This document shows positions 1 through 64,000 of a DNA stretch of 64,000 nucleotides, piece by piece (position 1 is the stretch's first letter; the number at the start of each line of letters is the position of its first letter). The position numbers and the translations under genes are program-made. Source of the DNA: Streptomonospora alba (GTDB lineage Bacteria; Actinomycetota; Actinomycetes; Streptosporangiales; Streptosporangiaceae); assembly GCF_000826685.1 (NCBI RefSeq), contig NZ_JROO01000032.1, forward strand, positions 62,001 through 126,000, in the 5' to 3' direction. Below the pieces are notes generated by a model. The model saw only the letters and a list, made by a program, of their open reading frames with translations, ran no database searches and was not told the origin of the DNA.

Positions 1-100
1 CAGCCATTCTACCCCGCACACACGGGTGCTGCAGACTTCGCCGCCACGCCCCCGCACGGCTGCGGCGGACACCGGCATGCGCGATCGCGGCCGCGGGCGG
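1..100. other. Window edge, no gene seen
   Basis: The first 100 bases lie downstream of the minus-strand DUF1707 gene. I see no convincing gene or strong hairpin here. In related actinomycetes infA, rpmJ and rpsM follow the secY-adk-map block, so they probably lie just outside the window; this is inference. Confidence 0.4.
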
Positions 101-565
101 CTACCGTCCGCCGCTCTGCGGGCCGCCGCGGTTCGCGGCCGCCAGCCCGAGGGTGATGAACACCATCACGATACCCCACGGCATCAGCACCCACAGAAAC
201 CAGGGGTAGCCGTCGCTCGTGCCGGTGAGGAAGAGGATCAGCCAGATCGTGAAGCACAGCAGGTTGACCCCGCCCCACAGCGCCCACGGGATCGCCAGCG
301 CAGGATCGCGCAGCAGCCCGCCTTCCGCGCCCAGCGGCGGTGGCGGCGCCTGCTCCTCGGCCGCCAAGGCGGTGAGGTCGCTTGCGGGCAGGTCCGCGGT
401 GAGCGGCTCCAGGTCCTCGCGGGTCCGCGCGGTGTAGGCGCTCTCCAGCCGGGTGTTGAACTCGGCGCTCTCCAGGCGTCCCTCGGCGAAGTGCCTCTGG
501 AGCACCTTGGCTACCCGGTCCCGGTCGGCGTCGGAAGCCCGCATCCGGGGTGAGGACTCCGACAT
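101..565 (-). CDS. DUF1707 / 2TM domain membrane protein
   Basis: This 154-residue protein begins with a DUF1707 domain (about residues 7-60; the pattern R-A-S-D-A-D-R-D-R and the G-R-L-E-S-A-E-F core are visible). The domain is common in actinobacterial putative sensor or regulator proteins of unknown role. A linker of about 30 residues follows, then a two-transmembrane C-terminal module (about 90-145) rich in Trp, Leu and Phe, so the protein should sit in the cytoplasmic membrane with DUF1707 inside. The ATG start follows an AGGAGAG ribosome binding site. It lies 131 bp downstream of map on the same strand, but is not a usual member of the spc operon. No biochemical function can be assigned. 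Confidence 0.85.
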   Translation of the reverse strand: MSESSPRMRASDADRDRVAKVLQRHFAEGRLESAEFNTRLESAYTARTREDLEPLTADLPASDLTALAAEEQAPPPPLGAEGGLLRDPALAIPWALWGGVNLLCFTIWLILFLTGTSDGYPWFLWVLMPWGIVMVFITLGLAAANRGGPQSGGR

Positions 566-696
566 CGCCCACTCTCCTCACGCCTGAGCACGCCCGCGGA
601 CACGCGCCCGCGCAGCCCATCGTAGGCGACCGCCGCGCCGCCCAGGTCGCCGCCGGAATCCGGCCGGCGCCGGGGCCGCTGTGCGGTGAGGGCGGG

Positions 697-1521
697 TCAG
701 CGACCGGGGTCGGGGAATCCCAGGGCGGCGATGCGCTCCCGGTTCTCCTCCCGCGCCGTGAGCACCAGCGGGCCGTCGGCGGTGATGGCCACCGAGTGCT
801 CGAAGTGCGACGAGCGCTCGCCGTCGCGGGTAACCACGGTCCAGCCGTCGTCCAGCTCCATCACGTGCCGGGCGCCGGCGTTGGCCATGGGCTCGATGGC
901 CAGGCACATGCCCTCGACGAGCTGCTGGCCCTTGCCGCGCTTGCCGTAGTTGAGCACGTGCGGATCCATGTGCATCTCGGTGCCGATACCGTGGCCGCCG
1001 TACTCCTGGACATTGCTGAAGCGGCCCTGCGAGCGGATGTATCCGTCGATGGCGGCACCGATGTCGCCCAGGCGCTTACCGGGCCGGAGCTCGGCGATGC
1101 CCTGCCACATGGCCTCCTCGCAGACCTCCATCAGCCGCGCGTCCTCAGAGCGGAGTTCGCCCACCGCGAGCGTGACCGCGGAGTCGCCGTGCCAGCCGTC
1201 CAGGATGGCACCGCAGTCGATGGAGATGATGTCGCCGTCCCGCAGCACCTTGGAGTCGCGCGGGATTCCGTGGACGACCTCCTCGTTCACGGAGGCGCAG
1301 ATGGAGCCGGTGAAGCCGTAGTAGCCCTTGAACGAGGGCACGGCACCGGCGTCGCGGATGCTGCGCTCGGCGATCGCGTCGAGGTCGAGTGTGCTCATGC
1401 CGGGCTCGACGGCGGCGCGCAGCCGGTCCAGCGTGCGCGCCACCACCGTGCCCGCCTCGCGCATCTTCGCGATCTCGGCGGCCGTCTTCAGCTGCACCGC
1501 CGGCTCGGCCTTGCGGAACAT
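697..1521 (-). CDS. map: Methionine aminopeptidase, type I
   Basis: This 274-residue metallopeptidase removes the initiator methionine from nascent proteins. The pita-bread fold ligands are visible in order: the Asp of S-I-D-C-G-A, the Asp of H-G-D-S-A-V-T, the His of G-G-H-G-I-G-T, the Glu of A-I-E-P-M and the Glu of H-F-E-H-S-V. The start is the ATG at 1519-1521, which shares its first base with the adk stop codon (TGATG). This implies translational coupling. A longer reading frame upstream only overlaps adk and is not used. The secY-adk-map order is the usual actinobacterial one. Confidence 0.96.
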   Translation of the reverse strand: MFRKAEPAVQLKTAAEIAKMREAGTVVARTLDRLRAAVEPGMSTLDLDAIAERSIRDAGAVPSFKGYYGFTGSICASVNEEVVHGIPRDSKVLRDGDIISIDCGAILDGWHGDSAVTLAVGELRSEDARLMEVCEEAMWQGIAELRPGKRLGDIGAAIDGYIRSQGRFSNVQEYGGHGIGTEMHMDPHVLNYGKRGKGQQLVEGMCLAIEPMANAGARHVMELDDGWTVVTRDGERSSHFEHSVAITADGPLVLTAREENRERIAALGFPDPGR

Positions 1522-2171
1522 CAGGCGCCGCTTCGCAGCGCGGCCTGAGCGCGGCTGGTGACGTCGTCGACGCCGCCGGTCGCGTCGATGGCCACCAGGA
1601 GGCCCTCGCCCTCGTAGAAGGCCACGAGGGGCTCGGTCTGCTCGCGGTAGACGTCCAGCCTGTGGCGCACGACCTCCTCGCGGTCGTCGTCGCGCTGGAA
1701 CAGCTCGCCGCCGCAGTGGTCGCACACGCCCTCGGTCCGGGGCGGATCGAACTCGACATGGTGGACGCGGTTGCAGTTGCGGCACTGCCGGCGCCCGGAG
1801 AGCCGCTTGACGACCTCCTCCTCGTCGGCCCTGAGCTCGACCACGGCGTCCAGCCGCTGGCCCAGTCCGTCGAGGATCTTGTTCAGCGCCTCGGCCTGGG
1901 CGACGTTGCGAGGGAAGCCGTCGAGCAGGAAGCCGTTCTTGGCGTCCTCCTCCTTCAGCCTCTCGCGGACCATCGCGTTGGTGACTTCGTCGGGGACGAG
2001 GTCACCGCGGTCCATGTAGGCCTTGGCCTGCTTACCCAGCTCGGTACCACCACTGACGTTGGCTCGGAAGATGTCGCCTGTGGACACCTTCGGAATAGAC
2101 AATTCGGACGCCAAGATCTGGGCCTGGGTGCCTTTTCCGGCTCCCGGGGGTCCCACCAATACGGCACGCAC
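1521..2171 (-). CDS. adk: Adenylate kinase
   Basis: This 216-residue enzyme interconverts ATP + AMP and 2 ADP. The P-loop G-P-P-G-A-G-K-G-T lies at residues 8-16, the AMP-binding D-G-F-P-R-N motif is near 85, and the LID domain carries two Cys-x-x-Cys pairs (C-R-N-C and C-D-H-C, about 130-155), so this is the zinc-type long form. The GTG start overlaps the secY stop codon by one base (TAGTG), and the stop overlaps the map start. Translation of secY, adk and map is therefore probably coupled. Confidence 0.96.
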
Positions 2172-3484
2172 TATCGCAAGAAACCTTCGTAGTTCCGCTG
2201 CTGGAGGTGACTCTCGATCTGCTTCACCGTGTCCAGCCCGACACCGACCATGATCAGGATGCTCGTACCGCCGAACGGGAAGTTCTGCGTCGCACCGGAG
2301 GCTCCCAGTGCCACCATCGGCAGCAGAGCGATCAGCCCCAGGTAAAGCGAACCGGGAGTCGTCAGCCGGGTCAGGACGTAGTCCAGGTACTCGGCGGTCG
2401 GACGCCCGGGACGGATACCCGGGATGAACCCACCGTACTTCTTCATGTTGTCGGCGACTTCAGCGGGGTTGAACGTGATGGCCACGTAGAAGAACGCGAA
2501 CCCGATGATCAGGAAGAAGAAGGTCGCCATGTAGATCGGGTGCGTGCCCGAGATGAAGTAGCTGTTGATGAAGTTGGCCACGGGGTTGTCCGCGTCCTGG
2601 CCCATCAGGCCGATGGCCAACTGCGGCAGGTACAGCAGCGACGAAGCGAAGATCACCGGGATGATGCCGGCCTGGTTGACCTTCAGCGGGATGTAGGTGG
2701 AGCTGCCCCCGTACATCCGCCGGCCCACCATGCGCTTGGCGTACTGCACCGGGATGCGGCGCTGCGCCTGCTCGATGAAGACCACGCCGGCGATCAGGAA
2801 GAGGCCCGCCACGCAGATGATGCCGAAGACCCAGGCCTCCTGCTCCTGGAACATGGTGGTCATCGCCGAGGGGAAGCCCGCTACGACGGTGGTGAAGATC
2901 AGCAGCGACATGCCGTTGCCGACACCGCGCTCGGTGATCAGCTCGCCGAACCACATGATCAACGCCGTGCCCGCGCTCATCGTGATCACGATGGTCACCA
3001 GCGTCAGCGGATCCTGGTTGGGCATGTAGGTGCTCACCGGGATCTGGCCCTGGAACAGCTGGCCCGTGCGCGCCATCGCGACGATGCTGGAGGACTGCAG
3101 GACCGCCAGCAGCAGGGTCAGGTACCGCGTGTACTGCGTGATCTTGCCCTGGCCCGACTGGCCCTCCTTCTTCAGGGCCTCAAGCCGTGGCACCACCACC
3201 GTGAGCAGGTTGATGATGATGCTCGCGGTGATGTAGGGCATGATTCCCAGCGCGAACACGGCGAGCTGGAACAGCGCGCCGCCGCTGAAGAGGTTCAGCA
3301 GCGTGAAGACTCCGGTGGAGTCCTGCGCTTGAACGGCCTCCAGCTGCTCACGGATGGCCGCCGAGTTGATCCCCGGTGCCGGAATCACCGCTCCCAGCCG
3401 GAAAACGGTCAGGATGAACAGCGTGAAAAGCAGCTTGTTTCGGAGGTCAGGCGTGCGGAACGCACGGATGAACGCACCTAGCAC
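2171..3484 (-). CDS. secY: Protein translocase subunit SecY
   Basis: This 437-residue integral membrane protein forms the channel of the Sec translocase, with SecE (also in this window) and SecG. About ten hydrophobic segments are visible, starting with the [11 protein letters not shown] helix near residue 20. I chose the GTG at 3482-3484, which gives a protein starting at L-G-A-F-I-R-A-F and has a GGAGGAG ribosome binding site at good spacing. An upstream in-frame extension has no such support. The length matches other actinobacterial SecY proteins. A 318-bp spacer with a hairpin separates it from rplO, so secY-adk-map may form its own unit. Confidence 0.96.
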
Positions 3485-3731
3485 GTCTCCTCCTGCGAGG
3501 TTTCGGCGGCGGAACCGGTTCCAGACATCGCGGCCGATCCAGAATCGTCGTAGCACGGCGGCCCCGGGAGGGGTCCCGGGACCCTGGGGTCTTCGGTCAA
3601 GCAGTATCGCACTGTAACAGCCAATCGCGGGGGGAAGAGGATCGTCCAGGCCATGGCGCGTTACACCCAGTGCCCGGACGATGGCACGCGGGCAGTGCCC
3701 CCGAACCTACCCCAACCCGCCTCTCAACGCG
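3485..3731. other. Spacer upstream of secY
   Basis: I see no gene in this spacer. It holds the secY ribosome binding site and presumably any secY promoter on the minus strand. I could not pick out a convincing -35/-10 pair. Confidence 0.4.
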
Positions 3732-3782
3732 CAGGGGCGCCCACCGGATCCCGCAGTGCGGGATCCCCGGTGAGCGCCCCTG
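3732..3782 (-). terminator. Hairpin between rplO and secY
   Basis: A long imperfect inverted repeat (arms starting CAGGGGCGC and ending GCGCCCCTG, with an inner ATCCCGCA/TGCGGGAT stem) lies just after the rplO stop. There is no T-tract. It could end or attenuate spc transcription before secY. Confidence 0.6.
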
Positions 3783-3802
3783 GCGCGATGCGGCGATCAT
3801 TC

Positions 3803-4267
3803 CTACCGCTCGGTGACGCTGCCACCGGCCGCGGTGATCTTGTCGCGGGCCGAGGCGGAGAACGCGTCGGCGGTCACCTGGACCGCCACCGAGATCTCGC
3901 CCTCGCCCAGCACCTTGACGAGCTGGTTCTTGCGAACCGCGCCATTCGCGACCAAGCCCTCGACGGTGACCTCGCCACCCTCGGGGTAGAGCTCCTCGAT
4001 CTTGTCCAGGTTGACCACCTGGTAGGTGGTCTTGAACCTGGCGTTGCTGAAGCCCTTGAGCTTGGGGATCCGCTTGATCAGCGGCATCTGGCCGCCCTCG
4101 AAGCCGACCGGGACCGTGGAACGGGCCTTGGTGCCCTTGGTGCCGCGGCCCGCCGTCTTGCCCTTGGACGCCTCGCCGCGGCCCTTGCGGACCTTGGCCT
4201 TGTTGGAGCCCGGGGCCGGCTTCAGGTGGTGCAGCTTGACCGGTTCGTCGGGCGTGTAGTCGCTCAT
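3803..4267 (-). CDS. rplO: 50S ribosomal protein L15
   Basis: This 154-residue protein of the large subunit is an assembly factor for 23S rRNA. The basic, glycine-rich N-terminal tail ([15 protein letters not shown]) and the [16 protein letters not shown] core at about 60-75 are diagnostic. The ATG start overlaps the rpmD stop in an ATGA arrangement, so the two are translationally coupled. It is the last gene before the hairpin at 3732-3782. Confidence 0.96.
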
Positions 4268-4452
4268 GCGTCGACCTCCTCGACGTTCACGAGGTGCGCG
4301 ACGATGGTGATCTGCCCGCGCACGGAGGGGTTGTCCGCACGCACGACCGACGAGCCGATCTTGCGCAGTCCGAGCGAACGCAGGCTGTCGCGCTGCTTCT
4401 GATTGCCGCCGATCTTGGAACGGACCTGGGTGATCTTCAGCTTGTTGGCCAT
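4264..4452 (-). CDS. rpmD: 50S ribosomal protein L30
   Basis: This 62-residue protein matches bacterial L30 in length and in the motifs [11 protein letters not shown] and [10 protein letters not shown]. It binds 23S rRNA on the surface of the large subunit. It sits between rpsE (two-base gap) and rplO (ATGA overlap), as in the canonical spc operon. Confidence 0.96.
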
Positions 4453-4454
4453 GG

Positions 4455-5057
4455 TCAGGTACCCGCCTTCGCCTCAGCACGGGCGCGCAGCATGGCGGCC
4501 GGAGCCACGTCCTCCAGGGGCAGCCCCCGCCGGGCGGCGATCTCTTCCGGCTGGTTGAGATCCTTGAGCGCCGCAACGGTGGCGTGCACGATGTTCAGCG
4601 GGTTGGACGAGCCCAGCGACTTGCTCAGCACGTCGTGGATCCCGGCGCACTCCAGCACCGCGCGGACCGGACCGCCGGCGATAACACCGGTACCGGGCGC
4701 GGCCGGGCGCAGGAGGACGACGCCGGCGGCGTCCTCTCCCTGGACCCGGTGCGTGATCGTGCCCTGGACGCGAGGGACCCGGAAGAAGTTCTTCTTCGCG
4801 GTCTCGACGCCCTTGGCGATGGCCGACGGGACCTCTTTGGCCTTGCCGTAGCCGACGCCCACCATGCCGTTGCCGTCGCCCACGACGACCAGAGCGGTGA
4901 AGCTGAAGCGCCGACCGCCCTTGACCACCTTGGCGACCCGGTTGATGGTCACGACTTTCTCGATGTAGGAGACACCCTTGTCTGCGGCGCCGCCGCGGCG
5001 ATCGTCGCGGCGGTCACGCCGCTCGCCACCGGCGCCGCGCCGCGGAGCTGCAGCCAT
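4455..5057 (-). CDS. rpsE: 30S ribosomal protein S5
   Basis: This 200-residue small-subunit protein works with S4 and S12 in decoding accuracy. The S5 N-terminal RNA-binding domain begins at [12 protein letters not shown] (about residue 34), and [11 protein letters not shown] and T-I-T-H-R-V are recognisable. The first 30 residues are an Arg/Gly/Asp-rich disordered tail typical of actinomycetes. I chose the ATG at 5055-5057; longer in-frame extensions run into rplR. Confidence 0.95.
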
Positions 5058-5103
5058 CAGTGGTTCCTCTTCCCTTTGGTGAAAATGCTTGCGACCGGGT
5101 TCA

Positions 5104-5490
5104 TCAGAACTCCAGTCCGCCGGAGCGCGCGCCGTCGGCGAGCGCGGCGATACGACCGTGGTAGCGGTAGCCGCCGCGGTCGAACACCACCGACGAGATG
5201 TCCGCGTCCTTGGCGCGCTGCGCCAGCAGCTCGCCCACCTGGCGGGACTTCTCGGTCTTGGTGCCCTCGCCGCCGCGGACGTCGCGGTCGAGCGTGGAGG
5301 CCGCCACCAGCGTGTGGTGGCGCGTGTCGTCCACGATCTGGGCGACGATGTGCTTGGAGGACCGGAACACGACCAGGCGCGGACGCTCCGGGGTCCCCGA
5401 GATCTTCTTGCGGACCCGAAGGTGGCGCCGCGCACGGGAGGTCGCGCGCTTGGCCGTCGCCTTGCGGGCCAGCATCGTGGTCTTAGCCAT
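5104..5490 (-). CDS. rplR: 50S ribosomal protein L18
   Basis: This 128-residue protein binds 5S rRNA in the central protuberance together with L5. The motifs [26 protein letters not shown] and [12 protein letters not shown] are typical. A short N-terminal basic extension precedes the core. It lies two bases after the rplF stop and 46 bp before rpsE. Confidence 0.96.
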
Positions 5491-5492
5491 GA

Positions 5493-6029
5493 CTACTTCC
5501 CAGCCTTTCCGGCCTTGCGGCGAACCCGCTCACCCTGGTACCGCACGCCCTTGGCCTTGTACGGGTCGGGCCTGCGCAGATTGCGGATGTTCGAGGCGAC
5601 CTGTCCCACGAGCTGCTTGTCGATGCCGTCGACGTGCAGCACTGTCGGCTTCTCGACGCGGAACGTGATGCCTTCGGGCGGCTCCATCACGATCGGGTGG
5701 CTGTAGCCCAGGTCGAACTCCAGATTGGAGCCGCGAGCCTGGACACGGTAACCGACGCCGTGGATCTCCAACGTCTTGGTGTAGCCGTTGGAGACGCCCT
5801 CGATGAGGTTGGCGATGAGCGCACGGGTGAGCCCGTGCAACGAGCGGTTGTCCGGCTTGTCGTCGGGCCGGTTCACGTGCAGCTCGTCGTCTTCCCAACC
5901 GATCGTGATCGGCTCGGGAACCCGATGTCCCAGCTCGCCCTTCGGCCCCTTGACCTTGACGTCCTGCCCGTCGATGGTGACCTCGACGCCCTTGGGAACC
6001 GAGATCGGCCGTCGACCAATACGCGACAT
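5493..6029 (-). CDS. rplF: 50S ribosomal protein L6
   Basis: This 178-residue large-subunit protein lies near the sarcin-ricin loop and the factor-binding site. It starts M-S-R-I-G-R-R-P-I and has the duplicated L6 fold; the second half carries the family signature near [13 protein letters not shown]. It stands between rpsH and rplR in the standard spc order. Confidence 0.96.
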
Positions 6030-6047
6030 GGCGAAATCCCTCCCCTT

Positions 6048-6446
6048 CTACCAGACGTAGGCGAGGACTTCGCCGCCCACGCCGCGCTTTTTGGCCTGCT
6101 TGTCGGTCATCAGGCCGCCGGACGTCGAAATGATGGCGACGCCGAGGCCCCCCAGCACACGCGGAAGGTTGTCCTTCTTCGCATAGACGCGCAGACCGGG
6201 CTTGGAAACCCGCCGCACGCCGGCGATGGACCGTTCGCGAGTGGGGCCGTACTTCAGGTCGACCACCAGGCTCTTGCCCACAGTGGCCTCCTCGCTGCGC
6301 CAGCCCTGCACGAAGCCCTCCTGCTGGAGGATCTCGGCGATGTGCGCCTTGATCTTGGAATAGGGCATGACCACGGTGTCGTGGTACGCCGAATTCGCGT
6401 TACGCAGACGTGTAAGCATGTCTGCGATCGGGTCGGTCATCGTCAT
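6048..6446 (-). CDS. rpsH: 30S ribosomal protein S8
   Basis: This 132-residue small-subunit protein binds the central domain of 16S rRNA. In enterobacteria S8 is also the translational repressor of the spc operon. It starts [17 protein letters not shown] and ends with the [11 protein letters not shown] motif region. The first ATG (6444-6446) follows a GAGGAAGG site, and the resulting length equals the family standard. A 310-bp spacer with a strong hairpin separates it from rpsZ upstream, which is unusually long for this operon. Confidence 0.96.
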
Positions 6447-6686
6447 GGCCGATAGGCCCTTCCTCACCGCGGTTTCCCCGAGGACAAGCCTCTCCCTGCA
6501 AGACCTGTTCCCGCGCCGGACGCGGGCTCCTCTAGGACCTACGGCGTGGTCATGGGCACCGTGCCGATCGCGGCACCGTGCCCTGTCGGTTCTTTGTCGT
6601 AATGCGTCGTGCACACGCCCCGGTCGTGGCCGGGGCCGTGTTTCCTACGTCCGCTCCGCAAGCCGGCGGCCGCCTCGTCGGCGGCC
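6447..6686. other. Long spacer between rpsZ and rpsH
   Basis: No convincing gene is seen. The spacer includes a smaller GCGGCCG...CGGCCGC stem at about 6667-6688 next to the main hairpin, and it leads to the rpsH ribosome binding site. A promoter for rpsH and the genes after it could lie here, but I cannot assign one. Confidence 0.4.
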
Positions 6687-6748
6687 GCGCCTGTGCCCGG
6701 GGCCGGGCCCCCGCCCGGGGGGCGGTGCCGCTCCCCGGGCACAGGCGC
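6687..6748 (-). terminator. Strong hairpin after rpsZ
   Basis: Arms GCGCCTGTGCCCGGGG (6687-6702) and CCCCGGGCACAGGCGC (6733-6748) form a perfect 16-bp stem, eight bases after the rpsZ stop. The loop is GC-rich and there is no T-tract. It may be a terminator, attenuator or RNA-processing/stability element inside the spc operon. Confidence 0.65.
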
Positions 6749-6756
6749 AGGAAGAC

Positions 6757-6942
6757 CTACCAGCTCGCCTTGGCGATGCCGGGCAGCTCGCCGCGGTGGG
6801 CCATCTCGCGGAAGCAGATACGGCAGAGGCCGAACTTCCTGAAGACGGCACGCGCGCGCCCGCACCGCGAGCACCGAGTATATGCGCGAACGCTGAACTT
6901 CTGCTTCCGGTTCGCCTTGGCGATCAGTGCCTTCTTAGCCAT
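6757..6942 (-). CDS. rpsZ: 30S ribosomal protein S14, zinc type
   Basis: This 61-residue protein is the short, zinc-binding S14 (type Z). It carries Cys24-x-x-Cys27 and Cys40-x-x-Cys43 in C-S-R-C-G-R and C-R-I-C-F-R-E. It sits in the head of the 30S subunit. Many actinomycetes also encode a zinc-free S14 elsewhere for zinc starvation; none is in this window. It lies eight bases after rplE. Confidence 0.96.
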
Positions 6943-6950
6943 GGTCTCCC

Positions 6951-7535
6951 CTAGGACTCCTTGAAGGGGAAGCCGAGCTGCTTCAGCAGGCTGCGCCCCT
7001 CGTCGTCGTTGGTCGCCGACGTGACGACCGTGATGTCCATGCCGCGCTGGCGGTCGACCCTGTCGGGGTCGATCTCGTGGAACATCACCTGCTCGGTCAG
7101 CCCGAAGGTATAGTTCCCGCGCCCGTCGAACTGCTTGGGCGAAAGCCCGCGGAAGTCGCGGATCCGGGGCAGGGCCAGGGAGAGCAGCCGGTCGAGGAAC
7201 TCCCACATCCGGTCGCCGCGCAGCGTGGCGCTGACGCCGATCGGCATGCCCTCGCGCAGCTTGAACTGCGCGATGGAGTTCTTCGCCCGGTTGATCCGCG
7301 GCTTCTGCCCCGTGATCGCCGACAGGTCGTTTACGGCGCCCTGGATCAGCTTGGCGTCACGCGCGGCGTCGCCCACACCCATGTTCACCACGATCTTCGT
7401 CAGACCGGGGATCTGCATGATGTTGGGGATCTCGAACTCGTCGCGCAGGGCCGGGATGATCTCCGAGCGGTACTTCTCCTTCAGCCGCGGCATCGCCGGG
7501 GCCTGCGGAGCGGAGGTCTCGGTGTCGACCGTCAT
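6951..7535 (-). CDS. rplE: 50S ribosomal protein L5
   Basis: This 194-residue protein binds 5S rRNA and contacts P-site tRNA. Diagnostic stretches are [18 protein letters not shown], the I-T-G-Q-K-P segment and the [15 protein letters not shown] region. A short acidic N-terminal extension of about 15 residues is present. Its start overlaps the rplX stop (ATGA), showing coupling. Confidence 0.96.
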
Positions 7536-7840
7536 GAGATGTCCTTACCGGTACGGCGGGAGACCCGAACCTTGGTTCCGTCTTCCTCGAAGCGGTAACC
7601 GACGCGGGTGGCCTTGCCGTCCTCCACGATCGCGACGTTGCTCACGTGGATGGGAGCCTCCATGGTGACGACCTCGCCCTGCTGGCCGCCCGCCGGGTTC
7701 GCCCGCTTGTGCTTCTTGATGAGGTTGACGCCCTCGACGACGACACGCTGCTCCCGGGGAAGGGCCTTGACGACCTTCCCGGTGGCACCCTTGTCCTTGC
7801 CGGCGATGACGACGACCTCGTCGTCCTTCTTGATCTTCAT
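7532..7840 (-). CDS. rplX: 50S ribosomal protein L24
   Basis: This 102-residue KOW-domain protein is an early assembly initiator of the 50S subunit. The KOW motif ([17 protein letters not shown]) occupies residues 6-22, and N-L-I-K-K-H at about 40-45 is typical. It is three bases downstream of rplN and overlaps rplE by four bases. Confidence 0.96.
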
Positions 7841-7843
7841 CGC

Positions 7844-8212
7844 CTAGAGCACCTCCGGCGCTAGCGAGATGATGCGCATGTACCTCTTGTCCCGCAGCTC
7901 ACGCCCGACCGGGCCGAAAATGCGGGTACCGCGCGGGTCCCCGCCGTCCTTGATGAGCACGGCCGCGTTCTCATCGAAGCGGATGTAGGAGCCGTCGGGC
8001 CGGCGGCGCTCCTTAGAGGTGCGCACGATCACGGCCTTGACGACATCGCCCTTCCTTACGCCCGCGGCGGGGAGGGCGTCCTTCACCGTCGCCACGATGG
8101 TGTCGCCGATGCCCGCGTAGCGCCGACCCGAGCCGCCGAGAACACGGACGGTCAAGATCTCCTTGGCCCCCGTGTTGTCGGCGACCTTGAGTCGCGACTC
8201 CTGCTGAATCAC
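7844..8212 (-). CDS. rplN: 50S ribosomal protein L14
   Basis: This 122-residue protein is one of the most conserved 50S proteins and contacts 16S rRNA in a bridge. I chose the GTG at 8210-8212 so the protein begins [14 protein letters not shown] after the initiator. That gives the universal family length and places an AGGAGAAG site just upstream. A seven-residue longer frame exists but has no support. Other signatures are C-terminal: [10 protein letters not shown]. Confidence 0.95.
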
Positions 8213-8316
8213 GTCTTCTCCTGATATATGCACGCGCGGCCCGCCGGCCTCGCGCTGCTAGGTGGTCACTCCCCTGGGGCGGCCGATCTCCACGCACCGG
8301 CCGCCGGTTCCGGGGG

Positions 8317-8592
8317 TTACTTGGCCTTCTCCAGGATCTCCACGACGCGCCAGCGCTTGGTTGCGGACAGCGGCCGGGTCTCCATCAGGCGGACCCGGTC
8401 ACCGACGCCGCAGCTTTCACCCTCGTCGTGGGCCTTGTAGCGGGTCGTGCGGCGGATGACCTTGCCGTAAAGCGAGTGCTTCATCCGGTCTTCCACCTCG
8501 ACGACCACCGTCTTCGACATCTTGTCGCTGACGACGTAGCCCTCGCGCACCTTGCGGTAATTCCGCGTCGAGCTCTGCGTGGTCTCGCTCAT
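8317..8592 (-). CDS. rpsQ: 30S ribosomal protein S17
   Basis: This 91-residue OB-fold protein is a primary 16S rRNA binder. The motif [14 protein letters not shown] (about 18-31) and [22 protein letters not shown] are clear. Its start overlaps the rpmC stop (ATGA). It ends the S10-type block; a 104-bp spacer leads to rplN. Confidence 0.96.
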
Positions 8593-8843
8593 TCGGCTGC
8601 TTCCTTCGTCTTCTCAGCCGACTCACCGGTCAGCGGCATGATTCCGAGCTCGTGCTCGCGCATGACCGTGTAGATCCGAGCGATCTCACGCTTCACGGTG
8701 CGCAGCCGGCTGTGGTTGTCCAGCTGCCCGGTTGCGGCCTGGAAGCGGAGGTTGAACAGCTCCTCTTTCGCCTCCTTGAGCTTTCCGACCAGGTCCTCGA
8801 CGGACTGGCCGCGCAGCTCCTGGGCGGTCAGGGACTTAGCCAT
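8589..8843 (-). CDS. rpmC: 50S ribosomal protein L29
   Basis: This 84-residue, mostly helical protein sits at the polypeptide exit tunnel next to L23. The core (L-R-x-Q-S-V-E-D-L and [15 protein letters not shown]) is typical; the last 15 residues form an acidic tail. The start codon is coupled to the rplP stop by a TGATG overlap. Confidence 0.95.
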
Positions 8844-9259
8844 CACGCCTCCACTTCGCGCTTCACGAACTTGCACTTCATTGGGAGCTTGTGCATCGCC
8901 CGGCGCATGGCCTCCTTGGCGATCGGCTCCGGGACTCCCGACAGCTCGAACATGACGCGCCCGGGCTTGACCGGCGCCACCCACCACTCGGGCGAGCCCT
9001 TACCGGAACCCATGCGGGTCTCGGCGGGCTTCTTGGTGATCGGGCGGTCCGGGAAGATGTTGATCCACACCTTGCCGCCACGCCGGATGTGCCGGGTCAT
9101 GGCGATACGTGCGGCCTCGATCTGCCGGTTGGTGACGTACGCCGCGTCCAGCGCCTGGATGCCGTACTCGCCGAAGTTGACCTTCGTGCCGCCCTTGGCC
9201 CGGCCCGTGAGGTCGGGGTGGTGCTGCTTGCGGTACTTGATCTTGCGGGGAATCAGCAT
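8843..9259 (-). CDS. rplP: 50S ribosomal protein L16
   Basis: This 138-residue protein lies near the A-site and peptidyl transferase region. It starts [14 protein letters not shown], contains W-I-N-I-F-P-D and [17 protein letters not shown], and has the standard family length. It begins three bases after the rpsC stop. Confidence 0.97.
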
Positions 9260-9262
9260 CGG

Positions 9263-10081
9263 TCAGCTCCCCTCGTTCCCGGACTTCTCCGCGCCCTGAC
9301 CGGACTCGGCCCCGGCGCCGGCCTTGGCTTCTCCCTGGCCGCCGCGACGACGGCGCCCGGGGCGCTCACGGCGCTGTGCGCCGCCGCCACCGCCGCCACC
9401 GCCGCCGCCCGGCGCGCGCTGGGCGGCCTGGGCCGCCTCACGCTCGGCACGGGTCGCGGGAGCGTCGCCCTTGTAGATCCAGACCTTCACGCCGATCCGG
9501 CCGAAGGTGGTGCGGGCCTCGAAGAAGCCGTAGTCGATGTCGGCACGGAGCGTGTGCAGGGGCACGCGGCCCTCGCGGTAGAACTCCGAACGCGACATCT
9601 CGGCACCGCCGAGGCGGCCTCCGCACTGGATGCGGATGCCCTTGGCGCCGCTCTTCATCGCACTCTGCATGGCCTTGCGCATCGCCCGACGGAACGCGAC
9701 TCGGCTGGACAGCTGCTCCGCAACACCCTGAGCGACGAGCTGAGCGTCGGTCTCGGGGTTCTTGACCTCGAGGATGTTGAGCTGGACCTGCTTCTGGTTG
9801 GTCAGCTTCTCGAGGTCGGCGCGGATGCGGTCGGCCTCCGACCCGCGGCGGCCGATGACGATGCCCGGCCGGGCGGTGTGGATGTCGACGCGGACCCGCT
9901 CACGGGTGCGCTCGATCTCCACCTTGGAGATCCCTGCGCGCTCCATGCCGCGGTTCAGCATCCGGCGGATGGCCACGTCTTCCTTGACGTAGTCCTTGTA
10001 CAGCTTGTCGGCATACCACCGGGTCTTGTAGTCGGTGGTAACACCGAGCCGGAACCCGTGCGGGTTGATTTTCTGCCCCAC
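9263..10081 (-). CDS. rpsC: 30S ribosomal protein S3
   Basis: This 272-residue protein has an N-terminal KH domain ([12 protein letters not shown] at about 78-90) and a C-terminal S3 domain; it forms part of the mRNA entry channel. Beyond about residue 215 there is a long low-complexity tail with ten consecutive glycines followed by an Arg/Gly/Glu-rich end. The GTG start shares a base with the rplV stop (TAGTG). The tail is longer and more glycine-rich than the usual bacterial C-terminus. Confidence 0.96.
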
Positions 10082-10458
10082 TATCGGGTCCTCTCCTTCG
10101 TCTTGGCCGACGAGGCGCCCGCGGTCTCGCGCGGCTCAACGACCACAGTGATGTGGCTCGTCCGCTTGTTGACCCGGAACGCACGGCCGAAGCCGCGCGG
10201 CTGAATGCGCTTCAGGGTCGGACCTTCGTCCACCCAAGCGCCACCGACCACCAGCGTCTCGCGGTCCAGCTTGTCGTTGTGCTCGGCATTGGCGATGGCG
10301 CTCGCGAGCACCTTGCCCACCGGTTCACTCGCCGCCTGCGGCGCGAACCGGAGCACCGCCTGTGCCTCGTCAGCGGGCAACCCGCGAATAAGGTCCACCA
10401 CCCGGCGGGCCTTTCGGGGCGTAACACGGACGAACCGTGCCTGTGCCCTCGTTCCCAT
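10081..10458 (-). CDS. rplV: 50S ribosomal protein L22
   Basis: This 125-residue protein lines the exit tunnel. It contains [16 protein letters not shown] near the start and [16 protein letters not shown] at the end. I chose the ATG at 10456-10458, preceded by GAGGGAAAA, giving the usual actinobacterial length; an 11-residue longer frame lacks a good site. It overlaps rpsC by one base. Confidence 0.95.
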
Positions 10459-10529
10459 CGCTTTTCCCTCGCTCACGGAAATCATCCCCACGCACCGTGG
10501 GGAAATGGCTCTTACTCCTACTGCAACCG

Positions 10530-10808
10530 CTAGCGGCGGCTACGGCGGTCTTCCTTGACGTGGCTGCGGAAAGTGCGCGTGGGAGCGAACTCGCCGAGCT
10601 TGTGACCGACCATCGACTCGGAGATGAACACCGGGATGTGCTTGCGGCCGTCGTGGACGGCGATGGTGTGCCCGATCATGTCCGGGACCACCATGGACCG
10701 CCGCGACCACGTCTTGATGACGTTTTTGGTGCCCTTTTCGTTCTGCGTCTCCACCTTTTTGATCAGGTGGTCGTCGACGAAGGGGCCCTTCTTAAGGCTA
10801 CGTGGCAT
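10530..10808 (-). CDS. rpsS: 30S ribosomal protein S19
   Basis: This 92-residue protein of the 30S head complexes with S13. The [12 protein letters not shown] start, the I-K-T-W-S-R-R-S segment and G-E-F-A-P-T-R-T-F are diagnostic. It lies 12 bp after rplB, in the standard S10 operon order. Confidence 0.97.
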
Positions 10809-10820
10809 CGGACGTGCTCC

Positions 10821-11654
10821 TTACCGCTTCTTCTTGCTACGCCGACGCACGATGAGCCGGTCACTGGGCTTGTTCGGCCTACGGGTACGGCCCTCGGGCT
10901 GCCCCCAGGGGGTGACCGGGTGCCGGCCGCCCGAGCTCTTGCCCTCGCCACCGCCGAGGGGGTGGTCGACCGGGTTCATGGCCACACCGCGGACGGTGGG
11001 GCGCTTGCCCCGCCACCGGTTGCGTCCGGCCTTGCCCCAGTTGATGTTGGACTGCTCGGCGTTGCCCACCTGGCCGACGGTGGCGCGGCAGGTCACCTCG
11101 ACCTGGCGCATCTCGCCGGAGGGCATGCGCAGCGTGGCGAAGGCGCCCTCCTTGGCCAGCAGCTGGATCTGCGACCCCGCGGACCGGCCCAGCTTCGCGC
11201 CGCCACCCGGCTTCAGCTCGACCGCGTGCACGAACGTACCCGTGGGGATGTTGCGCAGCGGGAGGCAGTTGCCCGGCTTGATGTCGGAGTTGGGCCCGTT
11301 CTCCACGCGGGTGCCCTGCTTGAGGCCGGCGGGCGCCAGGATGTAGCGCTTCTCGCCGTCAACGTAGTGCAGCAGCGCGATGCGCGCGGTGCGGTTGGGG
11401 TCGTATTCGATGTGGGCGACCTTGGCGGGGACGCCGTCCTTGTCGTGGCGACGGAAGTCGATCACGCGATAGGCCCGCTTGTGCCCCCCGCCCTGGTGGC
11501 GGGCGGTGATCCGGCCCTTCTGGTTGCGGCCGCCCTTGGAGTGGAGAGGCCGCACCAGCGACTTCTCCGGGTGGTCGCGCGTGATCTCAACGAAGTCGGC
11601 CACGCTTCCGCCGCGGCGACCTGCAGAGGTCGGCTTGTACTTACGAATGCCCAT
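10821..11654 (-). CDS. rplB: 50S ribosomal protein L2
   Basis: This 277-residue protein is essential for subunit joining and peptidyl transferase activity. The conserved [16 protein letters not shown] motif (about 220-236), with its functionally important His, is intact, as are the G-R-N-Q-K-G-R-I-T and G-Q-V-G-N-A-E-Q segments. It follows rplW with a 73-bp spacer. Confidence 0.97.
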
Positions 11655-11727
11655 CTTATTCGCGCATTCCTTTACGTGTTACTCGTTTCGATCGCTCGGG
11701 GACCGACTCGCCGCAGCGGCGAACCGA

Positions 11728-12018
11728 TCAGGCCCCGAAAATGTCGATCCGGTCGCCGTCACGCAGGCTCACGATGGCCCGCTTGGTGTCGGGGCGCTTG
11801 CCGTACCCGAAACGGGTGCGCTTGCGCTTGCCGGGACGGTTGATCGTGTTCACGCTGGTGACCTTCACTTCGAAGATCTTCTCCACCGCGATCTTGATCT
11901 GCGTCTTGTTGGCCGTGGGCTGCACCAGGAACGTGTAGGCGTTCTGGTCCATCAGCCCGTAGCTCTTCTCGGAGATCACCGGCTCGATGATGATGTCCCG
12001 AGGGTCGGGGATCTTCAC
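11728..12018 (-). CDS. rplW: 50S ribosomal protein L23
   Basis: This 96-residue protein sits at the exit tunnel and is the docking site for trigger factor and SRP. It has P-V-I-S-E-K-S-Y near residue 15 and the long basic loop with [13 protein letters not shown]. The GTG start follows GGAGGAGG and overlaps the rplD stop by four bases (GTGA). Confidence 0.95.
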
Positions 12019-12695
12019 TGGTCCTCCTCCTGCGACTCCTCACGGGCCGCCTTTGCGGTGCCCTGAGCGTGCGCCAGGAAGGCCTCGTAGCCGCTCTCGG
12101 TGAAGATCACGTCGTCGGCGTAGAGCACGTCGCGGGTATTCACCTGGCCGGCGTCGAGGATGTGCACCTCGGGCAGGTTCCGCAGGGCGAGCCGGTTGCG
12201 CTCGTCCGAGCGGTCCAGCACGACGAGGACCTTCTCCGAATCGGTGACCTGCCGCAGGGCCTTCAAGGCGGTCTGCGTACGCTTGCTGGCCACGTCCTCG
12301 CCCACGAACTCGCTGACGATGTGGACGCGGTTGTGGCGGACGCGATCGGAGAGCGCGCCGCGCAGTGCCGCGGCCTTCATCTTCTTGGGAGTCCGCTGGG
12401 AGTAGTCGCGCGGCTGGGGGCCGTGCACCGTGCCGCCGCCGACGAACTGCGGGGCGCGGGTCGAGCCCTGGCGGGCGCGGCCGGTGCCCTTCTGCCGGTA
12501 GGGCTTCTTGCCGCCGCCGCGGGTCATACCGCGGGTCTTGGTGGCGTGAGTGCCCTGGCGGGCCGCTGCTTCCTGGCTCAGCACGACCTGGTGCATGAGC
12601 GGAATGTTCACCTGCTGGTCGAAGATCGCCTCAGGCAGCTCGACACTGCGGCCGGCCTTGCCCTGGGCGTCCTTCACCTCGATGGTCGGCGCCAT
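12015..12695 (-). CDS. rplD: 50S ribosomal protein L4
   Basis: This 226-residue protein has the extended loop that lines the exit tunnel ([24 protein letters not shown] at about 53-76). L4 is the feedback regulator of the S10 operon in enterobacteria; whether this holds here is unknown. It begins three bases after rplC and is translationally coupled to rplW. Confidence 0.96.
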
Positions 12696-12698
12696 GGC

Positions 12699-13349
12699 TT
12701 AATTGCCCTCCTTCACGGCGGTGCGGACGAGCACCAGTCCGCCGTTCGGACCGGGCACCGAGCCCTTGACCAGGATCAGACCCTTTTCGGCGTCCACGGA
12801 GTGGACGAACAGGTTCTGGATGGTCTTGCGGACGTTGCCCATCCGCCCGGCCATCTTGGTGCCCTTGAACACGCGCCCGGGCGTGGCGCAGCCGCCGATC
12901 GCGCCGGGCGAGCGGTGCTTGCGGTGGGTGCCGTGCGTGGCGCTGAGGCCGCGGAAGCCGTGGCGCTTCATCCCGCCGGCGAAGCCCTTGCCCTTGCTCC
13001 GGCCCGTCACGTCGACGTACTCGCCGGGCTCGAACGTGTCGGCGGTCAGCTCCTGGCCGAGCTCGTACTCGGCGGCGTCGCTGGTGCGAACCTCGACGTA
13101 GTGGCGGCGCGGGGTGAGATCGTGCTTGCGCAGGTAATCGCCGAGCGGCTTGTTCACCTTGCGCGGGTTGATCTTCCCGTAACCGATCTGGATGGCGGAG
13201 TAGCCATCGGTTTCCGGAGTACGGACGCGCGAAACGACGCACGGACCGGCCTTCAGAACCGTCACGGGCACGATCTTGCCCGCGTCGTCGAAGACCTGGG
13301 TCATGCCGAGCTTCTCGCCCAGTACTCCCGTGATCTGCTTGGTGGCCAT
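12699..13349 (-). CDS. rplC: 50S ribosomal protein L3
   Basis: This 216-residue protein is an early assembly protein near the peptidyl transferase centre. It starts with [11 protein letters not shown] and carries the central extension [22 protein letters not shown] (about 127-148). It lies 13 bp after rpsJ. Confidence 0.96.
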
Positions 13350-13362
13350 GTCAGTGCGTCCT

Positions 13363-13671
13363 TTAAAGCTTGATCTCGATGTCGACGCCGGCCGGAAGGT
13401 CGAGTCGCATAAGCGAGTCGACAGTCTTCGGCGTCGGGTCGATGATGTCGATCAGCCGCTTGTGCGTGCGCATCTCGAAGTGCTCGCGCGAGTCCTTGTA
13501 CTTGTGCGGCGAGCGGATGACGCAGTAAACGTTCTTCTCCGTCGGCAACGGCACCGGGCCAGCGACGCTCGCACCAGTCCGCGTCACGGTCTCGACGATC
13601 TTGCGGGCCGAGCTGTCGATGACCTCATGGTCATAGGCTTTGAGCCGAATGCGGATCTTCTGTCCCGCCAT
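13363..13671 (-). CDS. rpsJ: 30S ribosomal protein S10
   Basis: This 102-residue protein acts in the ribosome and is also NusE, which pairs with NusG (encoded at 34.5 kb) to link transcription and translation. R-I-R-L-K-A-Y-D-H, the G-P-V-P-L-P-T-E-K segment and [10 protein letters not shown] are diagnostic. It is the first gene of the S10 operon. Confidence 0.97.
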
Positions 13672-13841
13672 GGTGGCCTTTTCGTCCTTCGCTTAGTGTC
13701 CGTAGTGGCACGGTGCCGACTGCGCCGGCACGCCTGCCCCACAGGGGCTTGCCCTCGTGTGGCTCTATTCACCTGAGAATCTGCAACAGGGCTGTCCCCT
13801 GAGGCGCATCACCGCTACAGAGCCCGATGACGTCGGTCATG
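13672..13841. other. Spacer upstream of rpsJ
   Basis: This 170-bp spacer between the tuf terminator and rpsJ should hold the S10 operon promoter and leader on the minus strand. A TTGCAG hexamer is present but no well-spaced -10 box, so I do not call a promoter. Confidence 0.4.
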
Positions 13842-13885
13842 TCGGGGGCGGCCGGATTCCGGTCGGGAGACCCGGCCGCCCCCGA
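13842..13885 (-). terminator. Terminator hairpin after tuf
   Basis: Arms TCGGGGGCGGCCGG (13842-13855) and CCGGCCGCCCCCGA (13872-13885) form a 14-bp stem with a 16-base loop, about 47 bases beyond the tuf stop. It separates the str and S10 operons. Confidence 0.7.
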
Positions 13886-13931
13886 GGGCGGTGCCGACGT
13901 CGCCGCCGGATACCGCCCCCGCACGTCCGTG

Positions 13932-15125
13932 CTACTTGATGATCTTTGTCACTCGGCCCGCGCCGACGGTCCGGCCACCCTCGCGGACGGCGAACCGAAG
14001 GCCTTCCTCCATCGCGACCGGCTGGATGAGCTGGACGGACATCTCGGTGTTGTCACCGGGCATGACCATGTCCGTGCCCTCCGGCAGCGTAACGACGCCG
14101 GTGACGTCGGTCGTGCGGAAGTAGAACTGCGGCCGGTAGTTGTTGAAGAAGGGCGTGTGGCGGCCGCCCTCGTCCTTGGACAGGATGACGACCTGCGCCT
14201 CGAACTCGGTGTGCGGGGTCGTCGTGCCGGGCTTGATGACGACCTGGCCGCGCTCGACGTCCTCGCGCTTGGTGCCGCGCAGCAGCAGCCCGACGTTGTC
14301 GCCGGCCTGGCCCTGGTCGAGCAGCTTGCGGAACATCTCCACGCCGGTGACCGTGGTGGTCTGCTTCTCGTCCTTGATGCCGACGATGTCGACGGTGTCG
14401 TTCACGTTGATGACACCGCGCTCGACGCGGCCGGTGACGACGGTCCCGCGGCCGGTGATCGAGAAGACGTCCTCGATCGGCATCAGGAACGGCTTGTCGA
14501 TGTCGCGCTCCGGGTTCGGGATCTTCTCGTCAACGGAGTGCATCAGGTCGAGGATGTTCTGGGTCCACTCGGGGTCGCCCTCCATCGACTTGAGCGCGGA
14601 GACCCGCGTGACCGGAACGTCGTCGCCCGGGAACTCGTACTCGTTGAGCAGCTCGCGGACCTCGAGCTCGACCAGGTCGAAGATCTCGTCGTCGTCGACC
14701 ATGTCGGCCTTGTTCAGCGCGACGACGATGTAGGGAACGCCGACCTGGCGGGCCAGGAGCACGTGCTCCTTGGTCTGCGGCATCGGGCCGTCGGTGGCGG
14801 CCACGACCAGGATGGCACCGTCCATCTGCGCCGCACCGGTGATCATGTTCTTCACGTAGTCGGCGTGGCCGGGGCAGTCCACGTGCGCGTAGTGGCGCTG
14901 CTCGGTCTCGTACTCGACGTGCGCGACGGAGATCGTGATGCCGCGCTCGCGCTCCTCAGGAGCGTTGTCGATGTCCTCGAACGGCGTGAACGGGTTCAGC
15001 TCCGGATACGAGTCGTGCAGAACCTTGGTGATCGCGGCGGTAAGCGTGGTCTTACCGTGGTCGATGTGACCGATGGTGCCGATGTTTACGTGCGGCTTGC
15101 TCCGCTCGAATTTGGCCTTCGCCAC
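13932..15125 (-). CDS. tuf: Elongation factor Tu
   Basis: This 397-residue GTPase delivers aminoacyl-tRNA to the ribosome. The G1 motif [10 protein letters not shown] (19-28), G3 D-C-P-G-H-A-D-Y, G4 N-K-A-D-M and the domain 2/3 regions up to R-T-V-G-A-G-R-V are all present. It is the last gene of the str operon, 54 bp after fusA, and ends before a strong hairpin. Only this copy of tuf is in the window. Confidence 0.98.
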
Positions 15126-15179
15126 TGGATTTCTCCTAGACGTACATGGTTGCTAGCTCGGACTGGATACGTATCGCGG

Positions 15180-17291
15180 TCACTCGCCGCGCGCCTTCGC
15201 CACAATCTCTTCTGCGACGTTGGACGGGACCTCCGCGTAGGAGTCGAACACCATCGTGTACGAGGCTCGCCCCTGAGTACGGCTGCGCAGGTCACCCACG
15301 TAGCCGAACATCTCCGACAGCGGCACCTGAGCCTTGATGATCCGGGTGCCGGAGCGCTCCTCCATCGACTGGACCTGACCGCGCCGGCTGTTCAGATCAC
15401 CGATCACGTCGCCCATGTAATCCTCGGGCGTCGTGACCTCCACCGCCATGACCGGCTCAAGCAGAACCGGCTTGGCCTTGCGCGCCGCTTCCTTGAAGGC
15501 CATGGAACCGGCGACCTTGAAGGCGAGCTCGGAGGAGTCGACGTCGTGGTACGCGCCGTCCTGCAGCGTCACCTTGATCCCCACCAGGGGGTATCCAGCG
15601 AGAATGCCGAACTCGGCAGTCTCCTGGCAGCCTGCGTCGACCGAGGGGATGTACTCCCGCGGGATGCGGCCGCCGGTGATGTTGTTGACGAACTCGTAGC
15701 CCGCGCTGTCGCCGCCCTCGGAAAGCAGCGGCTCCAGGTCGATGACGACGCGGCCGAACTGGCCTTGTCCACCCGTCTGCTTCTTGTGGGTGTAGTCGAT
15801 CTTCTCGACCTTCTTGCGAATGGTCTCGCGGTAGGCGACCTGGGGACGCCCGATGTTCGCCTCGACCTTGAACTCGTCGCGCATGCGGTGGACGAACACC
15901 TCGAGGTGCAGCTCACCCATGCCGGAGATGACCGTCTGGCCGGTCTCCTCGTCGGTGGCCACCCGGAAGGAGGGGTCCTCGTCGACGAGCCGCTGGATCG
16001 CTACGCCCAGCTTCTGCTGATCGCTCTTGCTCTTGGGCTCGATCGCGACCTCGATGACCGGGGCCGGGAACGTCATCGACTCCAGGACGATCGGCGAGGA
16101 GGAGTCGCTCAGCGTCTCGCCCGTGGTGGTGTCCTTCAGACCCATCACCGCGACGATGTCGCCGGCGCCGACGCGCTGGATCTCCTCGCGCTTGTTGGAG
16201 TGCATGCGGTAGATCTTGCCGATGCGCTCCTTGCGCCCCTTCACGCTGTTGAGCACCTGCGTTCCGGTCTCCAGCACGCCGGAGTAGACCCGGATGTAGG
16301 TGAGCTTGCCCAGGTGGGGGTCGCTCATGATCTTGAAGACCAGAGCCGAGAAAGGCTCGCTCTCGTCCGGACGCCGGGACAGCTCGGCCTTCTCGCTCTC
16401 GTCCTTGGGGTCGTGGCCCTCGATGGCCTCGACGTCCAGCGGAGCGGGGAGGTAGTCGACCACGGCGTCCAGCAGCGGCTGCACGCCCTTGTTCTTGAAG
16501 GCGGTACCGCACAGCACCGGGATGGCGGTGCCGGCGATCGTGGCGCGCCGAATGGCCGGCTTGATCTGCTCGACCGTGGGCTCGACACCCTCGAGGTAGA
16601 GCTCCATGATCTCGTCGTCGGCCTCGGCCAGCGTCTCGATCATCTTGTCGTGCGCCTCGCGGGCGGCCTCGAGGTGGCTGTCGGGGATGTCGACGGTGTC
16701 GTACATCTCGCCCAGCTTGGCCTCTGCGCTCCAGACCAGCGCCTTCATGTGGACCAGGTCGATGACGCCCTTGAAGTCCGACTCCGCGCCGATCGGCAGC
16801 TGCACGGGCAGCGGCGTGGTGTTGAGGCGGTCGCGGAACATGTCGACGCAGCGCTGGAACTCGGCGCCGATCTTGTCCATCTTGTTGACGAAGCAGATCC
16901 GCGGGACCCCGTAGCGGTCGGCCTGGCGCCACACCTGCTCCGACTGGGGCTCGACGCCTTCCTTGGCGTCGAACACCGCGACCGCACCGTCCAGAACACG
17001 CAGCGACCGCTCGACCTCGACCGTGAAGTCGACGTGGCCGGGCGTGTCGATGATGTTGATGGTGTGGTCGTCCCAGTGGGTGGTCGTAGCCGCGGACGTG
17101 ATCGTGATGCCCCGCTGCTGCTCCTCCTTCATCCAGTCCATGGTGGCCGCGCCGTCATGGACCTCACCCAGCTTGTAGTTCACGCCGGTGTAGAAGAGGA
17201 TGCGCTCGGTGGTCGTGGTCTTACCCGCGTCGATGTGCGCCATGATCCCGATGTTGCGGACCTTGGCAAGGTCAAGAGCAGTGGTAGCCAT
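15180..17291 (-). CDS. fusA: Elongation factor G
   Basis: This 703-residue translocase GTPase has G1 [13 protein letters not shown] at about 17-29, the switch region [12 protein letters not shown]3 D-T-P-G-H-V-D-F and G4 N-K-M-D-K. Domains II-V follow in full, with the domain IV H-D-V-D-S-S-E motif. Length and context (rpsG upstream, tuf downstream) fit the canonical housekeeping EF-G. Confidence 0.98.
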
Positions 17292-17336
17292 GAGGGCTCG
17301 TCTTCTCTCGGTCTCGTATCGATAAAGCCGCGGGAA

Positions 17337-17807
17337 TTACCAGCGGTAGTGAGCGAAGGCCTTGTTGGACTCCGCCATCTTGTGGGTGTCCTCGCGGCGC
17401 TTGACACTGGCGCCCAGTCCGTTGCTGGCGTCGACCAGCTCGTTCATCAGCCGCTCGGTCATGGACTTCTCGCGGCGCTGACGCGAGTAGGTGACCAGCC
17501 AACGGAGGGCGAGTGTCGTGCTGCGGGACGAGCGGACCTCGACCGGCACCTGGTAGGTGGCGCCACCGACCCGGCGGCTGCGCACCTCGAGGGCGGGCTT
17601 CACGTTGTCCAGCGCACGCTTGAGCACCACGAGCGGGTCCTGGCCGGTCTTCTCCTGGGCGCCCTCGAGCGCCTTGTAGACGATGCCCTGCGCGATCGAG
17701 CGCTTGCCGTCGAGCAGCACCTTGTTGATCAGCGAGGTAACGAGCGGCGATCCGTAGACCGGGTCAGTGATGAGCTGGCGCTTCGGCGCCGGGCCCTTGC
17801 GCGGCAT
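17337..17807 (-). CDS. rpsG: 30S ribosomal protein S7
   Basis: This 156-residue protein organises the 16S rRNA 3' domain and contacts E-site tRNA. It starts [10 protein letters not shown], contains [22 protein letters not shown] at about 90-111 and ends F-A-H-Y-R-W. It lies two bases after rpsL and is very likely cotranscribed with it. Confidence 0.97.
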
Positions 17808-17809
17808 GC

Positions 17810-18181
17810 TTACTTCTCCTTCTTAGCGCCGTAGCGGCTGCGCGCCTGCTTGCGGTTACGGACGCCCTGAGTGTCGAGCGAGCCGCGGACGATCCGGTAC
17901 CGCACACCCGGCAGGTCCTTCACACGACCGCCGCGCACGAGCACGATGGAGTGCTCCTGGAGGTTGTGTCCGATTCCCGGAATGTAGGCCGTGACCTCGA
18001 TCCCACTGCTCAACCGCACACGGGCGACCTTGCGCAGGGCGGAGTTCGGCTTCTTAGGCGTAGTGGTGTAGACACGCGTGCACACACCACGACGCTGCGG
18101 ACTCCCCTTCAGCGCCGGGGTCTTGTTCTTTGCGACCTTGTCCTGTCGGCCCTTGCGGACCAGCTGCTGGATGGTGGGCAC
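17810..18181 (-). CDS. rpsL: 30S ribosomal protein S12
   Basis: This 123-residue protein of the decoding centre starts [12 protein letters not shown]. The two classical streptomycin-resistance positions, in [10 protein letters not shown] and G-G-R-V-K-D-L-P-G, both have the wild-type lysine, so this allele looks streptomycin sensitive. It uses a GTG start and is the first gene of the str operon. A good promoter lies about 260 bases upstream. Confidence 0.97.
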
Positions 18182-18441
18182 CGCGTCTCCGTCTTTCTCG
18201 TGACCTACGCCGGTTCTTCTTAGCCGATGTGTCCTGTGACCAGGTGGACTTACCGTCCTCCCCTACCCCCGAACCCGGGCGTGTCGCGATCTACCCCAAG
18301 CATGGCGGAAACCGGATAACGTCCGACCCTGCGGTCGTTACTCTGGGAGGAGGTGTCACGCGCCGCGCTCTGCGCTGTCCGGCGAATGCCGTTCGCAAAG
18401 TGCGCACGTGCTGACCCGTCGACTCACGGGCACGAATTTAC
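18182..18441. other. Long 5' leader region of the str operon
   Basis: About 260 bases lie between the rpsL promoter and the rpsL start. I found no open frame with gene-like features and no recognised riboswitch. It is probably an untranslated leader. Confidence 0.45.
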
Positions 18442-18470
18442 AGAGTACCGAAGGCTCTGTAGCAGGTCAA
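18442..18470 (-). promoter_or_regulatory. Promoter of the str operon (rpsL)
   Basis: Reading the minus strand, TTGACC (18465-18470), a 17-base spacer and TACTCT (18442-18447) make a near-consensus sigma-70/HrdB-type promoter. A second TACACT box lies further upstream at 18533-18538 without a clear -35. Confidence 0.7.
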
Positions 18471-18640
18471 AATGACGCCTGCCAGCTCCGGCACTCCGTT
18501 CCGCAGCCTCATGCTGTCGTAGGTCCACCTCTAGTGTACGGGCTCTGTGGAGTGCTTGCGCGGGATATCACCCATCGGCGCAGGCCGTTCTCATCGCTCC
18601 CGCCGCCGGCCGGGCGTCCGCGGAGGCCTGGACACGACTG

Positions 18641-18674
18641 CGCCCCCGGTGCGGCCGCGGCCGCACCGGGGGCG
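18641..18674 (-). terminator. Palindromic terminator after the disordered membrane protein gene
   Basis: A perfect 34-base palindrome (CGCCCCCGGTGCGGCCG and its complement) lies about 50 bases past the stop of the gene at 18725-22105. No T-tract follows. Confidence 0.65.
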
Positions 18675-18724
18675 TCGGTGCACACCCGGGAGGCCCGCCC
18701 CTCGAAAACGGCGGGCGCACAGGG

Positions 18725-21700
18725 TCAAGAGAGGACGAAGCCCCCCGCGTAGACGGCGATCTCCAGCAGGGACAGCCCGATGCCGATCCAGCCCAGGACC
18801 GTGCCCAGCCGCACCAGGTTCTGCCCTTCCAACTCCTCCTGCGACCGCCGGATCGCGCGGTTGGCGCGCGATCCCATCACCAGGGCCGCGATGCCGGTCA
18901 GCAGACCGATCACCGGCACGAGCGCAGAGATCCCCAACCACAGTGTGGCCGAGGCCTCAGGTGCGGTGTCGGGCCAGTGGTCGATGTTGTCGTAGCCGGG
19001 GTAGTCGTCGCCGGCCGTGCCTCCCAGGGGCCGGTCGAAGTCGGGGAACTCCTCCCTGATGGGGTCGCGGGAGGACCTGGCTCGCCGGTCCTGCTCGTCG
19101 TAGCCGTCGTAGGCGTCGTAGGCGTCCTCGGGTGCGCCCTCGCGGCCGCCGGGACCGTAGGCTCCGGCTCCGTCGGCGGCGGGCTCGGGGCCGTATCCGC
19201 CGGCGTAGGAGCCGCCGCTCGGGGCGGACCCGTAGGCGTCGGCGTCCTCGGCGTAGGAGCCGAGCCCGGACAGGTCCATGGCGGCGGTGCCGGGCCCGTC
19301 CGGTCCTCCGGCCCCGCCCGGCCGCGGGTGGTCGGCGGGCGGCGCGTCAGGACTCCCCGGGGCCGCATACGCGGTACCGGTCTCCCCGGCGAAGCCCTCC
19401 TGGCGGCTCTGGGGGCCGCGCCGGTCGGTGTAGTACTCGGGACGGGCCTGGGCGAAGGGGTCGGGAACCTCCGGTCCACTCGGCCCACGACCGTCGCCGA
19501 CCCCGTAGCCGCCCGGGGGGCGGCCCTGCGGTTCATAGGAGCCGTATCCGCCGACGGCCGCGCCGTGCCCTGCCGCGGGAGGACCCTCGGGGCCTCCGCG
19601 GCCGTACTCGCCGTACTCGCCGTACTCGCCGTACTCGCCGTAGCCCTCCGCGGGCTGCGGGCGCCCGTACTCGTCCTGGCGCCCGTACGGCTCGGCCGCA
19701 TAGGAGCCGTAGGCGTCGGGCTCGCCGTACTGCCCGCCGCGGTCGGCCGCCCCCTCGCGGGAGGGAGCGGCTTCACCGCCCCGCAGATCGGGCCCGAGCT
19801 CGTCGCCGTCGAAGGAGCCGCCGGAATCCCGAAGATCCGGCCCCAGCTCGTCGCCGGAGAACGAGCCGCCGGAGCCCCGCAGATCCGACCGCAGGTCCGG
19901 CCCCAGCTCGTCGCCGGGGAACGAGCCGCCGGAGCCCCGCCCGTGGGGGCCCGGCTCGTCGGCGGCCGGTGCGGACTCCCCGGCGGAGCCGTCGGCGGCG
20001 CGGGCGCGGGCCTGCTGCGCCGCGATGGCCGCCAGCGGATCGTCACCGAGGTCGGCGGTCGGCGGCGGAGCGGGCGGGGTCCCGCCGGGACCGGCCTCGG
20101 GCCGGTCCGGGGAACCGCCCGTGTCCTCACCACGCGAGAACCCGGCCGTCGTGTGCTCGGGCGAGCCGTCGCGCCGCTTGCGGCGCTGCTCCTCGACCGC
20201 CTGGCGTACGTCCTCGGGCAGTCGGGTGTCGTCGCGGCTGAAGGCCCAGGTGTTGCCGCTGCCGGTACCGAACCCGCCGTCCGGCCCGCCGCCGGTGCCC
20301 GGTACGGGGTCGCCGCCGGGGTCCGGGCGAGGCGCGGGCTCGGCGCGGTCGAAGCCGGATCCGCTGCGGGAGGAAGGCGTGTCACCCGCGGCGTCGCCCC
20401 CGAGAGGGCTCGACGGTTCGCGGGCGTGATCCGGCGACCAGGAGGAGGCCGGCCGGAGGGACGGGTCCTCCTCGGTCTGGATCCGGTGCGAGTAGGGGCG
20501 GGAAAGCTCGTCGCCGTAGGCGTCCGCGTCGCCGGGTCCGGAAGGCTCGGCGCCGACCGGCCGGGAGGGGGGAGCGTCGAGAGGATCGCCGCCCCCCGGC
20601 TCCCAGCGCGGCAGAGGGCCGGGCTCGGGGTCGAGCCGGTGTCCGGACTCCGAGGCGTAGCGGCGGGGCTCCCCGGCGGTGGAGTCGATGCCGTGGTCGA
20701 AAGCCCGCTCGCCGGGGCCGGTCCGGTCCTCGCCGGAGGAGGCCCGCCGCGGTTCTTCGGAACCGCCGCGGGGGGCTCGCTGATCGGCGTGTGCGGAGGA
20801 GCCGCCGGTGCCCCCCGCGGGGTCCGCCGACCACGGGGCACCCGCGGGCCGGTCGGTCGCGGGGTCCTCATACGCGCCAGGAGGCTGCCGACCCGCGTCC
20901 CGTCCGGTGCTTTCGGGCGCCGGGCCGGCCGGCCCCTGCCACCCGGAGTCGGGCCGGGGCCGAGTCCCGACGCTCTCCCAGGCGCCGGGCGGGGCGGAGC
21001 CCGCACCGGCGAAAGGCTCTCCGGCACCGGGGTCGGCACGGCCGTACCCGGAGCCGCCCTCTGCCGCGGGGTCGCCGGGTCCGGCTCCTGTGCCCGGGCC
21101 GCTCCACCCGGCGGCGGGGCCGCCGGAGGCGCTGCGATCCGCCTCGCCGGACCGGTGCGCCTGGCGAGGGCTCTGCCCCTCGGCCTCCGGTCCTTCACCG
21201 GAGGAGAAGGGCTCGGTGTCGGGGCCGAGGGAACCGGAGCCGTACGGGGTCGCTCCGGCCGCTCCCCACTCGCCACCGCCATGGCCCTGGTGCGCCCCTG
21301 CCGAGGGCTCCCGGCGCTCTGCGCCCGGTGCGCTGTCCGCGGCTCCCGCGCCGGGCTCGGAACGCACGGTGGACCCGAAGTCGGGATAGCCGCCGGCGCC
21401 TCCAGCCGAGGTCAGCGGAGTGTTCTCGCCTCCGGTCGCGGGAGCGTCCGGCAGGCGGTAACCGGCGACGGTGCCGCCCGATCCGTAGTCGGCCCCCGAC
21501 AGGGGATCACCGGCCTCGCCGTAGCCCGGTCGGGGCGGGAACGCGGAGCCGCCCGCCGCACCCGCGAGACCGCGGCCGGGATCATCGAAGCCGGTGCCGC
21601 TGGGGTCGTCGTCCGAGCCGGCCGCCGGGCGGCCGCCCCGCCCCTCGGCGCCGTCGGCGCCGCGGCGCTCCGCGTCTTCGGGGGGCGCGGCATAGGGGCG

Positions 21701-22105
21701 GGTGAGCGGCGGCGGGTCCTGCCCGCTCGCCGGCGCCCCGCCCGCGCTACGCGGGTCGCCGGGGAGACCGAGGTCGCCCAGCGCCGAAGGATAGGGCTCG
21801 GCCATCGCCGGGCGGTCGCCTCCGGCTCCCGGGTAGCCGCCGCTGTTGGGGAAAGCCGACCGCGGACGGTCCTGCTCCCCTGAACGCGGCTGGGCCGGGC
21901 CCTCCTCGCCGGGCTGTGCACCGGGCGCGCCGGACCGGCCCGCGTCGCCCTCCTCGGCGGCGCCGGCATCGTCGTAGCTGTCCTGGTACTGGGACTGAGT
22001 CCGGTGGCGGTCGCCGCTCGGCATGAACCACGAGTCCGCGGATTCATTGCGTGCGTCGTGATCACCATCGGGCGGTATGTACCGCTGTCCCCCGTTGTCC
22101 GTCAC
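18725..22105 (-). CDS. Very large disordered protein with C-terminal DUF4190-like two-TM anchor
   Basis: This protein of about 1126 residues is dominated by Gly, Pro, Ser, Asp, Glu, Ala and Arg for the first 1040 or so residues, with almost no hydrophobic clusters: an intrinsically disordered region. It contains three imperfect G-G-S-F-x-G-D-E-L-G-P-D-L-R repeats (coded at about 19781-19940) and an E-Y-G repeat run (about 19601-19641). The last 75 residues have two transmembrane helices around a G-S-R-A-N-R-A-I-R-R loop, like DUF4190. I start it at the GTG at 22103-22105; a longer frame exists but lacks support. The gene lies between rpoC and rpsL. Function unknown; the disordered part is probably cytoplasmic. 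Sequencing through such repeats can be error-prone, but the frame is open throughout. Confidence 0.75.
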   Translation of the reverse strand: MTDNGGQRYIPPDGDHDARNESADSWFMPSGDRHRTQSQYQDSYDDAGAAEEGDAGRSGAPGAQPGEEGPAQPRSGEQDRPRSAFPNSGGYPGAGGDRPAMAEPYPSALGDLGLPGDPRSAGGAPASGQDPPPLTRPYAAPPEDAERRGADGAEGRGGRPAAGSDDDPSGTGFDDPGRGLAGAAGGSAFPPRPGYGEAGDPLSGADYGSGGTVAGYRLPDAPATGGENTPLTSAGGAGGYPDFGSTVRSEPGAGAADSAPGAERREPSAGAHQGHGGGEWGAAGATPYGSGSLGPDTEPFSSGEGPEAEGQSPRQAHRSGEADRSASGGPAAGWSGPGTGAGPGDPAAEGGSGYGRADPGAGEPFAGAGSAPPGAWESVGTRPRPDSGWQGPAGPAPESTGRDAGRQPPGAYEDPATDRPAGAPWSADPAGGTGGSSAHADQRAPRGGSEEPRRASSGEDRTGPGERAFDHGIDSTAGEPRRYASESGHRLDPEPGPLPRWEPGGGDPLDAPPSRPVGAEPSGPGDADAYGDELSRPYSHRIQTEEDPSLRPASSWSPDHAREPSSPLGGDAAGDTPSSRSGSGFDRAEPAPRPDPGGDPVPGTGGGPDGGFGTGSGNTWAFSRDDTRLPEDVRQAVEEQRRKRRDGSPEHTTAGFSRGEDTGGSPDRPEAGPGGTPPAPPPTADLGDDPLAAIAAQQARARAADGSAGESAPAADEPGPHGRGSGGSFPGDELGPDLRSDLRGSGGSFSGDELGPDLRDSGGSFDGDELGPDLRGGEAAPSREGAADRGGQYGEPDAYGSYAAEPYGRQDEYGRPQPAEGYGEYGEYGEYGEYGRGGPEGPPAAGHGAAVGGYGSYEPQGRPPGGYGVGDGRGPSGPEVPDPFAQARPEYYTDRRGPQSRQEGFAGETGTAYAAPGSPDAPPADHPRPGGAGGPDGPGTAAMDLSGLGSYAEDADAYGSAPSGGSYAGGYGPEPAADGAGAYGPGGREGAPEDAYDAYDGYDEQDRRARSSRDPIREEFPDFDRPLGGTAGDDYPGYDNIDHWPDTAPEASATLWLGISALVPVIGLLTGIAALVMGSRANRAIRRSQEELEGQNLVRLGTVLGWIGIGLSLLEIAVYAGGFVLS

Positions 22106-22182
22106 TGTCCTCGATCTCCCGACCGCGCGTGCGCGCTGCTCTCCCCATCGATACACGAGTATGCCGACCCGCAACGACGAAC

Positions 22183-22220
22183 GGCGGCAGCCCACCCGGT
22201 AAACGGGTGGACTACCGCCG
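22183..22220 (-). terminator. Terminator hairpin after rpoC
   Basis: Inner stem CCACCCG (22192-22198) and CGGGTGG (22204-22210) with a GTAAA loop, extended outward by GGCGG/CCGCC. It follows the rpoC stop by about 45 bases and precedes the disordered-protein gene. Confidence 0.65.
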
Positions 22221-22262
22221 CCGCTCGACCAACCAATCGCTTCTGCCGATCGACTCTTCAGG

Positions 22263-25200
22263 TCACCTGTTGTAGGGACCGAAGTCGTACTCCTCCAGCG
22301 GCACGGCTTCTCCCGAGCCCTGCCCGAAGGTGTACTCGCTGGGCTCCTCGTAGCCCGACACCGAGTACATCGACGCCTTCGCCTCCTCGGTCGGCTCGAC
22401 CCGGACGTTGCGGTACTGCGGCAGACCGGTACCGGCCGGGATGAGCTTACCGATGATGACGTTCTCCTTGAGGCCCACCAGCGGGTCGCTCTTGCCGTGG
22501 ATGGCGTTCTCGGTGAGCACCCGGGTGGTCTCCTGGAAGGAGGCCGCCGACAGCCACGACTCGGTGGCCAGCGACGCCTTGGTGATGCCGAGCAGCACCG
22601 GGCGGCCGGCCGCCGGCTGACCGCCTTCAGCCACTACCCGGCGGTTGATCGACTCGAACTTCGGCCGCTCGACCATCTCACCGGGCAGCAGTTCGGTGTC
22701 GCCGGACTCCAGGAGGTTCACCCGCTTGAGCATCTGCCGCACGATGATCTCGATGTGCTTGTCGTGAATCGAGACACCCTGCGACTTGTAGACCTCCTGC
22801 ACCTCCGACACCAGGTGCTGCTGGACGGCCCGCGGGCCCTGGATGCGCAGCACCTCGTGCGGGTTGATGGCGCCCTGGATGAGCTGCTGGCCGACGCCCA
22901 CGTGGTCGCCGTCGCTGACCAGCAGCTGCGCCCGCATGGGCACCGGGTAGGAGATCTCGTCGGACCCGTCGTTGGGAACCAGGATGATCTTCCGGCTCTT
23001 CTCCGTGTCCTCGATGCGGATACGGCCTTCGAGCTCGCTGATCGGGGCCACACCCTTGGGGATGCGGGCCTCGAACAGCTCGGTCACACGCGGCAGACCG
23101 TGGGTGATGTCCTGGCCGGCCGAACCGCCCATGTGGAAGGTCCGCATGGTCAGCTGGGTACCGGGCTCACCGATGGACTGCGCCGCGATGATGCCGATGG
23201 CCTCGCCGACGTCGACGGGCTTGCCCGTGGCCATCGAGCGGCCGTAGCAGGTGCTGCAGACGCCGATCTTGGCCTCGCAGGTGAGCGAGCTGCGCACGCG
23301 CACCCGCTCGACGCCGTGGGCGACCAGCTTGTCGATGGTCGGCTCGGAGATGTCGGCCCCTGCGGGGACGACCACCTTGCCGTCCGCGACGACGTCCTCG
23401 GCGATGGTGCGGCCGAAGCCGGTGTTCTCGACGTTGTGCTTGCGCACCACCGTGCCCGCCGCGTTGGTCTCGCCGACGTCCTGCCACAGCGAGCGGTCGG
23501 TGCCGCAGTCGACCTCGCGCACGATGACGTCCTGAGCGACGTCGACCAGGCGCCGGGTGAGGTACCCGGAGTCGGCCGTCCGCAGAGCGGTGTCGGCCAG
23601 ACCCTTGCGCTGGCCGTGCGTGGAGATGAAGTACTCCAGCACCGACAGGCCCTCGCGGTAGGAGGACTTGATCGGGCGCGGAATGGTTTCACCGCGGGTG
23701 TTGGAGACCAGGCCGCGGATACCCGCGATCTGGCGCACCTGCATCGGGTTGCCTCGGGCACCGGAGTTCACCATCATCCACACCGGGTTGTCGGCGGGAG
23801 CGTTGTCCTCCATGTCCGTGGCGACCTCGTTGGTGGCCTTGGTCCAGATCTCCGTGAGCTCCTGGCGGCGCTCGTCGTCGGTGATCAGACCGCGGTCGAA
23901 CTCGCGCTGGATCTTGTCGGCCTGGCGCTCGTGGCCCTCGAGGATGTCCGTCTTGCGCGGCGGCGCGAGGACGTCGGAGATCCCGATGGTCAGGCCCGAC
24001 CGGGTCGCCCAGTGGTAGCCGGCGTCCTTGAACGCGTCCAGCGTGGAGGCGACCTGGATCTTGGGGTAGTTCTCGGCCAGCTCGTTGACCAGCGCGGACA
24101 CCTGCTTCTTGCCCACCTGGTAGTTCACGAACGGGTAGTCCGAGGGTGTGGTCTCGTTGAAGAGGTACCGCCCCAGAGTCGTCTCCAGAACGTAGGACTC
24201 GCCCGGCTCCTTGTTCTCGGGCTCGACCCAGTCGCGCGGCGGCGGGACGTCGCCGTCGACGCGCAGCTTGATCGGTGCCCGCAGGTCCAGCTCGCCCAGG
24301 TCGAAGGCCATGATGGCCTCGGCCGGGGTGCGGAACGCCCGGCCGGCGCCTACGCCGTTCTCCCGTTGCGTCGTCAGGTAGTACAGCCCGATGATCATGT
24401 CCTGGGTGGGCATGGTCACCGGCTTGCCGTCGGACGGCTTGAGGATGTTGTTGCTGGCCAGCATCAGCAGCCGCGCCTCGGCCTGGGCCTCGGCGGACAG
24501 CGGAAGGTGGACCGCCATCTGGTCGCCGTCGAAGTCCGCGTTGAACGCGGTGCACACGAGCGGGTGGATCTGGATGGCCTTGCCCTCGACCAACTGGGGC
24601 TCGAAGGCCTGGATGCCCAGCCGGTGCAGCGTGGGCGCGCGGTTGAGCAGCACCGGGTGCTCGGTGATGACCTCTTCGAGGACGTCCCAGACCACCGGGC
24701 GGGACCGCTCGACCATGCGCTTGGCGCTCTTGATGTTCTGCGCGTGGTTCAGGTCGACCAGGCGCTTCATCACGAACGGCTTGAACAGCTCCAGCGCCAT
24801 CTGCTTGGGCAGACCGCATTGGTGCAGCTTGAGCTGCGGCCCCACGACGATCACCGAGCGGCCGGAGTAGTCGACGCGCTTGCCCAGCAGGTTCTGCCGG
24901 AAACGGCCCTGCTTGCCCTTGAGCATGTCCGACAGCGACTTCAGCGGACGGTTGCCCGGCCCGGTGACCGGGCGGCCGCGGCGGCCGTTGTCGAACAGTG
25001 CGTCGACGGCCTCCTGCAGCATCCGCTTCTCGTTGTTGACGATGATCTCGGGCGCGCCGAGGTCGAGCAGCCGCTTGAGGCGGTTGTTCCGGTTGATGAC
25101 CCGGCGGTACAGGTCGTTCAGGTCCGACGTGGCGAACCGGCCGCCGTCCAGCTGCACCATGGGGCGCAGGTCCGGCGGGATGACCGGGATGCAGTCCAGC

Positions 25201-26138
25201 ACCATGCCCATGGGGCTGTTGCGGGTGTTCAGGAACGCCGAGACGACCTTGAGCCGCTTGAGGGCACGCGCCTTCTTCTGGCCCTTGCCGCTGCGGATGG
25301 TCTCGCGCAGCCGCTCGGCCTCGGCGTCGAGGTCGAAGTTGGCCAGCCGCTCCTGGATCGCCTGAGCGCCCATGCCGCCGCGGAAGTACTTGCCGAAGCG
25401 GTCCCGCATCTCGCGGTAGAGCATCTCGTCGCCCTCGAGGTCCTGGACCTTGAGGTTCTTGAAGCGGTTCCAGACCTCTTCGAGCCTGTCGATCTCACGC
25501 TGGACCCGGTCGCGGATCTGGCGCATCTCGCGCTCGGCCGACTCGCGGACCTTGCGCCGTGCGTCGCCCTTGGCGCCCTGGTCCTCAAGCTCGGCCAGGT
25601 CGGCCTCAAGCTTCTTGTGGCGCTCCTCGACTGCGGTGTCGCGGCGCTGCTCCATGTGCTGGCGCTCGACCGAGATGCGCGCCTCCAGCGAAGGCAGGTC
25701 GCGCTCGCGGGCCTCGTTGTCGACCCAGGTGACCATGTAGGCGGCGAAGTAGATGATCTTCTCGAGATCCTTCGGCGCCAGGTCCAGCAGGTAGCCCAGG
25801 CGGCTGGGCACACCCTTGAAGTACCAGATGTGGGTCACCGGGGCGGCGAGCTCGATGTGGCCCATGCGCTCACGCCGGACCTTGGCCCGGGTGACCTCCA
25901 CACCGCAGCGCTCGCAGATGATGCCCTTGAAGCGGACCCGCTTGTACTTACCGCAGTAGCACTCCCAGTCGCGGGTCGGGCCGAAGATCTTCTCGCAGAA
26001 GAGCCCGTCCTTTTCCGGCTTAAGGGTCCGGTAGTTGATTGTTTCCGGTTTCTTGACCTCGCCGTGCGACCACTGTCGGATCTCATCAGCGGTTGCGAGG
26101 CCAATCCGGAGCTCGTCGAAGAAGTTGACGTCGAGCAC
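22263..26138 (-). CDS. rpoC: DNA-directed RNA polymerase subunit beta'
   Basis: This 1291-residue catalytic subunit forms the clamp and the active centre. The N-terminal zinc-binding domain has Cys60, Cys62, Cys75 and Cys78, and the invariant N-A-D-F-D-G-D-Q-M motif that holds the catalytic Mg2+ lies near residues 531-539. The second zinc site (C-x6-C-S-T-C-Y-G-R region) and the T-M-R-T-F-H-M-G-G trigger-loop area are intact. Length is typical for actinobacteria. It follows rpoB with a 34-bp gap and is cotranscribed with it. Confidence 0.98.
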
Positions 26139-26172
26139 TTAATTCGTCCCCTGCTCTTGAAGATCGCGGAAG

Positions 26173-29640
<3,468 letters not shown>

Positions 29641-29846
29641 CAGGGGTCCTTCCGAAGGCTTGTGGCGGTTGATGCGCGCGCACGCCGGACGATCCGGGAT
29701 GTCTGACTGAGACCCGCCGATGGATCGGTCAGGGCCTCGTAATGGAGAACGTACGGTGGGGTCCGGCAACACCGAGGGAGCCTCGGGATCCGGCCGCGGA
29801 GCACGGACACCGGCACACGGATCGTCAATGGGCAGCGCAAAAGGGC
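29641..29846. other. rpoB 5' leader
   Basis: This stretch of about 200 bases separates the rpoB promoter from the TTG start. I see no additional gene in it. Confidence 0.45.
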
Positions 29847-29876
29847 AGTGTAGCTGAATACTACACCGCTGTCCAA
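29847..29876 (-). promoter_or_regulatory. rpoBC promoter with an overlapping dyad
   Basis: Reading the minus strand, TTGGAC (29871-29876), an 18-base spacer and TACACT (29847-29852) form a promoter-like pair. A perfect inverted repeat, GTGTAG-TATTCAG-CTACAC, at 29849-29867 fills the spacer and overlaps the -10 box, as an operator would. Confidence 0.6.
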
Positions 29877-30373
29877 CCACAAGCCCCGGAGTCAGTCACG
29901 ACACCAGGCAGCATCGCCCCAACTGGCGGATCCGTCAAGCCCGGGTCGCCCCGGGCACACGGGTCGAATGCCGTGAGAGGCCCCACACGACTGTCGGGGT
30001 GTGAGCGGCTCGGCATGCGGGAAAGTAGCTTCTCTTCCAGCATCGACAGAGCCCTCTCCGCGCCGTGCCGCGGACCGTGCACGCGAACGCGGGAGCTCTC
30101 CTCGGGCATCCGCCGCCCCGTCCTTCGCCACCGTCGGGCGCCCGCATCGGCCGTCAGTATTCGGACACGATTGAACCGCGCTTTCGGGCGTGTCCGCAAA
30201 CCGGCCGGAGCGGACACGCCCGAGACGCCTCCACCGCCGCACCCGTCGGCCCGGTCTCCGGAGCCGGCGGGCCCGTCCACCGCCGGCGCGGCCGCACCGC
30301 CCGGCGTCGGCTCCGCTACGCGCCGCACGCGGGCGCGCCTCCGCACACCGGCGCTGCCGCGGCGACACATACG
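29877..30373. other. rplL-rpoB intergenic region
   Basis: About 500 GC-rich bases between the rplL terminator and the rpoB promoter. No gene with recognisable product is seen on either strand; overlapping frames here are Arg/Pro-rich artefacts of high GC. Confidence 0.4.
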
Positions 30374-30405
30374 AAAGGCGGCCGTCCCGCGGGACGGCCG
30401 CCTTT
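30374..30405 (-). terminator. Terminator after rplL
   Basis: A perfect 32-base palindrome with AAAGGCGGCCGTCCC as its left arm, ending in TTT on either strand. It lies about 50 bases after the rplL stop and separates rplJL from rpoBC. Confidence 0.8.
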
Positions 30406-30457
30406 ATGCGCAGATCCGCCGAGCCGCGCACACGGCACGGCGGGGGTCCGCTCGGTG

Positions 30458-30847
30458 CTACTTGAGCGTGACGGTGGCGCCGGCGCCTTCAAGGGCCTCC
30501 TTGGCCTTGTCGGCGTTGTCCTTGCTGACGCCCTCCATCAGCGGCTTGGGGGCGTTGTCGACCAGGTCCTTGGCCTCCTTGAGGCCCAGGTCGGTCAGAC
30601 CACGGACCTCCTTGATGACCTGGATCTTCTTGTCGCCGGCGGAGTCGAGGATGACGTCGAACTCGGTCTGCTCCTCGACCTCCTCCTCGGCGCCCCCGCC
30701 GCCGGCCGGGGCGGCCATGACGGCGGCGGCCGGCGCGGCGGCCTCGACGTCGAACTTCTCCTCGAACTGCTTGACGAACTCCGACAGCTCCAGGAGGGTC
30801 ATCTCCTCGAAGGCGCTGAGGAGCTCTTCGTTGCTGAGCTTCGCCAT
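30458..30847 (-). CDS. rplL: 50S ribosomal protein L7/L12
   Basis: This 129-residue protein forms the stalk that recruits translation GTPases. The N-terminal dimerisation helix (about 1-32), an Ala/Gly/Pro hinge (about 36-53) and the C-terminal domain with the factor-binding helix (K-E-A-K-D-L-V-D, about 88-95) are in order. It lies 90 bp after rplJ and ends before a strong palindrome. Confidence 0.96.
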
Positions 30848-30937
30848 GATTGCGGTCTCTCTTTCTCTACCAACACGCGCGCCGTGCGGCGCCGTGCCGA
30901 GCCTGACGCCGGCGCGGCCACGCCGACGGGGTCGTCG

Positions 30938-31471
30938 CTAGCCCTCGGTGCCCTCGTCGGAGCGCTTGTCGTGCAGCGCCTGGGCGAGCCGCACAGCCTT
31001 GAGGGGAAGCGCCTGGAACAGACGGGCGGCCTGGCCCTGCTTGGCCTTGAGCGCGCCGGCCATCTTCGCGAGCAGAACCTCGCGGGACTCCAGATCGGCC
31101 AGCTGGGTGATCTGCTCGGGTGTCATCACCTTTCCGTCGATGACACCGCCCTTGATCACCAGCGGCGAGTTCCCCTTCGCGAAGTCACGCAGGCCCTTGG
31201 CGGCCTCGACCACGTCCCCGCGGACGAAGGCGATGGCCGAGGGGCCCTCGAACAGGTCCTGGACCTGGTCGTCAAGACCGGCCTCGGTGGCCGCGATCTT
31301 GCTGAGCGTGTTCTTCACGATGCGGAAACGCGCGTTCTGGCCGAGGTTGCGGCGCAGTTGACTCACCTGCGCCACGCTGAGCCCCCGGTATTCGGTCAGC
31401 ACAGCGCCCTGCGAGCTCTCGAATTCGTTCTTGAGCTCGGCGACCGCGGCTGCCTTGTCCGGCCTCGCCAT
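30938..31471 (-). CDS. rplJ: 50S ribosomal protein L10
   Basis: This 177-residue protein is the base of the L7/L12 stalk; its N-terminal domain binds 23S rRNA and its C-terminal helix binds L7/L12 dimers. M-A-R-P-D-K-A-A-A-V-A-E-L, T-E-Y-R-G-L-S-V and R-I-V-K-N-T-L-S are typical. The ATG at 31469-31471 follows a GGAAGGAG site; a longer frame upstream runs into the leader hairpin. In many bacteria L10 (with L7/L12) represses its own mRNA; the leader structure here fits such control. Confidence 0.95.
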   Translation of the reverse strand: MARPDKAAAVAELKNEFESSQGAVLTEYRGLSVAQVSQLRRNLGQNARFRIVKNTLSKIAATEAGLDDQVQDLFEGPSAIAFVRGDVVEAAKGLRDFAKGNSPLVIKGGVIDGKVMTPEQITQLADLESREVLLAKMAGALKAKQGQAARLFQALPLKAVRLAQALHDKRSDEGTEG

Positions 31472-31541
31472 GGGACTCCTTCCAACTGTGAACGCCGGTC
31501 CGAAGCAAAGGTCCTGGCGGTTGGGCAGGCGGGAGGCACAT

Positions 31542-31573
31542 AAAAAAAGCCCCGGGCGCAGGAGGCACGGGGC
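31542..31573 (-). promoter_or_regulatory. rplJ leader terminator/attenuator
   Basis: On the minus strand GCCCCG (31568-31573), a 13-base loop, CGGGGC (31549-31554) and seven T residues (31542-31548) form a textbook intrinsic terminator about 70 bases before rplJ. Its place in the leader suggests attenuation by the L10(L12) complex, as in L10-leader RNAs; that mechanism is inferred. Confidence 0.65.
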
Positions 31574-32070
31574 GCGACACGGCATGGCCGTCGCTCGTTC
31601 GTGACACCTGCGCGGGCCGCCCATTCGCATGGGGCCTTAGGCCACCCTCGGGGTGGCGACCGGCGGTCTTCGGCGTGTACCAGTCTAACCGACGCACGGG
31701 AGTGCCGGGGCCGGTCGTCGGTCCGGCCGAGTGCGTGGCCGAGATCGCGCCACGGGTCGGCCAGGAGGGCATGCCGCTGCGCATGGAGGCCTCGGACCGC
31801 ACGGCCGAGGCGGTGCGCGTGCCCCGCGGCTTCGGCTCCGCCTCGTTCGGGGCCGAGGCCGGATCGGCGACACGCGGCGCCCCCGAGGGGCCGGGCAGCC
31901 GCCTGGCCGCGGAACGGTACCGAAACCGTAACCTCCACCCGCAGCACGCCCGGTTTCTGATGTTATGTCCTGCATCTAGGGCATAATCGCCCTTTTGGAG
32001 CATCCCCCGCTCACCGACGGTGCTCCGTCACCGCCCGAAATCCCCCGAACGAAGAACAGGAACCGTTCGC
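31574..32070. other. rplJ leader and divergent promoter region
   Basis: This region carries the long rplJ leader on the minus strand and the upstream region of the plus-strand lipoprotein gene. A TAGACT box (31682-31687, minus strand) is a possible -10 for rplJ, but no matching -35 is seen. CATAAT near 31979-31984 (plus strand) is a possible -10 for the lipoprotein gene. No gene is seen. Confidence 0.4.
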
Positions 32071-32928
32071 GTGCAGATCCCCCGAAAGCCCCTGGCCTCC
32101 ACCGCGCTTGCGGCCGCCCTCGTGCCGCTGTCCGCCTGCGGTGGAACGGACGGGGCGCCCGAGGAGTCCTCCGGGCCGACCGCGACCGCCGATCCGTCGC
32201 CGACGGAGAAGAGCGGGCTCCCCGGCCTCATCGACACCCTCGCCGAGAGCACCGCGGAGACCGACAACTTCACACTCGACGCCGAGGCGGCGGCCGTGGA
32301 CTCCGAGGCCGCGATGTCCTCGGCGAGCAACACCTACGAGGTGCAGGGCCCGGACCTGCCCGACCGCGTCACCGCGACCATGCCGGCGCTGGGCGAACTC
32401 ATCCTGCAGTCCCTGCAGATGACCGGCCGGGACGCCGGGCTCTCCGCGGAGGAGCTGAGCAGTGTCACCATGATCGTCGAGCCGGACGGCGGCTCGCCGA
32501 TCATCTCCAACAGCCACGGCGCGTTCCCGGGCGGCACCGAGTGGGTCCGCGGTCTCGAAGGCGCCGAGGCGCCCGCGCCGCCGCCCCTGGCTCCCGGCGA
32601 GCTGGCGCCCCTGCTGGAGGAACTCGCCGATGAGGACCTGATCACGCAGGAGGACGCGGAGAAGGTCGACGGCACCACCGCGACGCTCGTCGAGGGCGAG
32701 GCAAAGCAGGCCGAGGTCGAGGACCTCGGCCAGGCCCGCGAGACCGTCGAAGGGATTCTGGGCGGCCCGGCCGCGGGCCCGGTCGCCTTCGCCGTGTGGA
32801 TCGACGAGGAGGGCCTGCCGGTGCGCCTGGAGACCTCCGACGACGACGTCGAGGTGCAACTGGCCTTCTCCGACATCGGCTCCACCTCCTTCGAGGCCCC
32901 CGAGCCGGGCGAGGTCCACCGGCTCTAG
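32071..32928 (+). CDS. Putative LolA-fold lipoprotein
   Basis: This protein of about 285 residues has a signal peptide with a lipobox (P-L-S-A-C, lipidated Cys about 23), so it should be anchored outside the cytoplasmic membrane. A Gly/Ser/Pro/Thr-rich linker follows, then a mature domain whose pattern (repeated beta strands, a final V-W-I-D-E-E-G-L-P-V-R-L and E-A-P-E segment) resembles actinomycete LppX/LprG or LolA-like lipoproteins. I chose the GTG at 32071 because it places the lipobox correctly. It is the only plus-strand gene between the rplKA and rplJL units. Related actinomycetes have a lipoprotein gene at this place. The ligand is unknown. Confidence 0.75.
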   Translation: MQIPRKPLASTALAAALVPLSACGGTDGAPEESSGPTATADPSPTEKSGLPGLIDTLAESTAETDNFTLDAEAAAVDSEAAMSSASNTYEVQGPDLPDRVTATMPALGELILQSLQMTGRDAGLSAEELSSVTMIVEPDGGSPIISNSHGAFPGGTEWVRGLEGAEAPAPPPLAPGELAPLLEELADEDLITQEDAEKVDGTTATLVEGEAKQAEVEDLGQARETVEGILGGPAAGPVAFAVWIDEEGLPVRLETSDDDVEVQLAFSDIGSTSFEAPEPGEVHRL

Positions 32929-32970
32929 CCGCCCGCGGCCCCCGGCTTCTGCCCTGAGGCCGCCGCACGA

Positions 32971-33010
32971 ACGAACGCCCCGGCTCCTCGCGAAGAGCCG
33001 GGGCGTTCGT
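32971..33010. terminator. Bidirectional terminator between the lipoprotein gene and rplA
   Basis: Arms ACGAACGCCCCGGCTC and GAGCCGGGGCGTTCGT form a perfect 16-bp stem with an 8-base loop between two convergent genes. Confidence 0.85.
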
Positions 33011-33034
33011 AGCGCTGCCGTCACACGGCCGCCG

Positions 33035-33736
33035 TCAGGCGGCGGCGGGCCGGGTGATGTTGGGGTCGACCGGGATGCCCGGACCCATGGTCGTGGTCAG
33101 GGTCGACTTCCGCAGGTACCGGCCCTTGGCCGCGGAGGGCTTGAGCCGAATGACCTCGTCGAGCGCGGCCCCGTAGTTCTCCACCAGCTGGCTCTCGTCG
33201 AAGGAGAGCTTGCCGATGATGAAGTGCAGGTTGCCGTGCCGGTCGACGCGGAACTCGATCTTGCCGCCCTTGATCTCGGAGACGGCCTTGGCGACGTCGG
33301 GCGTGACGGTGCCGGTCTTGGGGTTGGGCATCATGCCGCGGGGACCCAGGATGCGGCCCAGGCGACCGACCTTGCCCATCAGGTCGGGTGTGGCCACGAC
33401 GGAGTCGAACTCCAGGAAGCCCTTCTGGATCTCCTCGACGAGGTCGTCGTCGCCGACGTAGTCGGCGCCGGCCTGGCGGGCCTGCTCGGCGCGGTCACCG
33501 GTGGCGAAGACCAGGACCCGGGCGGTCTTGCCGGTGCCGTGCGGCAGGTTCACGGTGCCGCGGACCATCTGGTCGGCCTTGCGCGGGTCGACGCCCAGGC
33601 GCAGTGCGATCTCGACGGTCGGGTCGAACTTCACGACGCTGGTCTGCTTGGCCAGCTTCACCGCGTCCAGCGGCGCGTAGAGCTTGTTCCTGTCGACCAG
33701 CTGGCTGGCCTTGGCGTGGTTCTTGCTGCGCTTCAC
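33035..33736 (-). CDS. rplA: 50S ribosomal protein L1
   Basis: This 233-residue protein forms the mobile L1 stalk that guides E-site tRNA out. [19 protein letters not shown] at about 128-146 is the diagnostic motif. I chose the GTG that starts K-R-S-K-N-H-A-K, since the longer frame overlaps the rplK spacer. L1 often represses its own rplKA mRNA. It lies downstream of rplK on the same strand. Confidence 0.95.
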
Positions 33737-33821
33737 TGCTTCTCCAAAACGAGAGGTGTGGTGAGGGCCAGCGCCGGCCCTTCCACGGTCGGCCTGTCGG
33801 CTTTCGGGCCGACTCGGGCTG

Positions 33822-34250
33822 TTACTTGATCCGGATGCCCATGGAACGGGCGGTGCCACTCACGATCTTGGTCGCCAGGTCCAGGTCCTCGGTGTTGAGG
33901 TCCGGCAGCTTGGTCTGCGCGATCTCGCGGAGCTGGTCCTCGGTCACCGAGCCGGCCGTGTTGCGGCTGGGGTCGTTGCTGCCCTTGTCCAGGCCCGCGG
34001 CCTTGAGGATCAGCTTCGGCGCCGGCGGCGTCTTGGTGATGAAGCTGAAGGAGCGGTCCTCGTAGACGGTGATCTCTACGGGGATGATGCTCCCGCGCTG
34101 GCCTTCCGTAGCAGCGTTGTACTGCTTGCAGAACTCCATGATGTTGACGCCGTGCGGACCGAGCGCGGTACCGACGGGCGGCGCCGGAGTCGCCTGGCCG
34201 GCGGGCAGCTGGACCTTAACCAGTGCTGCGATCTTCTTCTTCGGAGGCAT
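33822..34250 (-). CDS. rplK: 50S ribosomal protein L11
   Basis: This 142-residue protein of the GTPase-associated centre has the Pro-rich thiostrepton-facing N-terminal domain ([19 protein letters not shown], about 17-35) and the C-terminal rRNA-binding domain ([15 protein letters not shown]). It follows nusG after a 256-bp spacer. Confidence 0.97.
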
Positions 34251-34407
34251 ATCGGGTCCTTTGCCTGATCTGCTGTGTGTCGTGGATCCCGAGCGGCCGG
34301 CGCCCTGCCGGGCCGCAGCGGAAGCTTCGCGTCCGCGGTGGAGGCCACGCCTTCGCCGGATCCCCGCTCAGGCGTGCGCGCCCCCGCGCTGCGGCGCAAA
34401 GGGGCGC

Positions 34408-34439
34408 GACGGGTCCGCCCGGCAAAGGGCGAACCCGTC
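34408..34439 (-). terminator. Hairpin between nusG and rplK
   Basis: GACGGGT (34408-34414) pairs with ACCCGTC (34433-34439), with an inner CGCCC/GGGCG stem. It has no T-tract. It lies 70 bases after the nusG stop and may partly separate secE-nusG from rplKA. Confidence 0.5.
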
Positions 34440-34506
34440 AAGTCTATGCGCCGACCGGCACCGCTTTCGCGGCGACCGCTCGGCCAGGGCTCCCGGAGAG
34501 GGCTCC

Positions 34507-35355
34507 CTAGATCTTGGAGACCTGGTTGAAACCGAGCTCGACCGGCGTCTCGCGGCCGAAGATCGACACCAGGACCTTGAGCTTCTGGGTGTCGGCGTTG
34601 ATCTCGCTCACGGTGGCGGGCAGGGTCGCGAACGGCCCCTCCATCACGGTGACCGACTCTCCGACGTCGAAGGCGACGTCGGCGCGAGGCTCGGCCTTCT
34701 CCTTCTGCGGCTGCTCGGGCTGCTCCTCGGGCTCGGGCGCGAGGAGGTCGGCGACCTCCTGCAGGCTCAGCGGAGCGGGCTTGTTCGACAGCCCGACGAA
34801 TCCGGTGACACCGGGGGTGTTGCGGATGGCGGCCCAGGACTCGTCGGTCAGCTCCATGCGCACGAGGACGTAGCCGGGCAGGACCTTCTCGGTGACCTGC
34901 TGCCGCTTGCCGCTCTTGACCTCGGTGACCTCCTGAGTGGGCACCTCGACCTGGAAGATGTACTCCTCCATGTTGAGCGACTGGGTGCGGCTCTCCACGT
35001 TGGTCTTGACCCGGTTCTCGTACCCGGCGTAGGTGTGCACCACGTACCAGTCGCCGGGGAGCACCAGCAGCTCCTGCTTGAACTCCTCGACGGGGTCGAT
35101 CCGAGGAGGCGCGGCCTCCTCGTCGGCTTCGTCGGCCTCGCCAGCCGCGTCGGCCTCATCGGCACCGCCGACCGCGTCGCCGTCCTCGGCCTCTTCGCCC
35201 TGGGACTCCTCGGCGCCACCCTGCTCGGGTTCGGCCCCGAGCGCGGCCTCGTCGGCGGCATCGGTGTGTTCGGCGCGCTGACCGGCCTCTTCCTCCGACG
35301 ACTGATCCAGCTCCTCGGTGGGGAGGTCGCCGGGGCTCAGTGGGGACTCGGACAC
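34507..35355 (-). CDS. nusG: Transcription termination/antitermination protein NusG
   Basis: This 282-residue factor binds RNA polymerase and, through its KOW domain, S10 or Rho. The NGN domain starts at [14 protein letters not shown] (about 102) and includes [11 protein letters not shown]; the KOW domain begins near [12 protein letters not shown] (about 230). The first 95 residues are a highly acidic Glu/Ala/Asp tail, as in other actinomycetes but not in E. coli. A second acidic linker lies between the domains. Confidence 0.96.
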
Positions 35356-35480
35356 GGCAGCTCTTTCTCTCGTCGGTTGCGCGCTGGACGGCGCACTTGG
35401 ATAGCGCCGCCGCCGGTTACTGCCAGCTTACGGGCCGGCCGGACACGTCGCGGCCATTACGGGCACTCGCCCGCGCGCCG

Positions 35481-35768
35481 CTACTGACCGGGGGCGGGGG
35501 CTCCGGCTCCGGCTCCGCCGCCCGCGTCCGGGGTGAACTGGCTGTAGAGCCACGTGACCGCCTCGCCGAACCCGAAGTCGAGCAGGGAGACGTAACCGAC
35601 CATGATGAGCACGAACACGATGACGACGATCGTGTAGGTGACGAGCTCGCGCCGCGTGGGCCAGCGGACCTTGCGCAGTTCGCCCACGACCTGCTTGGTG
35701 AAGGTCACCGGACCGGTACGACGCTGTGGCTCCCTGTCCGGCTTGGCGTCCGCGTCAGTCTGTGTCAC
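35481..35768 (-). CDS. secE: Protein translocase subunit SecE
   Basis: This 95-residue protein clamps the SecY channel. The amphipathic segment E-L-R-K-V-R-W-P-T-R-R-E-L (about 30-42) is the family signature, and it is followed by one transmembrane helix (about 44-66). A Gly/Ala/Pro-rich tail follows. The order tRNA-Trp, secE, nusG, rplK, rplA is conserved in actinomycetes. Confidence 0.95.
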   Translation of the reverse strand: MTQTDADAKPDREPQRRTGPVTFTKQVVGELRKVRWPTRRELVTYTIVVIVFVLIMVGYVSLLDFGFGEAVTWLYSQFTPDAGGGAGAGAPAPGQ

Positions 35769-35883
35769 CTGAGGTCCTTAGGAGTCGACGGTTCGGCTGG
35801 ACTGTTCCGGCGGAACTGCCTCGATCGAGGACGCCTGCCGCGCGAGTGCGAAGCTGCGCCGTGTCTCGCCCAAGTGTCCTTTG

Positions 35884-35956
35884 CAGGGCAGGAGGGACTC
35901 GAACCCCCAACCGCCGGTTTTGGAGACCGGTGCTCTTCCAATTGAGCCACTGCCCT
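35884..35956 (-). tRNA. tRNA-Trp (anticodon CCA)
   Basis: The 73-nt gene has acceptor arms AGGGCAG/CTGCCCT, a CCGGT/ACCGG anticodon stem with loop CTCCAAA and a TTCGAGT T-loop. CCA is not encoded. It lies upstream of secE as is usual in this group. Confidence 0.95.
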
Positions 35957-36193
35957 TCAGCGGATACCGCGGTACCCACACTAGCCTCCGATCCGGATGG
36001 CGCGCACCGAAGTACAACCCTCGGCGCCCGGTGACCGGACCGTCGGTTGCACGAGTGTATGCCCAATCGCGGTGCGGGACCAACCCGAATCCCCCGTCGG
36101 CGGTCCCATGGCAGCGCACCCCCCGTATGCGGGGCCCGAAGCTTTCCCCGCAGAGGCGGAAAACGAGTGGTCCGCGCGTGTAAGCATGGTGAT

Positions 36194-37402
36194 ATGACTG
36201 ACCGACCTCGCATCTCCGCACGTATCGGCGGCATCTCCGAGTCAGCGACGCTGGCCGTGGACGCCAAGGCAAAGGCGATGAAGGCCGACGGGCGCCCCGT
36301 CATCGGCTTCGGCGCCGGCGAGCCCGACTTCCCGACTCCCGACTACATCGTCGAGGCCGCGGCGCGGGCCTGCCGCGAGCCGCGGTTCCACCGCTACACC
36401 CCGGCCGGCGGGCTCCCCGAGCTCAAGGAGGCCATCGCCGAGAAGACGCTGCGCGATTCCGGCTACTCGGTCGAGCCCTCCCAGGTTCTGGTGACCAACG
36501 GCGGCAAGCAGGCCATCTACGAGGCGTTCGCCACACTTATCGATCCCGGCGACGAAGTCCTGGTCGTGGCGCCCTACTGGACGACCTACCCGGAGTCGAT
36601 CAAGCTGGCCGGCGGTGTGCCGCGCTATGTGGTCACCGACGAGTCCACCGGCTACCTCGCCTCGGTCGAGGACCTGGAGGCCGCCCGCACCGAGCGCACC
36701 AAGGTGCTGGTGTTCGTCTCCCCGTCCAACCCCACGGGCGCGGTGTACCCGCCCGAGCAGGTCCGGGCCGTCGGGCAGTGGGCCGCCGAGCACGGGCTGT
36801 GGGTGCTCACCGACGAGATCTACGAGCACCTGGTCTACGGCGATGCGCGCTTCACCTCGCTGCCGGTGGAGGTCCCCGAGATGGCCGAGCGCACCGTCGT
36901 CGTCAACGGCGTCGCCAAGACCTATGCGATGACGGGCTGGCGCGTGGGCTGGATCGTGGGCCCCAAGGACGTCGTCAAGGCGGCGGGCAACCTGCAGTCG
37001 CACGCCACCTCCAACGTCGCCAACGTCCCCCAGGCCGCCGCCCTGGCCGCGGTCTCCGGCGACCTGGCGGCCGTGGCCGACATGCGCGCGGCCTTCGACC
37101 GGCGCCGGCAGACGATCGTGCGCATGCTCAACGAGATCCCCGGCGTGCTGTGCCCCGAGCCCGAGGGCGCCTTCTACGCCTACCCCTCGGTCAAGGGGCT
37201 GCTGGGCCGCGACATCGGCGGCAAGCGCCCGCAGACCTCCACCGAGCTGGCCGAGGTCATCCTGGAGCAGGCCGAGGTCGCCGTGGTTCCGGGTGAGGCG
37301 TTCGGCACACCCGGTTACCTGCGGCTGTCCTACGCGCTGGGCGACTCCGATCTCGCCGAAGGCGTCGGCCGCATCCAGAAGCTGATCGGGGAGTCCGCAT
37401 AG
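36194..37402 (+). CDS. aspC: Pyridoxal-phosphate aminotransferase, aspartate type
   Basis: This 402-residue class I aminotransferase most likely transfers the amino group between aspartate and 2-oxoglutarate. It has the N-terminal [10 protein letters not shown] motif, the cofactor-contact N-G-G-K-Q-A, the S-N-P-T-G-A motif (about 177-182), the Y of D-E-I-Y-E-H, and the PLP lysine in [11 protein letters not shown] (about 241). I chose the ATG at 36194, which matches actinomycete AspC proteins; an upstream extension crosses the divergent promoter region. Its ribosome binding site is weak. Substrate choice cannot be fixed from sequence alone. Confidence 0.9.
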
Positions 37403-37418
37403 GCCGACCCGCGCGGGA

Positions 37419-37462
37419 AGCGGCGGCGCCGGAGGATTCCGCGGGACCCCGGCGCCGCCGCT
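37419..37462 (+). terminator. Terminator after the aminotransferase gene
   Basis: AGCGGCGGCGCCGG and CCGGCGCCGCCGCT form a 14-bp stem with a 16-base loop, 16 bases past the stop codon. Confidence 0.7.
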
Positions 37463-37485
37463 CGCGTCTGAGGCACCCTTGGGTC

Positions 37486-38514
37486 ATGGAACGTCCCATC
37501 TCCCGCCTCCCCAAAGCCCACCTGCACCAGCACTTCACCGGCTCGATGCGGCACTCGACCCTGGTCGAACTCGCGGAACGCTACGGCGTCCACCTGCCGC
37601 AGGCGCTGGCGACGGACTGGCCGCCCCACTTGCGGGCGACCGACGAACGCGGGTGGTTCCGCTTCCAGCGGCTCTACGACATCGCGCGCTCGGTGCTGGC
37701 CACACCCGAGGCCATGTACCGGCTGCTGCACGAGTCCGCCGAGGAGGAGCGCGCGGCGGGGTCGGGGTGGCTGGAGATCCAGGTCGATCCCAGCGGTTAC
37801 GCCTCCCGCTTCGACGGGTTGACCTCCACGCTGGAGCTGGTGCTGGACGCCGCGCGCGCCGCCGAGCGCGAGACCGGCGTGGCCATCGGGATCATGGTCG
37901 CGGCCAACCGCACCAAGCATCCGCTCGACGCCAAGGCGCTGGCCCGGCTGGCCGCCCAGTACGCGGGCCGGGGCGTGGTCTCCTTCGGGCTGAACAACGA
38001 CGAGCGGCGGGGGCGGGCGCTGGACTTCGAGGGAGCATTCCGCATCGCCCGGCGCGCGGGCCTGCTCTCGGCCCCCCACGGCGGCGAACTGCTCGGCGCC
38101 CGCAGCGTGCGCGAGTGCCTGGACGAGCTCTCCGCGGACCGCCTGGGGCACGGCGTCGGCGCCACCGAGGATCCCTACCTGCTGGAGCGCATCGCCACCC
38201 AAGGGGTGACCCTGGAGCTGTGCCCCAGCTCCAATGTGGCATTGGGGGTCTACGACGAGCTCGGCCACGTCCCGCTGCGGCGGCTCTTCGATGCGGGCGC
38301 GCCGATCGCCTTGGGCGCCGACGACCCGCTGCTGTTCGGTCCGCGCCTGGCGGAGCAGTACCGCATCGCGCGGGAAGTGTTCGGGTTCGCCGACTCGGAG
38401 CTGGCCGAGCTGGCACGGATGTCGATCCGCGGGTCGGCCGCTCCCGAGGCGCTGAAGAAGGAACTGCTGGCGGGGGTGGACACGTGGCTGGCCACGCCGC
38501 CGGAGGATGACTAG
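37486..38514 (+). CDS. add: Adenosine deaminase family protein
   Basis: This 342-residue metal-dependent deaminase has the zinc ligands in H-L-H-Q-H-F (His12, His14), the catalytic H-G-G-E region (about 198), the R-L-G-H-G motif, the C-P-S-S-N-V segment and A-D-D-P-L-L-F (about 280), where many canonical enzymes have S-T-D-D-P. The family converts adenosine to inosine, but close relatives act on other purine derivatives, including aminodeoxyfutalosine in menaquinone synthesis. The substrate is therefore not certain. It is convergent with the transporter gene that follows, with a 17-base gap. Confidence 0.82.
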   Translation: MERPISRLPKAHLHQHFTGSMRHSTLVELAERYGVHLPQALATDWPPHLRATDERGWFRFQRLYDIARSVLATPEAMYRLLHESAEEERAAGSGWLEIQVDPSGYASRFDGLTSTLELVLDAARAAERETGVAIGIMVAANRTKHPLDAKALARLAAQYAGRGVVSFGLNNDERRGRALDFEGAFRIARRAGLLSAPHGGELLGARSVRECLDELSADRLGHGVGATEDPYLLERIATQGVTLELCPSSNVALGVYDELGHVPLRRLFDAGAPIALGADDPLLFGPRLAEQYRIAREVFGFADSELAELARMSIRGSAAPEALKKELLAGVDTWLATPPEDD

Positions 38515-38531
38515 CGGGCGGGGTCCGCGGA

Positions 38532-39122
38532 TCAGCCGGCGACCGCGCGCACTCCCTCGAACACCATCGCGCCGCCCGCGAGGAAGAACAGCAGGGCGGC
38601 GCCGATCTGCATGGCGCGCTCGGGCACCTTCTTGCCGAGGATGAAAGCCAGTCCGATCGCCAGCGCGTCGGCGGCCACCATCCCGACCGTGGACCCGATC
38701 CACACGGGGAACCACTCGTAGTTGGTGCCCACGGTGATGGTCGCCAGCATGGTCTTGTCGCCGAGCTCGGCGGTGAAGAACACCACGGCCACCGTGACGA
38801 GCCCGGAGCGGATCCGCCGCGAGGCCGCGCGCTCCTCGTCCTTGTCGCTCAGCTCGTCGCCGAGCAGCGTCCACACGCCGAAGCCGACGAAGGCGACGCC
38901 GGCGACGAGGGTGATCCAGTCCGTGGGCAGCGCCAGCCCCACCACCTCGGCGATGAGCACGCTCAGTCCGTGGACGAGGAGGGTCGCGGCGGTGATTCCC
39001 AGCAGGACCGTCGCGGCGCGGTAACGGCTCGCCAGGGACATGGCGACCAGCTGGGTTTTGTCGCCCATTTCTGCGATGAAGACCACAGCCGTGCTGGCCG
39101 CGAGCGCGAGCAGGAATTCCAT
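38532..39122 (-). CDS. GDT1/TMEM165 (UPF0016) family Mn2+/Ca2+ transporter
   Basis: This 196-residue membrane protein has six predicted helices and two copies of the family motif E-x-G-D-K-T (residues 18-23 and about 118-124), separated by a charged central loop (D-E-L-S-D-K-D-E-E-R). The family moves divalent cations, and bacterial members such as MneA export manganese. The ATG follows a GGAGGAC site. A yybP-ykoY type riboswitch lies in its 5' leader, so manganese-induced export is the likely role. Confidence 0.9.
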   Translation of the reverse strand: MEFLLALAASTAVVFIAEMGDKTQLVAMSLASRYRAATVLLGITAATLLVHGLSVLIAEVVGLALPTDWITLVAGVAFVGFGVWTLLGDELSDKDEERAASRRIRSGLVTVAVVFFTAELGDKTMLATITVGTNYEWFPVWIGSTVGMVAADALAIGLAFILGKKVPERAMQIGAALLFFLAGGAMVFEGVRAVAG

Positions 39123-39184
39123 GCGTCCTCCGTCGTCCTTGCCGGGCGGAAGCGGAAACGGGCGCCTCGCCCCGGCGGCAAAAC

Positions 39185-39320
39185 GTGCCGGGACGAAGGT
39201 CTCGTCCGCCTGCTTCCAGCTCAGGCCGCACGGCCGGGCCGATCGCGACGGACTCCTGTGTCCGCGAAGATCCGCCGGTGTGTCGACCGCGCGAATGGAG
39301 GACTACTCCCCTTCGATGTT
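39185..39320 (-). promoter_or_regulatory. yybP-ykoY type Mn2+ riboswitch
   Basis: On the minus strand the conserved GGGGAGTAG (39303-39311) is followed by a structured stretch and then GAGACCTTCGTC (39192-39203), the two hallmarks of the yybP-ykoY class. It lies in the 5' leader of a GDT1 family gene, the classic partner of this riboswitch. Limits are approximate. High Mn2+ should turn on expression. Confidence 0.8.
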
Positions 39321-39324
39321 TTCC

Positions 39325-39352
39325 ACGATAGCAGTGGAATATGATTTAGCAA
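39325..39352 (-). promoter_or_regulatory. Possible promoter of the riboswitch transcript
   Basis: TTGCTA (39347-39352), a 16-base spacer and TATCGT (39325-39330) lie just upstream of the riboswitch within a stretch of unusually low GC. The match to consensus is moderate. Confidence 0.4.
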
Positions 39353-39650
39353 TTCATGGGCAAAGCCATTAACAAGGGCAAGCGGCGCCAATAATCAAGT
39401 TTGGCCGGACGAAGAAAAAGATTCGCCGGATTATCGCCTGTCCGCGGATGCATCGGGAAGGCCGGGATCGCGGTGTTCGCGTCCGCGTCGTCCGGGGCCG
39501 GCGGGCGGATGGCCGGGGCGGGCGTCGCTCGGTGCTGCGGAGAGCGGGGCGGGCATCCGGCGCCGCTCCCGCGCCGTCCGGACGCGCCTGGCGGCACCCT
39601 CCGACAGCCCGGCAGCCCTGCGGCGCGCGACTCCCTGCAGCGCTGCTTCC
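39353..39650. other. Intergenic region with a low-GC patch
   Basis: No gene is recognised. The first 90 bases are much richer in A and T than the rest of the window; the remainder is ordinary GC-rich sequence after the murB stop. Confidence 0.4.
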
Positions 39651-40805
39651 CTACAGCGCCGCACCCACCAGCACCGGCTCGTTGACCAGGGTGATACCGA
39701 ACGCCTTGGCGACTCCCGCGCGGACCTCGCGTGCCAGGGCGAGCAGGTCCTCGGTGGTGGCATCGCCGGGGTTGGTCAGGGCCAGGGTGTGCTTGGTGGA
39801 GATGCGGGCGGGCGAACCGTAGCCGCGGGTGAAGCCGGCGTGGTCGATGAGCCAGGCCGCGGAGATCTTGGCCCGGCCTTCGTCGTCCACGTGCGCCGGA
39901 AGCCGGACGTCGGGGCCGAGGTGATCGGCCGCGCGGCGGGCGAACTCCGCGTACTCGGGCGGGTCCAGAACCGGATTGGTGAAGAACGAGCCGGCGCTGT
40001 AGGTGTCGGGGTCGTCGGGGTCGAGCACCATGCCCTTGCCGCGGCGCAGCTCCAGCACCGTCTCACGGGCCTGGGCGAGCGGGACCCGGGCGCCGGCCTC
40101 GGCTCCCAGCGCACGGGCGACCTCGGCGTAGCGGACGGGCCGGCTCAGCTCCGAGCGCTCCAGCTCGAAGACGACCTCGCAGACGACGTAGCGGTCGCCG
40201 CCCTTGAAGACGCTGTCGCGGTAGGCGAAGCCGCAGTCGGCGTTGCCCATGGTGAGCCGCTCGCCGGTACGCCGGTCGTAGACCAGGACCTCGACGATGC
40301 TCTGGCTGACCTCCTGGCCGTAGGCGCCGACGTTCTGGATGGGGGTGGAGCCCACACGGCCGGGGATGCCGGAGAGGAACTCGATGCCGCTGAACCCCTC
40401 GGCGACGGTGCGCGCGACCAGCGGGTCCCAGGGCACTCCGGCGCCGGCGCGGAGCCGGACGCGGCCGTCGTCGGTGTCGCTGAAGGAGATCGATCGGGAC
40501 TCGGCGTGCACGACCGTGCCCGGGAACCCCGCGTCGGAGACGACGAGATTGCTCCCGCCGCCCAGGACGAGCAGCGCGTCGCCCGCCGCGTCCGTCTCGG
40601 CCACCGCGGCGATCAGCTCCTCGGTGTCGACTGCGACACGGAAGCGGGATGCGGGGCCGCCCAGTCCGAGGGTCGTGTAGTCGGCCAGCGGCACGTCGGC
40701 GGCCACCTCCGGGCCGCGGGGTTCGCGCGGCGCGTGGCCGGGCGGTCCGTCCGGCCGGGGCTCTGCTGCGGCGGCCGGGTCGGAGCCGGGTTCGGGACGG
40801 GACAC
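39651..40805 (-). CDS. murB: UDP-N-acetylenolpyruvoylglucosamine reductase
   Basis: This FAD enzyme of about 384 residues makes UDP-N-acetylmuramate for peptidoglycan. It has T-T-L-G-L-G-G-P-A near the start, the FAD-binding L-G-G-G-S-N-L-V-V motif, the I-P-G-x-V-G-S-T-P-I-Q-N-V-G-A-Y-G-Q-E region (about 155), the S-A-G-S-F-F-T-N-P segment and the final catalytic Glu in V-N-E-P-V. I prefer the GTG at 40803-40805, preceded by AGGGG, over one six codons upstream that is close to a hairpin. A disordered N-terminal tail of about 40 residues is present. Confidence 0.93.
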   Translation of the reverse strand: MSRPEPGSDPAAAAEPRPDGPPGHAPREPRGPEVAADVPLADYTTLGLGGPASRFRVAVDTEELIAAVAETDAAGDALLVLGGGSNLVVSDAGFPGTVVHAESRSISFSDTDDGRVRLRAGAGVPWDPLVARTVAEGFSGIEFLSGIPGRVGSTPIQNVGAYGQEVSQSIVEVLVYDRRTGERLTMGNADCGFAYRDSVFKGGDRYVVCEVVFELERSELSRPVRYAEVARALGAEAGARVPLAQARETVLELRRGKGMVLDPDDPDTYSAGSFFTNPVLDPPEYAEFARRAADHLGPDVRLPAHVDDEGRAKISAAWLIDHAGFTRGYGSPARISTKHTLALTNPGDATTEDLLALAREVRAGVAKAFGITLVNEPVLVGAAL

Positions 40806-40831
40806 GGGCAACCCCTGCTTCACGGATGTGC

Positions 40832-40859
40832 CGGTCCCCGCCCGCGCGGGCGGGGACCG
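40832..40859 (-). terminator. Palindrome between hadB and murB
   Basis: A perfect 28-base palindrome (left arm CGGTCCCCGCCCGC) lies six bases past the hadB stop and just before murB. It lacks a T-tract. Confidence 0.65.
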
Positions 40860-40865
40860 CTGGAC

Positions 40866-41294
40866 TCAGGCCAGGCGGACGACGGCGGTGGAGCGCGCCA
40901 GGACCTTGGCTCCGCCGGAACGGGCGGTCAGGGCGACACGCACCAGGTTGCCGTCGAGCTTCTCCTTGACGACACCGCTGACCGTGACCTCGGCGCCCTT
41001 CTCGTCGTCGGGCACGACGACCGGGGCGGAGAAGCGCACCTTGTACTCCACGAGCGCGCCGGGGTCGCCCACCCAGTCGGTCACCAGGCGCCCGGCCTGG
41101 GCCATGGTGAACATGCCGTGCGCGATGACGTCGGGCAGGCCGACCGCCTTGGCGGTGCGCTCGTTCCAGTGGATGGGGTTGAAGTCGCCCGAGGCTCCGG
41201 CGTAGCGGACGAGGTCGATACGGCGCACCGGAAAGACACGCTCGGGGATCTCGGTTCCGACCTCGACGTCGCTGTAGCGGACGGTGGCGGTCAT
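40866..41294 (-). CDS. hadB: (3R)-hydroxyacyl-ACP dehydratase subunit HadB-like (MaoC)
   Basis: This 142-residue hot-dog-fold protein carries the catalytic hydratase 2 motif: Asp and His in G-D-F-N-P-I-H (about 36-42), followed by G-L-P-D-V-I-A-H-G-M. It should supply the active site of a heterodimer with the product of the gene just upstream. In mycobacteria HadAB works in the FAS-II cycle; in other actinomycetes the pair belongs to a fatty acid or related dehydration step. Its start overlaps the hadA stop (ATGA). Confidence 0.87.
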   Translation of the reverse strand: MTATVRYSDVEVGTEIPERVFPVRRIDLVRYAGASGDFNPIHWNERTAKAVGLPDVIAHGMFTMAQAGRLVTDWVGDPGALVEYKVRFSAPVVVPDDEKGAEVTVSGVVKEKLDGNLVRVALTARSGGAKVLARSTAVVRLA

Positions 41295-41782
41295 GCGCTG
41301 CTCCCCTGCCCCTTCGCGTCCTGCTCGCGGGGCTCCTCGGCGGCGCCGCGGACCACAAGCATGTTCTTCGCGGTGAGCACGTGCTCGCCTTCGACGGTGC
41401 GCATCTCGCTCTCCAGCGTCAGCAGCTCGTTGCCGCCCAGGGCCGAGACGTCGGTGATGCGGGTGACCGTCTCGACCACGTCGCCGGCCTGCAAGGGGCG
41501 GCGGTACTCGAAGCTCTGGTCGCCGTGGACGACCCGGGAGAAGTCCAACCGCAGCTCGGGGTCGACGACCGCCTGCGACATCCCCTCCATGCCCATGATG
41601 ACGGGGAAGGTCGGTGGCGCGACGACGTCGCCGTAGCCGGCGGCGCGCGCGCTGGCGGGGTCGAAGTAGACCGGGTTGGGGTCCCCGATCGCCTCGGCGA
41701 ACTCCCGGATCTTGACCCGGGTCACCTCGTAGGGCTGCGGGGACCGGTACTCCCGGCCCACGTACTCGCGGTTGATCCCCAT
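41291..41782 (-). CDS. hadA: (3R)-hydroxyacyl-ACP dehydratase subunit HadA-like (MaoC N-terminal)
   Basis: This 163-residue protein is a MaoC_dehydrat_N / FAS1-like dehydratase domain. It has Y-E-V-T-R-V-K-I-R-E-F-A-E-A-I-G-D-P-N-P-V-Y-F but lacks the full catalytic Asp/His motif seen in hadB, as expected for the substrate-binding subunit. The ATG at 41780-41782 follows GAGGGAG. Its stop overlaps hadB by four bases, so the subunits are made together. Confidence 0.87.
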   Translation of the reverse strand: MGINREYVGREYRSPQPYEVTRVKIREFAEAIGDPNPVYFDPASARAAGYGDVVAPPTFPVIMGMEGMSQAVVDPELRLDFSRVVHGDQSFEYRRPLQAGDVVETVTRITDVSALGGNELLTLESEMRTVEGEHVLTAKNMLVVRGAAEEPREQDAKGQGSSA

Positions 41783-41878
41783 CGGCTCCCTCTCACTGTC
41801 CTCTGGCGCCCCGCCGACAGGCGCGCCCGCGGCGCCGACCGCAGAGGCGGAGCGGCCGCGGTCAGGCGACACACTAAT

Positions 41879-41908
41879 AGCCCAGCGAGCGGGTGTGCTC
41901 GCTGGGCT
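41879..41908 (-). terminator. Terminator after rpmG
   Basis: AGCCCAGCGAGC and GCTCGCTGGGCT form a perfect 12-bp stem with a GGGTGT/ACACCC loop. On the minus strand it is followed by ATTAG. It separates rpmG from hadAB, which may have its own promoter. Confidence 0.75.
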
Positions 41909-41980
41909 CGTGCACGCGTGCCTCGGTAGGGCCGCCGCCACTCGCCGGGCCTGGCCGAAGCGCCCGGTGGGCGCGGCCGA

Positions 41981-42145
41981 CTAGCGGGTTTCGCGGTGCT
42001 CGCGGTGCTGCCGGCAGTTCGGGCAGAACTTCTTCAGCGAGAGACGGTCGGGATTGTTCCGACGGTTCTTGCGCGTGATGTAGTTACGGTGCTTGCACTC
42101 CTGGCAGGCCAGGGTGATCTTCGGCCTGACGTCAGTGACAGCCAC
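41981..42145 (-). CDS. rpmG: 50S ribosomal protein L33, zinc type
   Basis: This 54-residue protein runs from a GTG (42143-42145) to a TAG and reads [16 protein letters not shown]. It has two Cys-x-x-Cys pairs (Cys14/17 and Cys41/44), so it is the zinc-containing L33. Location next to tRNA-Met, tRNA-Thr and the hadAB-murB genes is the standard actinobacterial context. It is too short for a typical length cut-off but every family feature is present. Confidence 0.94.
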
Positions 42146-42229
42146 GTCGGAGTGCCTTTCTCGCTGGTAACAGTGGACACAACTTCAGAACCCGCGCAGC
42201 ACCCTGCGCAGCAGGGGCGGCGAGGGCAG

Positions 42230-42302
42230 TAGCGGAGGCCGGACTCGAACCGACGACACAACGATTATGAGCCGTTTGCTCTGCCAACTGAGCTACTCCG
42301 CC
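42230..42302 (-). tRNA. tRNA-Met (anticodon CAT, elongator)
   Basis: The 73-nt gene has acceptor arms GGCGGAG/CTCCGCT, anticodon loop CTCATAA and T-loop TTCGAGT. It lacks the initiator pattern (mismatched first pair with three G-C pairs in the anticodon stem), so I call it elongator. CCA is not encoded. Confidence 0.93.
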
Positions 42303-42421
42303 ATGGACCCGGGCACACCGGGCATCTCTAGAGACTACCCCAACCCGGACGAACCGGGGAACACGTGCTCCACCGGTTCGCATTCCCACTTGAGTGGTTC
42401 GCAACCTCGATCAAGCGGTGG

Positions 42422-42494
42422 AGCCCCTTTACGGAATCGAACCGTAGACCTTCTCCTTACCATGGAGACGCTCTGCCGACTGAGCTAAAGGGGC
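42422..42494 (-). tRNA. tRNA-Thr (anticodon GGT)
   Basis: The 73-nt gene has acceptor arms GCCCCTT/AAGGGGC, anticodon stem TCTCC/GGAGA with loop ATGGTAA and T-arm TACGG-TTCGATT-CCGTA. It precedes tRNA-Met and rpmG in one probable transcript. Confidence 0.95.
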
Positions 42495-42547
42495 ACGCCC
42501 TGTGCGGTGTTCCCCCTGGGGGTTCGCCGCCGTTCGCGTTGGTGATG

Positions 42548-42578
42548 ACTATACAGGGATCCGGGGGTGTTCTGCCAA
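42548..42578 (-). promoter_or_regulatory. Probable promoter of tRNA-Thr/tRNA-Met/rpmG
   Basis: TTGGCA (42573-42578), a 19-base spacer and TATAGT (42548-42553) lie about 55 bases before tRNA-Thr. The boxes are good; the spacer is slightly long. Confidence 0.5.
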
Positions 42579-42663
42579 ATCGGCGACCGCGGGGCCGCCA
42601 GGGCGGAGTCTCCGACGTGGCCGAGCGACTCGCTCCCGCCGCCGCCGCGGACGCCGTACCCGG

Positions 42664-44973
42664 CTAACGGCCCAGGTCCGAGAAGGGGCCCGGCTGCGAG
42701 CCGTAGTCGCGCCAGGGGTCCGAGCCCGCTCCGGCGGCGCCGCCCAGCAGATCGCCCGCATGCCCGGATTCCGTCGACCCCGACGGGGTGCGGGAGCCGG
42801 CACCGCCATAGCCGGCACCGCCCCCGCCCGCAGGCGGAGCCCCCTCGGCCGGCGTCCCCGCAGGACCCGTGCGGCCCGATTCCGCGACCCACACGTTGGA
42901 CGTCGCATCGCGCTGGATGCGCCGGATGTCGGAGGGCAGGCCGAGCCGGTGCAGAGCGTCGGGCAGCCGCGTGTCGTGGGTGAACACGATCAGCTGCCGG
43001 TGGCGGCCCACCTCGGCCAGAACCGCCGCCAGGCCTTCGACGGTCTCGGTGTCCATCGCCTGCACCGGATCGTCCAGCACCAGGAAGCCGAACGGGTTGT
43101 CGGGGACCATGGTCCGCGGCAGGCAGATCGACAGCGCCAGCGCCTGGAACTCGCCCTGGCTGAGCAGGCCGGGCGCGTTGCCCTCGTTCTCGGAGCCGTC
43201 GACCGCCACGTCGACGGCGACACGGCGCCGCGCGCCCCGCCCGACCAGGCGCAGCGCCTCCAGATCGATGCGGCGCTCCTGGCGCAGCCGGTGCCAGACC
43301 TGCTCGGCGTGGGAGGCCAGCGGGCGCAGCCGCTCGGCGCGGATCTCCTTGGCGATCCCGGCGAGCCACTCCAGAGCGCGCTCAGCCGGACCCAGCGTCT
43401 CGCTCGCGGCGTTCGCGGCCCGTGCGTCGCGCACCCACGCGCCCAACTGCTCTGCGAGCTCGCCCCAGCCGTCGCCGGGATCGTCCAGCTTCTCCCCGGC
43501 GGCCTTGCGCGCGGCGATCGCCGTCGACCGCAGCCGGCGGCCCACCGTCTCGATGTGCTCGGCGAGCTGAGTGAGGTCGGCGATCTCGGCCCCGGCCTCC
43601 CACTCGGCCCACACCCGCCCCAGTTCGCTGTCGGGCGGCAGCCAGGAGGGCATCGGCGCCATCAGGAAGCGGGCCTGGTCGCGGGCGTTGTCGGCGCGCT
43701 CATAGGCCGCCGCGGCGTTGGCCGCGACCGGCTGCAGCGCCTTGATCTCGGCGCGGGCGCGCCGCTCCCAGTCGGCGCCGAACACGCCGGCGGTTCCGCA
43801 GGTGGGGCAGTCGGTCTCGGAGGGGTGGCGCTCGCGGTGCTCCAGAGCGCGGTTGAGCAGCTCCACGATGCCGCGGGCGCGGTCGCCCTTGGTGCCGGCC
43901 GCCATCGCCAGCTCCATCGCCGCACCGCGCAACTCGTTGACGACGTCGCCGATCAGGCCGCGCTCGGGCACCGAGAGGCGGCGCAGGCGGCGCAGCACCC
44001 GGTGCTGCTGGCGGTCGGCCGGACCGTCGTCGTCGGCGATGGAGGCCAGCCGGTCCAGGTCGATGTCCCGGGCCTCCAGCAGGTCCGCCGCCTGAGCCGC
44101 GCGCCGGTCGTCGCTTGCTCGCAACCGCCGCACGAGGTGGCCGTGCTCGTGGCCGGGCCGGTCCCGCTGCTTGGAGAGGCGGTCGCAGGCCTTGGCCAGG
44201 CGGCGCTCGGCCTCGGTCAGGTCGGTCAGGCCCAGCAGGGCCGTCAGCGTGTCGTAGAGCTCGGCGGCACGGCCGGTGACGGCCTTGCCCAGTTCGTCGT
44301 AGGACAAGAACGGCCGGTACCGGGCCAGTTCGGGGTCCCAGCCCAGGCTGCGCAGCGGCGCCGTGGTGCCGTCGGGCGAAACCACCTCGCCGCGCGCCGA
44401 GCGCACACTCTCCCCGGTCCAGGCGCGGGTCACGCGGGTGGGGCCGTCTTCGGCTGCGAGCTGGAGCTCGACGGTGATCTCGGTTCGGTCGTCGAAGTGC
44501 AGGTTGCGCCAGCCGTCGCGCCAGTCGGCGGGCATCGCGTCCCAGCGCAGGTTGCGGCCGGTGAGGGCGGCCTCGGCGGCCTCGGCGAAGCTCGACTTGC
44601 CCGAGCCGTTGCGGCCCACGATCACGGTCAGGCCCGGCCCCGCCGGGAACTCCAGCGAGCTCGGCCTGCCGATGCCGCGGAAGCCCTGCACCTCGATGCG
44701 GCGCAGGAAACTGCGGCGGCCGTGGGCCGGGGCGCCCGCAGAAGGAGCGTCAGCGAGCTCGGGCGGCGGCTCGGGCACCTCCTCGCCGCGGCCGCAGGCC
44801 GCCAGCGCGTCGTCTCCCTGCAGCGCCGCCAGCACCCACCGGCGCGCGGCGGGGTCCAGACCGGACTCGGCCAGGCGGTCCAGGAGCGAACGCGCGGCCA
44901 CAGCACTGCTGTCGTACCGGCGCGGCGCAGCGCCGGTGGAGGTCGCAGGGCCCGTCGTCACTGTCCTCACCAC
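42664..44973 (-). CDS. SMC-like AAA ATPase with central Cys-x-x-Cys
   Basis: This 769-residue protein has a helical N-terminal region (about 15-60), Walker A G-R-N-G-S-G-K-S at about 120-127, a middle region of charged helices split by C-P-T-C (Cys about 388 and 391), an ABC signature L-S-Q-G-E-F (about 599) and Walker B F-L-V-L-D-D-P (about 626), then a disordered Gly/Pro tail. This is the layout of Rad50/SbcC/RecF-type ATPases; the Cys pair may be a zinc hook or zinc finger. Similar ATPases of unknown function are common in actinomycetes. It follows the JetC gene on the same strand after 244 bp, where JetD would be expected. The GTG start is uncertain by a few codons. Confidence 0.8.
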   Translation of the reverse strand: MVRTVTTGPATSTGAAPRRYDSSAVAARSLLDRLAESGLDPAARRWVLAALQGDDALAACGRGEEVPEPPPELADAPSAGAPAHGRRSFLRRIEVQGFRGIGRPSSLEFPAGPGLTVIVGRNGSGKSSFAEAAEAALTGRNLRWDAMPADWRDGWRNLHFDDRTEITVELQLAAEDGPTRVTRAWTGESVRSARGEVVSPDGTTAPLRSLGWDPELARYRPFLSYDELGKAVTGRAAELYDTLTALLGLTDLTEAERRLAKACDRLSKQRDRPGHEHGHLVRRLRASDDRRAAQAADLLEARDIDLDRLASIADDDGPADRQQHRVLRRLRRLSVPERGLIGDVVNELRGAAMELAMAAGTKGDRARGIVELLNRALEHRERHPSETDCPTCGTAGVFGADWERRARAEIKALQPVAANAAAAYERADNARDQARFLMAPMPSWLPPDSELGRVWAEWEAGAEIADLTQLAEHIETVGRRLRSTAIAARKAAGEKLDDPGDGWGELAEQLGAWVRDARAANAASETLGPAERALEWLAGIAKEIRAERLRPLASHAEQVWHRLRQERRIDLEALRLVGRGARRRVAVDVAVDGSENEGNAPGLLSQGEFQALALSICLPRTMVPDNPFGFLVLDDPVQAMDTETVEGLAAVLAEVGRHRQLIVFTHDTRLPDALHRLGLPSDIRRIQRDATSNVWVAESGRTGPAGTPAEGAPPAGGGGAGYGGAGSRTPSGSTESGHAGDLLGGAAGAGSDPWRDYGSQPGPFSDLGR

Positions 44974-45217
44974 ACCCGCTCATTTGTAGGCCTCGCCCAG
45001 CAGACTAGGACAGGTCAGGGCAAAGCAGTAGCACGGCCCGAACTCGTCGGGGGCCGCGACGGCGGACCGGACGCGGCGCCCCCGCCTGTTTCCCTGGGCA
45101 CGCCGCCGACGGGTCGGCGCGCGAGCGGAGACGACGCCGCCGGGTGCGGACGCCTGCGCCGACCGCGCCGCCGACCGGGCGGCCCGGTCCGGCCGGATCC
45201 TCGGCCCGCGCGTCCGC

Positions 45218-48200
45218 TCACACCCCCACGAGTCTGCGCCTGCTGCCGTCCCAGGTGAAGTGCAGGGTGGCGATGCCCGGGACGGCGGGATCGCGCAGGC
45301 ACTCGTAGATATGCAGGCTCGGCACACTCTCGAAGCACCCCCATACACGCTCGGAGGTGAGCACGAAGTCGAGGTCGAGTTCGACGAGCAGTCCCAGCAG
45401 GCGGCCGTGGGTGGGCTCGTCGACCTTGGCGAACGCGTCGTCCAGCAGGATCAGCCGCGGTGCCTGCGGCGCCTGAGCCGCAAGGGAGCCGAACTGCGCG
45501 GCCGCGGCGGCGAACAGCACCAGGTAGGCCACGACCCGCTGCTCCCCCTGGCTGAGGGCGGTCCGGTGGCTGAGGCGCCGCTCGCGGCCGGGGTGGGCGG
45601 CGTCGGTCACATAGACCGTGAAGGCGAACCAGGAACGGTAGTCCAGAGCGGCGCGCAGCTGGGCGCCGCCGGTGGCGGTGGGGTCCAGGCGGCGGATGGC
45701 CTCGATGCAGCGGCGCAGCGCGTCGCGCAGCCGAGTGGTCTCGACGCGGGTGCGCTGCTCGGGCGGTTTGGCCAGCAGCGGCACGACGGCCTGGATGTCC
45801 TCGTCCGCGTCGGGTGCCAGCTGCCAGTCCAGGCGCACGCCCAGGCCCTGGGATGTGGTGGTGTCGCCGAGCACGTCGTTCATCGTGGAGATGAGCGCGT
45901 GGGCCTCCTCGATCTGCCCGCGCAGATGACCGGCGAGCTCGCCCAGCAGATGGCGTTCGAAGGCCTCCTCCTCGCGCAGCAGCGCGTCCTCCTCGGCGGC
46001 GGCCGCGGCCTCGTCGAGATGGTCGGCGTAGGCGGTGACGTCGTGGCTGCCGTCGTCGCCGTGGACGGTGAGCCGCTTGAGGCCCGCGGGCTCGGTCAGC
46101 TCGGTCCAGGCCCCCACCGCCTCGCTCGCGGCGAGCACGCCGTGCAGCTCCTCGCGGCGGCGCAGGATGCCGCTGTCGTCGAGCTCGTCGGCGTCGGGCT
46201 CACCGAGGCCGGCCTCCAGCTCCGACAGCAGGGCGTCGAGTGCCGCGACGCGTCCGGCGAGGACGTCGTGGTCGGCATCGGCCTCCTGCCCGGACTCGGC
46301 GGCCTCTGCGGCCTCCTCCGGCTCCAGGTGGGCGGCGATCGACTCGATTCCGGCGGCGGTCAGCAGAGCGGTGTCGGCGCCGCCGTCCTCACGGGCGAGC
46401 ATCGCCCGCAGCACGCCGCCGGAGTCGAGGGCGCGGCGGGCCTGCGCGGCGCGTTCGAGCACGGCGGTGTCCAGCCGTGTCTCGGCGGCCACGCGGTCGT
46501 CACGCGCGCGCTGGGCCTTGCGCTCGACCTCGGGAAGCTGCCCGGCGGCGTCCTCCATCCGATCGCGGACCTGGTCCACGGCCACTGAGATCTGGTCGGG
46601 GGCGGCCGTGCGGGCGCGGTCGGTGAGTTCGATCTCGCGCCGCACGGTGATCATGTCGGTGATGGCGGCGGTGCGGGCGTCCTCGGCGAGGACCCGCCCG
46701 GAGCGGGCGTCCTCCCAGGCCGCGGTGTGGCCGCGGTAGTCCTCCAGCAGGACCGCGAGGTCCTCCAGGTCGCGATGGGCGGCGGCCAACCCGGTGCGCA
46801 GCCGCTCCAGCGCGGTCCGGGTGGCGGCGAGCTGGTCGGCGCCGGTGGGCAGCTCGTAGCGCGCGGCGGGCTCGGCCAGCTCCGCGCGCAGGTTCAGGGT
46901 GGCCTGGCGGGCCTTGTCGTACTCGTCGCGGGCTGCGCTGTGGGCACGCTGGGTCTCGGCGAGCCAGGACCGGGCGTTGTCCAGGCTCGACCAGGCGGCG
47001 AGCACGCCGGAGGGATCGGGCAGAGCCCTGTCGGTCTCGACGAGCGCGGCGTGCATCCGCTCGATGTCGCCGCGGCGCTCCTCGGCCTCGGCCAGCAGCG
47101 CCTCGGCTATGGCGATGCGGCGGTCGATGTTGGCGAGATGGCGGTCGCTGGTCTCGGCGCGCGCCTCCTTGCCGATGTACTCGGCGCTGGTTTTGCTGTG
47201 GGCGCCGGAAGCCGCGCCCAGCCGCCAGCGGCCGTCCACGGAGACGGCGCTGGAGACCGGCGGAGGGCTGTCGCGGCGGTGGCGGGGCTCGGGCTCCTCC
47301 TCACCGGGCGGCGGCAGCAGGCCGATGGAGTCCAGCAGCGCCGAGACCGCGCCGCTGGTGATGCCGCCGGGCACCGGGTCGGCGGGCACGAGCACGTCGC
47401 GCAGGCTGCGGCCCTTGACCGGGCGGCCCGGCGCCAGCAGGAGGTCGCGGGTGGTGCCGTCGGTCAGGGAGCCGTCGGCGGCGATCCAGCCCGAAAGCAC
47501 GCCGCAGGCCTCCAGGGCGGCCTCCAGCCCGGAGCGTTCGTCGGACGTCAGATCGGAGGCGAAGTCGACGGCGAGGTAGAAGGGGGCGCCTGCGGCCTCG
47601 TCGCGCCCTGCGGTGGCCCACGCCGGACGCTCGGGGGCGATGTGGCCCGAGGCGGCGCCACGGCGCTCGGAGAGCTCGTCGAGCTCGGTGGAGAGCTCCC
47701 GCTCCTCCCCCACCGCGGTGTCGCGGCGGGTGCGCAGCTCGCGCAGGAGCGGGTCGACGGTGCCGTGGGCCTGGCGGGCGACCCGCTCGGGCACGTCGGC
47801 GTCCAGGACGCGCAGGCTGTCCTCCAGCGGCAGCTCGACCAGGGACTCCAGCTCGGCCAGCTGCGTGCCCAGGTCGGCGTCGGGCGAGGTCTCGCGCAGC
47901 CGGGTGCACCAGGCGCGGACCCGGTCGGCGTAGTCGGCGCTGGCCGAGCGGACGGAGCCGATGGCCGCCTGCTCACGTTCGCGGGCGCGTTCCAAGGCGG
48001 ACTCGGCGGACTCGGCCTCGCCGGCGAGGGCCGCCTCGCGCTGCTCGGCGGCCGTGCGCCGCTCGGCCCGGTCGATGAGGTCGGCGACGGCGGTCTCGCG
48101 CTCGGCGGCGGCCGTGTCGGCCGCGGTGAACAGGTCGTGCAGCTCGGCCAGGCGCGCGCGCAGGTCGCCCACGTCGATCCCGGAGACGGGTTCGCGCTCG

Positions 48201-49999
48201 ACGGCCTGCTCCAGGCCCTCCAGATTGACCCGGGTGACGCTCTCGCGGGGAGCGAGCGTGGTGGGCACGGGGTGGGGGGTCTGGCCCAGGCCGGCGGGGT
48301 CCACACCGGCGGCGCGCGCGGTGGTGCGCAGCCGCTCGTGCAGGCGTCCCAGCCCGTCCAGGGCGCGCTCGATCGCCGTGATGTCGGCGCCGAGGCGCTG
48401 CTCGGCCTGTTCCTCGTTGGTGTTGGCGTAGCCGGCGGCCGCCGACGTCGCCTCGGCGGCGCGGATGTAGGCGGAGACGGCAGCGTCGCGGGCCTGCCGC
48501 TCGAAGTCGGAGGCGTCCTCGGGTGCGTCGCCGCTGCGCGAGAGCGTCGTGGCGTCGGACGAGGCGGTGTCGCGGGTTCGGCGCAGCCTGTCGCGCTCCT
48601 CCTGCACGGCGCCTTCGGCGGTGACCAGCTCCTCCAGCTCGCCGGTGAGCCGCTCGACCTCGGCGTCGCGGCGGCGGTAGGCGTCGACCTGCTCACGCAC
48701 GGACTCGGCCTGGACGCGCAGGGTCCGCTGCAGGTAGCCGCGGTAGTCGGTGAGGAAGCCGGAGACCTGCTCGCGGGCGGAGCGCAGGGCCTGCAGCCGC
48801 GCGCGGGCCTGCTCCAGGTCGGTGATGTTGCGCGCCATCTCGTCGAGGATGGTCTCGTCCATGGGCGGCAGCGCCTCGGCGAGGACGGAGACGAGCTCGC
48901 CGGCCTCCAGGCGCTCGCCGATGGTGGGACGGCGCAACCGGTACAGCAGGTGGATGAGGTTGCGGTAGCGGACCGGGTCGTCGATGCCGAACAGCTCGCG
49001 CATGACGCGGGCCCGGTAGTTGACCGGGGCGTCGTAGCAGTTGTGCGGGCCGACCTCGGCGCGCAGGCGGTCGACGGGCATGGGGCGGCCGTCGTCGATC
49101 AGCAGCAGGTCGGTGCCGACCTCGCGGTCGGTGATGAAGAACACGCTGCGGGCTTCGGCGCCGGGTGATGCGGTGACGGCGGCGCCGAGGGTGATGCGGC
49201 GGGTGCCAGCGGCGGCGCCGTCGTCGGTGGAGGCCCGGGCGCCGTGCTCGTCGGAGGAGGTTCGGGGGGCGTCGGCGGAACGGGTGAACTCCACCCACAG
49301 GTAGCCGAGGGTGGCCGAGGGGCCGTCCTCGCTGTCGGAGTCCGCGCCGGCGGCGGGGGACTCGGCGGCGTCCCCGTCCGCGGAGGCGTTCTCCGACAGG
49401 GGGTCGGCTTCGGTTCCGTCGCCGGTGCGCCGCCGCGATCCCGACGAGCGGTCGTCGCGCCCTTCCAGCAGGAGCCAGCGCAGGCTGGTGCGACTGCTGC
49501 CGGTGGTGTCCAGTCGGCGTGCGTCGCCGTCGAGCAGGAACGGCAGCAGCATCTCCAGCGCCTTGGACTTGCCGGCGCCGTTGCGTCCGCGCAGCAGCAG
49601 GCGGCCGTCGGCGAAGTCGAAGACGTGGTCGTCGTAGTGCCAGACGTTGTGGATGCCGGCGCGGCTGAGCCGGTAGCGGCCGCCCGCGGGCTCGCCGTCC
49701 TCCGTCGGCGCCTCGGTTCCGGGGTCGGTGCCGGGAGCGGTGCCGGGAGCGGTGCCGGTCGCCGCGCCTCCCTCGGAAGGAGCGCCGACCGCGGGCGCCT
49801 CGGCGCCGCCGAGCAGGTCTCCGGCAGGCGCGCCGCCTCGGGCCGCGAGCCCCTGCCCCTCGGGCAGGCGTGCGGCCTCCCCGGCCGCGGCTGCGCCGGC
49901 CGCCGGGGAGTGCTGGGCGCCGATGGCGCCGCCCGGCCGCTCGGTGCCGCCGCCGTGCGGCGACGGCTCCGTCCGCCCGTGGGCGTTGGCGACGGTCAT
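45218..49999 (-). CDS. jetC: Wadjet JetC-like SMC ATPase (TIGR02680 family)
   Basis: This 1593-residue protein matches the TIGR02680/JetC type. After R-Y-R-L-S-R-A-G-I-H-N-V-W-H-Y-D-D it has Walker A G-R-N-G-A-G-K-S at about 138-145, long helical coiled-coil stretches (about 380-1400), signature A-L-S-Q-G-E-Q (about 1483) and Walker B L-I-L-L-D-D-A-F (about 1515), with a complete C-terminus. In Wadjet, JetC is the MukB-like motor that extrudes plasmid DNA loops for cleavage by JetD. The first 105 residues are a low-complexity Gly/Ala/Pro/Thr extension not expected in the family. The ATG has a GGAGGAC site. Confidence 0.88.
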   Translation of the reverse strand: MTVANAHGRTEPSPHGGGTERPGGAIGAQHSPAAGAAAAGEAARLPEGQGLAARGGAPAGDLLGGAEAPAVGAPSEGGAATGTAPGTAPGTDPGTEAPTEDGEPAGGRYRLSRAGIHNVWHYDDHVFDFADGRLLLRGRNGAGKSKALEMLLPFLLDGDARRLDTTGSSRTSLRWLLLEGRDDRSSGSRRRTGDGTEADPLSENASADGDAAESPAAGADSDSEDGPSATLGYLWVEFTRSADAPRTSSDEHGARASTDDGAAAGTRRITLGAAVTASPGAEARSVFFITDREVGTDLLLIDDGRPMPVDRLRAEVGPHNCYDAPVNYRARVMRELFGIDDPVRYRNLIHLLYRLRRPTIGERLEAGELVSVLAEALPPMDETILDEMARNITDLEQARARLQALRSAREQVSGFLTDYRGYLQRTLRVQAESVREQVDAYRRRDAEVERLTGELEELVTAEGAVQEERDRLRRTRDTASSDATTLSRSGDAPEDASDFERQARDAAVSAYIRAAEATSAAAGYANTNEEQAEQRLGADITAIERALDGLGRLHERLRTTARAAGVDPAGLGQTPHPVPTTLAPRESVTRVNLEGLEQAVEREPVSGIDVGDLRARLAELHDLFTAADTAAAERETAVADLIDRAERRTAAEQREAALAGEAESAESALERAREREQAAIGSVRSASADYADRVRAWCTRLRETSPDADLGTQLAELESLVELPLEDSLRVLDADVPERVARQAHGTVDPLLRELRTRRDTAVGEERELSTELDELSERRGAASGHIAPERPAWATAGRDEAAGAPFYLAVDFASDLTSDERSGLEAALEACGVLSGWIAADGSLTDGTTRDLLLAPGRPVKGRSLRDVLVPADPVPGGITSGAVSALLDSIGLLPPPGEEEPEPRHRRDSPPPVSSAVSVDGRWRLGAASGAHSKTSAEYIGKEARAETSDRHLANIDRRIAIAEALLAEAEERRGDIERMHAALVETDRALPDPSGVLAAWSSLDNARSWLAETQRAHSAARDEYDKARQATLNLRAELAEPAARYELPTGADQLAATRTALERLRTGLAAAHRDLEDLAVLLEDYRGHTAAWEDARSGRVLAEDARTAAITDMITVRREIELTDRARTAAPDQISVAVDQVRDRMEDAAGQLPEVERKAQRARDDRVAAETRLDTAVLERAAQARRALDSGGVLRAMLAREDGGADTALLTAAGIESIAAHLEPEEAAEAAESGQEADADHDVLAGRVAALDALLSELEAGLGEPDADELDDSGILRRREELHGVLAASEAVGAWTELTEPAGLKRLTVHGDDGSHDVTAYADHLDEAAAAAEEDALLREEEAFERHLLGELAGHLRGQIEEAHALISTMNDVLGDTTTSQGLGVRLDWQLAPDADEDIQAVVPLLAKPPEQRTRVETTRLRDALRRCIEAIRRLDPTATGGAQLRAALDYRSWFAFTVYVTDAAHPGRERRLSHRTALSQGEQRVVAYLVLFAAAAAQFGSLAAQAPQAPRLILLDDAFAKVDEPTHGRLLGLLVELDLDFVLTSERVWGCFESVPSLHIYECLRDPAVPGIATLHFTWDGSRRRLVGV

Positions 50000-50135
50000 C
50001 GCCCGTCCTCCGCTCTGTACCCTCTCGCGCCGCGCCGCCGGAGTGTCTTCCGGCGGCCGACGATCCTGCCATTGTTCCGGATGCCGCGGGCGCCCGCCGC
50101 GGGCTCCCCGACTCGGATGGAACCGGGCCGCCCGG

Positions 50136-51404
50136 TCATCGCGCCGTGGTCGCCGGTACCGCGGCGCCGTCCGGTGCTCCGCCTTCGCCGGCGGCCCCTC
50201 CGGAGGGGGAGGTCGGGGAACCGCCGGAGGGCCGCCCGCCGTAGCGCGCGGACGCCGCCCGCAGCCTCCACCCCGAGCGATCGCCGCTCGCGGGGTCGGG
50301 GTGGTGGAGCAGGCCGGTGTCGTGGAGCAGACGCAGAGCCCGGGCCGCGAGCGTATCGGGGTCGGGCTCGTGGCGCAGTGCCGACCGGGTGCCGCGGCCG
50401 GGCTCGGCCCGGGTCTCGGCGGCGAGCACCTCGGCGAGTTCGCCTTCCAGCACGTCCTCGGGCACCTCCACTCCGCTTTCGGGCACCGAGACCGGCCGCA
50501 GCCGGGCCACCAACCGCTCCACGAGCAGCAGCGACGCCTGGCCGACCGGGTCGGCGCTGGGGAAGGCGGCCACCCCTTCGGCGGCGGCCTCGGAGGGCAT
50601 GATCAGGGCGACCCCCTCGGCGCGGATCTCGGCCTCGCAGCCGAGCAGGTCGCCGAGTTCGGCCGCGGCCCGCCACTGGTGGTTGGCGAGCCTTCTGCGC
50701 TGGCGCTCGGACAGGTCGGCACGGTAGACGACGGCGGTCTCGGCGAGCGCTCGGCGCAGCGCGATCTCGCCGGCGTCCTCGCCCGCGGGGTCGGTGGCGC
50801 TGTTCTCGTCGACGAACACGCGTGCGTCGGCGGTGGCGTGCGGCGGATGGGCGACCACGCGGCGCACGACCTCCGGATTCACGGTCAGCAGCACCTCCTC
50901 GCCGGAGTCGTCGGCGTAGGCGGCGAGCCCGCCCCGGTCCTCGCCGATCGCGCCCCATTCGGCGAGCTTGCGCAGCGCGGCGGTGAATGCGCGGCGCTCC
51001 CCCATCCGCTCGCGCGGGTCGAGCGCGAGCCCGGCCTCGGCGGCGGCCGCTCCGACGTCCTCGGCCAGGCGTTCGAGGAGCAGGGTCGCGGGGGCCTCCA
51101 CGAGCACGGCCAGGCACAGCGCCAGGTAGGTGTAGGTGCGGGGCGTGAAGTGGGCGCCGCTGGGCCGGGCGAGAGGACGGGCCGTGTCCCGCGCCAGACC
51201 GGTCTTGGCCAGGCGGGCGTGGTCGGCGGCGATGGTGAGCTCGTAGCCGAGGACGCGGCGGAAGCGCTGGATCAGCCAGTCGGAGTGGGCGCGGATGAGA
51301 GCGAAGTCCTCGGGATGGGTGCGGTCGGTGACGATCGGATCGGCCAGCAGCCGCCGCGCGGCCGCCTGGCGCTCCCCCGTGAGGGCGATGTCCTCGGACG
51401 TCAC
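50136..51404 (-). CDS. jetB: Wadjet JetB-like protein (TIGR02678 family)
   Basis: This protein of about 422 residues matches the TIGR02678/JetB type, a MukE-like kite subunit that binds the JetC ATPase. R-R-L-L-A-D-P-I-V-T near the start, H-F-T-P-R-T-Y-T-Y-L-A-L-C-L-A-V-L and the winged-helix-like alternation fit, and the length is in range. I prefer the GTG at 51402-51404; the GTG four codons upstream lies inside the AGGAGG ribosome binding site. It stands between the truncated JetA gene and JetC, 136 bp from the latter. Confidence 0.85.
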   Translation of the reverse strand: MTSEDIALTGERQAAARRLLADPIVTDRTHPEDFALIRAHSDWLIQRFRRVLGYELTIAADHARLAKTGLARDTARPLARPSGAHFTPRTYTYLALCLAVLVEAPATLLLERLAEDVGAAAAEAGLALDPRERMGERRAFTAALRKLAEWGAIGEDRGGLAAYADDSGEEVLLTVNPEVVRRVVAHPPHATADARVFVDENSATDPAGEDAGEIALRRALAETAVVYRADLSERQRRRLANHQWRAAAELGDLLGCEAEIRAEGVALIMPSEAAAEGVAAFPSADPVGQASLLLVERLVARLRPVSVPESGVEVPEDVLEGELAEVLAAETRAEPGRGTRSALRHEPDPDTLAARALRLLHDTGLLHHPDPASGDRSGWRLRAASARYGGRPSGGSPTSPSGGAAGEGGAPDGAAVPATTAR

Positions 51405-51547
51405 GGTCGTCGCCACCTCCTGGCGTCGCTGTTGGCGGATTGCTCGTTGCCCCGGTCGCGATACGGCCCGGATCGGGGAGGGGGAAGCGGACCTTGCGGG
51501 GCGGTCGGGGACGGTGCGCTCGCGCCGGCGGCGCCGGCGGGAGCGCG

Positions 51548-52309
51548 TCAGGCTTCGCGTGCGAACGGCAGAACGGTGCCGGACGGGGGCGTGGGGCGGT
51601 CGCGGGATTCGGTGGCGGGGGCTGCGGCGGTCTCGCCGGGTGTGTCGAAGGAGGTCACCCGCAGGCGCAGGCCCTCAAGGCCCAGGTCGCCGTCGGAGCC
51701 GCGGAGGGTGATCGCCGCGCGGGGGTCGTGGCGGATGTGCAGTCGGATGCCGAGTTCGAGGTCGCCGGCCGAGACGGGGTGACGTGTGGCGTCGCCGCTC
51801 CCCAGCGCGGCGGTGAGCAGTTCCATCAGGACCTCCATGGCGGGTGTGGAGAGCCGGATGCGGGAGTCCCCGCCGGTGGCCTCTGCCAGGACGCGGCGCA
51901 GCTCCTGGGCGGCCGAGCGGCGCCAGTGCGCGGAGGACTCGGCGGCGTCGCGCAGCCGTGAACGCTGCTCGGTGTGGTCGCGGACGGGGGCGGCGGGCAG
52001 GGCGTTGGCCAGGCGTGCGGCGGCGCCGCCGGCCAGCGGGGCGTTCCACCAACTGGACGTGGCGCCGGCGGGCTCCTCGCTGGGGCCGCCGAGGTGGGTG
52101 GCGCCGTGCACGGCGAAGGCAGCGGAGCAGATCTCGTGGGCGGAGCGGGGGTCGGCGCCCTCGAACCAGGCCGCCAGGCGCAGCAGGGCTGCGCGGCCGT
52201 GCCGCGGCACCGGCCCCTCTGACCGCGTGCGTCCGGGCAGCCGCTGCCGGGGCCCCGCGGCGCCGCCGCCGGGACCCTCCGTTCTCGCCTGATCCGCTGA
52301 GACACCCAC
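51548..52309 (-). pseudogene. Truncated Wadjet JetA (TIGR02677/DUF2397), C-terminal half only
   Basis: The frame encodes 253 residues. From about residue 38 onward it matches only the second half of DUF2397/JetA: L-A-A-W-F-E-G-A-D-P-R-S-A-H, the H-L-G-G and S-S-W-W-N-A-P motifs, the R-D-H-T-E-Q-R-S-R-L helix and the final L-E-L-G-I-R-L strand. JetA (a MukF-like kleisin) is normally about 450-500 residues. The N-terminal winged-helix half is absent, and an in-frame stop lies two codons before the GTG start. The remaining frame is open, so a short protein could still be made. I call it a remnant by inference. Confidence 0.72.
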
Positions 52310-52477
52310 AACTCAGCAGACTAAAGACCCCCGGCCACCGTCGCGCACCGAACCCGGGTTCGCGGAGCCGGAATCCGCCCCGTTCCGACCTTCTGACCTG
52401 CAAGGAAACGGAGATGGGTATTTCTGGTGCGGTCTCGACGCGGTGCTGTCGCAGTGGGACGGCCGGCGGGCCGTGGA

Positions 52478-53068
52478 TCACCATGCCGAAGGCAGTGTCA
52501 GCCGGCCGCTGCCGACCTCGCGCACCCGCTCGCGCATCCGTTCGGGGAAGCCGGCACGGCCGCCGAAGGAGTAGCGGGAGTAGAAGGCGGCGCCGTCGAC
52601 GACCTGGGCGCCGCTGAGTTCGACGGTCACCGGGTAGGGGTCGTCCTGGCAGTCGGGCAGGCACCAGGTGCCCTGCACTTCGCCTTCGGCGACCGCGGGG
52701 CCGCCGCCCCAGGTGCTCCACTCCAGACCGGTGAAGGTGGTGGAAGGGCTGGCGACGAGGTCCTCGGGGCGCCGTTCGGGCTTGCCCTGCTCGTTTCCGT
52801 GGGTGTTGAAGACGAAGATCGACTGTGGTGGCGTAGCCGGGGTGGACGCCCCCTCCCGCGGCCTCATGCCCGCGGTGGCCGACGGCGGCGGCGCGGGCGA
52901 TGCGCCCTGCCCGTCCTGGTGTTCGGCCGGGTCCGGAGCCGTGGCGCAGCCGCCGAGCAGAGCGAGCAGGCACAGTACCGCCGCCGCCCGCCCGGTGCGG
53001 GCGGTGCGGGCGGTGCGGGCGGTGCGGGCGGTGCGGGCGGTGCGGGCACCCGGATCGTCGACGCGCAT
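52478..53068 (-). CDS. Putative lipoprotein with an N-terminal tripeptide repeat
   Basis: This protein of about 196 residues begins M-R-V-D-D-P-G followed by six Ala-Arg-Thr repeats, then a hydrophobic segment ending in a lipobox (L-L-G-G-C, Cys about 41). The mature part has a Pro/Ser/Ala-rich linker and a small domain with a C-L-P-D-C pair and several Trp and Tyr residues, ending L-P-S-A-W. No known family is recognised. The ATG lies just after AGGAGG. The repeat makes the positively charged region of the signal peptide unusually long. It is the next gene upstream of the JetA remnant on the same strand. Confidence 0.65.
   Translation of the reverse strand: MRVDDPGARTARTARTARTARTARTGRAAAVLCLLALLGGCATAPDPAEHQDGQGASPAPPPSATAGMRPREGASTPATPPQSIFVFNTHGNEQGKPERRPEDLVASPSTTFTGLEWSTWGGGPAVAEGEVQGTWCLPDCQDDPYPVTVELSGAQVVDGAAFYSRYSFGGRAGFPERMRERVREVGSGRLTLPSAW
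52994..53047. repeat. 9-bp tandem repeat, six copies
   Basis: Six perfect copies of GGTGCGGGC in a row, inside the lipoprotein gene. On the coding strand each copy reads GCCCGCACC (Ala-Arg-Thr). Copy number can change without shifting the frame. Confidence 0.9.
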
Positions 53069-53168
53069 GGCCCTCCTGGCTCCTCGTCCTCGTGCTGAGG
53101 TACACGGTGTGTACGCCGGCGCGGTCGCTCCCCGAGTCGCGGCCGCGGACGGGCTCCGACACAGAGCG

Positions 53169-53199
53169 GTCCCCCGGCACCCGCGGAGTGCCGGGGGAC
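53169..53199 (-). terminator. Terminator after the small secreted protein array
   Basis: GTCCCCCGGCAC and GTGCCGGGGGAC form a perfect 12-bp stem with a 7-base loop, about 80 bases past the last gene of the array. Confidence 0.75.
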
Positions 53200-53280
53200 G
53201 CAGGCCTGCTGTGTGCGGATCCGCACAGCGGCGCCGCCGTGGGGCGCAGAGGCCTCAGGCGGCGCCGCGCCGCGCGATCA

Positions 53281-53568
53281 CTACCCGTGCCCGTGACCCT
53301 CGGGGATCGCGTCGTAGGCGTCCTGGGAGTCCAGGTTCACCACCGACGGCCCGTTGGTGCAGTCGCCCGTGGTCTGCGGCGACAGCACCGGCACGGTCAC
53401 ACCGAGCACGGCCGCATTGGCGTTGCAGACGGAGATCGGCACGACCTGCAGGTTCTGGTTGAACTGCTGGTCGCCGCCGTGGGTCTGCGCCTGCGCGGGA
53501 CCGGCCAACAGCAACGCCCCGAGGGCCGCGCCGGTGACCGCGCCCGCTGCGACGAGTTTGCGCAGCAT
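53281..53568 (-). CDS. Small secreted chaplin-like protein, paralogue 4
   Basis: This 95-residue protein has a signal peptide (M-L-R-K-L start, A-Q-A cleavage near 27) and a mature part of about 68 residues with Q-F-N-Q-N-L-Q-V-V-P, Cys48, and the invariant P-V-L-S-P-Q-T-T-G-D-C (Cys70). The hydrophobic beta-like stretch with two cysteines recalls chaplins, the cell-wall and aerial-hyphae surfactants of streptomycetes, but the canonical chaplin motif is not matched. It is the last of four tandem paralogues and the only one with a Gly/His-rich tail (ends G-H-G-H-G). Function inferred only by analogy. Confidence 0.7.
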   Translation of the reverse strand: MLRKLVAAGAVTGAALGALLLAGPAQAQTHGGDQQFNQNLQVVPISVCNANAAVLGVTVPVLSPQTTGDCTNGPSVVNLDSQDAYDAIPEGHGHG

Positions 53569-53582
53569 CTCTCGACCAGCTC

Positions 53583-53840
53583 CTAGTCGACGTTGGCGCT
53601 GACCGGGCCGTTGGTGCAGTCGCCCGTGGTCTGGGGCGACAGCACCGGCGCGGTCACGCCGATCGCGGCGGCGACATTGGTGTTGCACAGCTGAGCCGCA
53701 ACACCCTGCAGGTTCTGGTTGTACTGCTGGTCGCCCCCGTAGTCGCCCCCGTAGTCGCCCGCGTTGGCGGGAGAGGCGGCGACAACGGCCCCGAGGGCCG
53801 CACCGGCGATCACACCGGCGATTCCCAGCTTGCGCAGCAT
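53583..53840 (-). CDS. Small secreted chaplin-like protein, paralogue 3
   Basis: This 85-residue protein is nearly identical to its upstream neighbour through the signal peptide (A-N-A cleavage near 27) and core. It has an extra G-D-Y-G repeat after the cleavage site, Cys52 and Cys75, and the shared P-V-L-S-P-Q-T-T-G-D-C block. I chose the ATG at 53838-53840, preceded by GGAGAGG. It lies 14 bp from the genes on either side, so cotranscription is likely. Confidence 0.72.
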   Translation of the reverse strand: MLRKLGIAGVIAGAALGAVVAASPANAGDYGGDYGGDQQYNQNLQGVAAQLCNTNVAAAIGVTAPVLSPQTTGDCTNGPVSANVD

Positions 53841-53854
53841 CAGGATCACCTCTC

Positions 53855-54103
53855 CTAGTGGTCGATGTTGGCGGCGACGGGACCGTTGGTGCAGTCGCCC
53901 GTGGTCTGGGGCGACAGCACCGGCACGGTCACGCCGATCGCGGCGGCGACGTTGGCGTTGCAGGACTGCGCGGCGACGCCCTGCAGGTTCTGGTTGTACT
54001 GCTGGTCGCCCCCGTAGTCGCCCGCGTTGGCGGGAGAGGCGGCGACAACGGCCCCGAGGGCCGCACCGGCGATCACGCCGGCGATTCCCAGCTTACGCAG
54101 CAT
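53855..54103 (-). CDS. Small secreted chaplin-like protein, paralogue 2
   Basis: This 82-residue protein has a signal peptide (cleavage near A-N-A, 27), Q-Q-Y-N-Q-N-L-Q, Cys48 and Cys71 with the shared P-V-L-S-P-Q-T-T-G-D-C block, and ends I-D-H. The ATG at 54101-54103 follows AAGGGA. Its near identity to paralogue 3 points to a recent duplication or gene conversion. Confidence 0.72.
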   Translation of the reverse strand: MLRKLGIAGVIAGAALGAVVAASPANAGDYGGDQQYNQNLQGVAAQSCNANVAAAIGVTVPVLSPQTTGDCTNGPVAANIDH

Positions 54104-54161
54104 GGGGAATTCCCTTCTGACTATGAAACGCATGGAAAGTGGATGAAGCGGATTCGCGCCG

Positions 54162-54404
54162 TCAGTCGACGTTGGCGCTGCTCGGGCCGTTGGTGCAGTC
54201 GCCCGTGGTCTGCGGCGACAGCACCGGCACGGTCACACCGAGCACCGAGGCGTTGGTGTTGCACAGCTGGACCGGCACGACCTGCAGGTTCTGATTGAAC
54301 TGCTGGTCGCCCCCGTAAGGGCCGCCGGCGTGCGCGGGACCAGCCATCAGCACAGCGCCCATCGCGGCGCCGGCGAGCAGACCGGCAGCGGTCAACTTCT
54401 TCAT
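54162..54404 (-). CDS. Small secreted chaplin-like protein, paralogue 1
   Basis: This 80-residue protein starts M-K-K-L-T-A-A-G, has a signal peptide with cleavage near A-H-A (26), then Q-Q-F-N-Q-N-L-Q-V-V-P, Cys48 and Cys70 around V-L-G-V-T-V-P-V-L. It is the first gene of the array and lies about 80 bases downstream of a TTGACA-containing promoter. It resembles paralogue 4 more than the middle pair. A GGGGGA ribosome binding site supports the ATG at 54402-54404. Confidence 0.72.
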   Translation of the reverse strand: MKKLTAAGLLAGAAMGAVLMAGPAHAGGPYGGDQQFNQNLQVVPVQLCNTNASVLGVTVPVLSPQTTGDCTNGPSSANVD

Positions 54405-54484
54405 CACGATTCCCCCGGAATTATCAATACGAGGTGCTGGAGAAAGACGCATCGAGGCGCCCGTTGTCGCGGTGGACGGGAGCA

Positions 54485-54514
54485 ATCATCGACGCCCCCG
54501 ACAGTTTTTGTCAA
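54485..54514 (-). promoter_or_regulatory. Probable promoter of the secreted-protein array
   Basis: TTGACA (54509-54514), an 18-base spacer and GATGAT (54485-54490) lie about 80 bases before the first gene. The -35 is perfect and is part of a small dyad (GACA...TGTC); the -10 is weak. Confidence 0.5.
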
Positions 54515-55203
54515 CGCCGAAACCAGGGAAATCGATATGTCCAATTCGTCCGCCGATTCGATAATCACCGGGAGAGGACGAGAATCATCCGAGATAAATT
54601 TGCCCATCTTTCCGGATGGCTTGGAGTGTCCGTTACGCTCCCCCGGCGAAGCACAGTCTGATTTGCCCCGGGCATTCCAGACGTATTTCCGACACTCCTG
54701 CCGACACGCCGCGTCCCCCCGTCCTGCGCCCGGCACGCCCCGCTCTCCCGCGCCGCGCCCGCGTGGCGCGTGCGTCGCGCTGCGTCCGATTCCGGGCATG
54801 ACGAAATGCGCCCCGCTGCGACCAGTCCAGCGAGGCGCATAAAGGTGAGGAACGAACGGCCCCCGGGTGCCGCGGAACACGCCCGGCCGCCCCCGGCGGG
54901 GACGCGACCGCCCCGAGCCTAGACGAGCGGCTCCGACGGCGTGGCGCATACGCGCGCTCCGGTACCGGACGATCCCTCCGCCGATGCCGAGCGCGGCCGC
55001 GCCGGGGAAGCCGGCGGGCTGCGCACCGTCCTTCCACCGCCGCCGAACTCCTCGGCGAACCGGCGCCCCCTGAGGGCCGGACCGGGATTCCCGGACCGGA
55101 GCTCCAGGGCACGGCCCCGATGCGGGGCGGTACCCGGTCGGCGCGATCCTTTTCCCAGACGCCACCCGCGGCGACGACGCAAACGGAAGGCGGGTGATGA
55201 GCC
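54515..55203. other. Long intergenic region between divergent genes
   Basis: Nearly 700 bases with no recognisable gene. The part at about 54515-54680 is clearly more A+T rich than the surroundings; the remainder is GC-rich and holds the ribosome binding site of the plus-strand membrane protein gene. Frames here look like chance open frames. Confidence 0.4.
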
Positions 55204-55950
55204 ATGTCGGAACACATGCCGGCGAAGGCGGAGGAGTACGGCGGGGCACAGCGGTTCCAGACGGCGTCGGCCGGAATCCTGGCCCTGGCCGGCGGCGTAC
55301 TGACGATCGCCTGCAACGTCCTTCAGCAGCGAGCGGAGATCCCGCGCGGCGACCCCTCCGCAGTCCTCGACCACATCGCCGGAAATCCGTGGTTCGCTGC
55401 GGCCCTGGTCGGCGTGCTCGGGGCGCTGTGCTGGGCCGTGGCCTTCGCGGCGGTCGGCCGCACCCTGACGGAACCGCTGAGCAGGGCGATCGCACAGATG
55501 GCCGAGCCGGTACTGATCGTGGCGGTCGCCGTGTTCGCGATCACCTACGCCCATGACGGGTTCAGCAGCGGCGTGCTCGCCCAGCAGTGGTCCTCCGGCG
55601 AACGCGGCGCCGGCACGGCACTGGTCGACATCCGGGTGATGGAAGGGCTCGTCGGCGGCACCTCCGCCCTCTCCCAGCCCCTCCTCGGCCTAGCGCTGGC
55701 CGTCTACGCCCTGGCGATGCTGCGCAGCGGGCAATACGGGCGCGTGCTGTCCTGGGTGGGGCTCATCGCGGCCCTCGGATGGTTCATCTCGGCGCTGTTC
55801 CTGCGCCTTCCCGGAGCCTCGTTCGAACTCCTGCTGCCCTTCGTGGGAGTCGCCACGATCTGGGTGCTCGCCGTGGGCATCGCACTCCTGCGGCAGAGCT
55901 ACCGCAGTCGGCCGATCCCCAACCGCTCAGCGGGCGCGGGAGCCGAGTAG
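55204..55950 (+). CDS. Polytopic membrane protein, DUF4386-like
   Basis: This 248-residue protein has about six hydrophobic helices (for example at 22-38, 62-82, 98-114, 155-170, 178-196 and 206-222) separated by short loops, with a small polar C-terminus. The pattern and the E-I-P-R-G-D-P-S-A-V-L-D-H loop resemble DUF4386-type integral membrane proteins of unknown function. The ATG follows GGAAGGCGGGTGA. It stands alone between the secreted-protein array and tRNA-Tyr. Confidence 0.7.
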   Translation: MSEHMPAKAEEYGGAQRFQTASAGILALAGGVLTIACNVLQQRAEIPRGDPSAVLDHIAGNPWFAAALVGVLGALCWAVAFAAVGRTLTEPLSRAIAQMAEPVLIVAVAVFAITYAHDGFSSGVLAQQWSSGERGAGTALVDIRVMEGLVGGTSALSQPLLGLALAVYALAMLRSGQYGRVLSWVGLIAALGWFISALFLRLPGASFELLLPFVGVATIWVLAVGIALLRQSYRSRPIPNRSAGAGAE

Positions 55951-56041
55951 CCGCGGTTCCGACGGCGGGAGGCGGAGGCCTTGAACCGCGCCGGGTGCTC
56001 ACCGCAAACGGCCGGGCTCTCAGCCCAAGCGGGCGGACAGC

Positions 56042-56082
56042 AGAACGCGCCCTGACCGTGGTTCCCGGTCAGGGCGCGTTCT
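56042..56082. terminator. Bidirectional terminator
   Basis: AGAACGCGCCCTGACC and GGTCAGGGCGCGTTCT form a perfect 16-bp stem with a 9-base loop, between the convergent membrane protein gene and tRNA-Tyr. Confidence 0.85.
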
Positions 56083-56090
56083 CGCCGAAG

Positions 56091-56172
56091 TGGCAGGTCA
56101 AGGATTCGAACCTTGGAAGGCTGAGCCGGCGGTTTTACAGACCGCTCCCTTTGGCCGCTCGGGCAACCTGCC
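56091..56172 (-). tRNA. tRNA-Tyr (anticodon GTA)
   Basis: The 82-nt class II tRNA has acceptor arms GGCAGGT/ACCTGCC, anticodon stem GCGGT/ACCGC with loop CTGTAAA, a long variable arm and T-arm CAAGG-TTCGAAT-CCTTG. CCA is not encoded. Confidence 0.95.
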
Positions 56173-56423
56173 TGGGGTGCGGCGACTCCTCGTCGCGACG
56201 CAGGAGAAAGACTAGCGGACGTGCGCCCCGGATACGAAATCGGTTCGGGACGCGGCCTCGCGCGGCCCGCTTGCGGGTGATCCGCGCGGGCGGGAGCGGG
56301 CCCGGCTAAGCTCGGTCCGTGTCGCAGCCTGCGGCCTCCCGCGGCGCAGGGCTGCGCCGACGACAACGCGGGCCGCGGACCTCGCGGCCCTGGAACCGCA
56401 TTTGTTCGAAGGTGTGAGCGCAC

Positions 56424-56921
56424 GTGGCCGCTGAATCCAGTTTCGACGTCGTGTCCAAGCTCGACCGCCAAGAGGTCGACAACGCGCTGAACCAGGCCGC
56501 CAAGGAGCTCTCGCAGCGCTTCGACTTCAAGGGCACCGGCGCAACCGTCTCCTGGCAGGGCGACCAGGCGGTGGAGATCCGCGCCAACGCCGAGGAGCGG
56601 GTCAAGGCCGCCCTCGACGTGTTCAAGGAGAAGCTCATCAAGCGCGGAGTCTCACTGAAGATCCTGGACACCGACGAGGAGCCCAAGGCCTCGGGCAAGG
56701 AGTACCGGCTCGCGGTCTCCCTCAAGGAGGGCATCTCCACCGAGGACGGCAAGAAGATCTCCAAGATCATCCGCGACGAGGGCCCCAAGGGCGTGAAGGC
56801 GCAGATCCAAGGTGACGAACTGCGCGTCAGCTCCAAGAAGAAGGACGAGCTGCAGACCGTGCAGACCCTGCTCAAGGAGAAGGACCTGGACTTCCCCGTC
56901 CAGTTCGTCAACTACCGCTGA
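56424..56921 (+). CDS. YajQ family nucleotide-binding protein (UPF0234)
   Basis: This 165-residue protein starts [17 protein letters not shown] and has the two ferredoxin-like domains of the YajQ family (about 1-90 and 91-165), with R-F-D-F-K-G-T-G and [10 protein letters not shown] motifs. In Xanthomonas a YajQ protein binds cyclic di-GMP and acts with a transcription factor; whether that holds in actinomycetes is unknown. The GTG start gives the standard family length. Confidence 0.9.
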
Positions 56922-56932
56922 AGCCCCGATCC

Positions 56933-56961
56933 GTCGGCGGGGCGGCCGCCGCCCCGCCGAC
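56933..56961. terminator. Bidirectional terminator between yajQ-type gene and htpX
   Basis: GTCGGCGGGGCGG and CCGCCCCGCCGAC form a perfect 13-bp stem with a CCG loop, 12 bases after the upstream stop and between convergent genes. Confidence 0.8.
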
Positions 56962-57077
56962 TCGCCCGCTCGGTCCCCGCGGCCGGACCACGCACCGGCG
57001 GCGCGCGTACCGCCCGTCCGGCCGCGCACGGGTCGTGCGCCCCACTGGCGCGGGCGGCTCCGGCGGGCCCGGGCGTG

Positions 57078-57941
57078 TCAGAGGCTGCCCCAGCGCTCGG
57101 CGAGGGACCGCAGGCGGCGGATGCGGTCCTGGACCGGCGGGTGTGCCGCGAACAGCTTGTTGAGGCCGCGCTGCGGGAACGGGTGCGCGATCATCAGGTG
57201 GCTCGTGGCCAGCAGCGGGCGCTCGGCCGGCAGCGGGTGGGTGCGGGTTCCCACGTCGATCTTGCGCAGTGCGGCGGCCAGTGCCAGGGGGTCGCCGGTC
57301 AGCTCGGCGGCGGCGCGGTCGGCGTGGTACTCCCGCGATCGGCGCACCCCCAGCCGGATCACACCCGCCGCCATCGGTCCCAGCACCAGGAACAGCAGCG
57401 CGCCGAGCACGCTGGGCACGTCCTCGTCCTCGGAGTCGCCCAGCGGGAGCAGCAGTGCGAGCGCGGTCAGCGATGTGATCGCCGCCGCGATGGCGCCCGC
57501 CACCGAGCACACCAGAGTGTCGCGGTTGCGCACGTGGGCGAGCTCGTGGGCGATGACGCCGCGCAGTTCGCGCTCGTTGAGAGTGCGCAGCAGGCCGGTG
57601 GTGCAGCACACGGCGGCACAGCGCGGACTGCGGCCGGTGGCGAAGGCGTTGGGCGCCGAGGTGGGCGAGAGGTAGAGCCGCGGCATCGGCTGACGCGCCC
57701 GGGTGGCCAGGTCGCGCACGATCCGGTACAGGTCGGGCTGCTCGATCTCGCTGACCGGGCGGGCCCGCATCGCACGCAGCGCCAGGCTGTCGCCGAAGAG
57801 GAACACGACGGCGGTGAGCCCGACCACCGCGACGATGCCGATCTGCAGCCCTTGGACGCCGCCTGCGATCCAGCTCGCCACCACGACCAGAGCCGAGACC
57901 CCGACCAGCAGGGCCGCTGCACGGATGGTGTTGAGCTGCAC
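57078..57941 (-). CDS. htpX: HtpX-like M48 family membrane metalloprotease
   Basis: This 287-residue protein has two N-terminal transmembrane helices (about 7-28 and 33-50), then the HtpX signature D-S-L-A-L-R-A-M-R-A-R-P-V, the zinc motif H-E-L-A-H (132-136), two more hydrophobic helices (about 148-168 and 180-195) and the third ligand Glu in S-R-E-Y-H-A-D (about 204). HtpX degrades misfolded membrane proteins as part of envelope quality control. The GTG start follows GGGAGG. It is convergent with the YajQ gene. Confidence 0.92.
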   Translation of the reverse strand: MQLNTIRAAALLVGVSALVVVASWIAGGVQGLQIGIVAVVGLTAVVFLFGDSLALRAMRARPVSEIEQPDLYRIVRDLATRARQPMPRLYLSPTSAPNAFATGRSPRCAAVCCTTGLLRTLNERELRGVIAHELAHVRNRDTLVCSVAGAIAAAITSLTALALLLPLGDSEDEDVPSVLGALLFLVLGPMAAGVIRLGVRRSREYHADRAAAELTGDPLALAAALRKIDVGTRTHPLPAERPLLATSHLMIAHPFPQRGLNKLFAAHPPVQDRIRRLRSLAERWGSL

Positions 57942-58158
57942 GGCTCACGGCCTCCCTTGGTCCCGGGCCCCCTCCAGGCCACTTCTGAGTAGCAAACGCG
58001 CGGATCGATCCCGTGCGTTCCCGTTTCGGCAGGCGAACCCGCCAAAGCTTCGATTCCGGTCGGTCGCCGCGGCGGGGGCGGGACCGCCCCAACTCGGCCG
58101 CGGCCGCCGTTTCCTCGGAATGCGGGCCTCGCGCCTGTGACATCCCCCACTCGCTTCG
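57942..58158. other. Divergent promoter region of htpX and the korAB leader
   Basis: About 220 bases upstream of htpX on one side and of the leader peptide promoter on the other. I see no gene and no clear htpX promoter. Confidence 0.4.
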
Positions 58159-58185
58159 TTGGCGGCGGGGCCGACCGCCTATAGT
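58159..58185 (+). promoter_or_regulatory. Promoter of the leader peptide/korAB transcript
   Basis: TATAGT (58180-58185) is a strong -10 box; TTGGCG (58159-58164) is a possible -35 with a short 15-base spacer. The GTG of the leader peptide begins seven bases after the -10, so the transcript is probably leaderless. Confidence 0.6.
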
Positions 58186-58191
58186 GCAAGA

Positions 58192-58293
58192 GTGGCCGCT
58201 TTTCTTTCGACGACCGCCGAACCGGGAGTTCCGCTCACCGGTCGACGGCACGTGGACCTCGTGCGCATAGCACGCGAGCCTTGTTGTCCCTGA
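58192..58293 (+). CDS. Cysteine-ending leader peptide (putative attenuator) upstream of korAB
   Basis: This 33-residue frame (GTG 58192 to TGA 58293) reads M-A-A-F-L-S-T-T-A-E-P and ends with L-T-G-R-R-H-V-D-L-V-R-I-A-R-E-P-C-C-P. The R-R-H-V-D-L-x-R...C-C ending is the mark of actinobacterial leader peptides found before sulfur and cysteine genes; in mycobacteria such leaderless, cysteine-tailed peptides attenuate the downstream operon in response to cysteine. The start codon sits seven bases after a TATAGT box, leaving no room for a ribosome binding site. A rare ATA codon precedes the Cys pair. Downstream is korAB, whose iron-sulfur proteins need cysteine. The regulatory role is inferred. 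Confidence 0.75.
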   Translation: MAAFLSTTAEPGVPLTGRRHVDLVRIAREPCCP

Positions 58294-58573
58294 CACAGCG
58301 CCCATCCACGCACCGGCCACCGCCGGCCGAACGGCTCCTCGGCAAGGGTGCCGAGTCCGCTCGGATCCCTGATGCTTCGCCGGCGGGCACACTACGGGTG
58401 CGCACGCCACAGCCGCGGTTCGGCCGCGCGCCGGTGTCCAGGTCAGGTCCCCGCTCGAAATCCCGTGTCCGGCCACCCTCCGGCCCTGCCGGTCGACAAC
58501 GTGGTGGTGAGGACGCTGCCAACCTGAGCCGCCGACCCCATACGGCGGTTCGACGAGGAGGTCGGCGATCCCC
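58294..58573 (+). promoter_or_regulatory. korAB leader region with hairpin
   Basis: CTCGGCA (58338-58344), loop AGGG and TGCCGAG (58349-58355) form a hairpin, extended by CGG/CCG outside, about 45 bases after the leader peptide stop. The 280-base spacer up to korA holds no other gene. It is the likely site of attenuation. Confidence 0.5.
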
Positions 58574-60421
58574 GTGACCAAGCAGGTCCAGCAGATCGAT
58601 CGCGTCATCATTCGTTTCGCAGGCGACTCCGGCGACGGCATGCAGCTGACCGGAGACAGGTTCACCCAGGAGACGGCGTCCTTCGGGAACGACCTGTCGA
58701 CCCTGCCGAACTTCCCCGCGGAGATCCGTGCACCGGCGGGCACCCTGCCGGGCGTCTCCAGTTTCCAGCTCCACTTCGCGGACCACGACATCATGACGCC
58801 GGGCGACGCCCCCAATGTCCTGGTGGCCATGAACCCCGCCGCGCTCAAGGCCAACATGGAAGACGTGCCGCGCGGCGCGACGATCATCGTCAACACCGAC
58901 GAGTTCACCAAGCGCAGCCTGGCCAAGGTGGGCTACGACGGCGACCCGCTCTCCGACGGCTCGCTGTCGGAGTACAAGGTCAGCCAGGTGCCGCTGACGT
59001 CGATGACAGTGAAGGCGCTGGAAGAGTTCGACATCTCCAAGAAGGACGCCCAGCGCGCGAAGAACATGTTCGCGCTGGGGCTGCTTTCGTGGATGTACAA
59101 CCGGCCCACCGAAGGCACGCTCGGCTTCCTGAAGTCCAAGTTCGCCGGCAAGCCCGAGATTCTGGCCGCCAACGTGGCGGCGTTCGAGGCCGGGTGGAAC
59201 TTCGGCGAGACCACCGAGGACTTCGCGGTCTCCTACGAGATCAAGCCGGCCAAGCTGCCCGGGGGCACCTACCGCAACATCACCGGCAACCTGGCGATCT
59301 CCTACGGGCTGATCGCGGGCTCGCAGCTGTCGGGGCTCCCGCTGTTCCTGGGCTCCTACCCCATCACCCCGGCCTCGGACATCCTGCACGAGCTCTCCCG
59401 GCACAAGCACATGGGCGTGCGCACGTTCCAGGCCGAGGACGAGATCGCGGGCGTGGGCGCGGCGCTGGGCGCCGCGTTCGGCGGCTCGCTGGGAGCCACC
59501 ACCACCTCGGGTCCGGGGATGGTGCTCAAGGCCGAGTCCCTGGGGCTGGCGGTGATGACCGAGCTGCCGCTGCTGGTGATCGACGTGCAGCGGGCCGGTC
59601 CGAGCACGGGCATGCCCACCAAGACCGAGCAGGCCGACCTGCTGATGGCGATGTTCGGGCGCAACGGCGAGTCGCCGGTGCCCGTCGTGGCGCCGCAGTC
59701 GCCGTCGGACTGCTTCGACGTCGCGATCGAGGCCACCCGCATCGCCACGAAGTACCGCACTCCGGTGATCGTTCTCTCCGACGGCTACCTGGCCAACGGC
59801 TCCGAGCCCTGGCTCATCCCCGACGTCGCCGACCTGCCCGACCTGTCGGTGGACTTCGCCGCCGCCTCGGACGGCGAGAGCGAGTTCCGGCCCTATGAGC
59901 GCGACCCCGAGACGCTGGCCCGCCCGTGGGCGGTGCCGGGCACGGCCGGGCTGGAGCACCGCATCGGCGGCATCGAGAAGAGCGACGGCACCGGCAACAT
60001 CTCCTACAGCCCTTCCAACCACGACCTGATGGTGCGCTCCCGTCAGGCCAAGGTCGACGGGATCGCCCGCGACATCCCCGCTCTGGAGGTCGACGACCCC
60101 ACGGGTGACGCCGAGGTCCTCGTCCTCGGCTGGGGCGGCACCTACGGGTCGATCGGCGCGGGCGTGCGCCGGGTGCGGCGCGCCGGCGGAAAGGTGGCCC
60201 AGGCCCACCTGCGCCACCTCAACCCCTTCCCGGAGAACCTGGGCGAGGTCCTGCGGTCCTACGACCGCGTGATCGTCCCCGAGATCAACCTCGGCCAGAT
60301 GGGGATGCTGCTGCGCAGCAGGTACTTGGTCGACGTCATCGGCTACACGAAGGTCCGCGGGATGCCGTTCAAGGCCGAAGAGCTCGCGGGCGTGATTCAG
60401 GAGGTCATCGACCGTGTCTGA
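58574..60421 (+). CDS. korA: 2-oxoglutarate:ferredoxin oxidoreductase, alpha (gamma-alpha fused) subunit
   Basis: This 615-residue protein fuses the gamma domain (about 1-190; F-A-G-D-S-G-D-G-M-Q at the start) to the alpha domain (about 215-615), which has the Y-P-I-T-P-A-S-D-I motif and A-E-D-E-I-A-G-V-G-A-A-L-G-A, plus T-S-G-P-G-M. With KorB it oxidises a 2-oxo acid, probably 2-oxoglutarate, to the acyl-CoA and reduces ferredoxin; mycobacterial KorAB is the closest studied type. The GTG start has AGGAGG 12 bases upstream. The last eight bases overlap korB. Confidence 0.93.
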   Translation: MTKQVQQIDRVIIRFAGDSGDGMQLTGDRFTQETASFGNDLSTLPNFPAEIRAPAGTLPGVSSFQLHFADHDIMTPGDAPNVLVAMNPAALKANMEDVPRGATIIVNTDEFTKRSLAKVGYDGDPLSDGSLSEYKVSQVPLTSMTVKALEEFDISKKDAQRAKNMFALGLLSWMYNRPTEGTLGFLKSKFAGKPEILAANVAAFEAGWNFGETTEDFAVSYEIKPAKLPGGTYRNITGNLAISYGLIAGSQLSGLPLFLGSYPITPASDILHELSRHKHMGVRTFQAEDEIAGVGAALGAAFGGSLGATTTSGPGMVLKAESLGLAVMTELPLLVIDVQRAGPSTGMPTKTEQADLLMAMFGRNGESPVPVVAPQSPSDCFDVAIEATRIATKYRTPVIVLSDGYLANGSEPWLIPDVADLPDLSVDFAAASDGESEFRPYERDPETLARPWAVPGTAGLEHRIGGIEKSDGTGNISYSPSNHDLMVRSRQAKVDGIARDIPALEVDDPTGDAEVLVLGWGGTYGSIGAGVRRVRRAGGKVAQAHLRHLNPFPENLGEVLRSYDRVIVPEINLGQMGMLLRSRYLVDVIGYTKVRGMPFKAEELAGVIQEVIDRV

Positions 60422-61484
60422 GGGCAACGGCAACGGGACGGGCACCGGCTTCAAGGGCCTGGGCCTGGTCCCGAGCACCGACACCGAGTACAAGATGAAG
60501 GACTTCAAGTCCGACCAGGACGTGCGCTGGTGCCCGGGCTGCGGTGACTACGCGATCCTCGCGGCCTTCCAGGGGTTCCTGCCGGAGCTGGGCGTGCCGC
60601 GCGAGAACATCGTGATCGTCTCGGGCATCGGGTGCTCCTCGCGGTTCCCCTACTACCTGAGCACCTACGGGATGCACTCGATCCACGGCCGGGCGCCGGC
60701 GATCGCCACCGGGCTGGCGTCCAGCCGCCCCGATCTGTCGGTGTGGGTGATCACCGGCGACGGCGACGGTCTGTCCATCGGCGGCAACCACCTCATCCAC
60801 GCCCTGCGCCGCAACGTCAACGTCAACGTGCTGCTGTTCAACAACCGCATCTACGGGTTGACCAAGGGGCAGTACTCGCCGACCTCGGAATCCGGCATGG
60901 TCACCAAGTCCTCGCCGGTGGGGTCGCTGGACACCCCGTTCAACCCGGTGTCGCTGGCGCTGGGCGCCGAGGCCGGCTTCGTGGCGCGCACCGTCGACTC
61001 CGACCGCAAGCACGTCACCAGCGTGTTGCGCGCAGCCGCCGACCACCAGGGCGCCTCGTTCGTGGAGATCTACCAGAACTGCCCGATCTTCAACGACGAC
61101 GCGTTCGGCCCGCTGAAGGACCCGGGCGAGCGCGACCTGCGGCTGCTGCGCATGGAGCACGGCGAGCCGCTGCGCATCGGCTCCGACCGGGGTGTGGTGC
61201 AGGGCGACTACGGCGAACTCCGGACGGCCGACGTCGCCGAGGTGGGCGAGGACGCGCTGGTGCGCCACGACGCGCACCGGCAGGACTCCGGCTACGCGTT
61301 CGCGCTCTCGCGCATGGACTACCCGGCGTTCGAGCACGTGCCGATCGGGGTGTTCCGCGACGTGGACCGGCCCACCTACGACGGCCAGATGAACGATCAG
61401 CTGGCCGCCGCGCGCACCGAGCGCAGCGGCCACGCCGAGCTGGAGTCGCTGCTGAACAGCGGCGACACCTGGACCGTCAACTAG
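60414..61484 (+). CDS. korB: 2-oxoglutarate:ferredoxin oxidoreductase, beta subunit
   Basis: This 356-residue subunit binds thiamine diphosphate and a 4Fe-4S cluster. It has W-C-P-G-C-G-D-Y (about 38-45), G-I-G-C-S-S-R-F-P (about 70), the TPP motif G-D-G-D-G-L-S-I-G-G-N (about 119-129) ending in N-N-R-I-Y-G, and a further Cys in Y-Q-N-C-P-I-F. The GTG start overlaps the korA stop by eight bases. Together they form a complete two-subunit enzyme that feeds electrons to ferredoxin. Confidence 0.94.
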   Translation: MSEGNGNGTGTGFKGLGLVPSTDTEYKMKDFKSDQDVRWCPGCGDYAILAAFQGFLPELGVPRENIVIVSGIGCSSRFPYYLSTYGMHSIHGRAPAIATGLASSRPDLSVWVITGDGDGLSIGGNHLIHALRRNVNVNVLLFNNRIYGLTKGQYSPTSESGMVTKSSPVGSLDTPFNPVSLALGAEAGFVARTVDSDRKHVTSVLRAAADHQGASFVEIYQNCPIFNDDAFGPLKDPGERDLRLLRMEHGEPLRIGSDRGVVQGDYGELRTADVAEVGEDALVRHDAHRQDSGYAFALSRMDYPAFEHVPIGVFRDVDRPTYDGQMNDQLAAARTERSGHAELESLLNSGDTWTVN

Positions 61485-61509
61485 CCGGGCCGGGCCCGAC
61501 GGCATACGC

Positions 61510-61554
61510 CGGCGGCGGGCGGCCGCGCACCCGCGCGGCCGACCGCCGCCGTTT
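61510..61554 (+). terminator. Terminator after korB
   Basis: A GC-rich inverted repeat (CGGCGGC...GCGGCCGCG pairing with CGCGCGGCC...GCCGCCG) followed by TTT lies 25 bases past the korB stop. Confidence 0.65.
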
Positions 61555-61737
61555 CATCGCCCCCCCCGGTGCCGCGGCGCCGCCCCGGCGCGGCCGGCCG
61601 CCTGCGCCGTATCCCGTGCGGCCGTCCACAGGACATCCGTCGTGTCTGGCCTACGGGCGGCTATGCGGCCTAGGTTGGGGGGACGCCGTGCCGCAGGAGG
61701 GGCGGCACCGGCGCTCGACACGGCGGTGGGAGGCGGT

Positions 61738-63279
61738 ATGGGAGCCGGTGACACGGCACTGACCAGAGCGAGCACGGTCGACGGCATGCTGCGCAGGACT
61801 GCGGCGCGGGTTCCGCATCGCGTCGCGCTGCACTTCGGCGACCGCGAATGGACCTTCTCCGAGCTCGACCAGGGCGCCACGCGGGTCGCGGCGTGGCTGC
61901 TGGGCCTCGGGCTCACCCGCGGCGACCGGGTGGCGACCTATGGCCACAACTCCGACGCCTACCTGCTGGCGTTTCTGGGCTGCGCCCGCGCGGGCCTGGT
62001 ACACGTCCCGGTGAACCAGAACCTCGGCGGTGCCGAGCTGAGCTACCTGCTGTCCCAGTCGGGCAGCATCGTCGTGCTGGCCGATACCAAGCTCGCCGGG
62101 CGCGTCGAGGAGGTCCGCTCGCAGATCCCGGCCCGGGAGGTGCTTGCGCTGCGCGGCGCCGAGGAATCGGTGCTGGAGGTCGCGCGCGACCCCGACGCCC
62201 CCGGCGAGGTGTTCACCGACGTCGGCGACACCGACCTGGTCCAGCTGCTGTACACCTCGGGCACCACCTCCCAGCCCAAGGGCGCGATGATGACCCACCG
62301 CGCGCTGGTGCACGAGTACCTCAGCTGCCTGCACAACCTGGACATCACCGAGAACGACCGCATGCTGCATGCCCTGCCGCTGTACCACTCGGCGCAGATG
62401 CACGTCTTCCTGATGCCGGCCCTGGCGGCGGGCGCCTACAGCGAGGTCGTCGAGACGCCCGAGCCCGCCGACCTGCTGCGCCGCATCGAGGAGAACGGCG
62501 TCACCGCGTTCTTCGCCGCGCCGACGGTCTGGGCGGCGCTGTCCAACCACGCCGACTTCGCCACCCGGGACCTGTCCGGGCTGGCCAAGGCCTACTACGG
62601 CGCCGCGATCATGCCGGTTCCGGTGCTGAAGCGGATCCGGGAGCGGCATCCGGGCATCGGCTTCTACAACTGCTTCGGGCAGAGCGAGATCGGTCCCCTG
62701 GCCACGGTGCTGCGTCCCGAGGAGCACGTCGACGGGCGGATGGACTCCTGCGGGCGCCCGGTGCTGTTCGTCGAGGCGCGCCTGGTCGACGAGCAGGGCG
62801 CCGACGTCGCCCCCGGCGAGCGCGGTGAGGTCGTCTACCGCTCCCCGCAGCTGTGCGAGGGCTACTGGGAGAAGCCCGAGGAGACCAAGGAGGCGTTCCG
62901 CGACGGCTGGTTCCACTCGGGCGACATCGCGCGGCGCGACTCCGAGGGCTACTTCACGATCGTGGACCGGGTGAAGGACGTCATCAACACCGGCGGCGTG
63001 CTGGTGGCCCCGCGCGAGGTCGAGGACGTGCTCTACCACCATCCCGCTGTCGCCGAGGCGGCGGTGATCGCGGTCCCCGACGCCGCCTGGGGCGAGGCGG
63101 TCACCGCGGTCGCGGTACTGAAGGGCGCGGCGAGCGAGGAGGAGCTGATCGCGTTCGTGCGCGAACGCCTCGCGGGATTCAAGACGCCCAAGCGCGTCCA
63201 CGTGGTCGACGAACTCCCCCGCAACGCCAGCGGAAAGCTGCTCAAACGCGTACTGCGGGAGCGCTTCAGCACGGCCTGA
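61738..63279 (+). CDS. Fatty acyl-CoA synthetase (AMP-forming)
   Basis: This protein of about 513 residues belongs to the ANL superfamily. Motifs in order are the phosphate-binding Y-T-S-G-T-T-S-Q-P-K-G (about 179), the A5 Y-N-C-F-G-Q-S-E, the A7/A8 W-F-H-S-G-D-I-A and D-R-V-K-D-V-I-N-T-G-G, and the A10 catalytic lysine in R-N-A-S-G-K-L-L (about 502). It should activate a carboxylic acid, probably a fatty acid, as the CoA thioester. I chose the ATG at 61738, which follows GGGAGG; a 32-residue longer frame is low in family similarity. Acid substrate unknown. Confidence 0.9.
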   Translation: MGAGDTALTRASTVDGMLRRTAARVPHRVALHFGDREWTFSELDQGATRVAAWLLGLGLTRGDRVATYGHNSDAYLLAFLGCARAGLVHVPVNQNLGGAELSYLLSQSGSIVVLADTKLAGRVEEVRSQIPAREVLALRGAEESVLEVARDPDAPGEVFTDVGDTDLVQLLYTSGTTSQPKGAMMTHRALVHEYLSCLHNLDITENDRMLHALPLYHSAQMHVFLMPALAAGAYSEVVETPEPADLLRRIEENGVTAFFAAPTVWAALSNHADFATRDLSGLAKAYYGAAIMPVPVLKRIRERHPGIGFYNCFGQSEIGPLATVLRPEEHVDGRMDSCGRPVLFVEARLVDEQGADVAPGERGEVVYRSPQLCEGYWEKPEETKEAFRDGWFHSGDIARRDSEGYFTIVDRVKDVINTGGVLVAPREVEDVLYHHPAVAEAAVIAVPDAAWGEAVTAVAVLKGAASEEELIAFVRERLAGFKTPKRVHVVDELPRNASGKLLKRVLRERFSTA

Positions 63280-63448
63280 GCGGCGGCTGCGCGGCTCGGG
63301 GGGAGGCCCCTGCTGTGGCAGCAGGGAGCGGCCGCAGCCGAAAGCGCGGCGCGCGACGAAGGCGCGCCGCGCCCGCCCCGTCGCCCGTCACCGCCCTGAT
63401 TCGAGGCGCTCCGCGCCACCTGTTCATCGGAGGGCATAGCCTGCCGGT

Positions 63449-64000
63449 ATGCGTATTGTCATCGCCGGAGGACACGGCAAGATCGCGTTGCGGCTCGAAC
63501 GGCTCCTGGCCGAGCGCGGTGACACGCCGGTCGGCCTCATCCGCAACCCCGACCACGCCGACGACGTGCGCGCGGCAGGCGCCGAGCCCGTCGTGATCGA
63601 TCTGGAGAGCACCACCGTCACTCAGCTCACCGAGAAGGTGATGGGCGCCGACGCGGTGGTCTTCGCAGCGGGCGCCGGCCCGGGCAGCGGCCCCGAGCGC
63701 AAGGCCACCGTCGATCGCGACTCCGCGCGGCTGCTGGCCGACGCGGCCTCGCTGGCGGGCGTGCGGCGCTACATCATGGTCTCGGCCATCGCGGTGGACG
63801 AGGGCCCGGCCCCGGATGCGGAGCCGGTATGGGCCGCCTATGTCGAGGCCAAGCGCGCCGCGGACGACGACCTGCGCCAGCGCAGCCTGGAGACCGACTG
63901 GACGATCCTGCGCCCGGGGCGGCTCACCGAGGACCCGGGAACCGGGACGGTACGGCTCGCGCCCAAGGTGGAGCGGGCGGAGATCCCGCGCGAGGACGTC
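63449..64000 (+). CDS. NAD(P)-binding Rossmann protein, 3' end outside window
   Basis: The open frame begins M-R-I-V-I-A-G-G-H-G-K-I-A at the ATG 63449-63451 and runs 184 codons to the window end without a stop, so it is cut. It has the glycine-rich G-G-H-G-K-I dinucleotide loop, A-D-A-V-V-F-A-A-G-A-G-P-G-S-G at about 69-83, the S-A-I-A-V-D motif and W-T-I-L-R-P-G-R-L-T at about 151-160. This is an atypical SDR / NAD(P)H-binding (YtfG-like) protein as found widely in actinomycetes. Substrate unknown. Confidence 0.85.
   Translation, partial: MRIVIAGGHGKIALRLERLLAERGDTPVGLIRNPDHADDVRAAGAEPVVIDLESTTVTQLTEKVMGADAVVFAAGAGPGSGPERKATVDRDSARLLADAASLAGVRRYIMVSAIAVDEGPAPDAEPVWAAYVEAKRAADDDLRQRSLETDWTILRPGRLTEDPGTGTVRLAPKVERAEIPREDV

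Follow-up and report, generated by a model that had tools for sequence, protein, structure and literature searches.

A conserved, predicted leaderless leader peptide of the cysteine type upstream of korAB in Streptomonospora alba and its relatives

The stretch of Streptomonospora alba DNA analysed here (64,000 nucleotides, hereafter the window) carries, between a divergent htpX gene and the korAB genes of a 2-oxoacid:acceptor oxidoreductase, a frame of 33 codons ending in two cysteines, which raises the question of whether this frame is a regulatory leader of korAB and, if so, what it senses and to what end. The features to which the analysis refers are as follows.

57078..57941, minus strand: htpX, divergent neighbour (NF002839 (PRK03072), E 8e-111, 369.8 bits, under the cut-off of 412)
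58137..58150, plus strand: GTG-N8-CAC motif, candidate activator site, 43 nt 5' of the -10 box
58180..58185, plus strand: TATAGT, putative -10 element of P1, the distal promoter (conserved 6-8 nt 5' of the leader GTG in relatives)
58192..58293, plus strand: leader peptide ORF, 33 codons and TGA, predicted leaderless (NF042934, 25.1 bits; conservation)
58249..58260, plus strand: HVDL codons, amino acids conserved and third positions free (codon table of 53 distinct leaders)
58282..58287, plus strand: UGU UGU cysteine codons, the first at +11 from His (window sequence and codon table)
58338..58355, plus strand: hairpin 3' of the leader stop, CTCGGCA/AGGG/TGCCGAG
58527..58550, plus strand: hairpin immediately 5' of the korA Shine-Dalgarno sequence, shared in similar form by most Nocardiopsaceae in the alignment
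58555..58561, plus strand: korA Shine-Dalgarno sequence GAGGAGG (window sequence and alignment)
58574..60421, plus strand: korA, 2-oxoacid:acceptor oxidoreductase alpha subunit (TIGR03710, 661 bits, cut-off 482.75)
60414..61484, plus strand: korB, beta subunit (TIGR02177, 249.8 bits, just under the cut-off of 261.9)

The frame runs from a GTG at 58192 to a TGA at 58291-58293 and encodes VAAFLSTTAEPGVPLTGRRHVDLVRIAREPCCP, with TGRRHVDLVRIAREPCCP as its C-terminal end; 280 nt separate its stop from the korA start. A preliminary description of this DNA had pointed out the 33-codon frame, and it is indeed present, with a conserved leader core. The TATAGT box that was said to lie seven bases upstream is also there, with six bases between box and GTG, and the hairpin, korA and korB reported to follow the stop were all found, although the hairpin lacks a T run and its position is not conserved. 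KorB further matched NF008820 (PRK11866) at E 8e-78, likewise below that model's cut-off.

The same description had likened the peptide to the cysteine leader peptides of actinobacteria, and profile searches supported this. The NCBIfam model NF042934 ('putative leader peptide', cis_reg_atten) matched the window peptide at 25.1 bits and E 9.7e-6, below the cut-off of 27, and TGRRHVDLVRIA has the RRHVDLxR-type core of the model (profile positions 3-15 of 19 aligned). A korA leader from another genus (L171, genome G278) scored 34.7 bits with this model, above the cut-off. NF042933, the model of the Ms5788A polycysteine leader, gave 20 bits and did not reach its cut-off of 45, and the Ms4527A leader model matched weakly. 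When NF042934 was searched against the genome of origin, five places scored above 23 bits and the next best 12.1 (150 of 186 first-look candidates scored), so that the window match stands clear of the background. Behind the remaining four hits lie genes for a NirA-type nitrite/sulfite reductase, a rhodanese-type sulfurtransferase, an SsuE-like FMN reductase and a dicarboxylate-type symporter, each named by its best profile and all below curated cut-offs. The symporter behind the cysteine-type leader at C51:82947 (L002) matches the DctA and GltP profiles best and is possibly a cystine transporter; the same pairing of leader and symporter was seen in another family (L169). Rfam searched at a lax threshold returned for the window a single miRNA-like match (E 0.21, far under the gathering score), and no plasmid copies of the leader were matched at megablast sensitivity.

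We also collected 20 leaders with their downstream DNA from other genomes of the class, among the matches listed. One of them (L171) precedes korA. Downstream of the remaining 19, the first gene that could be recognised encoded a rhodanese (9), a nitrite/sulfite reductase (3), a sulfatase (3), a ThiS-type sulfur carrier (2), a luciferase-like monooxygenase (1) or a sodium:dicarboxylate symporter (1). At L165 the gene next to that of the ThiS-type carrier encodes a PALP enzyme of the cysteine-synthase type, and the monooxygenase, at L158 (G086, 206-1480), perhaps serves the use of sulfonate sulfur. Genes of the sulfur type thus predominate among the targets, and korAB joins them as the exception.

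How far the leader is conserved with korA was assessed in three sets of loci. In a family sample that took roughly one genome per genus, 61 in all and 60 of them with korA, the leader was found 5' of korA in 36 of 60 loci, the cleaner of the estimates; of the 24 without it, three are eroded and one (L176) is short of upstream DNA, while two others (L191 and L038) have 424 and 651 nt. Outside the family it was seen in 0 of 22 loci, two of which offer just 404 and 85 nt of upstream sequence. A second set of 138 loci, composed of 58 loci and 80 named loci that overlap, was searched with a profile built from the tails of 16 leaders, some of them among the peptides searched, and yielded a leader at E <1e-5 in 60 loci (24/58 and 36/80), all 60 on the korA strand, at 121-371 nt from korA; the best reverse-strand frame in these 138 loci reached E 0.71. 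The gene htpX adjoins 14 of the 37 named leader loci and is absent beside the other 23, and therefore the leader tracks korA. The nearest named korA relative came from Streptomonospora sp. PA3 (94%; the search may omit records very close to the window).

The third set was a korA tree of 85 rows, namely 77 of the 80 named loci (L106, L119 and L122 were omitted, as they lack upstream DNA), seven further loci and the window; L083, a weak profile match (E 0.29), was counted as a leader by its motif both here and in the codon table. All 22 members of the Streptosporangiaceae clade carry the leader, as do most Nocardiopsaceae outside one Nocardiopsis clade of 28 rows, from which the peptide is absent while TATAGT N6 GTGG is kept in 27. 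Two more family rows (L111 and L125) lack it, and so do all nine members of an outgroup with Streptomyces and Sporichthya. The leader label changes five times on this tree as against 28.6 times in shuffles, with 0 of 500 shuffles as low. The distribution of the leader may reflect a single origin and one main loss. Eroded leaders can be recognised in Nocardiopsis (L078, L088, L094, L104 and others), in which promoter and GTG are kept and HVDL is gone; some of these frames end in PCR or LCR with a TGT codon, and in others this ending lies in another frame. The preliminary description had proposed checking whether relatives have the peptide, and the outcome is strongly in favour in the family sample, in the 138 loci and in the clustering of leaders on the tree.

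The pattern of substitutions shows on what selection acts. Among six Streptomonospora genomes, the last 19 codons of the leader comprise 13 invariant and 6 with synonymous changes only, with no nonsynonymous change, as compared to 5 invariant, 2 synonymous and 6 nonsynonymous among the preceding 13 codons. Across 53 distinct leader DNAs the His and Asp of HVDL are invariant, Val is replaced by Ile in two and Leu by Phe in two, and the third bases vary. With the residues so conserved and their third bases free, selection acts on the peptide itself, beyond what a plain codon counter would need.

A second regularity concerns a single cysteine codon. At the eleventh codon from the His (or Ala) of HVDL (+11), TGT is used in 52 of the 53 distinct korA leaders and TAT in the other, and the +11 spacing is held in 48 of 49 distinct korA peptides. 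Other cysteine positions of the korA leaders behave differently: TGC outnumbers TGT by 26 to 3 at +4 (Fisher 3e-18 versus +11, ignoring relatedness), three rarer positions add 2 TGC and 3 TGT, and +12 has TGT over TGC by 6 to 1. The preliminary description had spoken of a Cys-Cys leader, and the window does have both cysteines, but the pair is a Streptomonospora trait and most other korA leaders have a single UGU there; Cys at +12 as well occurs in seven distinct leaders, six of them from Streptomonospora, to which Cys-Cys is almost confined. TGC and TGT number 36 and 1 in the korA coding sequences of 37 leader-bearing loci, and 97 and 10 in 25 long frames of high GC3 from the window. Leaders of other genes follow the same rule: we examined 43 of them, four from the genome of origin and 39 among about 150 matches listed (L171 excluded as a korA leader), and found TGT at +11 in 42 and TGC in one, where the spacing in the 39 listed leaders is partly selected by the profile and the codon choice is not. 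One batch of these, with L200, L208 and L210, has UGU at +11 in 20 of 20, and cysteines at other positions of the 43 are encoded by 50 TGC and 9 TGT. Since 42 of 43 obey it, the UGU rule belongs to this kind of leader and not to korA alone. Our guess is that UGU is preferred for its slow wobble reading by a single tRNA-Cys. The one TAT comes from L018 and L093, apparently a single organism, in which a leader 229 nt 5' of korA has Tyr in place of the +11 cysteine, a natural test case.

All 60 profile-positive loci share the order of TATAGT-type box, short gap (5-9 nt) and GTG, and it is because the box precedes the GTG by so few bases that we argue for a leaderless transcript. In 46 of 63 loci with CTATAGT (40 of 52 distinct sequences) a GTG-N8-CAC motif, which we take to resemble the Streptomyces Crp site, is found at -43 to -45 from TATAGT; given this near-fixed distance P1 may be under an activator too, and the motif may serve either P1 or htpX. 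Closer to korA, TAGCAT was found in 21 of 22 Streptosporangiaceae, 19 times at -63 to -67, once at -82 and once at -113 (the last locus has TAGAGT at -67), and TAnnnT is present at -72 to -84 from korA in 8 of 13 other Nocardiopsaceae. L109, L121, L137 and other Streptosporangiaceae share a highly conserved GGATCTAGCATGGA-like block, mostly 63-67 nt 5' of korA, possibly a second korA promoter or an operator. A second korA promoter thus seems likely in Streptosporangiaceae; in many species korAB may be transcribed from two promoters, one of them under the leader. No TAnnnT was found between leader and korA in the window, where CAACGT occupies the corresponding place. On the separate korA promoter that the preliminary description had named as a point to check, the answer is hence divided: none is visible in the window, and the conserved TAGCAT at -63 to -67 in 19 of 22 Streptosporangiaceae speaks for one there.

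How the leader might act on korAB was approached through the RNA. A terminator scan of 58000-58700 found no intrinsic terminator with a T run, six aligned Streptomonospora sequences had no hairpin conserved in position after the leader, and strong structure after the leader was not found among 61 loci (mean z -0.61, 7 of 61 below -2, near-duplicates included). The consensus structure of the six contains some compensatory pairs, mostly outside the leader, a sample too small to lean on. Pairing of the leader with the korA ribosome-binding site, promising by eye and in single folds, was not borne out by synonymous recoding, with no excess in 53 distinct leaders (mean z 0.01). As terminator, conserved hairpin and pairing are all unsupported, Rho-dependent termination or some other use of ribosome position remains; C exceeds G after the leader in 36 of 54 cases, a weak bias that would mark at best a weak candidate Rho site.

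Several other readings of the frame have to be weighed against these data. In a genome of high GC content open frames are plentiful (98 ORFs of 20 aa or longer overlap the final 10 kb of the window), and the frame might have arisen by chance or belong to htpX, but conservation, purifying selection, location on the korA strand and the absence of htpX beside 23 of 37 loci refute this, and we give it practically no credence. A real leader could instead be of minor importance if a second promoter just 5' of korA made most of the korAB mRNA; the TAGCAT and TAnnnT elements described above would suit such a promoter, and yet the interval in the window has CAACGT in their place and P1 is recognisable in 27 of the 28 rows of the Nocardiopsis clade without the peptide, which argues that P1 itself transcribes korAB, so that we hold this reading possible and less than likely. 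Control could also be translational, the leader RNA masking the korA ribosome-binding site until a stalled ribosome frees it. According to PMC13236596, translation attenuation has been demonstrated for cysteine genes of M. smegmatis, and in single folds from several species leader codons pair with the korA Shine-Dalgarno sequence; nevertheless the best such pairing does not exceed that of synonymous recodings, the segment involved varies between groups and the gap to korA ranges from 121 to 371 nt (up to 381 in the family sample), all of which makes this form of control rather unlikely.

We conclude that 58192-58293 is probably an actinobacterial cysteine-type leader that is translated from a leaderless transcript and regulates the korAB operon, and that it would raise korAB expression when Cys-tRNA is scarce; for the exact downstream step our confidence is much lower. 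RNA polymerase would begin transcription at the GTG or at most 1-2 bases away, and a ribosome would translate the peptide while the leader RNA is being made. The spacing suggests that the R-x-H-V-D-L segment would lie in the exit tunnel when the ribosome meets the UGU 11 codons after the His. With ample Cys-tRNA the ribosome would finish and leave, and korAB transcription would be cut short or its product poorly used, possibly by Rho-dependent termination within the 280-nt gap, a route proposed because this gap holds no intrinsic terminator; with scarce Cys-tRNA it would stall at the UGU, and korAB would be expressed.

Why a 2-oxoacid oxidoreductase should respond to cysteine is a separate matter. 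Enzymes of the KorAB type deliver reduced ferredoxin, and for the reductase that has its own leader in this genome the best-matching profile is ferredoxin-nitrite reductase; on these two grounds we favour electron supply to sulfite reduction, in which 2-oxoacid oxidation would provide reduced ferredoxin to a NirA-type sulfite reductase and thereby support cysteine synthesis. Co-occurrence is uninformative here, as sulfite reductase is nearly universal (present in 59 of the 61 genomes of the family sample, whether or not korA has a leader). Cystathionine gamma-lyase yields 2-oxobutanoate along with cysteine, and the purpose could instead be disposal, by a broad 2-oxoacid oxidoreductase, of the 2-oxobutanoate formed in reverse transsulfuration; the subfamily matched by KorA (TIGR03710) is generic for 2-oxoacids and would allow this, though we think it improbable. 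The preliminary description had offered iron-sulfur supply as the rationale, which stands as one among several and not the favoured one. KorAB is a ferredoxin-linked iron-sulfur enzyme and cysteine a sulfur donor, so its level might be matched to cluster supply, but a stalling leader would raise korAB at low cysteine, the opposite of sparing clusters, and behind the other sampled leaders genes of the sulfur type predominate, leaving this purpose quite unlikely.

A bolder version of the proposal, which we offer tentatively and rate as less likely than not, is that actinobacterial cysteine leaders work as a bipartite ribosome sensor, in which nascent R-x-[H/A]-V-D-L in the tunnel would prime the ribosome and one wobble-read UGU exactly 11 codons on would suffice to report Cys-tRNA charging; korAB in Streptosporangiales would then be a new member of the cysteine regulon, and assimilatory sulfite reduction would draw electrons from 2-oxoacid oxidation. 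It is compatible with HVDL being conserved at the amino-acid level, with the +11 spacing in 48 of 49 peptides and with UGU in 52 of 53 and 42 of 43 leaders. A central-carbon, ferredoxin-reducing operon would stand under apparent cysteine control across much of an actinobacterial family, and such control, if true, would link 2-oxoacid oxidation to sulfur assimilation. UGU at +11 from HVDL is a sharp rule, testable by single-codon changes, and may explain how leaders with one cysteine codon function.

Cysteine leaders are already known in actinobacteria (PMC1262725, PMC4633059 and PMC9031893). Leaderless short frames with cysteine codons near the stop occur in mycobacteria (PMC4633059), where polycysteine sORFs of this type lead cysA2/Ms5788 and nirA/Ms4527 (Shell et al. 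2015; Canestrari et al. 2020, the latter as cited in other papers). These resemble the window in having a -10 box directly before the start codon (TATAGT N6 GTG in the window, where the start is predicted). They differ in that a run of cysteines stands where the korA leaders carry one UGU, or two in Streptomonospora, and in that the predicted target here is korAB, a 2-oxoacid oxidoreductase. Two polycysteine leaders in our set (L152 and L153), each 5' of a rhodanese gene, have an R-R-A-V-D-L segment and UGU at +11. Compared with the NF042934 kind, the window leader ends in REPCCP, and most korA leaders have AS-x-LC-type ends. The mycobacterial cys leaders of Seliverstov et al. 2005 (PMC1262725) are like the korA leader without a conserved terminator, and Rho was proposed for them, a prediction that the authors themselves called weak; section 6 of that paper names the cys operon and cbs, and not korAB. 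In Rhodobacterales, cysteine codons in uORFC-8-2 before cysS regulate, UGC dominates and an intrinsic terminator follows (PMC8632094), whereas korA leaders have a near-fixed UGU and no terminator was seen. Among the eight leader peptides that PMC8079986 lists for Streptomyces lividans there is none for cysteine. The preliminary description knew of no account of such a leader before korAB, and among the titles and abstracts listed for us from the open-access literature there was none either; the listing that bore on the UGU +11 rule had none describing it. A paper on the mycobacterial enzyme (PMC2773412) yielded on this point no more than an accession list. A classical transcription attenuator has a terminator/antiterminator after the leader, which was not found in 58000-58700, and a classical translational attenuator relies on leader-RBS pairing, which did not rise above chance in 53 leaders. 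TnaC-type arrest peptides carry a conserved segment some dozen residues ahead of their decisive codon and act through Rho-dependent termination. The korA leader is like them in the spacing of its conserved segment from the decisive codon and in the proposed part of Rho, with the difference that its signal would be a lack of Cys-tRNA, acting through a hypothetical arrest.
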